Assembly: GCA_028554795.2 (NCBI GenBank)
Contig: CM068842.1
Span: 55,521,860-55,585,859, forward strand
Direction of reading: 5' to 3'
DNA length: 64,000 nt
Origin: Sinohyriopsis cumingii
Taxonomy: Eukaryota > Mollusca > Bivalvia > Unionida > Unionidae
Part shown: positions 1-64,000 of the stretch, in pieces
Layout: the number at the start of each line of letters is the position of its first letter
How positions within the stretch are numbered: position 1 is the stretch's first letter
The notes under the pieces: model-generated
Seen by the model: only the letters and a program-made list of their open reading frames with translations
Told to the model about the DNA's origin: nothing
Databases searched by the model: none
Program-made: the position numbers and the translations under genes

Positions 1-27
1 ACCTTTTTTAAACATCAATCAGTTTGG

Positions 28-943
28 TTATTTATGTGAATCATTCTCTTTTTTAGCCTTAGCATGCAGTTGATCTCCCAATTCTATTACATAATTCTTT
101 AAGGCATCAACTAATGATTTCGTCTCTTCAACCTTATGTTTCTTTCACATTTATTGTAATTTTCAGAGACATTTTAATTAATTCCATGTTAGTCTCTAAG
201 GCAGGTATATTACTGTTTATTTCTTGTTCAGTGCGTTGTTATCATTGTTCAATGCGTTGTTAGCATTGTTCAGTAGCTTATTAGGATTGCTCAATGTGTT
301 ATTAGCATTGTTCAATGTGTTGTTAGCATTGTTCGATGGGTTGTTAGCATTGTTCATTGTTCCTTAGAATTGTTCAATAGGTTGTTAGTATTATTCAGTG
401 GGTTGTTATTATTGTTCAATGGGTTGTTAGTATTTTTCAAGAGGTTGTTAGTATTGTTCATTGGGATGTTAGTATTGTTCAATGGGTTGTTAGTATTGTT
501 GTATGTTTGGTATTTCTCCAGGTCTCCCTTTAAAAATTTGCAAAACCAAAATGCAGTGATCAGAGTACTAAATCTATTTGTAATTAAACACTGAGAATCT
601 GAAATTTTCTTCGTATCCTCCTGTATTGTTACTGCATTTCGGATGTTTTGGTCGTTTTGTTCCGTTGAACTTTAATTTACTGTCCATATTTTCTCACCAT
701 GTTTTGATCTCTTCCAGATTATTACTTTCAAAGATCTTATGTATCTAAACATCACTGCATTTTTGTGTAAACATTCCACTATATGCATCGAGTTGTTATT
801 TCGGATCCTTGAAATTTTCATAATACGGTAGTTACTTAGATTGAGATTATTGATTGACCCAGTGCGTTATCTTTTCCATCTGTTTTCTCCGAAGATTAAA
901 AATTAAATTCAACAAGTCCTCTTTAGGAAATATCCTTCGCCAT
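28..943 (-). pseudogene. Broken coiled-coil protein with Asn-rich heptad repeats (ORF1-like?), unrecognised
   Basis: Reading the minus strand from an ATG at 943-941, short stretches look like real protein but change frame several times. The start reads MAKDIS, then, one base out of frame, PKEDLLNLIFNLRRKQMEK. The middle (about 515-226) is an Asn-rich 7-residue repeat of the type NNTNNPL, carried by a 21-bp minisatellite. The end reads NMELIKMSLKITI and then, after another shift, KVEETKSLVDALKNYVIELG and a Lys-rich tail with a stop at 30-28. The amphipathic Leu/Ile/Lys/Glu pattern suggests a coiled coil. Length (about 300 codons), a clear N-terminus and a basic C-terminus would fit a LINE ORF1 whose ORF2 lies beyond the left window edge, or an unrelated gene. 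At least three frameshifts plus internal stops argue for a pseudogene. I do not recognise the family. Two frames around 550-780 both look protein-like, so that middle part is uncertain. Confidence 0.4.
226..512. repeat. 21-bp minisatellite, about 13 degenerate copies
   Basis: Tandem copies of a unit close to ttcaatgggttgttagtattg. The period of 21 keeps one frame. The plus strand reads a Leu/Val/Phe heptad (LLVLFNG) and the minus strand an Asn-rich heptad (NNTNNPL). An irregular copy near 355-365 breaks the frame. It lies inside the minus-strand pseudogene described above. Confidence 0.85.
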
Positions 944-1733
944 ATTAGTAATTCTATTTGTTTATAGTGAAGTACTTATGAAATGGGTATATACTCTGAA
1001 AATCACATCCCTTTTCTTATTGGTGTTGATATTCAGCGTATTTATTATGCCTCTTGGAAATTGTCGGTACTTTCCATTAGCAGTGTAAGAACCTAAGTTA
1101 CCGTTAAAAAAAAAACGCAACAATTTAACAGGTAAGTACTGTAAATAAAATTCAGTATGTCCGTTAAGTATTTTTTAGTTTTATTGGTCTGATTGGGAAA
1201 ATATAGAACACAATTTTGGTTTCAAAATCTCACAAACTGAATCCGATTGCGTAATTTTCTGTATAAATATATGGTTATTGAATCGATGCAATTTGCAGTT
1301 ATATATCGTTATATGTGTAATTAGTACGTGGAATTACTAAAACTTAAATTGTGATTAAAACATTTAAGATTTATATTTTCTTCATTGTCCTTATTACCAG
1401 TAATTCACTCTTTTATTTCGCTTAAGTACATTTTAAGATTCTTTAAACGATCAAAGTTTAAACAGTTTTTGTTTCATTCTTTATACTGATGCAATAAGGT
1501 ATATGCTTTAGATAATTTTAAATAGTGTATTAGATAACTACAAAATCTGACTTCCCTACGAAAATTGATTATTTCCAAACTCTCTTTTTAACTGGACTTC
1601 TACAATATGTATTTCGCAGGATGCCGCTTGTATTCAGTAGCTGAAATTAAAACAGTTAACAATAAAGTAACCAATTGTTAAAGATATTTCCTGTTTTCTA
1701 TAACCTTCTCAACAATCGATTTTACTTTCGTTT
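944..1733. other. Unassigned AT-rich sequence
   Basis: No long open frame, no tandem array and no recognisable element. It is simply the spacer between the left-edge pseudogene and the first SINE. Confidence 0.5.
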
Positions 1734-1945
1734 ATGAGTGGCCAAGTGGTCTAAAGCTCTCACCGTTACGTATCACTGACATCTCACCTCTGTCTGCGAG
1801 GGTTCGAGTCTTGGGTTTGGCCAATGTGGGTATGTGAGAATGCTTGCCAGTAGCTTCTCATGGGTACGTGGTTCTCTCTGGGGTTTTCCCGGGTTCTTCG
1901 TCAACCATTCATACTGGCCGCCACATAATTTTCTCATCTTTTGTT
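1734..1945 (+). mobile_element. tRNA-derived SINE, copy 1 (3' end lost)
   Basis: The left part resembles a Ser/Leu tRNA. A box tggccaagtgg lies at 1739-1749 and B box ggttcgagtct at 1801-1811, so it would carry an internal RNA polymerase III promoter. The body (cttgccagtagcttctc, then actggccgcca) matches the copy at 60.37 kb in order and orientation. This copy keeps an extra segment around 1875-1905 that the other lacks. Similarity stops near 1945, before the (CAA)n tail seen in the other copy. A Ser/Leu-like head is typical of several invertebrate SINE families, including V-SINEs such as RUDI of molluscs, but I cannot assign the family. Confidence 0.8.
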
Positions 1946-2399
1946 AGCTACTCACCATATCATCAGCCCTGTTTAACTTACTTATGGAGATATTACAATC
2001 TCAGTGTGTTTTAATTTATTTGTATACTAGCGTTTGTTGTAAGCGTCAGTAGCAAATCCCAGTACAGTTACAACAAACCTAGAGTAATAATCCCGATGAT
2101 ATTTGTCACGTTTGCTTAGACCAGGTATTAAGACACGTAAAATGCAATGGACATGTGTTTGATGTCTAAACATTTCGGCGGGCAAGAATTAATCTCCTAT
2201 GCAAGATTACCGTGGAGAAAGGCTTGCCGTATCACACCTACATGTTAATGGTTTGTTCAGAGATCAGATGAAACCCGCGGTAGGTGAGCGAGGCGTGCTC
2301 TCATTAGTCCCCACGTTGACAGACAGCGAGAGGGACATTGTCCGCTAAGTTTGATTTGATCGGTTTACAGCGATATCCAATCGGAATTGAGATAGAGGG
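1946..2399. other. Unassigned, GC content rising toward the retroelement
   Basis: No open frame or repeat found. From about 2210 the sequence is clearly less AT-rich than the surroundings, resembling the retroelement that follows, so part of it may belong to that element. Confidence 0.35.
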
Positions 2400-3034
2400 T
2401 GTCATTACAATTTAGATCCATATTGTAACTTCGTACCTCACAAGCGAACGGTTAGTTACGCAAAGGAAGATTGCTGAACAATTTAGGGTTACTCCGAGGA
2501 AGCCACTCGTAATTTGGCAGTAAAACTGAAAAATAAATTCTATGGAAAGACAAAGCTTTGAAAAGGATACTTTCTTAGGCGTCAGAACTTCCGGTTCAGT
2601 TGAGTCCCTAGTCTCCAAGAGATGGAGACGGAAGTGAGACTAGCAGTACAGTCGGAGTCGACCAAAGTCTAGTCGGTGGAGAGAAGGTGTATAGAAGGTG
2701 GAGGAAGATAAAATGTAGTATGAAGGAGAACGTGAAGAAGGAGGAAAAGGGGTATAGAGAAGTCAAGGTGGAGAAGGAATTTGGAGAAAGTCGGGAGGAA
2801 GAGGAGAAGGAATTGGGAGGAATAGGAGAGAAGAATACACAAATTAGTCGAATACCAGAACAGATGGAAATCGATCTCACACTGCTAATCAAGTATTGCA
2901 ATGGCTATTAAAGGGTCGAGCGGAATGAGTGTAATTGGGAATTTAAATAATTTTCTTATTTAACTGTTATTAAATTGTTATTCAATGAACTTCAACCTTT
3001 TTGTATATATCATCTAACCGTCGGCATTGCTGAC
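2400..3034 (+). mobile_element. Probable 5' LTR and leader of the Ty3/gypsy relic
   Basis: This segment lies directly upstream of a primer-binding-site half (tgggggctc, 3035-3043). It could run from a TGTCA at 2400 to a GGCA at about 3026, the usual TG...CA ends. It is less AT-rich than the neighbourhood and contains a purine-rich stretch at 2685-2850. The start is a guess, because no 3' LTR survives in the window for comparison. Short open frames here are not protein-like and I do not treat them as genes. Confidence 0.35.
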
Positions 3035-3186
3035 TGGGGGCTCAGAGCTTTACACCTATCTTTCACTAATTTAACTTCCAACCAAAATTGAGCCTGGGTG
3101 GGACTTCTATAATAGTTTAAGTAAAATATTGGGAGCACCCCACCCAAATCATAATAAACCTGCGACAGTGCAACATCGTCCGGGAT
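3035..3186 (+). other. Retroelement primer-binding site split by a 134-bp insertion
   Basis: The 18-nt complement of a tRNA-Pro 3' end (the PBS type known from murine leukaemia virus) appears as two exact 9-nt halves: tgggggctc at 3035-3043 and gtccgggat at 3178-3186. The 134 bp between them (3044-3177) has no clear target duplication. It contains gggtggg and cccaccc as a short inverted pair. Confidence 0.55.
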
Positions 3187-3544
3187 CTGAATTAGACATA
3201 AATATTATTTTTACGACCTAAAGTAATAGTTATTAGGAAGTATTAGTGAACAGTTGTGAGATATTTTCCATCCTGTGTAGTTGAATTTTTATGATTTTTC
3301 AACTTGTGCATGTTATATTTTGATATTTGCATGCTTGGTAGATTTAAGTTTGCAGTAATTGTGAAGCAAATATCGGGCAAAGTATCTTACCTGAGCGAAG
3401 TTAGTTATTGTCAACAGGTAAGCATTGGGTTAGGAATTTGTAACCTCTGTCAATTGTTAGTAAGTCGAGACAAGGTATCACTTCCTATTAGTATCATCAT
3501 TAAAATGGCTACAGTAAGACAGATGATTTAAAGAGTATCGCACC

Positions 3545-4433
3545 ATGGGCACAGAAGATCTTGTGTACGAGGGAGCGTTCATAGAAGAGAGAATCAAAGA
3601 AAGGAGGGCCGAAAAAGCAGTTGAAAGAGAGACACAGAAGGAGCTGGCCAGAATGGCCGAAAAGGCAGCCAAAAGAGAAAAGGAGATGGTCACGATATCA
3701 GCGGACAGAGAAACACAGAAAGAGCAGGAGCTGGCCAAGATATCAGCGGACAGAGAGGCACAGAAAGAGCTGGCCAGGACATCAGCGACTGCAAAAGAAA
3801 GAGAGCTCTCTCACACTCTCGAAATGAAGAAATTAATGGTAGAAGCTAGGACCACCGATAGGGACGACTCCAGTACGAGTTTTGGATGGATCGTACGACA
3901 AATTATCAACCACAGCTTTATACAGATAAGTAATCCGCAATTCAATGACAAAGAAGAGTCCATCGACAATTTGAGAAACTCGCGTGTGTTCACAAAATAC
4001 ACGAACAACATTGGGCGATTAACGTCTCGGCCGTTTTGCAATATGCAGCTCGCGACATTTACCATAACTTAGCTGCAGAAGAAGCTGACGACTACAACGC
4101 GCTCAAGAAAGCCCTTCTTTGCCATTATCGGCTCACCGCCGAAACGTACCGTAAACTTTTTCAATTCCACACCTGTATTCGAGGGTTATTTGAGAAGTGG
4201 ATAAAGATGGCAGAAGTCGAACGATCCAAGGAGACGGTCTGCGCGAGGTTGTACCCAAGGAGCATGTCCTGAGTACTTACCGTCGCGAGTTGACAGTATT
4301 TATAGCAGAGAGAGAGAGGGCACAGGACTTTTGAAGAGATCGGCAGCATGGCGGAGAGATACGAGCAGACACTCGCGAAGAGTGGATTTCCAGGAGTACG
4401 GGCCGACCCTAACCCCCTTAGTCGCGCTGTGTG

Positions 4434-4467
<34 letters not shown>

Positions 4468-4665
4468 GGCTGTCCGTAATCGTCCTGGCGACGGGAAGGT
4501 CGGAGGGTGATCTACATGTAAGGATGCCACCGATAGACCCGGACAGGCCTCACCCACGAAAACGGGTCTTGCAGGACGGTGAGGGCCGCCGACGTGCTAC
4601 AACTGCAACCGCCCGGGGAATTTTGCAAGGGACTGTCCAAGGGCAGGCAAATCCAGGTGAATGCG
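3545..4665 (+). pseudogene. gag: Ty3/gypsy gag relic (coiled-coil N-terminus, capsid-like part, zinc knuckle)
   Basis: Structural protein that would package element RNA. The frame opens at ATG 3545 after a leader of about 360 bp. Residues 15-100 are Glu/Lys/Ala-rich with internal repeats (ISADRE... units), a clear coiled coil. The capsid-like part follows (IYHNLAAEEADDYNALKKAL, then HYRLTAETYRKLF) but in a different frame from about 4036, so there is at least one frameshift. A (GA)n tract at 4437-4465 has grown inside the gene, and stops precede it. A zinc knuckle at 4595-4636 reads CYNCNRPGNFARDC. In the CX2CX4HX4C pattern the His is replaced by Asn (aat at 4619-4621), so zinc binding is expected to be lost. 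The order coiled coil, capsid, knuckle and the downstream protease and integrase make the identification firm. The gene is clearly dead. Confidence 0.8.
4437..4465. repeat. (GA)n microsatellite inside the gag relic
   Basis: Perfect dinucleotide tract. It encodes a run of Arg-Glu in the overlapping frame and probably grew after the element died. Confidence 0.95.
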
Positions 4666-4684
4666 AGAAGGAAGCAAGCTATAA

Positions 4685-4985
4685 CCCTGAGTGTAGCGTT
4701 CCCGCCCTTGTCGACAAGAAATACGTGAAGCCTGCTGACTACACAAGGGAGGTAATTGAGGTCCAATACGCGAACAGCGCTCGTGACTCGTTACCAGTAG
4801 CTGTCATTGACCTCGATTCACAGTACGTGAAGGGTAAAATTGAAGATGCATGCTTGGATGGGCTATCACATGACGTCATACTGGAATGTCGTTATGTGTT
4901 TCCACAACCGAACCCAAAAACCTGCACACAAGAGTCGCTAAACGAAACCGACGATGATGTAAGTTATGTCAATACCGGTCAGTAA
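4685..4985 (+). pseudogene. pro: Ty3/gypsy aspartic protease relic (C-terminal part)
   Basis: The frame continues from the zinc-knuckle region and ends at a stop at 4983-4985. CSVPALVDKKYV, then LPVAVIDLDSQYVKGKIEDA and HDVILE, follow the order of the retropepsin beta strands in gypsy-type elements. The hydrophobic ILE stretch stands where the family has a conserved I-I/V-G-N. The three residues before CSVPALV, where the catalytic D-S/T-G is expected, read N-P-E. If the alignment is right, the active site is gone. The protease is followed directly by integrase, with no reverse transcriptase between. Confidence 0.6.
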
Positions 4986-4989
4986 CGTA

Positions 4990-6210
4990 CTTTTCGGCCG
5001 AGTTTCCGACCGAGTTGAGGAAACTGAAGCGGGAAGACGCAACTCTGACGCAGTTGCACAAATACGCTGCAGAAGGAACGGAGAAAGAAACTCCGATTGG
5101 CGCGGTGAAGTTCATGTACAAGAAGAGGATATTGTATCGCCACACCAGGAAAGGACACGGACACTTCAAGCAGATCGTCGTGCCAAAAGAGAAGGAAGGT
5201 GAAGTGAAATGAAGTGCATGAAAGTCCCATGGGAGAATACATGGGAATTGCCAAGACACATGATAGTCAAGGAATTCTACTGAACAAAGGTCCAAGGAGA
5301 TGTTAAGCTGTTCTGTCTCTCCTGTGACAAGTGTCAATGAATGGCACCGAAAACTGTTCATCGATCCGTCCCCTTGAGGAGTATACCCCTTATCGATGAA
5401 ACATTTCGACGCGTCGCGATGGATTTGAATGGATCGATTAAACCAACGTCGGCACACGGAAATCGGTATATTTGAATGGTCGTAGATTACGTTGCACGCT
5501 ATCCGAGGGCTGTCGCGATGCGCAATATTGATTCGGAAACCGTCGCAGGAGCGCTGCTTAGAATTTGGTCAAGAATTGGAGTGCCAGAAGAGATCCTGAC
5601 TGATCAAGGGACACAATTCATGAGTCATGTGATGAGAGAGATGAACCGACTGATGTCGATTGAGCACCTCACGACTACCCCGTATCACCCCCAATATAAC
5701 GGACAGGTCAAGCGTTTTAACGGGACTCTGAAAAACACGCTTAATAAGTTGTGTTAAGGCCGTCCTAACGATTGAGATCGGTATATTCCTGCCATGCTTT
5801 TTGCATATCAGGAAATACCACAAGTGAGTTTAAAGTTTTCTCCCTTTGAACTCCTGCATGGGAGGACCGTACGTGGGTTCATCGCCGTACTGAGACATAT
5901 GTGGAATGACGATCACGGTGTCGAAGAGGTACGTACTACGTATCAGTACATCGCGGATGTTTGTTGCCTCGCGCAGGAGAACCTGAAACGAACGAAGTCG
6001 CGTCAGGCGGAGTATTACAACAAACGCACGAAACAACGCCAGTATGAAGTAGGAGACAAGCTGTTGTTGCTGTTGCCGCAAGAACACAGGCTGCAAGTTT
6101 CTTGGAGGAACCGTACGTCGTAACCCGGAAGGTCGGGGTCAACCTTATCGGTGAGCTTTTGAACAAGTCAGTTCAAAATCTAAGGTAAAAACTTAAACGC
6201 CTATCAAGTA
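4990..6210 (+). pseudogene. int: Ty3/gypsy integrase relic, catalytic Glu replaced by Lys
   Basis: Would insert element cDNA into host DNA. The N-terminal linker (KREDATLTQLHKYA, then HFKQIVVPKE) is open at 5015-5212. The HHCC zinc domain follows in other frames. Its first His is at 5217-5219 (HESPMG), the second His site reads Tyr (5238-5240), and a Cys cluster (CLSCDKC) lies near 5322-5342. The catalytic core has Asp at 5422-5424 (VAMDLNG) and Asp at 5602-5604 (LTDQGTQF). The third acidic residue, 36 codons on at 5710-5712, is Lys in GQVKRFNG, so the DD35E triad is broken. In-frame stops lie at 5473-5475, 5755-5757 and 5773-5775 (the last where a Trp is expected). SPFELLHGRTVRG (about 5839-5877) and VGDKLLLLLP (about 6049-6078) mark the C-terminal part, then a frameshift near 6105. 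Similarity fades near 6210. Confidence 0.9.
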
Positions 6211-6976
6211 ACATATTTTGTTTATTATATATATTTGACTGATGACATTAGAAAGGTAATAAATAATATATTATCAGTATATAAAACAAGTATGCCGCAA
6301 TGATGACAACTTCAGAAAACGGAAGAATACTTTCTCTGCCTTCTTTAGTGCATTTGGGTATTCCTGTGTACGTAAACAGCGCTTATAGGTATCGTTTATC
6401 ATAAAGCCTTTTATTCAGGATATTTGTGGAACGTGCAAAGTATTACAAAAATACTTAAACTGTTTCTATTGCAGCCAAAGTTATACTTTTTTGTTTGTTT
6501 TTAAGATACTTTGTATCAGTGTTGTTGCTTTGAACATGAGAACATGGTTAAGATTTATTTTCTTTTCGGACAAAATAACTATGTATAAAAATAGTGTAAA
6601 TCATGCTGCTCAGTGACTAAAAGTGGTACAAGCATGAATCGTTTCGGACTCCAATAAATCGCCATGTGTATGTAAATATATTTGGAGAGCTTATAAAATT
6701 ATACGTATCGCGTCTTCGTCAGGTGATCAGTATTTCTTAATATAGCAGAGAGAGAGAGAGAGAGAGATGTGCGGATATGGATGGATTTTATTTATCGTTA
6801 TTTGGAAATTTCTAATAGAATTTTTACAAATCATATAAAGTCATGCTTGATAAGTTTGTCGAAATTTATCTGGAACTGTCCCTTCGCAAGAAAAATAACA
6901 TTAAGAAGAGAGGTACAATTTTAAATATATCAATTAAGCCTGTGTAAGCAGGCAGTGGCTCATACCTTTTGTCACC
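6211..6976. other. Unassigned spacer between retroelements, with a short (GA)n
   Basis: No protein-like frame. A (GA)n tract lies at 6746-6767. The 5' UTR of the following LINE may start somewhere here, but I see no boundary. No reverse transcriptase, RNase H or 3' LTR of the preceding Ty3/gypsy element is found. Confidence 0.5.
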
Positions 6977-7717
6977 ATGTCGAACATGCATTGCAGTACC
7001 TCAAGTACATCGTTCCCAAATATTTATCTTATAAAATCAACCCAATGATATCCTCACTCACAGTATATTTTGGAATGCTAGGCACACAGGATAACAGATA
7101 TTAACTTTTCACATACTTTATTACTGAGATAAATAAGACGTTGGATATTGCTTATCATGCACGTGTTGATTGGATCGAATATATTAGGTCTACCGTTGGG
7201 GGAAAGGTGACCGCAATGGAAGTACGGAGGTACAAACTGATTTAGATAAGACGTCATATAGATCATGCTTTGTCCATAGTAGTGGGAGATGTGTGGGTTC
7301 GAAAGCTAACGCTGATAAGCTTCAGTGCAAATATTGAGCTTTAAGGGAGGACTTTGATTGCTTGACCATTAGATCAATGACATATAATCTTCCATTATTT
7401 GGGATGCCTGAGATCCCTGATGCGCCGCAACACATGAAATCAGTTGTTTGTGATATCACATAGTCTAACTTGGACATGCTGATTGCCAGTGAGGTAAGAA
7501 TGGATAGAGATAACTGCCTTGAGAAGCATAGATGGGTGAAAACGGTCCGATTTTTGCCAAGTTCGACTTAAGTCCAGACAGGGAGAAACTGATTGAGAAA
7601 GGACAAGAAGAACTGAAAATTGTATCACATGGAGTTCTTTCTGCAGCTAGCGATGGATACGTCTCTTGCAAAAACAGAAATAAAGGATTGATATACAGAG
7701 TCCAGGTGGGAGAATGA
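6977..7717 (+). pseudogene. LINE ORF1 relic (RNA-binding, coiled coil plus RRM-like part)
   Basis: Would bind LINE RNA in the ribonucleoprotein particle. A possible start is ATG 6977 (MSNMHCSTSSTSF). A coiled-coil section (ITEINKTLDIAYHARVDWIE, then GGKVTAMEVRRYKL) spans about 7107-7230, followed by ALREDFDCLTIRSMTYNLPLFGMPE in pieces at 7356-7425. That is the usual ORF1 transition R-S/N-NL-x-F-G-x-P-E. After a frameshift in an HR codon near 7530 comes MGENGPIFAKFDLSPDREKL (7532 on), matching the conserved HRxG...RPIxxKF...R segment of LINE ORF1 proteins. The last frame ends at 7717. Stops near 7355 and 7459 and the frameshifts show it is inactive. ORF2 follows about 145 bp downstream on the same strand. 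Confidence 0.7.
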
Positions 7718-7861
7718 AATATGATGTCGGATGGAAAACAATCAGCATGCTAGATCTCAGTGGCCTGTATAATGCAAGATTTCCACCACATAGATAAAGA
7801 CAACATCCCCAGGATGCGAAACAGCAAGCTGGAAATTAGGACTAGCCAGAGGATGGGATAC

Positions 7862-9007
7862 AAATGTTAAATTGGAATGTTTGTTGACTAAGTGAAGATA
7901 ACGAATTTTGTAGCTTTATTTTTTTGGATCTACTTATAATATGTTTGATAGAATCATTAATTTCAGATTCTTCTAAAATAAATGTGGTTGGTCTTAAGAA
8001 TACTAATACAGAACACACAAAAAGACACAATGACAGGATGAAGCGTGGCTATATATTATATGCAAAAAGTTCCTAATAGGTTTAAAATTGTAAGTGAAAA
8101 TGGATATGCCAAGTGATAAAAACACAATCATAAGCTTCTTAGTTTATATACCTCCTGCGGTTTGTACTATCTTTAATCACATAAATTGTAACAACTTCAT
8201 AATGTAAATTTATTCAGTGAATATTTATATGAAGGTTCCAATGTTGGCATGTTAGCTTAATTCAATAATAGCGGGAGAAAACATACAACAGTGGACATTG
8301 CAGATGATGTTTTCTTATCCTTTGAAAAAGAAAATTATAAATGATTATATTAAAAGAGTATTTACCGACGAACATCAGATAGGTTTGGAAGATGTTTATT
8401 AAACGTCTGTAAAGCAGCAGACTTTAGAATTAATATTGATAAGGTGGCTTTAGGCAAAGATTTGGGCAAATTTTCACATGCACAAGCAAAAGACGCAAAA
8501 GACGCAATTGTTCAATAGTACCTGTTTTTAGGTTCATAATAGTATGAAATAGTTTGTTCATTTGCTCCGGCATTAATTCGTACATGTTTTATTTCAAATA
8601 ATAAGTATACAGTTTGATCTTTTTGGGGAAGTACGTACAAGTAGAACGAGAAATGTACTGAAACTTTTGTTGAAAAACTGCAAAACAAATGGAAAATTTA
8701 TTTGCAAATTGTCTTTCAAATATTTATTATGGTATTGAATGTATTGAACCCATCATAAATGAAACTGAGATTTGTACCGTTCCAGAAAACAACATTGATT
8801 ATTATTATTGACTGCATTGATTATTTTATTGAGTATATACACAATAGGAATAAATCCTTGTTTCACAACACAGGGCAGTTCAAAGAGCAAATTATCTTGA
8901 CCAGTTCAAAACTGATCAGTAGTCTATGAGGGACATAGATATGCAAATAATAGTTGATTTGAAACGACATTGATCCTGTATAAGGAAAGTCTTCATCCGA
9001 ATGTTGA
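7862..9007 (+). pseudogene. LINE ORF2 relic, apurinic-type endonuclease domain and linker
   Basis: The nuclease would nick target DNA to prime reverse transcription. Motifs appear in order along the plus strand in shifting frames: MLNWNVC at 7862 (the N-W-N-V-x-G start of LINE endonucleases), CLIESLISDSSKINVVGLKN at about 7944-8003 (E-T/S position, then the I-x-G-x loop), MKRGYIL at 8038-8058 (the GGI/V loop), IISFLVYIPPA at about 8130-8162 (the Y-I-P-P motif), and FGRCLLNVCKAADFRI then LGKDLGKFS at about 8383-8477 (the GR-L-C...LRI..G...G.FT block before V-D-Y). The section at 8540-9007 is poorly conserved, as the endonuclease-RT linker usually is. Many stops and frameshifts. The order and spacing of five motifs make this a firm call despite decay. 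Confidence 0.75.
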
Positions 9008-9547
9008 TGCAATATTCGGTGAATTGGACCATTGTCATGATATGACTGCAGGCAATATTCGGTGAATTGGACCATTGTCATGATATGACTGTGCAGGCAA
9101 TATTCAGTGAATTGGACCATTGTCATGATCGGTGAATTGGACCATTGTCATGATATGACTGTGCAGGCAATATTCGGTGAATTGGACCATTATCATTATA
9201 TGAATATGGAGGCAATATTCAGTGAATTGGACCATTATCATTATATGAATATGGAGGCAATATTCAATGAATTGGACCATTGTCATGATATGACTGTGCA
9301 GGCAATATTCATTTAATTGGACCATTATCATTATATGAATATTGAGGCAATATTCAATGAATTGGACCATTGTCATAATATGAATGCTAAGGCATTATTC
9401 AGTGAATTTGACTATCTTCATGATGTGAATGTTGAGGCTTTATTTGGTGAATTGGACCATTGTCGTGATATGAATGCTAAGGCAATATTCAGTGAATTTG
9501 ACCATTCTTATGATGTGAATGTTGAGGTTTTATTAGGTGAATTGGAC
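9008..9547 (+). repeat. 45-bp minisatellite, about 12-13 copies, in frame with LINE ORF2
   Basis: The unit is close to ggcaatattcagtgaattgg plus 25 more bases and encodes 15 residues (AIFGELDHCHDMN..). Most copies keep the frame. One early copy lacks 2 bp, one is truncated near 9128, and one has TAA for GAA at 9314-9316. In the 3' half, pairs of units form a 90-bp higher-order repeat (SEFD.. unit alternating with GELD.. unit). The last copy runs straight into the RT domain as GELDSLTINEIL, the place where LINEs have a short acidic segment ending in x-E-E/L-D-x-x-I-x-x-x-E-I. Confidence 0.85.
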
Positions 9548-10735
9548 TCACTAACGATAAATGAGATACTCGTTATTAAAACCTTTCAACTAAACAAGCA
9601 ACACGGCACTGGTTCACTTTTAAATGAAAGCTTACTTTATGAGAAAGTACAACTTAACTTCATATAACAAGATATCTAATGTCATTGCAATATCGGATTT
9701 TTTCCAGCAAGCTGAAGACAGGGTACTGTAAACAAATTTTTGCCAAGAGAATTTTTAACTCAGCCAAAAATTAGGTTCAATAATTGCCTAAATTCTTATC
9801 ATTATTCTTAAGCAGGATTATTTAGGCTGAACAAAAATCACACATGTCAGACGTACGATTTGGTTTCGAAAAGAGTAGCGACAATTCATGCTTTTTCTAT
9901 TTTAAATAGCTTTGTAAATAATCACATAAGTGAGTAGACTCGTTTTTGTGCCATATTTGTAGATTTCAAAAACCACTTGACAGATTATACAGAAACAAAT
10001 TCAAATTTAAGATTTTCAAACACGATATTGATGAAAATATATTTAATAATTGCAGTATATGTATAACTCGGTTATGTCTTCTATTGTACGTATTGATCAT
10101 TATTCTGATCTTTAATATCGGTATTTAAGTGTTAGGCAAGATTAATTAGTATCACCTATACTCTTTGTTGTTAGAAGCTGTTGTGACGTCATTATAACAA
10201 AGTGGAAACCCATGAATAACTTTTTAACATGCACCTCTCTTTGATTCTTCTGGTGCATGGTTTTCTTCTCAGAACCTCTCAGAGGATTGCAGCTTATATT
10301 ATAATTGCTTGAACAGTACTGTATGAACTAGAGACAAAAAGAAAATATAGATAAACGAAAGTTGTTGTTTTGAGACGGGGGCGGTCTATTTTGAATTCTG
10401 CAAAATGTTATGATGATGGAAAAGGAAGAGAAATTGCTGAAATATTTATTTATCCTGGTCTTCATTTCCCCAGTAATGGTACATTTTCAAAAGTACGACA
10501 TACTCTGGCATGTAAAGGAATAAAATCATTTTACATTTTGATTCATGCTTAAAAGGTCTAGGACTGGAACCAGGAGAATATATGGAGTTTTACACATATG
10601 CGAAGCTGTGGATTTCGAGGATGTTAATGTCGCTGAGTGCTTACCATTTAAGTTTACGAAATATGCCTTGAATATGTACAAATGTCAAGATAAATACTAC
10701 TGTACATGGGACACTTATTTTTTGCCTATGAAATT
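9539..10735 (+). pseudogene. LINE ORF2 relic, reverse transcriptase domain
   Basis: Would copy LINE RNA at the nicked target. Motifs in order: GELDSLTINEIL then FQLNKQHGTGSLLNE (9539-9642; the K-x-x-K/N-x-x-G-x-D-x-x-x-N-E fingers motif); GFFPAS followed by a stop where Trp is expected (about 9692-9712); AGLFRLNKN then IHAFSILNSFVNNHIS (about 9813-9930; the QAGFR..sT.D region); FVDF at 9956-9967 (motif A with its Asp), continuing in another frame as QKPLDRLYRNKF. The expected YADD catalytic box falls at about 10244-10262 and is destroyed. RGLQLIL, LEQYC and NIDK follow, then RRGRSILNSAK and FIYPGLHFPSNGTF (10370-10480; the thumb segment F-x-Y-L-G-x-x-F-x-x-x-G-x-F). Similarity ends with FKFTKYALNMYK near 10680. 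Confidence 0.8.
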
Positions 10736-10755
10736 ATGGAGACTCGTACAGATTG

Positions 10756-10873
<118 letters not shown>

Positions 10874-10875
10874 AT

Positions 10876-11262
10876 GAACTTTTAAATATGGGGACCGAAT
10901 GTTATCATACAGGTTAGAGAACTTTTAAATATGGGGACCGAATGTTGCCATACAGGTTAGAGAACGTTTAAATATGGGGACAGAATGTTACCATACAGGT
11001 TAGAGAATTTTTAAATATGGGGACCGAATGTTACCATACAGGTTAGAGAATTTTTAAATATGGGGACCGAATGTTGCCATTCAGGTTAGAGAATTTTTAA
11101 ATATGGGGACCGAATGTTGCCATTCAGGTTAGAGAATTTTTAAATATGGGGACCGAATGTTACCATACAGGTTAGAGAATTTTTAAATATGGGGACCGAA
11201 TGTTACCATACAGGTTAGAGAATTTTTAAATATGGGGACCGAATGTTACCATACAGGTTAGA
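10876..11262. repeat. 43-bp minisatellite, 9 copies
   Basis: Unit beginning gaatttttaaatatggggac and ending catacaggttaga. The array length of 387 bp equals 9 x 43 exactly. Copies differ by a few substitutions (tacc/tgcc, atac/attc). The period is not a multiple of three, so it is not coding. Confidence 0.95.
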
Positions 11263-11441
11263 GAATTTTAATTTTTCATTTGCGCTATATTGAGATACTG
11301 GTACCTATCGCCTTGCCTGACTGCACTAAGCCATATGAAAATTAGTTAAGAATGAATATGCAAATATCCTCATTCCACAAAAAAACGGATGTAACAAAGT
11401 CGCTGATAAAGACATGTTCGCATTACGACCAAATAATAAAT

Positions 11442-11584
11442 GTGTGTGTGTGTGTGGGGGGGGAGATATATAGATAGATAGATAGTTAGTTAGATAGAAA
11501 TCCATCCATCCATTCATCCGTACGTACGTACATACATACGTACATACGTACTTACATATATACATACATACATATATACATACA
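11442..11584. repeat. Compound (GT)n, G-run, GATA and ATCC/GTAC tetranucleotide repeats
   Basis: A succession of (TG)n, nine G, tagatagatag, then ccatccatccat, gtacgtacgta and catacatacata blocks. Confidence 0.9.
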
Positions 11585-11950
11585 ACTTTATTGTTTAATA
11601 AATTCATCAAAACCAATTTTGGAGATTAAGATTATCTGCGGCTTTCGATGAATGTATAACATAAAACAACCCCGACAAAGCAAAGAATCTAATCTCACTC
11701 ACATATAATTGAGACCGGTAGATCCGACAATATTGGAATAGTTACAAAACTTAGAATATCTTTATTGGCTTATAAAATTATGTTCGTGGACAAATATAAA
11801 ATTGGTTTGTAATTAGTACTAATTGCTGAGAAAATCCCTGATGTAAAAAAATAAAATGCGTGTTTTTAGTGTTTGGCATGAGAAAACGCGTTACGTCAAC
11901 TGACCCCATCAGCAACTATAAGTCGCAATAATAATTTTATGTGAAGAAAT

Positions 11951-11958
11951 AAAAATAA

Positions 11959-12020
<62 letters not shown>
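11951..12020. repeat. (TAA)n microsatellite
   Basis: About 70 bp of trinucleotide repeat at the left border of the LINE 3' fragment. The (ATT)n tail at 13041-13100 on the other side is its reverse complement, so the fragment sits between complementary tracts. Confidence 0.95.
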
Positions 12021-12021
<1 letters not shown>

Positions 12022-12035
12022 GGAAAATATTATTA

Positions 12036-12715
12036 TTGTTACACAATGTCATAATACCAATGATACTGAAAAAGCTCATTTGTCATTTTTTAAATATATC
12101 CTTGGTAGATCTAAGTCTGCTCCAAATGCGTAACGAATTAGGAAGAATTAGTATGCAGTGTATAACACATAAACGTAGTTTGAAATATTGGCAAAGAATT
12201 CTAAAACTGCCGGAAGACAGATATCCTAAACAATGTTACGATTTACGGTTAAGATGGGGAGGGGGATTAGCTGGGCTAACAAGGTTAAAAGCTTCAATTT
12301 ACACTTGGATTGGGAACTTTTTGATGTACTCAGGGCGTAATGATGAAAATACATTTCTTAGAAAGTTCAGCCAGAGATGTAAAGATATTTGTAAAGCTGC
12401 AGAATGAGATTAAGTAGATGAAAGACTGCGCTTCTATAGGTCATTGGAAGTAGAATTTAGTTGTCAAAGATACCAAAATTTTTGGTAGATAACGATCTTT
12501 GTTATATGACCACTATGCTCGTAGTGTGGAACTTACCAATCAGAGATAATACGGAAAGATATGAAAGTATTTGCTATGAGGAAAGACTGTGTCAAATTCG
12601 TAACGTTAACATCCAAAATGAATTCCATTTTATTACTGCTTGTCCGCTATATATGGAGAAATATGAAGAAAATATTTACACACCTTTGTATATAAAAATC
12701 CAACTTTAGAAAAAT
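12036..12715 (+). pseudogene. LINE ORF2 C-terminal domain relic
   Basis: Open at 12036-12407: RNELGRI (about 12125-12145) followed by KRSLKYWQRILKLPEDRYPK (12171-12230). This is the ELGR...YW..IL...yPK segment that follows the RT in many invertebrate LINEs; next is LRLRWGGGLAGLTRLKASIY. After a break, the frame at 12461-12709 gives LPIRDNTERYESICYEERLC, then QNEFHFITACPLY (12616-12654), the zinc-ribbon-like end of such ORF2 proteins (C..C..(x)EFHFL..CPLY). The first Cys pair is partly lost (LCQIRN). A frame break and stops show it is dead. It lies in the same orientation and order as the relics from 6.98 kb on. Confidence 0.8.
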
Positions 12716-13043
12716 TTAGGTCGTTTATAAAAAGTGATGCTAGAAAAATTCTGATGACAAATTTAGAAATGTTTACTATAAAGGTTCTAAAGATAAGAAA
12801 CCTTTTTATCAACGACTCCTGCCACATAAGACGATATTACAAGACTTATTCCATGCAAATTTTAGGGTTACCCTTAAATTTGTTTGTGTGATTACTGTGT
12901 ATTATATAAGTGTATCTCACACATTCGAAAAATGCAATAATGATTATTTTCATGTATATTGCTTCCACTATAACATCTTTGTGTACCGCATTATGTATGG
13001 ATATGTATCATGGGCCAGTGGCCTGTATTACAAATAAACATTA

Positions 13044-13099
<56 letters not shown>

Positions 13100-13100
13100 G
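12716..13100 (+). mobile_element. LINE 3' UTR and (ATT)n tail
   Basis: Non-coding sequence ending atgggccagtggcctgtatt and acaaataaaca at 13010-13040, then (TTA)n to 13100. A short 3' UTR, an aataaa-like signal and a simple-repeat tail are typical LINE 3' ends, which marks the right border of the element. Confidence 0.75.

Positions 13101-15637
<2,537 letters not shown>

Positions 15638-15720
<83 letters not shown>
15638..15720. repeat. (TA)n microsatellite
   Basis: About 83 bp of perfect dinucleotide repeat. Confidence 0.98.
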
Positions 15721-15722
<2 letters not shown>

Positions 15723-18424
15723 GCATGTGAGCAACCATATTAAAGTGTTTCAACTGCTAATAATAACTAACTCCTTCCCTGCTGTTCATATTCGCTAATT
15801 TGGTTTTTTTCGTCCTTTTATCTAGATGTCTTTACTGTTGAATTCTTTCCAGTATATGAAGAGGAAATAGGTCAACCTTTCGTAAATTCATATAATCATG
15901 GAATTAGCAAAATGGAACTGCCAATAATACAAAGATAGCATATTCTTACAATATTGCCAAACACAGACAAACCTTGAGATGCTTTAGAAATTTCAAGACC
16001 ATTTGCATTACAGTACATTCCATATAAAATATCTTCAGACATCATAGTCAATGTAGAGAAAAAGAAATCGCTGATATTGCAGAATCATATCAAGTTAAAA
16101 TTTCACAAATTAAAAATTTCTCGTCTTTTTAGAAGTGATCTTTTTAGGTTGTGTTCCTGCGCACAGTTCAAACAAATCCTCATCGTTCCAGCCATGTTCT
16201 GTTCAGCTGCAGCTTGATTAAATGCGTCTTGCATTTTCCAGTTATGACTTTGTTAAGGTTTTCTCTTATTTTTGAATTTCGTTTTTCGTCTGAAAATGTA
16301 TTACAGGTGTTTGCAATCTGCTTTTACCCTTTTGTATTGTTGATTCAACGATTGTCAATTATACACACAATATACATGAGGATGTCTATGGTGTTTATTA
16401 TATTATACTTCCCATCTTTCTTTTTCCAAGTATCGGAAGAATTCTAGAAAATAATCATTTTAAATTTTCAGAATCGGACACTCCTCAAAGCGATACCATA
16501 GTATCAGCTGTTCCCAACTGTTAAAATAATGTAAATTATTTCCGGACGACCCCCACCTCCGGATCCGTCCCTGCATCATTTCAAGCGTTTTATGAAAATA
16601 TGCGAATGAGTGATTCTCACTCTCTAGTTAATAATCATTGAAAATGAACAGTAATTGATGGTTGTGATATGAAATATAACTCAACACTGTATACACGATA
16701 TGAACGCAGGGTTCGTTTCCTTTTGCGGTTGGAACCAATTAGAAACAAAGATAAGAACAAAATATACAGTATTATTTCTAGTTCAAGCAAATTAAGAAAA
16801 AGTGTGTGGAAAAAGCCTGAGATTAGGGTGGGGGTAGATAAACGGTCTAAAAATGCAAATATACAGTCTCAATTTATACATGGGTAACGCCTCGTTTACA
16901 GAAAATCTAGCATATATATTGATGTTGTGGTGAACCTTGTAAAACAACACAAATTGCTATTGCTTGCTGATATCAAAGTCAGAATAATTTATGCAGAGTC
17001 ACGAACTGTGGTAATCTACCTCGTAATTAAACGAAAACAGGCGTGTTCACCGATGTAATCACCATGATTGGTTTAAGAACCATGATGGCTAGAGCGAAGC
17101 TGAAATCCACTACATAGCAGGCCAAATGAAATGAACTGTCTATTCGGAACTCCTCGTCTATTGACTCACTTACGGAGTATGTTCTGGATTTTCAGCAGTC
17201 GTGTGGAAAAAGTATATAATAGAGTACATGCCTATTGACAAGTTTATAGGACGTTATACGTCCACACCCGATAGTGCTATACCTGGATCCTTCATGAGGA
17301 AGCTTGGTCATCTATAGTTAAATTATATAGACATATAATATTATTTTACAGATTAGACAAGTTTTAGATCATCGTCTCTTGGAAATCGAATCTGGCTCTG
17401 CGGGTTACATCATCCATCGCATTGCCTGCACGCACCAAATCCCTGTACCTTTTCCACTAAGAGCACATCTCCAGAAAAACAGAACCTTGTCGTGGATATG
17501 AGCATTGGTGCATGGCAGACAAACTTCCATGGTGACCCTCTAATTAACTCCCATCTAAATACAGTCACGCATGATTTCTCTGACATAAATTAAGGCATAT
17601 ATAAGTTATTTTAAGAAGCTTGACGAATACACCACACGGAGCGGAAAGTGATATCCCTGGAACCTACATGAGAATGTGCAATAGTATGATGAGATTATAT
17701 ATGGAGAAAGAATATCTTCATACAAATTTTTAATTCATCTCAAATGAGAATCGAACTCGGTCCACTTAAGTGTAAAGTGTTCATGAAAGTTGTTTTATTA
17801 TGGTTGAAATAATGAATAAAATATGGGAGTTAAAAAGGCCAAAGTTTATGAAGGTAGCTAGCGAAAATACTGTATCCCGAGTGAGACATGGCATTGTGCG
17901 AAATAGAAATTCTGAATAAAAGATAAATTTAGATCTTTCACTCAGCTATTGTTCATCTGTTTGAAGCAAAGTATAACATAGTCAGCATTTCTTGCTGTGA
18001 TAGGATATTTGGTGGAATAAATTTGTGACATGATTCTGAACGATACATGGTGGGGTAGATAATTGTAGAATATTGAAAACTTGACTTATGACTAGAAAAA
18101 GACGAACAGATTAATAGAATTCCTGACGAAAAAACTCTCAAATATTTTTCACATATATCAGTGGGATCTCCGCTGCTTTAAACAACAATATATATACCTT
18201 TGTTTCTTTCTAGAAAACAAAACTTACGTTGCAATCAGAAAGTCAAAGACATCAGTTATTGGTACATTGTAAATAAATTAATTACTTCATTGATGAAACA
18301 CCTAAAATATGTTAAGTTACTGTTGTCTTGTGCTAGTATAACATAATAGCGTTGTTCCCACTTGCCAATTGTAGCTTGGGTTCTTTTTTGTGTTCTTATG
18401 GCACACGCCTATACAAAAGCATAG
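15721..18424. other. Unassigned AT-rich sequence
   Basis: Only short open frames of about 60-100 codons without recognisable motifs (for example 16151-16447 plus, hydrophobic, and 16669-16887 plus, basic). No tandem arrays. I see no gene here. Confidence 0.5.
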
Positions 18425-19000
18425 TTCTATTATGAGTCTATGCTCTTAAAGTAAGTAACAGAAAAAAGTAAAAGGCATCAAATATTGTAAAATTCAACAA
18501 ACAATTCATTTCCCTAGACTACAAAGTGAAAATAAATAAAAACTTATGGTATTGCGAATTAAATCCCAAAATAATCATAGAATTACACACACAAGTCCTA
18601 ATGACGCTAAAGGTGTGGATACGCCTGTTGTGGCCAGTATTGTGTTGTTGTACCAACAGTCTTTTGTTGAAACACAGAAATATAATTCCAGGTTGGAATT
18701 AACAGTAATTACCAGTGCCTCTGTCCAGGAATAATATTTTTATGAGCACTCTGCATTTCCAGAGAAAAATCACTTGAATTAAATAATTTGAAGACATAGA
18801 TTCCAGTTCAAATAAATTTATTGACTAAACAATAGTACAAGTTGAGTCTGTTAGATCCTAAAACACAGATGAATGTTTTTTCCAGTACAAGATTATGTAG
18901 TACTCTACTTGACCTCATGTCACAATTAGCATTTTCTAATACAAACTATTACCTAATGGAAAATTTCAATCTGAAAGCTTCTAAATGTCTACAAGATAAA
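18425..19000 (+). mobile_element. Dispersed repeat, copy A (LTR-like family 1)
   Basis: Non-coding. Its head (gtaagtaacagaaaaaag, then attgtaaaattcaacaaac and tatggtattgcgaattaaat) aligns with copies at 30.03, 54.15 and 56.39 kb. Further on, ctacttgacctc and ctaatggaaaattt match copies B (30.46-30.50 kb) and D (57.86-57.91 kb). The left end (tattatgagtctatg) aligns with TGTTACGAGTCCATG of copy D. The middle has deletions and insertions relative to the others. Confidence 0.6.
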
Positions 19001-20119
19001 ATGTTAGTTAGAATTAAAAGGTATGTTACTGACATTATAATATGGAATATAGAATATGTCAGGTACGCCATGGACTCCCAATAATCTAGACCCAGACTTG
19101 CCGGGTTTCCTTTGAATGAAAAATTTATACGAGTGGTATATCATTGATACAGCGTGCATACTATACATATATTTTATTTATATCGCATACAAATACATAT
19201 ATTTGCCCTTTGAACAGAATTAAGATTTACTACAGGCAGCTGTGTATTGACCGAGTGAATGAACTCCTCACATTATCCGAGTGTGTCCGCTACAAAATGT
19301 AGCTCTATGCCTTTTGTGGCTATTCACAATCACCTTTGCATATTGATAAGTTGATTATTTTTTTAGTTTCTAATTTTCTTCTCATTTATTAAATCAATAT
19401 AATACACACTTATGATTTGAACATGAAAGGTGGTTTTAATGATAAAAGTAGAACACTACAGGACTCACGGTACTAATTCAGCTCACATAGTAAACATATG
19501 GAAACACCATCATAATCAAAATTCACTGACTTAAAATTTATGGGTGCTGATGATCAGACCTATATTTTTCCATGCACAGCTATCCTTGGTGCAAGCTTCT
19601 GTGTGGAGAACACCACATGAGCCGCGGTATTTTTTTTATCTACATGCGTACGAGACACATGTTATCGATTCTGCACCAAATGAATCAGGTGTTACTTTCA
19701 TTACTGAGTGCTCCTTAGTCAAGTCTGTAAAAATACTAAAATTGCATCAATATAATTTGTCCATATTTTTAAATTACAGATAGGATAAGCTCTCGAAAGA
19801 TATTTTTACTAAAATTTTACTTTTCATTATTAACCAATTATGGACCACCAAACCCTTATATACTCTATAATTTATTCACCCATTTCTAGACTGGTTCACA
19901 GTTTTTCCACATAATTAGTACCGTGTGTCCTATAAACATGTGGTTAGCTACGCCATTCACATGAACTCCTAGCAATCACTTACCGGCACATGGAAATTAA
20001 TGTGAAATAGAAAAGCTAAGTGAAATGACGAATTAAGAAGAGGTAATTAAATTATTTTAATATATTTACAGTTGATCTAAGTCATTATTCTTCTTTAGTA
20101 ATAGTACCACTGACCATAA

Positions 20120-20120
<1 letters not shown>
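19001..20120. other. Unassigned AT-rich sequence
   Basis: No recognised gene or repeat. The 79-codon frame at 19544-19783 has no motif I know. Confidence 0.5.
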
Positions 20121-20167
<47 letters not shown>

Positions 20168-20298
20168 CTTTGGTCGGTTTGACTTAACTTGTATCATCAT
20201 TCAAAAGTCCAGAGACACCATGTAATGACACAAACGAAAATCCTCTACGCTCGTCATTTCATAGATTTTATCCCGTCTTACTACGATGGTCCAGAGAG

Positions 20299-20336
<38 letters not shown>
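20121..20336. repeat. (CT)n and (GA)n tracts in inverted arrangement
   Basis: (TC)n at 20121-20164 and (GA)n at 20292-20336, separated by about 128 bp of unique sequence. The two tracts are complementary and could form a hairpin with arms of about 44 bp. Confidence 0.95.
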
Positions 20337-20339
<3 letters not shown>

Positions 20340-22353
20340 TGGACAATTTCATATTTAAAATAATCGATTTTTTTCGAAACAACAACAATAACACAACATT
20401 AAATGTAACCGAGAATTTTACCGTATAATTTCGACATGATTTGCAACTTTGTATCATTGATAAACACTGTTGATAAATCATATGCAACCATATCATTACG
20501 ACGAACCACAATCTTGTAGGTTACTTGGTGTAATTTCTATTTCAAGGTTTTTATCCAGCCCAAATTAATTTTCTGTCTCACTCCACATTTCTGCGGAGTT
20601 GCCCGTTATGCATGCGAGTGGAGGAGGGGCAGAAAGCAGAAATGATTTCGAAGAAAATGTACTATATTAAATTCATTTAGAAAACGGGGAGTATTAATAC
20701 TATATCGTTATTTTCATACGTCACTAATGATTAATGTGTAGAAATTCATCAGTGATCTAGAGTCAACTGCAGACGGTCTCGAGAATATTTATTTATCCGC
20801 ATTATTGCGCCATGAGTGGATCGCAATTTGATATATCAATAGTATGGGTATAATAAATTGCTTTATACCAACACTTTAAAAGCCAAGTATGTTTTTTTTA
20901 TGCGTTCTATGCACTTTTTTAAATAATTAACTTTGAGCTTTTGACTTCTTATTTACTTCATCATTTGGTATAAAATAAACGTGAATTTATGAAGTTGTTA
21001 TCTTAGGTCAAAAATGTTGCAAAATTAGTTAGGTTTTAATAAGAATTCGTTATTCTATATTCAGACATGAAATCTTATTTTGTACAGGTTGATTAGGGTA
21101 CATAACTTGATATAAACAACAAACAAGAATTCCCATAACCTTAGCTTTTGGTGTGGTCTGTCAGCTTGATGCTCGACAGCGTGAAACGAAAATGCAGCAT
21201 GCAAGAAACTTTATTTAATATTGGTGGTTTCTGTAACATAAAGGTGCTAGCTCAGGACGAGGTATTTATCATTGTCAATCAATTCGTTTAACGGTAAATG
21301 CGTACTTTACTCTTCTTAAGTAAGTACAAAAAGAGTATAAAATAGAACAGTGGGGAAACGCTGGGCTTGACAATAACACTTAATGTACCATTAAAATTGT
21401 GCCGTCATGGAATTGCCACGAATTCAAGGTACGAATACGTATTTCTCATATGGCCAGCACATGACAAGCAGGAAGAATTCGAAGTCATCATTTTTTATCG
21501 TTACCATCATCACCGTATTCTTGTTTTCTTTTTCGTCCGTATGATTACAAGCTCCAGATATTGCACCAACAGCAGTTAGACATGATGGTCTGAGGGTATA
21601 TGTTTTATGTCGTCCTGACAATCAGCATACAGAAAACTCCTGAAGTAATTGGTGATGAACGGGAACGCTTAAATCCCAATCTCCAAACCATTAATCAAAG
21701 TCTTTATTAGTTAACATCTGCTTCCTTCAACCGGTGAAATTCATCTTGTTCAAGGCGTGTATCCTAGATAGCAAAAAAGAGAACGTGAATCTTACTGGCA
21801 TGAGGCATTCAACGCAAGTTGTCACGTGGTAAAAGATACTAATAGTAACTAATGAGAATGGTAACAATCCTAAGAACTTGAGTTTGAGCCTATATCAGAT
21901 AATTCCCATGGGAGGTAGAATTCCTTTAAGTTTTGAAAGGCAAAACATGTTATACAAAGTTTGATTTGACACGTATCTTCGATTACGTTACAAATTTCAT
22001 TAACCTCTAATCCATTGGCTCTTTGCTTCTTTAACATCGTGTGTTCTGCAGATACCAAATATCCACAGATTTTAACCACAAAAAGTAAAAACTGAAAATG
22101 CTTTAAATATGCGTTCAACTGTTACTGTTTCATCGTAAGAGCTACGTAGTTTATTTCATATACATCAGAGTGCTTATTCAGTCGTGTTAAATATATATGA
22201 ATGAGTGTGCGACGATACCTGAGTAAGTGTATTTTTGTATTCATTTTTATTTACTTTTTTACTTTTAACATAACCTATTTTAAAAAATTGAGGACTACAT
22301 TGCAGATGGGTCAGTCATGACCAGATTTGTTTTCCTGGTTAACGAAAGTTGTT
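20337..22353. other. Unassigned AT-rich sequence
   Basis: No gene recognised. Frames of 65-82 codons (21367-21621 on both strands, 21870-22118 minus) lack motifs. Confidence 0.5.
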
Positions 22354-22355
22354 TA

Positions 22356-22393
<38 letters not shown>

Positions 22394-22404
22394 GTTATTA
22401 TTAT
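22354..22404. repeat. (TTA)n microsatellite
   Basis: About 50 bp of trinucleotide repeat with one g interruption. Such tracts end LINEs in this window, but I see no LINE sequence on its left. Confidence 0.95.
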
Positions 22405-23187
22405 TTTCCTGAATTACTCCTACTCGCATTACTCTTAATTTATATTTTCCTCATTTGCTCTCTTTCAAGATTTTAAAATATGTTACCTAATTGTCAACAT
22501 TATGGAACATAAATTAGCTAAAGGCACTTGAAAGTATGCCTTGTAGCGAAGGAAATAGCAATTTAAATAGGAAAATCAAGGTCACGTGGTCCTTTCTGGC
22601 TAAATGAATATTCTTTGGTTTGTCGAAGTAGTTCGATATTGAACATCAAACGTTTTGTCTTAAGCACGGTTGTTTATATGTTGAGAGACCATTTTTGTTG
22701 TTTTGCAATTTCAAATATTGTATCTTATTAAAAAGCATTTTCGAAAACTCATATTTTTTCATTTATGATAGTATACATGAAAAAATATAAACTTTTATAT
22801 GCAGACGCTTGAACACTTATATCTTTTGAGCATTACCATCTTGAGGGGTACGAAAACAATACCACTTCAATCATTACGTCCTGCATTAAAAAAATACCCG
22901 TATGGTATGGGGAATACCTGTTCGCAGACGAGAAACATTGAGATCGAAAATGAAAATTACTAGAACCGGATACAACAAAAATATGGTGTCAAATGCAAAA
23001 ATCTTTCGGGGATATAGTTGCCTTTCGATTTTAATTACTCTGTTAGATGAATTTCATTGCATGTAATATCAATGACAAACCAACTGAATCGGGTTTCAGA
23101 GAGGCGTTATTCACTAAATATTATGTTATGGTCTGAACAATTAGCAATGACCTAAAATTGTTTCAGATTCAGTTACGTAGCAATCGT
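22405..23187. other. Unassigned AT-rich sequence
   Basis: No gene, array or element recognised. Confidence 0.5.
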
Positions 23188-23345
23188 TTCGAAACGCTCC
23201 AGTGGTCTAACTTGTTACAGCGTCCGCCTCGAATGGGTTCGATCCACAGCCGAGTCATATAAAAGACTTATAAAAATGGCACTATCAGCTGCCTCGTTTG
23301 GCATCTCAGTATTAAGAGGATAGTGTTAGGACTGGTTGGCCAAGT
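23188..23345 (+). mobile_element. tRNA-derived SINE, second family
   Basis: A-box-like tggtctaacttg at 23203-23214 and B box gggttcgatcc at 23235-23245, 33 bp downstream start to start, the spacing of a tRNA internal promoter. The tRNA-like head is followed by a body with ctgcctcgtttggcatctca and gaggatagtgttaggactgg. The body differs from the SINE at 1.7 and 60.4 kb, so this is another family. It is too diverged to fold as a working tRNA. Confidence 0.6.
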
Positions 23346-24338
23346 GGACATAGAACACAATTAATTTTACTATATGTTCTCTACATTTGCTTCTCAGTAC
23401 TGACCTTTCCACTGTGTGACAATCAATACAAATCATATGTTAATCTAAATTACCTTCAAAGATGACTTCACGGTGAAGTTCTCGTCAAAGGTTGACCTGT
23501 TCTTTTTTGAGATGCTGGACTGTCAACATAGCAGCATGTAAACAGAACACAGATTTCACTTCCGGATCATCACCAAGGCCTTATTACTCACTGTGCACTG
23601 TCGCCGAAATACACACAGACAACAACACCCACCCTAAGCTCATATTATCAAGAATAAACAGTTACCTTTAAATCCCTACCAAAAATGCATAAATAAAACT
23701 CTTCTATCGCCACCAAAATGAGAGAGGAAAAAATGTTCTAAAAATAGACTAGAACTACATTCGTGGGTACTGAACTGGAAGTATTAATTGTGAACCGATT
23801 CCAAGTGTCAAGATATTTTGGCTGGATGGGACATGAAGCCCAAGTGTTACACATCGTTATAACTGCTACACGGCAGACATCGTCGCGATATGACAAAAAT
23901 TGTGAAAGCTACGTTAAACAGCCAAACATACACACACGCACAGGCGCAATCGCCCAAGCATCATTTGCAACAACTGCTGGGGAATGATGCAAGACTCCTT
24001 AGGTGCTTCCATTTCACATCAAAGAATAGTTTTAGCGGGAGGGGCAGGGTCATATTATCCAATTGTAACAGTAAGCACCGTACCTAGCCCATACCACGCA
24101 CTTTCTTACAAAATATACATACACAAAGAGTCATGTCAATGTCAATCGTTTCATTAAAGAAGTACATAGGGCCTTCAATCACCATAATCCGGCCATGGGG
24201 AGCGGATTCCAGAATCCACTTTTGCAGTGCTGATGGGATTTTGTGCTACTCCTCTGTCCAGACTCCAATTCATTTGCAGATATAGTACATAATGTTTATT
24301 TAATTTTACAATAGACTCTTCCTGAACAAAATCTGCAA
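23346..24338. other. Unassigned sequence
   Basis: Less AT-rich than average between 23500 and 24250, but the open frames (23763-23987 and 23890-24087 plus) carry no recognisable domain. Confidence 0.45.
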
Positions 24339-25105
24339 ATTATTTAGCTTATAATGTAGTTGGAGACTATACACTGTTATTATTTAGCTTATAATGTAGT
24401 TGGAGACTATACACTGTTATTTAGCTTATAATGTAGTTGGAGACTATACACTGAAATTATTTAGCTTATAATGTAGTTGGAGACTATACACTGTTATTAT
24501 TTAGCTTATAATGTAGTTGGAGACTATACACTTTTATTTAGCTTATAATGTAGTTGGAGACTATACAATGAAAGTATTTAGCTTATAATGTAGTTGGAGA
24601 CTATACACTGTTATTATTTAGCTTATAATGTAGTTGGAGACTATACACTTTTATTTAGCTTATAATGTAGTTGGAGACTATACAATGAAAGTATTTAGCT
24701 TATAATGTAGTTGGAGACTATACACTGTTATTATTTAGCTTATAATGTAGTTGGAGACTATACACTTTTATTTAGCTTATAATGTAGTTGGAGACTATAC
24801 ACTATTATTTAGCTTATAATGTAGTTGGAGACTATACACTATTATTTAGCTTATAATGTAGTTGGAGACTATACACTGTTATTTAGCTTATAATGTAGTT
24901 GGAGACTATACACTATTATTTAGCTTATAATGTAGTTGGAGACTATACACTGTTATTATTTAGCTTATAATGTAGTTGGAGACTATACACTTTTATTTAG
25001 CTTATAATGTAGTTGGAGACTATACACTATTATTTAGCTTATAATGTAGTTGGAGACTATACACTTTTATTTAGCTTATTTTGTAGTTGGAGACTATACA
25101 CTGTT
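24339..25105. repeat. Minisatellite, about 20 copies of a 31-bp core with variable 7-9 bp joints
   Basis: The core tttagcttataatgtagttg plus gagactataca is almost invariant. The joints vary: ctgttatta, ctgttat, ctgaaatta, cttttat, ctattat, atgaaagta. From the fourth copy the joints run in a repeating triplet (ctgttatta, cttttat, atgaaagta), a higher-order repeat of about 117 bp. The last copy has a changed core (cttattttgtag). Confidence 0.95.
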
Positions 25106-26748
25106 GTAATACGTTTCTCTCTACTATTTCAGAATACATTGCACATAGTTAAAACTAAAAAAAAACTATTGATGCAACCGATTTGAAATTAGCTCAAATA
25201 AATGTTGAAAGTGTAGTTTCGGAAATAATAAACAAACCTGACTGATTTAAGACGCGTCAGTATTGTCGCTTGGGTGAATTGGTGCCTAATACTGCGACTG
25301 TGATGTTTAAATGTTGTTTTACCTTCAGGCCATGCCTTATTGTCTGCCAGTACACATATTTTACGTTTACGGTGTTTTCAACTAAGGTTCATTGTTCAAA
25401 GTATAAGCACTGTATTGTGTATTTCAAAGCTGAAAATCTGTGAATCAACTTTTTCTTTAGGTGAATTGTTTTCTATATAAATAGAGAAACACCTCACTTT
25501 CAATAGGTGACTACAACATAAAAAGCAGATCAAATATATCGTCCGCCATCAAAATAAGCTCTTACGATTAGGTAAAGGTTTACGACTAGACATGGAAACA
25601 TACAATATAGATAATTTGTGCGGCTGACGCATACCAACACAAAAAGCCACCATGAAGTCACATGAAAATAAAAATACATATAAACAAATTTTGAAGTGTC
25701 ATTGTGCTGCTAATGCACAAAGCCGCACGGCACACTTACTGTGCGTACCTGAGATAATGAGCACAAAGCACGACCATGGAGCGTTTATATTCGTCTGCTA
25801 TAGAAAATGAGGCATATACACCGGGTGGCAGAGACAGTGGGATGGACGTCGTGCTAAAATGTACGGTATATATGAAATATTAAAATATTTAAATTCACAC
25901 CATAAATATCGATATAGTATGTCAATCCAGTCACGTAAATACAATATATAGAGAAAGATATGTTGATATGTTAATTATTTTAATGTATATATTTGTAAGC
26001 AATGCTTTATATTTTCATAAGACCAGAACAATTACTTGGCCAAGGTAGATTATGTCGCAATGCATTTATATCGAGAGGTATGGTGCCTGAGAATAGATCT
26101 GATGTAACGTTCAGGAACTATCAGTGCCAAATAAAAGTTCCATGCATTATTGTTGTGATTTTAAAGTACCTCTGCACAAGATATCAGCATGTAAAAACAA
26201 ACTAATACATAGCGGAACACCTGTGTTGAAGGCAGGTGTGAACGTATGGCAGCAGGTACTTGCACTTCTGATTTAAAATCAGTAATTTACAGAGGTAACA
26301 ATACTATTAAAGTATTTTACGACGCTTTGTTGCGTGAAAGAATAGCATTCACAAAGTAAAATAAACAACGTTCTAATTGAGCAAAAGCGCTTACACCTGT
26401 AGAAAATAAATAACTGAATACTAGATAAGAGATCGTGGTCATTCAACATGCTAGCATATAAGGTCCAGTGCATAACCAATGCAATGCAAAATTGTAAATA
26501 TTTCGAAATATTTAAGATTGTGGTTTCAATACTTGCCTACGTTATGGCAATCATATGTTCAACAACACTTTATCAAAATTATCCTGATGACCACGTGCAA
26601 ATCATGACGAACAGCGACAGGAGATCAATTTCCTTTAGCGTTGATTTCATATCTGATTAATTTATGAAAGAAAGGGAAGATTTGAATTTATCAGGACAAA
26701 TAGATTTGTAGGTATATTTAGATCAGATTCACGAGTCAATTTGTACAA
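25106..26748. other. Unassigned sequence
   Basis: No gene recognised. Short frames at 26002-26205 and 26448-26660 plus lack motifs. Confidence 0.5.
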
Positions 26749-26971
26749 CATCTGGATAACAAATTAAGTGATGAAAACATTTTAAAAATATGCAGCCTAA
26801 ATATTTGGGGAAAGACATTTACTTTTATGAATGCATGGATATATAATGAAAAGCGTAATGAAGTAGTTATGCCACAGTTCGACAAGTTGTACTCATCGAT
26901 TACCGCCTCAAACGTGAAAGATGACGATTGCCGTACAGGATGTCATGGAATATTTAAATCCGAAAACACTT
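26749..26971 (+). pseudogene. Possible LINE endonuclease fragment
   Basis: A 74-codon open frame reads LDNKLSDENILKICSLNIWG, then MNAWIYNEKRNEVVMPQFDK and GCHGIFKS. The order (L-S-D-x-x-I-L hydrophobic helix, an E-T-W-like position, a short acidic/basic loop, then a G-x-x-G-I-x-x-F-K segment) resembles the N-terminal half of LINE endonucleases. The central catalytic E-T-W reads M-N-A-W. It is followed by frames without clear continuation up to 27.2 kb, so it is a fragment at best. Confidence 0.4.
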
Positions 26972-27438
26972 AAAGATGTACATGACTATTACGAAGACAG
27001 TCATAAATTGATCTTGTATGACATTTCCGAAGACGTTAAAGCGCTTAAAATTGGTCCATACACATTATTTCAGTGCTATCAGATCAGCAAATGATACACA
27101 TTTAATGAAATCTGACGTACAGTCAGAACTGTCCACATATTATTACACGATTCTTTTGATTGAGAGTGGGTTAAGAGGTGGAATTAGCCTTATGCCAAAT
27201 AAATAGGCAAATTATCAAAACTACCTGAATAATGGTGGTCAGGTAAAGCCTGATGAAGACGTTCGTGTTGGAGTAGCGAAGCCTGGCTTCGAGCGAGAGT
27301 GAAGCAAAGGTCGAAAGGATAAAGTCATAGTCAGTCATTATTTACCTAGATGGATGGGACATGAGGCACAAAACGCTGGTAAATAATGTTATGGGGCAAT
27401 TAATGAACAAATCAGATGAGTAGTAGAATATGTGTATC
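26972..27438. other. Unassigned sequence, less AT-rich from 27215 to 27330
   Basis: A short GC-richer patch (gtagcgaagcctggcttcg) with a small inverted repeat (cgaagcc/ggcttcg). No gene recognised. Confidence 0.4.
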
Positions 27439-28810
27439 AGATGACTGTGACTGTGCCTTAATAACACATGCAACTCATACCAAGTGACTATGACTGTGCC
27501 TTAATAACACATGCAACTCATACCAAGTGACTGTGACTGTGCCTTAATAACACATGCAACTCATACCAAGTGACTGTGACTGTGCCTTAATAACACATGC
27601 AACTCATACCAAGTGACTATGACTGTGCCTTAATAACACATGCAACTCATACCAAGTGACTATGACTGTACCTTAATAACACATGCAACTCATACCAAGT
27701 GACCATGACTGTGCCTTAATAACACATGCAACTCATACCAAGTGACCATGACTGTGCCTTAATAACACATGCAACTCATACCAAGTGACTATGACTGTGC
27801 CTTAATAACACATGCAACTCATACCAAGTGACTATGACTGTGCCTTAATAACACATGCAACTCATACCAAGTGACTATGACTGTGCCTTAATAACAAATG
27901 CAACTCATACCAAGTGACTATGACTGTGCCTTAATAACAAATGTAACTGATACCAAGTGACTATGACTGTGCCTTAATAACAAATGTAACTCATACCAAG
28001 TGACTATGACTGTGCCTTAATAACACATGTAACTCATACCAAGTGACTATGACTGTGCCTTAATAACACATGCAACTCATACCAAGTGACTATGACTGTG
28101 CCTTAATAACACATGCAACTCATACCAAGTGACTATGACTGTGCCTTAATAACAAATGCAACTCATACCAAGTGACTATGACTGTGCCTTAATAACACAT
28201 GCAACTCATACCAAGTGACTATGACTGTGCCTTAATAACACATGCAACTCATACCAAGTGACTATGACTGTGCCTTAATAACATATGTAAGTCATACCAA
28301 GTGACTATGACTGTGCCTTAATAACAAATGCAACTCATACCATGTGACTATGACTGTACCCTAATAACACGTTCAACTCATACCAAGTGACTATGACTGT
28401 GCCTTAATAACAAATACAACTCATACCAAGTGACTATGACTGTGCATTAATTACACATGCAAAGCATACCAGGTGACTATGACTGTACCCTAATAACACA
28501 TTCAACTCATGCCAAGTGATTATGACTGTGCCTTAATAACACATTCAACTCATACCAAGTGACTATGACTGTGCCTTAATAACAAATGCAACTCATACCA
28601 AGTGACTATGACTGTGCCTTAATAACACATCCAACTCATGCCAAGTGACTATGACTGCCTTAAGAACACATTGAACGCATACCAAGTGACTATGACTGTG
28701 CCTTAATAACACATGCAAAGCATACCACGTGACTATGAATTGCCTTAATAACACATTCAACTCATGCCAGGTGACTATGACTGTGCCTTAATAAGACATG
28801 CAAATCATAA
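27439..28810. repeat. 43-bp minisatellite, about 32 copies
   Basis: Unit gtgactatgactgtgcctta plus ataacacatgcaactcatac plus caa. Copies before about 28250 are nearly identical. Toward the 3' end they carry more substitutions and short deletions (for example 28650-28740). The period is not a multiple of three. This is the longest array in the window. Confidence 0.97.
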
Positions 28811-30029
28811 TGCATTGCATCTTACAAGCGGATTTGGAGATTTCATTCTACTTGCAAGACAGTTTCAAGGACTACTCGTTAGGTCCAAAGAAATAATATT
28901 ACAAGAACATGTTTTATCTCCCATGCCCAATGTTGATTAATGATTGCATGGGTACAAAACATATGCTCTCTAAAATACTATATAGACATAAATAGAAACC
29001 AAATACGAAATTCAATACAGAAATCGAAAACTGTACATGCATTTAGATCAATATCCAAAAATATACAGAGATATATTTTTAGCACACCATCCAATCCTTA
29101 AATTTAACATGGAACTGAATACAGGTTTGAACAAACAAAGCAATATATCGATAAAACCTAACTTAACCTGATGAGAAATAATATGTATTGGAATCAAATG
29201 TAAGATTTCAGGATAAACATGTACAGATGAAAATACAACATATCTATCTGGTATATATAGCAACATTGTTGGTTGAATATGAACATTGCTGGTTGTAATC
29301 AACACTTTATTCATTAAAACAAAACCAGGAAATACACTTGCGAAGGAATATAAAATGCGTGACCAACAAAATGTGAAACTCGAATAGTATTTAAGTATAA
29401 GGAAAATAATCACAAGAGGAATTTGTAACAATCATACAATCGTACGATGCATAACATCAAAATGTAATTAAGTAGCACTGTCTATGTATCCTGACAAGCG
29501 CTTTTTGTTGTTGCTGTTTAGTTTTGTTAAATCTGCTTGTTTAATTGTTGGGCTTCTTTTTGGGTGGGATTAACAACATATACCCGTTGTAACTGTCACG
29601 CTATCACAATGTATTGAAAAGGAAATTAAAGTCTTGTTAACATTTTTCTTCTTTTTGGTATCATTTAAAGTATCAACGATTTATGCTGTTCATCTATTGT
29701 GGAATACCATTGTCTTCTTCAAATACAGTTTTCATGTGACCTTGCATTAGTAGACTACTGAGGTTTTAACATTATATCTGAAACCTTCGATGACAAAGTT
29801 GTGCTTTTATTTGATTATCTATGCTGTTATTTAAAAATGTCTACCACGAAATTATTTTGCCAAGAGTAGTTGTTTTCTTTTTCTCGTCAATCATACACAA
29901 AACATTTCGGCTAATATCTCTAGCCATTCTAATTTATCATCGGGACATGTCACAATCACATGTTTGCCCTTGAATAGCCACTTTTAGTCGTAAGTCTTGT
30001 TGTACAGAAAAGCTGGACAGTATATGACG
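28811..30029. other. Unassigned sequence
   Basis: A 127-codon minus-strand frame (29048-29431) is very hydrophobic and has no motif. It is probably chance in AT-rich DNA. Confidence 0.5.
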
Positions 30030-30775
30030 ATTGTTACAACTGTATGGTCTTTAAGTAACAGAAAAGAGTGAAATCCAAGTTTTGTAAAATACAACAAATA
30101 ATTTATTTATTTTGAATACGAGTGAAAATTTAAAAGTAACTTACAGTATTGTGAATCAAATACCAGTAGTCCTACAAGTTCTATCCATATGTACGGAGTT
30201 CCGAATGAATTCCAGTTTTGACTATGTTAATGTGCCATCAGTCTTGATGAATACCAATATAATTAAAAATGTCTATAATAATTCCAAAATAGTGGTTTAT
30301 TTCAAAATCAATGCGCTCTTTGTAATTCCAGTGAATGCTTTAAAGAAATAAATCCTCTCAAATAAAACAGAACCCAACAATAAGACTGATCGGAATTGAA
30401 GGTTAAGATAGGAATGAGTAAATTCCGATGTTAACAACTTTATATACCACTCCACTTGATCTACGTCTTCTGTAAATAGTCTGTCATCAAATGGAAAATT
30501 ACTCCAAGCCGTAAAACTGTAAATAAAATTAGTTTCTGGAACCTTCTATGGTCATGATCAAGGCTGTATCTTGAATTAAAACGGAAGTAAACATGTTACA
30601 GTTAAGATTTATCTTCATAAATAACCTGCAATGATAGAGATGTTTCTTTGTATTATGTTGTTTATAAAATAAACGTCACTAGTCAGGTAGGCCCTTACAT
30701 TCTATAATCATGCACAAAAACGTTAACGCATAATACAAATCAAATATAAATAACACGATGTGGTCAAGAAGCTTT
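30030..30775 (+). mobile_element. Dispersed repeat, copy B (LTR-like family 1)
   Basis: Starts near TGTTACAACTG (30034). The head (aagtaacagaaaagagtgaa, ttgtaaaatacaacaaataa) is shared with A, C and D. The body (gtagtcctacaagttctatc, ccacttgatctacg, tcaaatggaaaatt, tattatgttgtttataaaat, ataatacaaatcaaatataa) matches copy D segment by segment at 57.44-58.17 kb. It contains aataaat/aataaaa signals at about 30346-30367. No coding capacity. ACAGT at 30143-30147 is the uninterrupted version of the site where copy D has been split. Confidence 0.7.
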
Positions 30776-33696
30776 TGTATAAAGCCTGATATACTCAGTG
30801 CAGCATAGCCTTTACACATTTAGTTACTCCAAATATTAGAACATTTCAATGTTCTTACTTATAGATGCAATGTGATAAAACAAAAATATATTGTGCTCTG
30901 CATATACTATGTAGTTCATCCCAAATCTTTACAAATAATTTTGAAAACCATTTTAAATATATTGTGAACATCTACATTATTTTATCTATTGATTTCAAAG
31001 TGAATGCCTTGTTGTACATTGGCTAATTTATCACTATTACCATGCGGTTCATTATCACCTGATCTCCTCAAATCTTACCAGATATAACGATTGTCAGCTT
31101 AAATACTTTTGACACTTAAATTATAAATTTTTCTGTGATTTTTATATTTCTCCATTAAAGAAATACATAGCCTTGTATACAATATTCTATAAATTGAAAA
31201 CCATAGGACTAACCTATTTTGGCAGTCTTACTTGGCCACTAAGTTGGTTTATGTTGCTGAATTGAACATGTCTCTGTCTCATTTTCTGAAAGTTACTAAG
31301 TTTATTCTAGAAGAACCAAGCGTAACATTGGTTGTATTTAATTTTAAGTCAATGTTATATTTTTCGGTCTCTGCCTCTCTTTCTCTATCGTAATGTATTT
31401 GTAAATGAAACCATGTTAATTACCGCGTTTATCATTTATTTACTTATTGAGGAATTCATTCTGAAATAGTCGCATCGTACTCGAAATGATATTTATCAGT
31501 TTGCAGTCTTGGTTTCCATTTCAAGGCGTTTTCAACTTAATGGTAAATCTGTAAATTATCTGGATAAGTGGAAGGATACAGTGGGCCACCGTCTATTAGC
31601 GAATGGGAATCATGTGATATTCTATGTTCGTCTCAGTGCATAACGATATACACGCTGAATACCAGTAATGTGCAAATTAATAGAACTGATTGTAACAGTC
31701 TTGTTTATCATTCGATGTTCTTTGTTCATTCAGATTTGTCCTAAGCGACACAGGCAAACACAAAGCACGTATGTTAGAGTCCTTCAGCTTGCAATCATCA
31801 TTGCTTCTGCATAATGTCTTTCAGAAGCACCCCATCCTAACTATTTACCACATGATTATTAGCATCGGTTTTGTTGTCTTTACATTAAACAGTGCGAAGA
31901 AACGAACCGGTAAAATCAAAGTCTGTGGTCTTAGCCTTGGAATAGCTATATGTAAAGTTTGATCAAGTTTAATTTTTCTGGGAGTATGTAATACGCCGAT
32001 GTGTTTGACAGAGGAAATTGACTCCTCCAGGTATATCTTCTTACCGGCTATGAGCTAGACATGTATTGCACGTATACATTTGTATTATGCCTCACATTCA
32101 GAAACATATACCAAATACATGAATGCACTCGAAGGCAAAGCAACAGGAATACGAATGTCGAGGAATAATCTGAAATTCTCAAATTCGTTATGTTCTTTAG
32201 AAGTTTTTATATTTATATGTCTACATGTTATAGAATATGCAGTCAGCTTATAGTAAGGAAATTCCAATCAAAATGACAAATATCTAGTGAAATATCTAAT
32301 TCCGTTCGAAGTTGTGTATTCGTCATTCAGCTTGTTTGACACTATGTTGTCCATCTGTGGCAATCTGCTAGTCTATGCTTGAAATTGCAACACATGACAT
32401 TGATCTGGAAATTTTAGCAGGTGTGCTACTTATGGATAATATAATATTGTCTTCATATCTATTTAATTCATCATTTGCAACTATCTGTGTCACTTAAATC
32501 GTAACTTAATATGTATGACTATGTTCAATTTGCGATTGTACGCTACCAGTTCTGTAGAAATGGAATTTTAATAATCTGTGTTCGAAAGATAACAGTTCAT
32601 TATGTAACCATGCTTTGTCTTTCGGTGGTTATTTAATAACCGACAATTAAAAATTTGAAAATTATCTGCATAAATATGCTGACGAAGCATTTAAACAAGT
32701 TTAGATAAAGCTGATGTCGCTGTAAATGGTTCTAATCATGTTGAACTGCAAGCACATGTTGCCACACCAATGTTAGGCTGAAGACTTTCAAACCAAGTTT
32801 GCCACTTGTACAAAAAGGACAAAAAGGGGAAGCCTTTTCATCCAAAATGTTAAAATCTTTTGGAGAAACTAATCCTTAAATTACAAAACAAAACGCTGTT
32901 ATGTTACACACGATGGCCAGACCGTCAAATCGCTTGGAAAGACATCATGACAATAACGCTATCGTCCAGCTTGTAGCAAGTCAGACTGGAAACAAGACGA
33001 TAAATGGGTAATACCTATTGAGAAGGAGATTCTACCTAAACAACAGTCAACACAATAACTGGCGTGTTCACCCCCAAAACCTGGTGGTAAAGTTTAATAT
33101 TTTTCTGCTATTATCGGTGAAGTAATGTTCTCTGAGATATATGCAGTCATGATGTGATGTAATTTTAAATGTATTGCAGATCAAATTAAATTGTTTCCTG
33201 TCCATGTTATTGTGACATTAATATATCGTCATGGGGACGGTATTCTAAATTTAGATTGCTGTTTTTGAATCTGGATACAATCTTAACATTTTTACACTGG
33301 TTTGTCTCACTGATGCGATACCTTTATCTGTAAGATGCAAATATGACATGTCACTACAGAGTACTACCCAGAATGCCCCTTTGGTTGATTCGGCAAAATG
33401 TTTGTGTCAGACTCTAAACTGCATACTTTTGCAAAGGCATCATTGTGTAATTTTAAAGTGCATTTATCAAAATGACTCTTTATTGTTGTTTCGTATTCAT
33501 ATGCAATTCCTTATTGATGTATGTCCCTAAACTTCGCATTTCTTCCACGGTAATATCATCTAAACTCGTTGATTTTAAACTTTGTATGCTTTTTTTCTGG
33601 CTCACAACAGTTAAACAATACATTATGTCCTTTCCATTTCATAAATACAATTTCATTATTGTTTAACCATGAATATACCATCTTGTGTATCATATT

Positions 33697-33700
<4 letters not shown>
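30776..33700. other. Unassigned AT-rich sequence
   Basis: No gene or array recognised. A perfect 15-nt palindrome ggttatttaataacc lies at 32627-32641. The segment 32700-33060 is less AT-rich, but its frames are broken and unrecognised. Confidence 0.5.
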
Positions 33701-36778
<3,078 letters not shown>

Positions 36779-36859
<81 letters not shown>

Positions 36860-36918
36860 GATGATGATACGTGTATTTTTTTGGTTAAAATATATATAAA
36901 TCAGTGTGTGTGTGTGTA

Positions 36919-36971
<53 letters not shown>
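36779..36971. repeat. (TA)n and (TG)n tracts flanking a 41-bp LINE fragment
   Basis: (TA)n at 36779-36855 and (TG)n at 36903-36971. Between them, 36856-36896 resembles 39152-39192 of the LINE relic downstream at about 85 percent, by eye. Confidence 0.9.
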
Positions 36972-36977
<6 letters not shown>

Positions 36978-38234
36978 ACTGAATTATTATCTGAAGGACC
37001 ACTACAAATATTGATTCAACACTTTCGAAATATTTGCCTGTATAAGCGATAAATAAACATTTTCAACTGTGATAGATTGTAGGTGAACAACACCTTGAAA
37101 AATAACACGTTTTCTCTCAATTGCTTGTTTCTTTTATTATTATTTTTTTCTTTATCTTTATGAAAGGCAAAAGGCGAATCTCTTTCAGCAATTGTTCGTC
37201 TGGGATAAATCGCTCGTGACTGCTGCAAGTGTTGTAGTATTTTGTCACAGAGTCTCAAATTCTTCATTAAAACTTCTCGATTTTGAGGGGATTCTTGAAC
37301 GTACAACGCTGTCTTGAGCAATCAATATAATTGATGATACAGAGAGGAAGACAGATCACGACTGACAATTGATCTTTCAAGGCACCAGATATCACGGACT
37401 CTTATCGAAATCGCGCTTCCATGAACATTTTGTGTCATCAGTCTCATACAAACATGTCTCTGTCAGGAATGCCAATTTTGGTATCATGATTTGGTCAACG
37501 TAGTACAGCACGTACACATACTTAATGGACAACGATTCAAACAGTGATTGAACAAGAATTAAAAAAGATGTGCGTTTAGTGTTTGAGCTAGACGCACTGA
37601 TGTAATAGATTTTGTTTCACGATATAAAGAAACAAGTTCTTCACTAAATATATGCACAACATAAATTAATCAAAATAAATTAATCATCTTCTATCTAAAC
37701 GAAATAATCAGAGTTTGCATACAGATATGAAAAGCAGTGTTTAGGAAAATGTGTACAAGAGATCAAACAAATCCCATACCCATGCTGTATGTGAATGCAG
37801 AGTGCACGCTTTGAGCAAAACTACGGCCTTTATTGCCCTGATATATATCTTTGCTCCTATTCTCCTTTAATTTTCCTACACATGTATACAAAATTCATAT
37901 TGGTAATTCTGAGTCAATCAGAACAAACATATACTAATATCTTTAAGAAAATCATAAGTTCTTACCAAATTCAGCGACCATTTTAAAGTTGAATACTGTG
38001 CTATTACGGTATGAAGAATTGCAAACGTTGTTAATATTGGCTTTGCTTTATCAAAATTAGATGTATGACTGACAGCCAAAAGTAGCTTGCTTCACGAAAA
38101 CTAGATGTATAACAGACAGCCTAAAGTAGTTTCCTCTCTTACTCCAGACCGCTCATATGCAGGTATGTTTACGAAGAAAGAAATAGTTACGTGATTGATT
38201 TTGCAACAAAGCAACCAAGTCTTTAAATAAGGTG

Positions 38235-38236
<2 letters not shown>
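36972..38236. other. Unassigned sequence
   Basis: The 101-codon minus frame 37016-37321 (REVLMKNLRLCDKILQHLQQ...) is protein-like but unrecognised. An approximate 43-bp duplication lies at 38054-38140 (both halves contain tagatgtat.ac.gacagcc). Confidence 0.4.

Positions 38237-38270
<34 letters not shown>
38237..38270. repeat. (GA)n microsatellite
   Basis: Perfect dinucleotide tract. Confidence 0.97.
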
Positions 38271-38272
<2 letters not shown>

Positions 38273-39029
38273 CAACTTTTCTTTACTTCAGAACATTCTG
38301 GAAACAAAATAAGTATTAACAACTACAGCAGCAGCAACAAAAGCAATAATAACAACAGCGATAGTTTCTAATTATTGAACGATTAATATATGGGAAAGAT
38401 AACACTGATATGCCATCGATAACTTAGGCTTGAAAGGATAGACCTGGTTCATGTTCAATCATGTATTCAATGCAGGAAGATCACATGGATTAGACACTTT
38501 ATTGCATACGGAGAAGGACTTAAGTAGAACATGGTTAAAGAAAATGTATGACAATTTGGGGACATACAGATATTGAAATGAACACGGATTAGCAAACGTG
38601 CGACCGTGGACAATATATTACCCATGCCATAGCAACATGGTACAAGAGCCATCGTCAGGGAAAGAATACTTGTAGCAGGATATTCGAAATGTTATTGATA
38701 TTAATAGCTTTCATTCAGATACAGAATTGGAGTTATATTGAATAACGTATGTAAGATATCTCTCTAATAGTCAAGGATCGTACTAAATTTTGAAGCACTA
38801 CATTAATAAGTCAACTTTAATATTTACGGTACGTTTAATAGTTCTCAATTATTCTTCAAAGTTCTGGTCGTTTGAAAAGAAAGATTAGAAACTATATCGG
38901 CAAGGGAAACACTCTTATGAATGCAAATTCAGAAAAAGGTTAAAATTGAAAGTAGAAAATAACAATATCAAATTTGTACATAAAGATTTGGTACATAACA
39001 AATTAAATAAACAATATGGAAAACAAGAG

Positions 39030-39480
39030 CTTTGTTCCGAGCAATTAGGACGTCATATAAGTGCAGCACAAATAAAAATGTAATTGCTTTTCAGCTTAAA
39101 TTTATGCACATTATTATTGTTACAAATCTGTTTGGGGGAAAAATAAACTTCAGTGATGACGATACGTGTATTTTTTGTGTTAAACATTTATTTTATTATT
39201 GTCCAGTTATTGAATATATTTTGGGAATCATATTTTATGAAAATGAGGAATTGAAGACCAAAAATTTTAAAAGTTGCTGTCTTTCTTGGAAAAGAAGAGT
39301 TTGGTGATTTAATTAATTCTTTTTTCTGATTGCAAAATATCAAATTACCGATCACGCGATGTGTACAAAAAAATTAAAAGTTACAAAAGCGATGCTTTTT
39401 ACTACAAAGAAATGGAAAAATAAAAACAAAGTTGTATAATAAAGTGTTTACGTTCAAAAAATTGGAACCATTTTGAAAAC
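39030..39480 (+). pseudogene. LINE ORF2 3' fragment (zinc-ribbon-like C-terminus)
   Basis: The frame at 39032-39307 reads AFQLKFMHIIIVTN then GKINFSDDDTCIFC and VKHLFYYCPVIEYI. This matches the FQYKILHRII..N...I..sd.C.FC...E...HLF..CP block at the ORF2 C-terminus of L1/Tx1-like and related LINEs, with about 6-9 residues missing between the two Cys groups. After a frameshift near 39283 the tail continues as VFLGKEEFGDLINSFF, a stop, then FTFKKLEPF (about 39285-39470). That is the L-G...LIN.....K...F..KW.PF ending of the same families. 5' truncated and dead. A different subfamily from the LINE at 7-13 kb. Confidence 0.65.
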
Positions 39481-39603
39481 TTTAACAGTTGCTTGAATAC
39501 TGCAGCTCAAAATGTATCGACTACTGGGTGCGTTTTATATATCGCTTTCCAGTCGGAGTAACACTATGTTTTCTTGATACGTGCAAAACTCGTACATATT
39601 CCT

Positions 39604-39606
<3 letters not shown>

Positions 39607-39678
<72 letters not shown>
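39607..39678. repeat. (GT)n-(GA)n compound microsatellite
   Basis: (GT)n to 39649, then (GA)n to 39678, just downstream of the LINE fragment. Confidence 0.97.
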
Positions 39679-39682
<4 letters not shown>

Positions 39683-42370
39683 TATAATTATATTTTTAAT
39701 GCAGACTGTGTAAACAAAGAGACAAGACTACTCAAGAATTATGCTTTTCTCCCTTAATACTATGTTAGGTGATGGGTGTTAAAAGGAATTTGTAAAATCC
39801 TGACAAGTTTCAATAACAAAAATAGAAATAGGCTTTTATGAACATTTCAATCACGAAGTTCACAATTACTGTTTTAAATTGTAATTAAACCAAGTAAAAT
39901 TACAGACAGAAATATCAACATGTATTCCTTAATTTACCAACAAAATGGAAGATGGGATCTCCAGACTGTATATGGTACACTAGCCTAATAAAACAGACAT
40001 TGTAAGTGAAGTTCATAAACTGTAATCATTTGGTTTCGTTTGCTTTCATTTATAAGCAACACTACCTTTAAAGTGATCGCCATTCATAAATTGAGATAGG
40101 ATACAGTATAAAGCTTGCTTCAGGAGGGTAACCCAAATTTCAATAGACCGAAGCTGTCAGACAAATCCGTACAACTGATAATCGTAACGCTCATTTCAGG
40201 AAAAATGTTGCAGCTTGTATTTGTCTTGAGTAGGCAGTAGTTTGGAGTTTTAATATTCAAATATTCCTATCTTAATTATGTTCTCAGCTTGCAAAATTAC
40301 TCTTTCGATTTAACTGCGCATTTTTTTCTTCCCGTTTCCATCCATATTTAAAATGAAATCTCGGTGTTCTCCTTTAGTTTGCTATATTAATATAGTTAAG
40401 ATAAAAAGTTACAAATGCTGAGTCGTCGCTGCTTCTTAAATATATTGCATTGCACTATTTAACAACCCTCGTGCAGATACTATTAATTTTTTTCCAGTTA
40501 CTCCTAAATTATTATTATTATTATTATTGCCTCTTGGTACCCAGGTTTCTTTTTTTCTGAATGAAATAAATTGGATTTCGTATGGTGTTTTAACCCGGAA
40601 GAAAAGGGGGTTCGAATTCCATGTTCGAGATTTCTCGGGCCAGTACAATAACAAGCCCCCGGCAATACGACCTATTGGTTCTTCTTGTGGACCCAAGGTG
40701 AACGCTGTGTAAATATTGTATTCTGTCCGGAACAATCATCTGGTGGTGTGAAAAGGTTTGCTGAGTTGTTTCTTTTCCTCTACAATTACACTTCATCCAG
40801 AGCCCGTTTTGAAACAAGTACGAATCGGTTATTATAGTTCTAGTAGCAAGATTGTCGCTGGTCGATAGCATTGACGGACTTTTGCATGTAATGGTTATGA
40901 TAACAAGAAAAATCAAATATTTCTAAGCTAAACAAATGCTATCTGACATCATAGTTACATCATAAGTACGACATAATGGTCTATTAAATGAAGAAGACGC
41001 AAAGGAGGTCTGCGAAGTTCAACATGTTATTTAAGCCCTGATAAATAATGTTTTCGTATATTTATTGAACATAGATCTTACTGGAATAATTTCAGTAAGT
41101 GGCCTTCTGCAACAAGTTCTGAGCATTTTCATGGCATGAAGACATCATCAAAATTCCTTGTTTATTTGCAATTAATACGCCGACGCTCTAGGACCTATGT
41201 TTATTCAACATGTTAAATCATCTATTTGTATATTCCGCACAGTTTTAAAAGCCTTGGAAAAGGAATAAACACCTGCCTGCTCATAATTCCGCAGGTGTGC
41301 TATGAAATGGTTGTTGAATATAGGTATGAAGTGATTGTAGTGGTTAGTTTATCAGTTACCTCGTATCGGAAACGTCAAGATCTGAGCGAACTGGATAGGC
41401 AATAAAAATGTTAACGTAATAGATCTTAGCTATAACACTGTGTCCAATCAATCATCTTTGTCAAGATTGTGCAGAAAGACGAGGGATTGAATTACGTACG
41501 GGATATAGACAAGTATACAAATCTGAATTCAGCTAAATTTATGGCACAACTTGAAAATCTCATTAAAAACAGAGAAACAAAGTTAGATTCAAACAATGCT
41601 TTGTGAATCCATATATGAAAGGTTGTTTTTGAACCAACCATTGGAATGAGAAAATTTGAAGTCGATGCGAAAGCATCTGAAATCAATCTAAAATCATTGA
41701 TCTGTTAGAAAATATTAAAATCTTGCTGCAAAGTCTTGAAAATAAAGTAACACTCTTGATATCGATAACGCCAAAGGACAATCTGTGAAGCGTAAAACAC
41801 TGTAGAGATCTTATTGTCATCAACATTGATGTTGAGTAATTTTCCCTGGTCCTGTCATGAATATATGTGTAAATTGGACCCTTAGCACTTGTGTTCCGTG
41901 CTATCTCGATGTCAATCTTTTTTGTCTCGACGACGAAAAACGTTATTATCTTGAAACTATGGAAACTGTAAATATCCGTGAGCCATTACCAGGGTTGTTA
42001 ATCTAACACCACCCTTTCACGCACCTACCTACCAAATCATACTTTATAACTAAAACCATCGCCCATCTTTTGTACTACTTCAGCGGTTGTAAATTTAGTT
42101 CGGCAAATAAATCGAATAAGCACAATGCAATAGTTGTGAAGGACAGAAGGAAATAGAAGAGATAGATAAAGGCAATAATGTTTACAGAAGATGTAAACAA
42201 TATGATCCTTTCTTATTATATCTAGGTACTAAAATGTTCCCTTTTCAGTTATTAATTGGACACTAAAAATTTCTTTTGTGTTTTATCTACTCTTAAGTCT
42301 TGTTTTCCAAATTCTTTGCATTGATCCAGTGTACCTAGAAAAACAGGAGTCTTTTTACAGTTTAAACATC
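39679..42370. other. Unassigned sequence
   Basis: Contains (ATT)n at 40508-40530 next to a GC-richer patch (40590-40740) with gggttcgaattcc at 40609-40621, a B-box-like word without a good A box. The frame at 41506-41610 plus (NSAKFMAQLENLIKNRETKL) is helix-like but unrecognised. Confidence 0.4.
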
Positions 42371-42588
42371 CTAGAAAAGCAAGATATCTCAGTAACAGTA
42401 GAAAAGCAAGATATCTCAGTAACAGTAGAAAAAGATATATAATTAAAAAGAAAAACGATATTTCAGTACCAGTAAAAATCCAAGATATCTCAGTTACAGT
42501 AGAAATGCAAGATATCTCAGTAACAGTAGAAAAACATGATATCTCAGTAACAGTAGAAAAACATGATATCTCAGTAACAGTAGAAAAG
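42371..42588. repeat. 27-bp minisatellite, about 8 copies
   Basis: Unit gaaaagcaagatatctcagt plus aacagta. The period is a multiple of three. The plus strand reads VEKQDISVT repeats and the minus strand STVTEISCF repeats. One divergent copy near 42430-42470 breaks both frames. Confidence 0.9.
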
Positions 42589-43078
42589 CCATACAAAACT
42601 GTGAAGAATACAAGCAATAGTAAATCATTAGTATAATAAATGGATCAGACAAAGAAATAGCTAAGAAAGCTTCAAACGACAAGTAGTTGGAATACATCGG
42701 TAGAAAACAAATTAACAAAACATACGAAACGTTAACGTTTATTATAAGATTAAATTATCATAGTTGGGTATTTATCGATCTGTAAATTTTACATAATCAC
42801 TCACAAAGTAAATAAAGTCCTTTCATTCATCATATCATCAATAAAACATTCACTTTTATGTAGCTCGAAGTTTTCTTTCATTGAACTCTTCACTACCCAT
42901 GAATACACAGTTAGATCTTCGCTAGCCAAGAGTCATAGAATCTTTATATAGTAATATAGGGTAGAGTGTATGGGTGGGGTATGTTATTCATATAAGGAGT
43001 TTTTTTATTATCATTATTTTTATACATACAAAATTTGGTTGCTACTGTTTAATCCAGGCGATTGATTTCTTTCAAACA
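42589..43078. other. Unassigned sequence
   Basis: Nothing recognised. Confidence 0.5.
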
Positions 43079-43458
43079 TTAAGCAGGTGTATGGCAAGTG
43101 TTGTTAGAGCATTCGCTGTTCTTGCTTTCTACGCATTTCAACCTTTGAAAAGCAAAATCGTGTCCACTTTTAGTGAGATCCCATGCTCGATATATCATCC
43201 TGACCTTGACTAACAGCTGATGCAATATTGGTGAAGCAAAGTGCAATAATTTTTCAAGATTGGCTTGTAAAGCCTGCCATATTCTTTCTTTGCAAACTGG
43301 GTGAATGTTGGAATGCATGAATAACTGTGCAATTGCATTGTTTGAACTTCTAATGGCGATTTTAATCAAGAGGTTGCACATTTGGGTTGGAAATCTTAAA
43401 GGTGGATGGGTGTTGTTTTCATTGTTATGGTGTAAGACGTTGGTAAAGATAAAACTTT
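43079..43458 (-). other. Open frame of about 125 codons, possible exon or pseudogene, unrecognised
   Basis: Minus-strand frame open from a stop near 43458 to a stop at 43079-43081; the first ATG is at 43381. It reads MCNLLIKIAIRSSNNAIAQL, then HPVCKERIWQALQANLEKLL and IYRAWDLTKSGHDF. The composition is balanced and helix-like, unlike the hydrophobic or Tyr-Ile frames elsewhere, and it is long for this AT content. I do not recognise a family, see no clear splice sites, and the opposite strand is also open over 43305-43568, so it may be chance or part of an old element. Confidence 0.2.
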
Positions 43459-43641
43459 ACATGGAATTACCTGGTAACTGGGAACTAAAAATTGCCCGCA
43501 GAATTTACCGATGTATAAAAAAAAATTATTCAGTAGTATCACGTGACGGTTTATATCCAGTTATATAGCTTAAACTTCAGTCCATTCATTAGAATTGGAA
43601 TTATTAAATGTTAGATCAGGTAAAACATTAAAATCATTGTC

Positions 43642-43713
<72 letters not shown>
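43642..43713. repeat. (TA)n-(GA)n microsatellite
   Basis: (TA)n at 43642-43660, (GA)n at 43661-43713. Confidence 0.97.
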
Positions 43714-43715
<2 letters not shown>

Positions 43716-46700
43716 TGTATCCTCAAAATTCTGGTATACTGCAAACTTTATTACTTGCTGTCATACACTATCGTTCTAAATCACTCGAACATACGCGCAT
43801 GTCCCCAAAACTAAAGGAACAAAATCGAAAGTAAAGACTAGATGTGCGCTAGAGCTCACTCGTTAGGCACGCTGAATTGAACACTAAGCTCTATGCATGA
43901 ACCCACATGAAGACTAATCTGTTGTAGGAACTCATTAGATTCCTGTTTACAAATGCAATGCAGATACATGAAATTATAACAATAGCTTAGCCACGTATGT
44001 ACAAAACATAGCTTTTATGTGTCACCGTATTTTTTTTAATAAAAAAATCTTCTTTCTTTATCGAATATCAAAGTAGTCATTTTAATGGAGCAAATACTTA
44101 TATGACTACTGTGAATGAGTTCCGATGTATCTTCAAGTAAGACTGGAATAAGATAACATGCACAAGTGTACCAAAGAATGTGGTATAATAAGTGTTGGTC
44201 AGCTGGCATTCACAGTGACGTCGTAAACACGAATTGTCAAAGAGCTGAGCAATGTTTCATTCATGACCCTCCATGAACCTCAGCCCTTGCCATAGAATCA
44301 CTCAGACACGTTGACCCTTTTCAAAAGAACTTTTAGTAACAAAAGTTGATTTATAAGAGTATTTTTAGGATATTACTTTACAAGCCGTTGCCAAGGAAAC
44401 AAAATATGAATGACAAGAATACAATGTATTGAAGGGGGAAAAAGTGACTTTTGAGCTGACTTCATTCGGTTAGTAGTGTAGGAATGATACCAAACTATTT
44501 AGGATCCCCTTAATTTAATATTGACAAAGCTTCAGACGTGTTATCAAGAAGGCATTTCAGGGTGGTTTAGCGAAATCAAAGTCAAATTTTCACCCAATCG
44601 TCTGCTATCTTAGACTAGATCAATAGTCTCATGCCTTTCACTTCTATAACAGAAGAGTACAAAGTGGTATCAGATTCCTGGTTTCCAATAACATTGCCAC
44701 AAGCGAAGACATTAATACGCTTGTGAACCTTGCTCTTGAGTTCAGTCCGAGTTAGAAGGACACAACTCAGGAATGAACTTTTCAAGCACACACATGATCT
44801 CCAACCCCAGTTATTGTTTACTTCCTTCTTACATTTGATTCCGATCTCCAATTACGCTTTCAACCAGATTGCCTTTTCATAATGGGGGGTTCTTATAGTA
44901 GCCTCTTAACATTTACCTGAGTGAAATCGAAATAGCGGTTTCATATTAGCAATCGATGCTGTCTCGATAAAAAGAATCGATCTGTACTTATAGAAAGAAT
45001 CGATATTGTACCGATAACAAGAATTTATCTTGCATCGATGACAATCAGAATTTATCGGAATGTTATGCAAAGTCACATGAACCTGAATCAGAACAAACAG
45101 GTGTGATTATCGAAGCACCAGATGGGCATTAACTGTCCACATCATTAATGATGGTCGTTAACTGCCAAGTTTAGTCACTATGAACTATGAAGGAAATTTC
45201 AAAGTATTCGACGTGTAATAACCTTTGTAGGACCCTCAGCATCCGCAACCCATTAGCGTGCTATGTTCTACTGTCCATTGTACTATTTAAATGCTTTGAG
45301 TATTTAATAAATATTTAATCAAAACGAAATACGTACCCCTGTGTCTGCTTTTTTTTTTCCCCTTAATTTGCGTATTGTATGAATGCAACTTGAGTATACA
45401 AGTTGCTATAATAAGTATATCATCAAATGAAATGAATTGCAACGCTTTCGATATTACATTTAATGGACGTATCTTTCTGTAAGATTAACGGTTCAAAATA
45501 TTATTCTCAAATAACTGAAGCGAATCATTAGAGACTGCTTTATTGCGTATTCATTAAAATATCAATAAACTGTGGTGTAGTTATTATTAACCGTAACTAC
45601 TCAAGGCTGGAAATCAATTTAATCTCATATTTATAAGGCTTCATGTACGTATGCACGTATTGAATATAATACGTATGGATGGATGGATGTATTAGTGTTA
45701 CCATTGTACGACATCGTGTAAGTGTTCAGAACTTTAGATATGTAATTCTTATACAACATTTTAGAGGTTTTAGCTAAAGGCATAAAACCTAATACTCTAC
45801 AATCATTTCCCTCCCAAAGTTGTTGACATTTTCTCAAGAAAATATTCAGCTTAGAATAATTTAAGATTGGTTTTATAGTCTTTGCAGTGAGTATTATTTC
45901 ACTTCCTGTGCCTAAATCATTGTATTTTCATAAAGCCCGTTGGGGCAGTGTAGTGTGTATTGCGTGTTTTAACAGCAATGAGTAATATTAGCTTTATTCT
46001 TCGGTCAAAATTAAGTAATTCTAACGGAATGACTCAAACGTTTTCACATTCTGCAGTGTTTCTTTAAGATTTTTCCTTCAAGCAAGAATTCGTGTTACAA
46101 AAGTGTCATTAGTCTGCGTTTTTGAAACACTCAAGACATAAAGGAAAGATGGGTTATTTGCTTGCTATAGTGATTTCTCTATTCAGTGATGTTTGCCAGA
46201 TACGAGCACTTACAAAGCAGGGTGTCAGACCTGAAAGGCAAGCTATATCATGACATGGCATACAACACGAGACTCTTTTAACCGAACTCGATAAAAGTAG
46301 TCCTTATTGCAGCTAGCATTTTGAGAAAGGCATTTATTATTCATGAAACCTGAAACATTTTACCGCTAACCTCCTTAAAACTATGTAATTGTTTAATACA
46401 AATTGAAACCATTACAACAGAGTGCAGATTTTTACTGAATTCTTGTCAATGGCTGTGGATGAAGAAAACAAACTGTTCACTTCCCTGTATTATTGTGCGG
46501 CTGATGGTCAGTGCAAACTATAGCGAATGTGCATACTATATATTCAAAGAGGCATATGCAATAGGCAGTTAATGCTTTGTTTGGTTGATTTTTCTGTACA
46601 TGTTCATTCATAGAGAGATAAAAAGTAAAAACGAATCAAAACGGAATTTTCTCTAAACAAGTCTCGAAAGGTACTATGCGGTAGAAATCAAAATTCCACT

Positions 46701-47217
46701 TACCTCTTGAACTTTTCTACCACTTAATTTAATATTTTATGTTACTGTTATGATGTGGCTCGTTAATTTAGGTATACAACACGTTTTTATGCCTGACTTA
46801 TCTGCTTTATCACTATGTCAACTGAATTTATTTTTCAACAATGACCTGTGGTAGCCATTGCACTGCAATATTAAAACTGCCCATCCACTAGCTTTGAATT
46901 TCGGAAGCACATTACAAACGGAATAATAGAATATCGATGTAGGCTGGCCACTTGCTTACTGATATACAGCAAAGTCGAACCGAAATGGGAAAGATCGCTT
47001 AACGTTAAGAGCTGGGCACCGGGCAACGAGGACAATGCAAGTCTGAACAATGCAGTCGAATTCAGTGAAACCATTCTAGAACTAGCGAACACCTCGCAGT
47101 ATTATTAATCACAACCATTGCTCTCATGACAGCCTGCAGCAACATCAACGTATAGAAAGAAATCCGTTGTAATGTTATTTTTTTTCAAGCGCTTTGCTGT
47201 AACAATGACATGTGTAT

Positions 47218-47221
<4 letters not shown>
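43714..47221. other. Unassigned sequence
   Basis: No gene recognised. A decayed repeat of about 26 bp lies at 44950-45060 (aagaatcgat...gat units). The minus frame 46871-47092 is protein-like but unknown. Confidence 0.45.
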
Positions 47222-47265
<44 letters not shown>

Positions 47266-47372
47266 AAGGTTATACACGAGTGAGAAAAGGAAACAATAAC
47301 AGAGAAAGTTGCTTAACCAATAATATTGGTAGAAGTTAATAGTAGGTAAATTCAGAACATATCTTGAGTTAC

Positions 47373-47406
<34 letters not shown>

Positions 47407-47420
47407 GTGGTGGTGGTGGT
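47222..47420. repeat. (GT)n, then (ATT)n-(GGT)n microsatellites
   Basis: (GT)n at 47222-47263, (ATT)n at 47373-47405, (GGT)n at 47408-47420, with about 110 bp of unassigned sequence between the first two. Confidence 0.95.
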
Positions 47421-47788
47421 TTTTATATAAATGTACTCACTAGGTGCTTATCCTGGCTACAGCAGCCGTGTCATAATCATAGGTTACTCTTAGGTTTGGA
47501 TCAGATACTTTGAACTCACAAGCTATTTTAACTGGGCAATTTTTCTATGGTCGATTCTGTTGTTTAACTCTGAGAAAAAGGAATGACGAAAGCAAACAGA
47601 AAAAAATATGTTATTCAAAATCTCTTCAATAATAAAGTTGTAAATGTTGAAAGTCGGTTTTTCACTGAGTTTTCGTGTCCATTTACGGGTTTATTGTAGT
47701 TCTGTTTAATCTTTTGTCTCTGGGTGGTACATGTGCTCTACCAGTGGAACATTTCTTTGTAGGTTTGGATTGGATATGTATAAATAAG

Positions 47789-48286
47789 TCAAAAGAAACA
47801 AACACAAAAATAGTATTATTTAGATCAGATAAAGCATATAAATCCAAAAATAGTATGATTTATATCAGATAAAGCATATAAACACAAAAATAATATGATT
47901 TATGTCAGATAAAGCAAAGAAACACAAAAATAATATGATTTATATCAGATAAAGCATATAAACACAAAAATAATATGATTTATATCAGATAAAGCATATA
48001 AACACAAAAATAATATGATTTATGTCATATAAAGCATATAAACACAAAAATAATATGATTTATGTCAGATAAAGCAAAGAAACACAAAAATAATATGATT
48101 TATGTCAGATAAAGCAAAGAAACACAAATATAATATGATTTATGTCAGATAAAGCATATAAACACAAAAATAATATGATTTATGTCAGATAAAGCATATA
48201 AACACAAAAATAATATGATTTATATCAGATAAAGCATATAAACAAAAATAATATGATTTATATCAGATAAAGCATATAAACACAAG
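47789..48286. repeat. 40-bp minisatellite, about 12 copies
   Basis: Unit aaagcatataaacacaaaaa plus taatatgatttatatcagat. Two variants alternate irregularly: agcatataaacac and agcaaagaaacac, with tatatcagat or tatgtcagat. Not coding. Confidence 0.95.
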
Positions 48287-48684
48287 AAGTCTACCTAAAC
48301 TTGAATTTGGTAAACATTAAGTTCATGGAATTGGTACAGTAGTGTTAACAAATTGGATAAATGTTTGCAACGATTAGGGAAAGATTATATGGTATGGGAA
48401 AATATAACAACTGAAAAAGATACTTTAAAAAAATTATCATCTTACAATCAGTACCAATATTAATAACTTAATCTGAAAATGATAAAAGGACTTTTAGAAT
48501 TAAGTGAAAAATTGATACTACTAAATAGTATTTAGAAGGAGTAGTATTTAGAAGGAGATGGATAGATTCAAAGCTAAATTAAACAAAGAAACAAGTATCA
48601 ATTTTAGTCTGAGTTAAAGTATTTGTCCAAAGCATGATACCGACATATCTTAATTGATGGCTAAGCCTACTATCGTATATAATT
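48287..48684. other. Unassigned spacer between two minisatellites
   Basis: No gene recognised. A 15-bp direct repeat (gtagtatttagaagg) lies at 48526-48557. Confidence 0.5.
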
Positions 48685-49130
48685 GGCATACATTTCTTCT
48701 GCATCACCACAAGTTTCAGAACTGGCACACTTGTCGTCTGCTACAAGTTTCAGAACTGGCATACTTGTCTTCTGCATCGCCACAAGTTTCAGAACTGGCA
48801 TACTTGTCGTCTGCATCACCACAAGTTTCAGAACTGGCATACTTATCGTCTGCATCACCACAAGTTTCAGAACTGGCATACTTGTCGTCTGCATCACCAC
48901 AAGTTTCAGAACTGGCATACTTATCGTCTGCATCACCACAAGTTTCAGAACTGGCATAATTGTCGTCTGCATCACCACAAGTTTCAGAACTGGCATACGT
49001 ATCGTCTGCATCACCACAAGTTTCAGAACTGGCATACTTATCGTCTGCATCACCACAAGTTTCAGAACTGGCATACTTATCGTCTGCATCACCACAAGTT
49101 TCAGAACTGGCATACTTGTCGTCTACAACA
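48685..49130. repeat. 39-bp minisatellite, about 11 copies
   Basis: Unit gtcgtctgcatcaccacaag plus tttcagaactggcatactt. The period is a multiple of three and the unit has no stop in four of six frames, giving repeats such as SELAYLSSASPQV (plus) and SSETCGDADDKYA (minus). One copy near 48735-48750 lacks 5 bp. The minus frame extends 201 codons (48716-49321) with a hydrophobic non-repeat N-terminus. No start context, homology or codon signature argues for a gene. Confidence 0.95.
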
Positions 49131-51021
49131 TCATCACGAGATAGAGAATATATGATGTGAATGTTAATGCAAAATGTCATATTAGATTCTCCACGTAGGA
49201 GTCTTAAATATATATTTATAGTGTATAAGACAAATAAGACAAATACAGAGAAGTAATGTATCGGCGCTATATATAAGATAACGGTAACTATTGAGGGTGT
49301 ACCAAAGGTGATATATTCCAAAGGTGTTATATTCCAAAGTTTATCTTTTCACACCATAATTCATGAGAGCTACTATGTAGTTTGTCAAGGAACAGCAAAA
49401 GAATACAGAACTAAAAAACATAAGCATTAATAACTACTTTGCATAACATCATTGTATATAAATTCATCTTAGAAAAACACACGATAACACAATCCTGTAC
49501 ATTTATCTGCAAATGAAGAGGAATAATACATACTTTGTCAATGATAGCCACGTTAATATCTCAGCTAAACTGGTCAAAGGTATTCTATGTTAAATGAATT
49601 CGCTTTGGTAAAATATAAGAGTTTGGCAACTTTAGCATGTGTCCATATGATGCTCACCAGTTTGAGTTTGTGAGGGTTACACGTGCCATAAGAATTTCCT
49701 CGAATCCTTGAAGAAGACGAAAAGGAACAAAAGGAAATGAATAATAAGGACAGTAATGCGTATAGCGCGGTTTCAAAATGACAAATTCGAAGAGTGTTTC
49801 TCGAATCAGCAACAATCGAACTCACATGAAGAATGTAATTAAATGATTGAAGACTAAGAAAAGTCCTAACCACATAATCACTGAGATTAAGAAATGTGTG
49901 CCCAGTTTAACTTTTAATGCTATCACTGAAAGGATAAATATCGTATCGAGCATTACAAATTGAGTTCTAACTAAAAACCACACTACAATGCAATGATGTA
50001 AATAATGTCTGAAGCCTTTGGGAAATATTCAAAAACTTGCAATATATGTTGGCATGTCAAAATAGGGGACCAGTCTAAAATGTATCCCTTCATCCTGCAA
50101 ATGATTTTCACCATGTGTGATATTGAAAAATGCATACAACTAATTATGAACAGACGCGAGCTCAACGTTAACCAACATATGTGTTAAGAATTTACTCAAC
50201 ACAATGGTTATACTAAAGAATAAGCGTGAGTCATAAAAATTTAAAATGCAGACCATGTCGAAGGTTTAAACTATGTCGCATATTGTGGCAAAACAAAGAC
50301 TGCACTTGACTTAAAATATAGGAACTCTTCGATTACATCATCATCTTCTGTCATACGTGGATATATTAATACGGCCCACAACAGAAATGATTGTTTAGAA
50401 AGGACAAAGTCACTATATTAAACCCATGTGACTCTTTCTAATAAATGACTGTACAAATTTCGAAGACGGCAAAACGAAAGCTATCATCCTAAGCAAGCTC
50501 GCTCAAGTGGCAAGGCATTGTGGGATACGTGTTTGGGTTATCATGAAAAAGTATATTTCAGTCGTTAGGATACTCATGATAACAAAAGATTAATCGATAT
50601 CTTCAACAACAAGGATAAGAAGGCATTGGAAAGAGTTTCAGATGAGAACTTTGCAAATGTGCATCCGCCAAGTAGTAGACGTGTATGTTGCACGTCCGTG
50701 ATATTAAATTGTGTTGCTGGACAAGAATATACAGTAGCATTTGATAAGTGTTTAAATATAATATTCATTTACATACTATATATTAAGTTACTTTCAAAAT
50801 GAAAATTTTCAAAACTAATCTTCTGGAGACTGAATGGCTATGTCTCAACTTATTTACTACCTTGGTTCCATAAATAGTTCAGGAAAATATTGTCACCTCA
50901 AACTTGGCTAATTAAATACATAAGTAGCATCATCAGATATGGAATTACCCTTTCGTTACACTTGAAGTGAATGAGCTAACGTAAGTACTATTAAAGCTGT
51001 CAAATGTACACTTATACTATT
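49131..51021. other. Unassigned sequence
   Basis: A short 17-bp triple repeat (ccaaaggtg.tatatt) lies at 49297-49340. No gene recognised. Confidence 0.5.
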
Positions 51022-51409
51022 ATGATTACATTAAATATTTCTTAGACGTAGGTCATACGTATGTCCTTATATTTATGTCCAAATATTAGTGATCAGTATC
51101 ATCATAATCATCTGTCACCATAGTTAGAGTTAGGATTATTGGCTTAAGTCAGAGAGATTAGATTCACTGCAAAGATTACAACGGCATGTCTTGTTTATAT
51201 ACTAACAAAAATTAATAATGATTACATTAAATATTTCTTAGACGTAGGTCATACGCATGTCCTTATATTTATATCCAGATATTAGTGGTCAGTATTATCA
51301 TAATCATCTGTCACCATAGTTAGAGTTAGGATTATTGGAGTGAGTCAGAGAGATTAGATTCACTGCAAAGATTACAACGGCATCTTGTTGTATATACTAA
51401 CAATAATTA
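51022..51409. repeat. 196-bp tandem duplication
   Basis: The segment starting atgattacattaaatatttc at 51022 is repeated from 51218 with about 5-6 percent differences and small indels (by eye). Non-coding. Confidence 0.95.
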
Positions 51410-52819
51410 CCAATACTTCTTTTCTGTGTGCATTGGACCTTTTCATACTTAGCAAGGTATTGGAAGATTTAGGAACATTAATATATTTGGACGGATCTAT
51501 GGTTACAGGTACAGACTCAGTTATTGAGCAATATAAATGACATGGTTACCAACTGATCAATACGTTAGTATCTCTAGTCATAATAATTGTAACTTATTAC
51601 GTATGCTGTAAATAAAACTTATGAATTGAAGGATAGTAGAGTTAGTGATTGGTATGCCATTTTTATACGTATGTTTTGGAGGGTTGGATGTTGTTTTGTT
51701 TACTTTGGGGCTTTTTGTGTTTTCTCCTTAAGTTCGTGATGAAAATCTCATCTTCCAAGAGATAAAGGATATTGAGTCTCTGCATGTTTGATTAACCTAC
51801 TGATGAATACAAAACTTCACGTCACTTTTCGATCAGATGTGCTTGATAATCACAAATTAATCAAAGTATAAACTTATTTATTATAAATCATGTTACAGCA
51901 ACAGATGGTAATGGCATGCATTACATTTAAAGAGCTGAAGAAACGCACATACAATATATTGGCATCATTCTTAGGACATAACGTGTCACATATCTTCCCT
52001 TTCATGAAGCACCATCTTCTATGTGAAAACACAAGAGCAGTAGTCTGTCTCGCTGATCTCAATGCAGCTGTATAACTCAAAGCAATCGCGATGACCACAA
52101 ATGCCATGATTAAAGATTATGAGAATTCTATAATTGCATTGAGATGTAATTTCCCCGAAGGATATTCTTGCTTTCGACAATTATAGACAGCGAAAATGGG
52201 ATTTAGTGTCATGAAAATGGTGGTCTGTTCTCAAGAGAGCTTTGCTGAGGACATAGGTTTCCTTTCAATGTTCGTCTATTCTTGATTGAACATTAACGTA
52301 TCATAGGACACCAATATCGAGAGGCAAAGCTGTTCTGCCACAGTAATCTAAGTTGGCCCGTTGGGATTTCTTGTCATAATAATGTTTGTCTCTGATCTAA
52401 GACTGTGAATATCTGATGATATTTTGGATGTCTACAGGCAATGCAGGGTGAGCTTTAAGATACAAAAATAAGGTCAAATTATATTTCTGCAAACTACGTC
52501 TGCCGATTTTGGATGTACTTTTCTCCTAAACTGTAACACTTGGCAGCCCAAGGCTAAATAACATAATATTGTTTGAATTCTTCACGTGATGATAAACAGC
52601 AAAATAATTACTTAATACTATCATCACTTTATTAAATATTAACAGCCCACCATGTGATAAATCTCCCGATGGTATAAAGTCTCAATTGTGTTAGCACAAA
52701 TCAAGAAAATCTCCGCTATGGAGTGAAAATCAAATTTATAACAAATCTGAACTTACATTTATGCCAATATACCTTAACACAACACTGCTTGAATAATGCC
52801 GATATATCCACAGCTCTGT
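51410..52819. other. Unassigned sequence
   Basis: No gene or array recognised. Confidence 0.5.
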
Positions 52820-52846
52820 CCGCCTTCTTTATAAGGACATACAGTA

Positions 52847-52894
<48 letters not shown>

Positions 52895-53051
52895 TTCTTT
52901 ATAAGGACATACAGTAAAGTGTGTGTGTGTGTCCTTCTTTATAAGGACATACAGTAAACACTGTCTGTGTGTGTGTGTGTGTCCTTCTTTATAAGGACAT
53001 ACAGTAAACTCTGTGTGTGTGTGTCTGTGTGGGGGGTGGGGGTGTGTGTGT
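52820..53051. repeat. Four copies of a 28-bp palindrome-bearing unit separated by (GT)n
   Basis: gtccttctttataaggacat plus acagtaaa occurs at about 52820, 52892, 52932 and 52982, with (GT)n of different lengths between. tcctt-cttta-taagga within the unit is a short inverted repeat. A G-rich stretch (ggggggtggggg) follows near 53031. Confidence 0.95.
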
Positions 53052-53116
53052 TTACGTCCTAAATTCCTTGACATGACGAACGTTAGGGTGCTGTATATCA
53101 TCACTTGCATAATGGA

Positions 53117-53167
53117 AACTTTAGATGTGGTTAACTTTAGATGTGGTTAACTTTAGATGTGGTTAAC
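53117..53167. repeat. 16-bp triplicate repeat
   Basis: tttagatgtggttaac three times in tandem. Confidence 0.95.
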
Positions 53168-54147
53168 TACGGTTGTGTGCGACTAAAATGTAAATAATGC
53201 ATGTCACACGCAGAGCACATCGTAAGTTTCGATTTTGGAATGATATGTCAATGATTTTAAGTTAACTAGAGTGCGATATACACTTTATTTATCTGCAAAA
53301 AGGTCATACTGGTCATCAGAAATAATTTCAATATTGAATAAAGCGTGAATTCAAAAATCCTAAATCATTTAGGTCTATAATTTATCCAAAATATTAACTG
53401 CAAATTTCACTAATGTGAACACCAAACTGAGTTTTCACTAAAAATATGTTAGAAGAACGCGAACATCAGATTATTTTTAAGTTGTTATGCATTAGCTATA
53501 AATGCAGCGTATTGCGTTTTGTTTTCTTGATTACAATTTATTTTTATAACGGTGCTTAAATGTAATCTACCATAGTCAGCAATATTTTTCCTGTACCTGG
53601 GTTTACCAGGCATGTATTCTTTTCAAGGGTGTATGTGTGTACATTCAGTAAAAGTGGTTGTCCTGCTGTACATGGGGAGATAATCTCAGATTATATTTTC
53701 TGCAATATTTTAAGTTCTTTGACTTAATTCAGCAACTATTGAATATAATGTAATGTTTGACAAGCCCTTTATTTACAATGCATTGTTTTAGACTATTTAC
53801 TGCTATGCCACCATAATTAAAGGCTGGAAACCCTTGACAGCTTCATTGCATTTGCTTGCATTAAAATTTGCGCAGTAAGAGTTATGAAACCCAAACTGAC
53901 TAAAACAAGCCCATATACTTGTACCAGATATGTGGTTTATTGTTGTAACGACCACAATTGAACCTGACATTGAAACTGCAACGTGCAATCTACACCACAT
54001 CTATCAAGCATTGTATTGACACTGGAACTGCAGTTTGACATTATCATGGTTTATCTGTTTGCACTCAAACACTTGGATAAAGTAGACACTTCTGTTCATC
54101 CTTTATTTGTATTTCAGTCAACATGTATTTTCTAAGAATCGCTTCTC
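53168..54147. other. Unassigned sequence
   Basis: No gene or repeat recognised. Confidence 0.5.
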
Positions 54148-55101
54148 TTAGGCTCGAATAAACAAAAACAAAAGAAGGAGTGAAAACAACAAGCTTTGAA
54201 AAAATACAATAATTTATTTTCCTGGAAAATGCTGTAAAAATGAAAAATCATGAACTTACAGTTTCAAGAATCAAATCCAAAAATAATCCAAGAATAATCC
54301 ACGAATAAAATGTTTTAAGTCCTAATAACAAAATGTTCTAATCATTTCAAGTTCGAGTCCCGCTGAAGAATCCAAGATGAAAGACGATGACGTATGTTGT
54401 AATATGTAGTGTTGAAGTATACAGTTCCTTGTAGAAACAAGAAATATCACTCCAGTTTTGGAAATCTGAATAAATTTTTATAAAAGCTGTCATTGTTCAA
54501 CAATTTCACATGAGCACATGTATTTTCCGAAAAAAGAGATTTAATCCTTTTTGATTCCAAGTAATTTGAAATAACTCCAAACAGCACAACAGACATACAA
54601 CTTCCAGTGTAAGAGCCCAACTAACTGAGAATATGTCTTCAAAACAAAGGTTATATCGTATTCTAAAACGCAGAAAGGGGGTCACGTGACCATGTTCCAG
54701 AACTTCGTCCAAATTATGTACTTGTTAAAGATCACGTACACCCAGTGTCGCCCTGATGTAAACCAATCATTTTACTCTAAGAAATAAAATTTTAAAAAAT
54801 TGTTTACATCTTAAACACGTAGTTCAATCTCGACCTTGAAAACAACCAATTATTGTAAAATAACAATTGAACTTATTGATTGGTTGCTGCAAATTTTGAA
54901 TCAAGGTCAGGATCTAGATCAACGCCTGGTTGTTTACAAAACGAACATTCAATGTCAAACTATTTTCTGGAAAAAGTATCATCTCTAGTGAAAACAATTT
55001 ACATTACAATAGCATGTAATGAAAAATTAAAAAAATTAAAGCTGACAAGCAATTAAATTGAAATAAATATATATCAAATCAGATATAATTAAATCAAATA
55101 T
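54148..55101 (+). mobile_element. Dispersed repeat, copy C (LTR-like family 2)
   Basis: Shares with D-inner (56525-57421) the start ttaggctcgaata, then caagctttgaaaaa, aagaatcaaatccaaaa, gaataatccacgaat, aagttcgagccccg/tcccg, gaagaatccaagatg, caaactattttctggaaaa and the end aatcaaatat, over about 900 bp. No open frame above 70 codons. The left end lacks the TGTTATGTG seen in D-inner, so one terminus is lost. Confidence 0.8.
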
Positions 55102-56385
55102 TTTTAAATTAGTGTCAAGGAATGTAGCCTGGTTGCTGTATATGTCAAGTGAATTAAATTCCCATCTGACAAATCAAAGTTTACTGCAAAGTTCATAATT
55201 AATATAATACTGCACTATCAAGCGATCCAATCAGAACACGCCACGCCTCTCCTCCAATGATCGGATAAAGAACATAGGAAATTATATTAGCCACCACTGC
55301 ATATACATATACCTTGTTTACCAAGTGAAAACATGTCTACCTTACGTGCCAGCCATATCTTTCATTGGCTCGACCCATCCATTGTGATGACTTATTATTT
55401 GCCCCAAACATTCACTTTCTTCTTCGAATATGAACTTGTCGCATAAATTTCTGTAATGAATTTGTGAAAATAGCCCATTAAAATATGTTATAATGCCTTT
55501 GACATGATTCTGTTTCGGCTACCGTACATCAGTGTCTAACTAAATTGTTTTTTTTTTGGGGGGGGTGTCATTTTATAGCGAATTCTCCCAATCTGCACCA
55601 TTTCGCTCCATACAAGTATTTCTAGAAACATATGGAGTGGTCCAACTCCTATAGCCTAAATATATCTTACGGTTATCATATAAACACACAGGACAAAAGA
55701 AACTGCAGTAGATAAGATGACCATGGTAACACATAGTTCAATTTAAATTAGTGCCACATTTTCTAGCGTGGATGAAATAAATAGATACATCGAGAAACTA
55801 AATTCAAACACTTCTCTAGCGGCGCCCTGGTCCAACACATCATCCCAGTTGTATACGTATATAGAAAAACTAAATTATGAAAATAATTTCCATTTGCAGT
55901 TAACTTGCATTACAATTTTAGCGATGCATCATAGTGGCACGTTTAAAGGCATTGTGTTTGTTTTATTTAACCTAAACACAGGGTCATTTGCAAGTGAAAT
56001 TGATTACATTAGGCTCAAATGAAAGAGTTAGCTGTCTCACAGTGTTCTTTATTAACTTTGGATCGCTATCCTCTGAAATAATTTTAAAAAAACAGTATGC
56101 AGTTGCAAAAAGGCCATGTCATAGGTTCGGTGCTGAACCTTTCCGCAACTTCATTATAATTTACGTTACTTCCTTTATATATTAACATGTTGCTTGTCTG
56201 GCAATTTCTACTTGTAAATAATTGAAACCACGAACCATAACTCGAAGACGTTTCCCTGCATGTACCTATTGTAATGACTTCTTTTTAAATTTCGATTTTA
56301 TCTACCTCCATTTTTATCTTGTATTTATCTAAGTACCTTTTGTTATTCTTGATACATTAAATTATGTCCACATAACAAGGATCAA
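55102..56385. other. Unassigned sequence
   Basis: A T9-G8 run lies near 55550-55566. No gene recognised; short frames at 55768-56185 lack motifs. Confidence 0.5.
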
Positions 56386-58272
56386 TCTGTTACGAGTCCA
56401 TGGTCTTGAACTAGGTAGAAAAAAATGTGAAGTCCAACAAGTTGTGTCAAATTCAACAAATATTTTATTTCCTTGGAATTCAAAGAAAAATTTTTAAAAA
56501 GAAATTACACTTCTTATGTTATGTGTTTAGGCTCGAATAAATGGTAACAAAAGAAAGAGTGAAAAGAACAAGCTTTGAAAAATTTAACAAATAATTTTTT
56601 ACCATGGAAAAATATTTAAAAAGGAAAAAATAAGAACTTACGGTTTTAAGAATCAAATCCAAAATTAATCCAGGAATAATCCACGAATGAAATTTTACAG
56701 GTCCTAAAAATAAAATGTTCTAATGAATTCAAGTTCGAGCCCCGACGAAGAATCCAAGATGGAAGGCGATGACGTATACTGCATCATTTGTGGTGTTGTA
56801 AGGTCTAGACATATGTGTTATTTACAAACAATAATCCGATGTTTGAATTTCTCAATAAAATTTAAATACATATCTTTGTCCAATAATACTGTATCAGCAC
56901 ATATATATTTCCAGCAAAAACAATTAATCCTTTTGAATGCAAATAATTCGAATAAACACTAAAATGTAATTCCCAAAAAGACACAACAAAATAAATACCT
57001 TTACGTCCCATTGTTTTGAAGCCCAACTGAGAGATATCCTATAAACAATGATTATAACGTAACTCGACAGGCAAAACAAATTCCCGGATGAGGGTCAACT
57101 TTCCATAACCTTCGAGAAGAATATACGTATAAAAACACGTAGTGCCAGTATGACCTTGACAAGAACCAATCATGTTACTCTAAGAATAAGATAAAAAATA
57201 AAAAGTTGTTTACTTATCTCAGTGATTTCTGAATTAAGGTCGGGAACTAGGTCAGCTTTAAGTGTTTACAAATGAACAGTCAAGGTCAAACTATTTTCTG
57301 GAAAAGTATCGAGTTCCTAGCAAACAAAACTACATTATTTTGACATATAATGAAATTAAAAATAAAGATTTTAAAATTTACAAATAATTAAATTGAATCA
57401 AATATAAATTTAATCAAATATACGTAACACACTGGTGTGAATTAAATCCAAGGTAGTCCTAAAAGATCTATCAAAGATACATATGTATGAAGTTCCAATT
57501 GAATTCGATTAGCATTCTAAAACAATTCCGATATTGAATGTGTTGATGTACGTCAAGTCTCAAGCGTGTTGATGTGCCAGTTGTCTTGAGTGTGGTGATG
57601 TGCTAAGAATCTTTTAGGTATCACAATAATATACTCCAAAAATTTCCTTGTCTAACTGAACCATAATTCCAAATTAATGTTCAGTCCAAGAATATTATTG
57701 AGCACTTTTTAATACAGTATGAAGAATATTTATAACAAATAAATCCACTCAAATAAAACACTGAACGCAACAATAAGAATCATTCTGATTTCCGATGTCA
57801 AGGCAAGATTGATTAATTGTCTGTTAAACAAGATTATACACCCATCTACTTGATCTGGGTCGCAATTGTCATCTTCTGAAACTACTCCGTCACCCAATGG
57901 AATTTTCCTTGCTAGAAGATTTTAAGGTCAGAATCAAGGGTGTTCTTTAACTCAAATTCAGGTACACATGGTTACATTAATAATGATCTGAATATTTAAT
58001 CTACACTCAATGAGAAAATTTTAGTATGTATTATGTTGTTTACAAAATTCATGTCACTGGTCAGTTATACTATGAACTTGACTTTGGACATGGTCAAGAA
58101 CAAAATACAGATATATACATAACATACAGTCATCAAGAAAAGCCAACAAATAATACAAATTAAACATACATAACACAATCAAGATGGGTTTTGTTGTGCA
58201 AAGTGCATTGACAACAAGGTGATTTTGATTTGTAGAGACAACATTGTTCATCTTTGGCAAGAACCTAACAGC
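56386..58272 (+). mobile_element. Dispersed repeat, copy D-outer (family 1), split by an inserted family 2 copy
   Basis: The left arm at 56386-56511 starts TGTTACGAGTCC and carries the shared head. The right arm from 57429 on resumes exactly where copy B continues (gaattaaatccaaggtagtcc, atctacttgatctggg, cacccaatggaat, tattatgttgtttacaaaat, aatacaaattaaacatacat). It may end at CCTAACA (about 58264-58270). Polyadenylation-like aataaa words lie at 57739-57757. Confidence 0.65.
56512..57428 (+). mobile_element. Dispersed repeat, D-inner (LTR-like family 2), nested in D-outer
   Basis: About 910 bp aligning with copy C. A TGTTATGTG start (56517) and a TACGTAACA end (57421-57429) give TGTTA...TAACA inverted termini of the LTR kind. 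ACACT occurs on both sides (56507-56511 and 57429-57433). Copy B has a single ACAGT at the equivalent place. No coding capacity, so a solo LTR or similar non-autonomous element is the simplest reading. Confidence 0.65.
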
Positions 58273-60370
58273 AGAGGTTAGATATGTAATTCCGCACGGT
58301 ATCCGAAAATTAAGCCGACTCTGTTAATAACACACTGTAAAATATATGCGAATTACTCGTACACTGACATTTGGCATTCTCTGCTTTCTTCTCAAATCCG
58401 AGCAACTACAGACGTGGTTTTCCCTTCAGTAGACATGTTAAGCATTATCATTCACTTAAATCAATCTGGTTTTGGGGTTTTGTCAGTACCACAAGTATAG
58501 CATTACATCATATCTGTTCAATTTAGTCCGATATAAGATAGTACGGTAGTGGGTCTTGACGTCAAAGTCAAAATTCACAATTTCCTTTCGTTATGCGTGC
58601 TTCCAGTTTCAGTAATATTTACAATAAACTACCACTTGCTACCTAATTAACTGAAAGGATTGAGCATAGGTACTTTGAGGGCATATGCTTATGATCAATT
58701 GAAACCTAGTGAATAAGTAAGATTTAACACTCTTGTACATTCAAATCTAATATTAAGTGCAACGTAAATCTCAAATAACATGAGATTACTGGACCAGTAC
58801 AATTTTTAAAAAGCATGTCCGAACTGCTCAAATTTTTAAAATAACCATTCGTACTTGGACTGTAGTATGCACTAGTACTGTCCTTCACGTTGATATCCAG
58901 AAGCAATCAGTCAGATTAATCCAAAGTCTTTATGCAATTTTTAAATCTCGGATCGCTTCCTATACGAGAACATTTCTCGGCCATTCTATGAAAATTTAAT
59001 GTTGTGTCCCTGGATCATAGTATACATTAGTGCTTGATTTGCACATTGGCATGCATTATCACTCATATTTTTATTAAATAAAAACGTCCCCAAGTTCCTC
59101 TGTTGTATCATGCATAGTTATGAGCTTGAAATAAGAAAAAGGCACAGACTGAGAAAAACACAACATTAAGTGAGAATGTTTGCACAACATATATAATGAC
59201 ACATACATGCATGGTGTGAAAAAAAAATATTTTACAGAGAGACGATATCCAAAGTTCACGAACTTTATTGAGATATAGTGTGGTCCAAGCTCGCTGATTA
59301 ACATAATAACACACAAGAAATAATAATACAATATTGTTTGAAACCTACACAAAAGATATCCTCAAATGTTGATTAAAGATACTAATTTACAAATTAAATT
59401 AAATACAGATAACATCCATAAAAGTGTTAGCAATGCCAATAGCAAGATTGTTAAAACGTGATATTATGATGACAAAATATTTACGAATTCAACGTGAATA
59501 AATACGCATTTGTATTCGATATGATTTACAGTATAATTCAAGTATCTAATAAACCTCACAATGTCAATCTTCATTGATTCAACAAAAACAGATATATACT
59601 TCATGGTGAACTGTACAAGCTTTAACTGAATTCACTAAGGATGATCTCTTCTGCTTGCGGTACTTCTGCGAAAATAGACTCTCGGTCTTCATAGTCTTGA
59701 TCTCAGTGGGAGTCAAATTTGCATTTGTCTGTCATACACTCTCATTGGGAGATTTGTGAACTTGATGACTAGTTGTAATTTAATGATGAACCCAACAGCA
59801 GTTTAACGTCATTCTTCTTTCCTTCTGTCACTCCAGTTATAATATGATACGAATGCAAAAGCAGAACGAAATAAAGCAATTGCAGAGATGTAAAGATTGT
59901 GCAAAGTTAAAAGAGATTAAATTGAATTAGCGTGGAGACAATGACCAGATTAGGGAGATATAGCACCAAAGAATTACAACAAGAATATTAGAAATATCAA
60001 ATACAGGATTGATATATCTGCACAACAAATGCCATTCCAATTTAATATTTTGAACTGTTCTAAAGGCAAGGGAGCTTTTTCGTGATCTAAATATTAGTTT
60101 ATCAAAAGTAACACTTTGTTGTAGATAAATGGACGAAACCTTTTTGTAAAAAGAAAACCATCAACTACAGAACCCTACTACTATACTGTGAATCGATTTA
60201 ATACATTAAATTAGTTAACTAGCTTTAATCGATTTCACATAGCAGTCATATTAAGAGAACTAAATACTGAAACATAGTGACACGTTTAAATTTGGATTAA
60301 AAAAACCTTCCATTGACATCGATGTTCAAAAGAACGGAATTTCAATCAGCAACAATATGACAAAATATTG
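58273..60370. other. Unassigned AT-rich sequence
   Basis: No gene, array or clear copy of the neighbouring dispersed repeats. The frame at 59074-59352 minus is hydrophobic and Phe-rich without motifs. Confidence 0.5.
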
Positions 60371-60602
60371 ACGAGTGGCCGAGTGGTCTCAAGCTCTCTC
60401 CATTACGGATCACTGCCATCTCACCTCTGTCTGCGTTGGTTCGAGTCTCGGATTCAGCCAAATTGGGTACGTGAGAAAGCTTGCCAGTAGCTTCTCGTGG
60501 GTTGGTGGTTCTTCCTCCACCATTAATACTGGCCGCCATGTATAGGTTATCGTGTGTTGAAAAATGGCGTTAAACCCTTCAACAACAACAAGAACAACAA
60601 CT
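60371..60602 (+). mobile_element. tRNA-derived SINE, copy 2, with (CAA)n tail
   Basis: A box tggccgagtgg at 60376-60386 and B box ggttcgagtct at 60438-60448. The body matches the copy at 1.73 kb. The 3' end aatggcgttaaacccttc is followed by (CAA)n to about 60602. Flanking words caaaatattg (60361-60370) and taaacattg (60602-60610) look like a diverged target-site duplication, which would make this a complete insertion. The frames read across it on the minus strand are not genes. Confidence 0.85.
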
Positions 60603-63600
60603 AAACATTGAAAAGGACACAACCAAAAATAAAGACAAAACGAGTATAAGTTATATAAAAGGAAGGAATAGTATCATGTTAGTCCTACGGTTAGAATGTC
60701 AGAGCCTATGCTAAGATGATATTTTATGTTCCAACTACACTTAAATTTCCAAGTTAGAAACATCAACATTTTTCATAAACGAAACAAATAATACTCTTAT
60801 CGATACTAACAGAGCATAATTTTTATTCCCTTTCTTGTTGCGTCTACATGTTCCATCAACAATGCAAATGACAAACACACGAATGCCAAAATAAATAGCA
60901 TAACATGTGCAGCGCGGAGAGAAGCAACTTGACGAGTACTCCAAAGTAACCAACTCATCCGACTACTAGAAATTCCAAGCAAACTAGTCACTTCCTATAT
61001 AGATAGTTAGAACAAATAGTTGTAAATATGTTTAAGCCCTTAACTTTTGTCATCGATCGGCCGGGTGAATATTTATAGTTTCCTCCTGATGGAGTACTGC
61101 TGACACTTGTTCCTTCACCACCAATCAATTTTCAATTGACCTGGAAGAGTTGATATAACCATGGCAATAACTGTTGTTATATTAGTAATGCCCTTTCCTT
61201 TGCGGAGTCATTTGAGTCTTTCACCAAAGATTATTTTCTATAACTTTCGAAATGATTTCTACAATGATTTTTAAATCATCTTCAACTTTGATAGATGTAA
61301 ACCAACTTGAACTTTCATGATTTCAACAATTTTTAATTTTTTTGCAATACACTTTGTATCTTTCTATCAGTTTCCATGCCATTGTCGCTTTCAGTTCTTC
61401 AATCTGTGTGTTGTACATTACAATATCAGAGTTCATAGATAAACGTATAGTATTCACAATGATTACATCACTTACATTACTTATCTTTCTATGTAGTTAA
61501 TAATCTTTTCACTGCATGTGGAAGTTTTCCGCAACAAATTCTTCTATGTTAATCAACAACTGGGGTGTAATTTGCGTTTATATGTTCTCCAAATGGTTCC
61601 TTATTGACTATGTCTGGCACGACAATATCATCAGTATGTCATGTTATTTATTGGTTCCATTGGTTTTTACTTCATGTTGTTCTTTACACAGGTTCTGGAG
61701 TTTCAAAGGACCTATTTGTTCTTGAATATTGGGCCGACTGCTAACGAATAGTTTCCACTTTTGGAGTAAAGCATGCATGATGTAGTCCACGTATTCTTTC
61801 GGAAAAAATACGTATTCACTGACTACCTTGCAATGGAGTTTTAGCATACGTGTTGATAAATCATTGCCAACATTATAATTATTATCAATACTTAACATGT
61901 TTTGCTTTAAAAGTATTTAAATTGGTAAGATTTTATTTGTGAGGAGTTGTAAAACCCTGATTTGCTATGTTACAGTAATATATGTATGATAATATATATT
62001 ATCGTCATTTTGCATGTTCGTGACCATCCATCTTGTAATCTTCAGGACAATGTTACTCTTTAAAAAATCTCTAACATCATGAACACTTCAAAAAATTGTC
62101 AAAGTCTTCAGCACCCTCAGATATTTATCAGTTATTTGATAGAGGACAAGAGGAGAAAGCACAGCTGGAAAATGAACTGAGATTTTCGAAAACAAAAAGA
62201 GAATTAGCACTATTTCTACAGAAACCAAGACTACAAACATAAACAAGATATAAACCTTGCAAACAGAACATGTTAAAGAGATAACTGGTAAGCGTTTAGC
62301 TGTAATAGTGTTACAAATCAAGGAGTCGTTATCAGACGTTGCAATCTACACTGCGACAAAACATATTAACAAACATTTCTGCTGATCGATAATTTAGACA
62401 GTTTACAATAATAAACTCAGAATTACAACAGTTGTCGCTTGGGCTGGACTTTCCCTCTATCTAATATTCAAACATGCCAAATTAAAAAGGTCAGCGGTAA
62501 AAAATAAACAGGAAATATAACTATTCAAGAGCAAACTGCTTCATAAAATACATGTGCACTGGTTGCTTTGGGGTTTGTATGCATTTGTACGTATCACCAC
62601 TCATGCTTTATTCATTGTTATTACAAGAGAAGCTGTTTACCATACAACAAAAAGTATAACAGGAAAAACAGATTAGACAATATTATATAACAACCCTACA
62701 ATAATAACGTAAACAATTTTCAACTATTCTGCTTTTTCTATTGTGTTGCTCATTCTGTTCTTCAGTAGGCATTTCATCATTTTTGTATTGTATATCCGAC
62801 TGGCATGTACATTGTCTTGAACCTGTGAAAACATTGTATTTGTTGTTCAACGCTTAGTGCGGCAGCTGTTGGTACCATTTTTATAAGCCTTATCATATCA
62901 AACGTAATGTGAGCACTGAAAGGTAGTCATTTAACGTTTTCACATTATCAATTGTACAGCAATATATGTTAATAATGCAATCCAGTTTACTGACACGGCA
63001 AGTATTGTTGTTTAATACAATTCTGTGAATGACATATCATCTCTATAAAATGCTTTTGTTATCCAAATTATTTATAAGTGACTTTCAGTTGCAATAAAAA
63101 ATAAACACATCTATAAGAACCTTTTGGAAAACCAAAAAATGACCCTGCTGTATTTAAAATTCGATATTTCCATATTATATATCTATGGATTACGTTTCAT
63201 CAGGCATGCAAATTTACTCTGCAAGAAAGGTAAATTCGGTCAATCAATGTTCATACTGGGTTTTATTACTGCATTGTTTACATTTCGAGCTTATGAGTTA
63301 CGTTTTGCAAGTTCTGTACCGATTTCACGGCATGAAATAGAGCTGTTAACATACAAACTGTTTCATCTAATTTGAAAATACTCTCGATTACTGTGCTTTT
63401 TATTGACTACTGTCTAGCATTTATAATACATTTTTGTATGTTTGAATTTATTTCAAGCTCATAATAGTGAAATCAAATGTCTAAATCTACCCATGGCGTG
63501 AAACAATTATAACATTTCCAGAAATATAATTTACTCATCCGTTTTGCAATTATTAAAATAAAACTTACTGCTGTTTGATTTAGTTTGTACTATGAAATAG

Positions 63601-63627
63601 TATTTGTTGAATATTGTCATTCTGTTA
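60603..63627. other. Unassigned AT-rich sequence
   Basis: No gene or repeat recognised. The frame at 63124-63375 plus (83 codons) has no motif. Confidence 0.5.
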
Positions 63628-63865
63628 AATTATTATAATACCTGTTTACCAGTGTCATGCTGATGAATTAGTCGAATACCTGTCTACCAGTACCAAGCTG
63701 ATGAATTTATTCGAATACCTGTCTTCCAGTACCAAGTTGACGAATTATTCGAATACCTGTCTACCAGTACCACGCTGATGAATTATTCGAATACCAATTT
63801 GCCAGTGCCACATAGATGAATTATTCGAATACCCGTTTACTAGTGTCATGCTGGTGAATTATATT
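63628..63865. repeat. 38-bp minisatellite, about 6 degenerate copies
   Basis: Unit aattattcgaatacctgtct plus accagtaccaagctgatg, more diverged at both ends. A weak further copy may continue to about 63890. Confidence 0.9.
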
Positions 63866-64000
63866 AGAACAATACTTTGTTACCAGTCACTTCGGAAGTT
63901 TGTAATATTTTAACTTTACCTGACAAAAGATGATATGACTTACGTACAGATTTCGATAAAGAAAAGGTATCAAAAAAACTATAGACACTAAGAACATTTA

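Follow-up and report, generated by a model that had tools for sequence, protein, structure and literature searches.

A 45-bp minisatellite grown from LINE codons that precede the reverse transcriptase domain, with unexpanded and differently expanded relatives in the same genome

Transposons gave rise to at least 7,276 of the tandem repeats in the human genome, or 23% of all its minisatellites and satellites (Ahmed and Liang, 2012; PMC3389668). According to the passages of that paper used here, a tandem array arises from part of a transposon when it inserts or later, short direct repeats may start it, certain regions of an element can act as hotspots, and transposition may account for the spread of LTR12 repeats. 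LINE ORF2 sequence has been described in satellites, namely PROsat of Phodopus, Pvc 20 of Phoca and chicken HinfI/CR1 (the relevant section of PMC9659126). The locus reported here is like the human cases, as those passages of PMC3389668 present them, in that part of a transposon copy has turned into a tandem array; it is unlike them in its source (LINE ORF2 codons before the reverse transcriptase, RT), in the animal and in having unexpanded and differently expanded relatives. With PROsat, Pvc 20 and HinfI/CR1, as that section of PMC9659126 has them, it has in common that the tandem unit contains LINE ORF2 sequence; whereas those three rank as named satellite DNAs, it is one local minisatellite of ∼540 bp. 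Among the literature passages searched, no report of an expansion at the LINE pre-RT segment was recognised, which is weak evidence of absence.

The window (the whole stretch of DNA that was analysed, 64 kb) lies on contig C19 of a genome of 2.9 Gb in 1138 contigs. A 45-bp minisatellite of ∼11–12 units with the consensus amino-acid unit HCHDMNVEAIFSELD was located at 9009–9547 on the + strand by TRF and unit decomposition. That a minisatellite of this period lies here in a LINE had been claimed in the first-pass annotation, and the array was found to be real and its stated coordinates correct by TRF and anchors, and to sit inside a decayed LINE by alignment to other LINE copies. The anchor steps along the array are 43, 45, 70 (45 + 25), 45, 45, 45, 45, 45, 90 (2 × 45) and 45, and one register holds ten 45-bp units, from HCHDMTVQAIFSELD to HSYDVNVEVLLGELD. 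The last of these, HSYDVNVEVLLGELD (9503–9547, + strand), aligns with the unit of the short LINE copies L086 and L088 described below (MAFFT, blastn). In the 3′ part (9132–9547, + strand; TRF and ORF reading), TRF gave a period of 45 with 9.2 copies and 82% matches; this part is in a single frame continuous with the RT start and has one TAA at 9314–9316. In the frame of the open reading frame at 9317–9667 the array leads into GELDSLTINEIL, and its last 416 bp (9132–9547) continue into GELDSLTINEILVIKTFQLNKQHGTGSLLNESLL. The 5′ part (9009–9131, + strand; TRF and anchors) is irregular, with period-43 and period-25 rows at 9009–9154 in TRF; a 43-bp unit (9009–9051) together with a 25-bp partial unit shifts the 5′ end into other frames. 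The earlier statement that the repeat runs into the RT domain without frame change thus holds for 9132–9547 and fails at the TAA and at the 5′ end, where the 43-bp and 25-bp units break the frame.

By alignment to other LINE copies, the DNA around the array is a LINE copy that is old and no longer active; its frame is shifted in places and later repeats interrupt it. The start of the decayed RT domain (SLTINEIL..KQHGTGSLLNESLL; 9548–9667, + strand) was recognised by a profile match and by blastn to L034, L086, L088 and L089. The protein profile match, at 9443–9631, is weak alone (11.0 bits versus 10.6 for the best of 30 shuffles); L034 scored 15.3. Further decayed RT sequence with frame breaks occupies 9789–10744 (+ strand; blastn to L041 over 9789–9994 and to L034 up to 10744), the first of these pieces being 61% identical to the LINE RT region in L041, a locus in which LINE RT is present and no array was seen. 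The stretch 7785–10744 matches L034 on contig C12 in five colinear pieces (60–65%), and homology of the RT domain to LINE copies of the same genome was obtained by blastn, tblastn and an RT tree. Upstream of the array, the LINE linker just 5′ of it (8893–8989, + strand) is common to the short copy L089 (blastn 67%, E = 1.6e-7), and a motif at 8354–8476 (+ strand), which we take to be an endonuclease-like LINE remnant, gave a weak tblastn match to L076 (E = 1.6e-4). The decayed C-terminal part lies at 12039–12658 (+ strand; tblastn to L062 over 12050–12658, E = 9e-33), split from the RT part by (TA)n at 10756–10871 followed by a 43-bp minisatellite at 10876–11269 (9.2 copies). Pfam matches in the window were below the curated cut-offs and were judged spurious. 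A DNA search of the 2.9-Gb genome with 9538–10140 of the window found only itself, and a DNA profile of the wider LINE family found nothing significant. Elsewhere in the window, an open stretch at 5776–6123, to which Pfam gave no match, looks like a piece of an LTR-retrotransposon integrase.

Close relatives of the host LINE were found through a genome-wide pattern scan for the core of the unit, which gave 15 matches. The window array accounts for ten of them and L035 for two, and three are at new places; a reversed control pattern in the same scan gave two. L086 and L088, at two of the new places, are LINE copies that match the window and L034 across the RT start (58–63%). The third, L087, was not recognised as a LINE copy despite its match to the pattern. 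A search with L088 gave four matches, L089 and L090 among them. When the 140-bp stretch at the site was compared with a unit trimer, none of 2000 shuffles was as good for any of L086, L088, L089 and L090, and in all four just one to two unit lengths precede the RT start. L086 holds one unit, a further unit upstream being unsupported (455 of 1000 shuffles as good); L088 holds one unit and part of another (2 of 1000 shuffles as good), and L089 and L090 are similar. Two clear ancestral units in L088–L090 were considered and rejected, since 1886, 1190 and 1782 of 2000 shuffles matched as well as the candidate pairs did. By eye, two ELD-like spots ∼15–18 residues apart can be seen in the short copies. 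All four copies have LINE sequence 3′ of the unit, and L089 and L090 have it 5′ as well; the upstream linker of these two can be aligned to the window and to L034, so that simple truncation at the array does not account for them. Upstream of the unit in L086 no LINE sequence was found, and an array could have been cut off there. The four copies are the unexpanded state of the array site.

The unit in L089 is bounded by the direct repeat TGAATGT (7 bp exact, 53 bp apart), and that in L088 by one of 6 bp; a bounding repeat was looked for in L090 and L086 and was not found. A unit bounded by a short direct repeat, of 7 bp in L089, is like the minisatellite start model of Haber and Louis in the form in which passages of PMC6947457 and PMC3389668 relate it; unlike in the model so related, the repeat is exact in one of the four short copies and its spacing is 53 bp, not 45.

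For the wider family, searches were made with the RT piece of L037 (inside L041; 150 matches among the best 150 of 3998 candidates) and with the L044 segment (149 matches among the best 150 of 2688 candidates), and 44 loci were examined, 30 from the RT-piece search, including the query's own locus L042, and 14 from the L044-segment search. The pre-RT segment could be read by eye in 14 of the 44 (L043–L049, L072, L073, L075, L077, L081, L083 and L085) and is present once in each. It reads YKNDFLDQxTIFEELDKKIKGNEITKAIQNLKTTSKQ in L044, ENDLLDQRTIYKEPDTQITEDEI in L075 and VLLEELDKQITEDEITKA in L083; L085, a copy of a LINE with an 1184-aa open frame and the only such copy seen, has the single segment HIEALQTSISLNEVREI. 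None of the 44 loci contains a unit according to a weight matrix built from those of the window (best score 9.5, versus a maximum of 12.6 in five shuffled 64-kb sequences); the matrix is blind to the wider family's more distant segment, for which the single-segment claim comes from reading by eye and TRF. The earlier proposal that the array unit stems from a segment just before the RT domain that is single in LINEs is borne out by the four relatives, which hold one to two unit lengths, and by these 14 loci. Many LINE matches score equally and have open frames of up to 1184 aa, for example at G000 C4:2821135 and C16:42096122, and presumably represent a recently active family.

Three of the 30 RT-piece loci (L056, L060 and L061), in which the segment is unreadable, carry arrays of different sequence close to where it would be expected. 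These arrays were rejected as relatives of the unit, having no resemblance to it nor clearly to the segment; in the best array-versus-segment case, L061 against L075, 53 of 1000 shuffles were as good. Short arrays near or in the RT start of L055, L056, L060 and L061 have periods of 24, 36, 39 and 72 bp, all multiples of 3. Upstream of the RT start of another LINE copy, at L078 70–466 (C37), lies a 47-bp array of 8.5 copies.

L034 (G000:C12:18793000–18802000) carries at the same spot four and a half 39-bp units (VLSYLGYFYDVKA), then one 45-bp step into the RT start. It matches the window LINE at 62% over 750 bp and 60% over 851 bp, and the RT tree joins the two (FastTree support 0.961, 20 sequences). 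No homology beyond the LINE, as far as this is traceable, was found between window 3001–14000 and the 9 kb around L034, and a DNA search with L034 3860–4560 found only itself. Other LINE copies, to which the first-pass annotation had pointed as a check, hold one to two unit lengths in four cases and a different number and length of units in L034. Arrays of this kind in LINE context were found in the window and L034 only, with different units.

L035 (G000:C118:789000–798500) holds at 4719–5461 a diverged array of the window's 45-bp unit type, with eight weight-matrix matches; the divergence of six of its units from the window units is 33%. An insert that resembles a SINE and has matches in seven of the 44 loci interrupts the array. 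Searches around the array gave no LINE sequence, and a likeness of its 5′ flank to LINE linker, seen by eye, was unsupported on comparison. Of all the results, this array alone fits in less than neatly. An independent 45-bp satellite elsewhere had been named beforehand as what would speak against such an origin; the unit occurs in that way at most once, in L035, without detectable LINE flanks.

The mean Jukes–Cantor (JC) distance among units is 0.207 in the window (10 units), 0.088 in L034 (4 units) and 0.538 in L035 (6 units), and for the window against L034, 303 columns of the RT region give JC 0.621. Since the unit distances are far below the distance between the copies, the window and L034 arrays look, on these alignments, much younger than the split of their LINE copies, unless they were homogenised later; homogenisation can make an old array look young, and the age argument is not airtight. 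The L035 distance of 0.54 implies an array older than that of the window. In the passage of PMC13282606 cited here, JC 0.09 is quoted as about 25 My. Half the mean unit distance of the window would give, as a rough guide, ∼29 My only if the genome is that of an octopus and the calibration in that passage applies. Relative to the unit consensus, 50 substitutions in the ten units comprise 8 synonymous, 41 non-synonymous and 1 stop, versus a neutral expectation of 9.5, 39.5 and 1.1 (fractions 0.189, 0.789 and 0.022). There is no sign that the repeat has been under protein constraint.

We put the probability at roughly 0.75 that the pre-RT codons expanded into an array by ordinary slippage or unequal exchange after the copy had inserted and stopped coding. 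A 45-bp stretch coding for the residues just before the RT domain would have been duplicated in an old, inactive LINE copy, and the duplicate would have grown by slippage or unequal exchange to about a dozen tandem copies. The expansion would have come after insertion and loss of coding, and the array would owe its frame to the parent codons, with the 45-bp step, rather than selection, preserving it. A short direct repeat such as TGAATGT, 53 bp apart in L089, may have been the seed. We infer both the slippage mechanism and the independence of the expansions in different copies. Evidence against a birth after insertion is that both unit lengths at the site, 45 and 39, are multiples of 3, for which the chance is 1 in 9. 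The unit comes from the host transposon, unexpanded relatives exist and expansion most likely followed insertion, barring homogenisation; the array is a transposon-derived minisatellite, a clear example of a known process. One genome holds unexpanded and two differently expanded versions of one LINE site, so that origin, register and relative age can be measured, and the case is a warning against concluding that a tandem repeat was translated because it keeps the frame of a transposon gene.

The array could instead have expanded inside a living, translated LINE and been spread by retrotransposition, with the window, L034 and L035 as descendants. The two expanded LINE copies do group in the RT tree with expansions at one spot, their unit lengths are both divisible by 3, L035 has the same unit type, and the lack of shared homology outside the LINE makes the window and L034 apparently separate insertions. 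Set against this, the unit lengths of the two differ, divergence within the arrays is far below that between the copies, the codon pattern is neutral with a stop and frame-breaking units, and four copies of the subfamily (L086, L088, L089 and L090) are unexpanded; this reading is unlikely. The last 45-bp step in L034 is no proof of a shared array, because the short copies too have two ELD-like spots. Doubtful as well is an ancient active subfamily with a variable in-frame pre-RT repeat, from whose elements, retrotransposing with a growing protein repeat, the three arrays would descend. Such a subfamily, if it existed, would show that a LINE can keep its mobility during growth of its pre-RT linker. 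The suggestion in the first-pass annotation that amplification took place while the LINE was translated finds no backing in the neutral substitutions, the two frame-breaking units and the unit JC of 0.207 against a copy JC of 0.621. Its proposal of LINE codons expanded during translation therefore survives as to origin and falls as to timing, as far as this is testable.

An independent 45-bp satellite or minisatellite might have been inserted into the LINE, its likeness to LINE codons being accidental. L035 has an array of the unit type without a detectable LINE flank, and 23 matched loci outside the window, L034 and L035 show that the genome has 45-bp arrays of different sequence; yet in short LINE copies the unit occupies precisely this position, next to LINE flanks, and L086 and L088 (not L087) among the three new places of the pattern scan are LINE copies. 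An inserted satellite is very improbable and is largely refuted by the short alleles. It is likewise highly improbable that segmental duplication of a single insertion produced the window and L034 copies, their shared array spot reflecting one event: arrays of this unit turned up in just two LINE copies, as such a duplication would have it, but the matches between window 3001–14000 and the 9 kb of L034 are confined to the traceable LINE, the ends of which are not exactly placed, at ∼60–65%.

Growth of the array after insertion would fit a genome in which minisatellites are frequent. The window has 12 arrays with periods of 20–100 bp and three or more copies, and 94.4 kb of 30 LINE loci (some near-identical) have 23 such arrays, with 9 of the 23 periods divisible by 3. 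L034 4558–4720 is a 31-bp tandem array of RT codons in a decayed LINE and is out of frame. In L089, a 40-bp unit adjoining the LINE is present 6.8 times at 255–529 and once in its 92% identical inverted partner L090 (C7), and is a minisatellite birth after the L089/L090 duplication. As minisatellites are frequent and some are born without a working frame, a frame-keeping period of 45 bp is unremarkable.

Out of 103 protein matches to the unit, 30 loci were examined and rejected as a source of further relatives: four lie in the window array, two in that of L035 and one in L034, and the other 23 all fall in 45-bp arrays with a different sequence (in several cases one and the same array) and are taken to match through their 15-residue period. 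One protein look-alike, L008, has no unit match at the DNA level (444 and 530 of 1000 shuffles as good), and L038 and L039 were not recognised as LINE copies. Among the window arrays with periods of 20–100 bp, a 43-bp array at 27442–28809 has the most copies (31.9).
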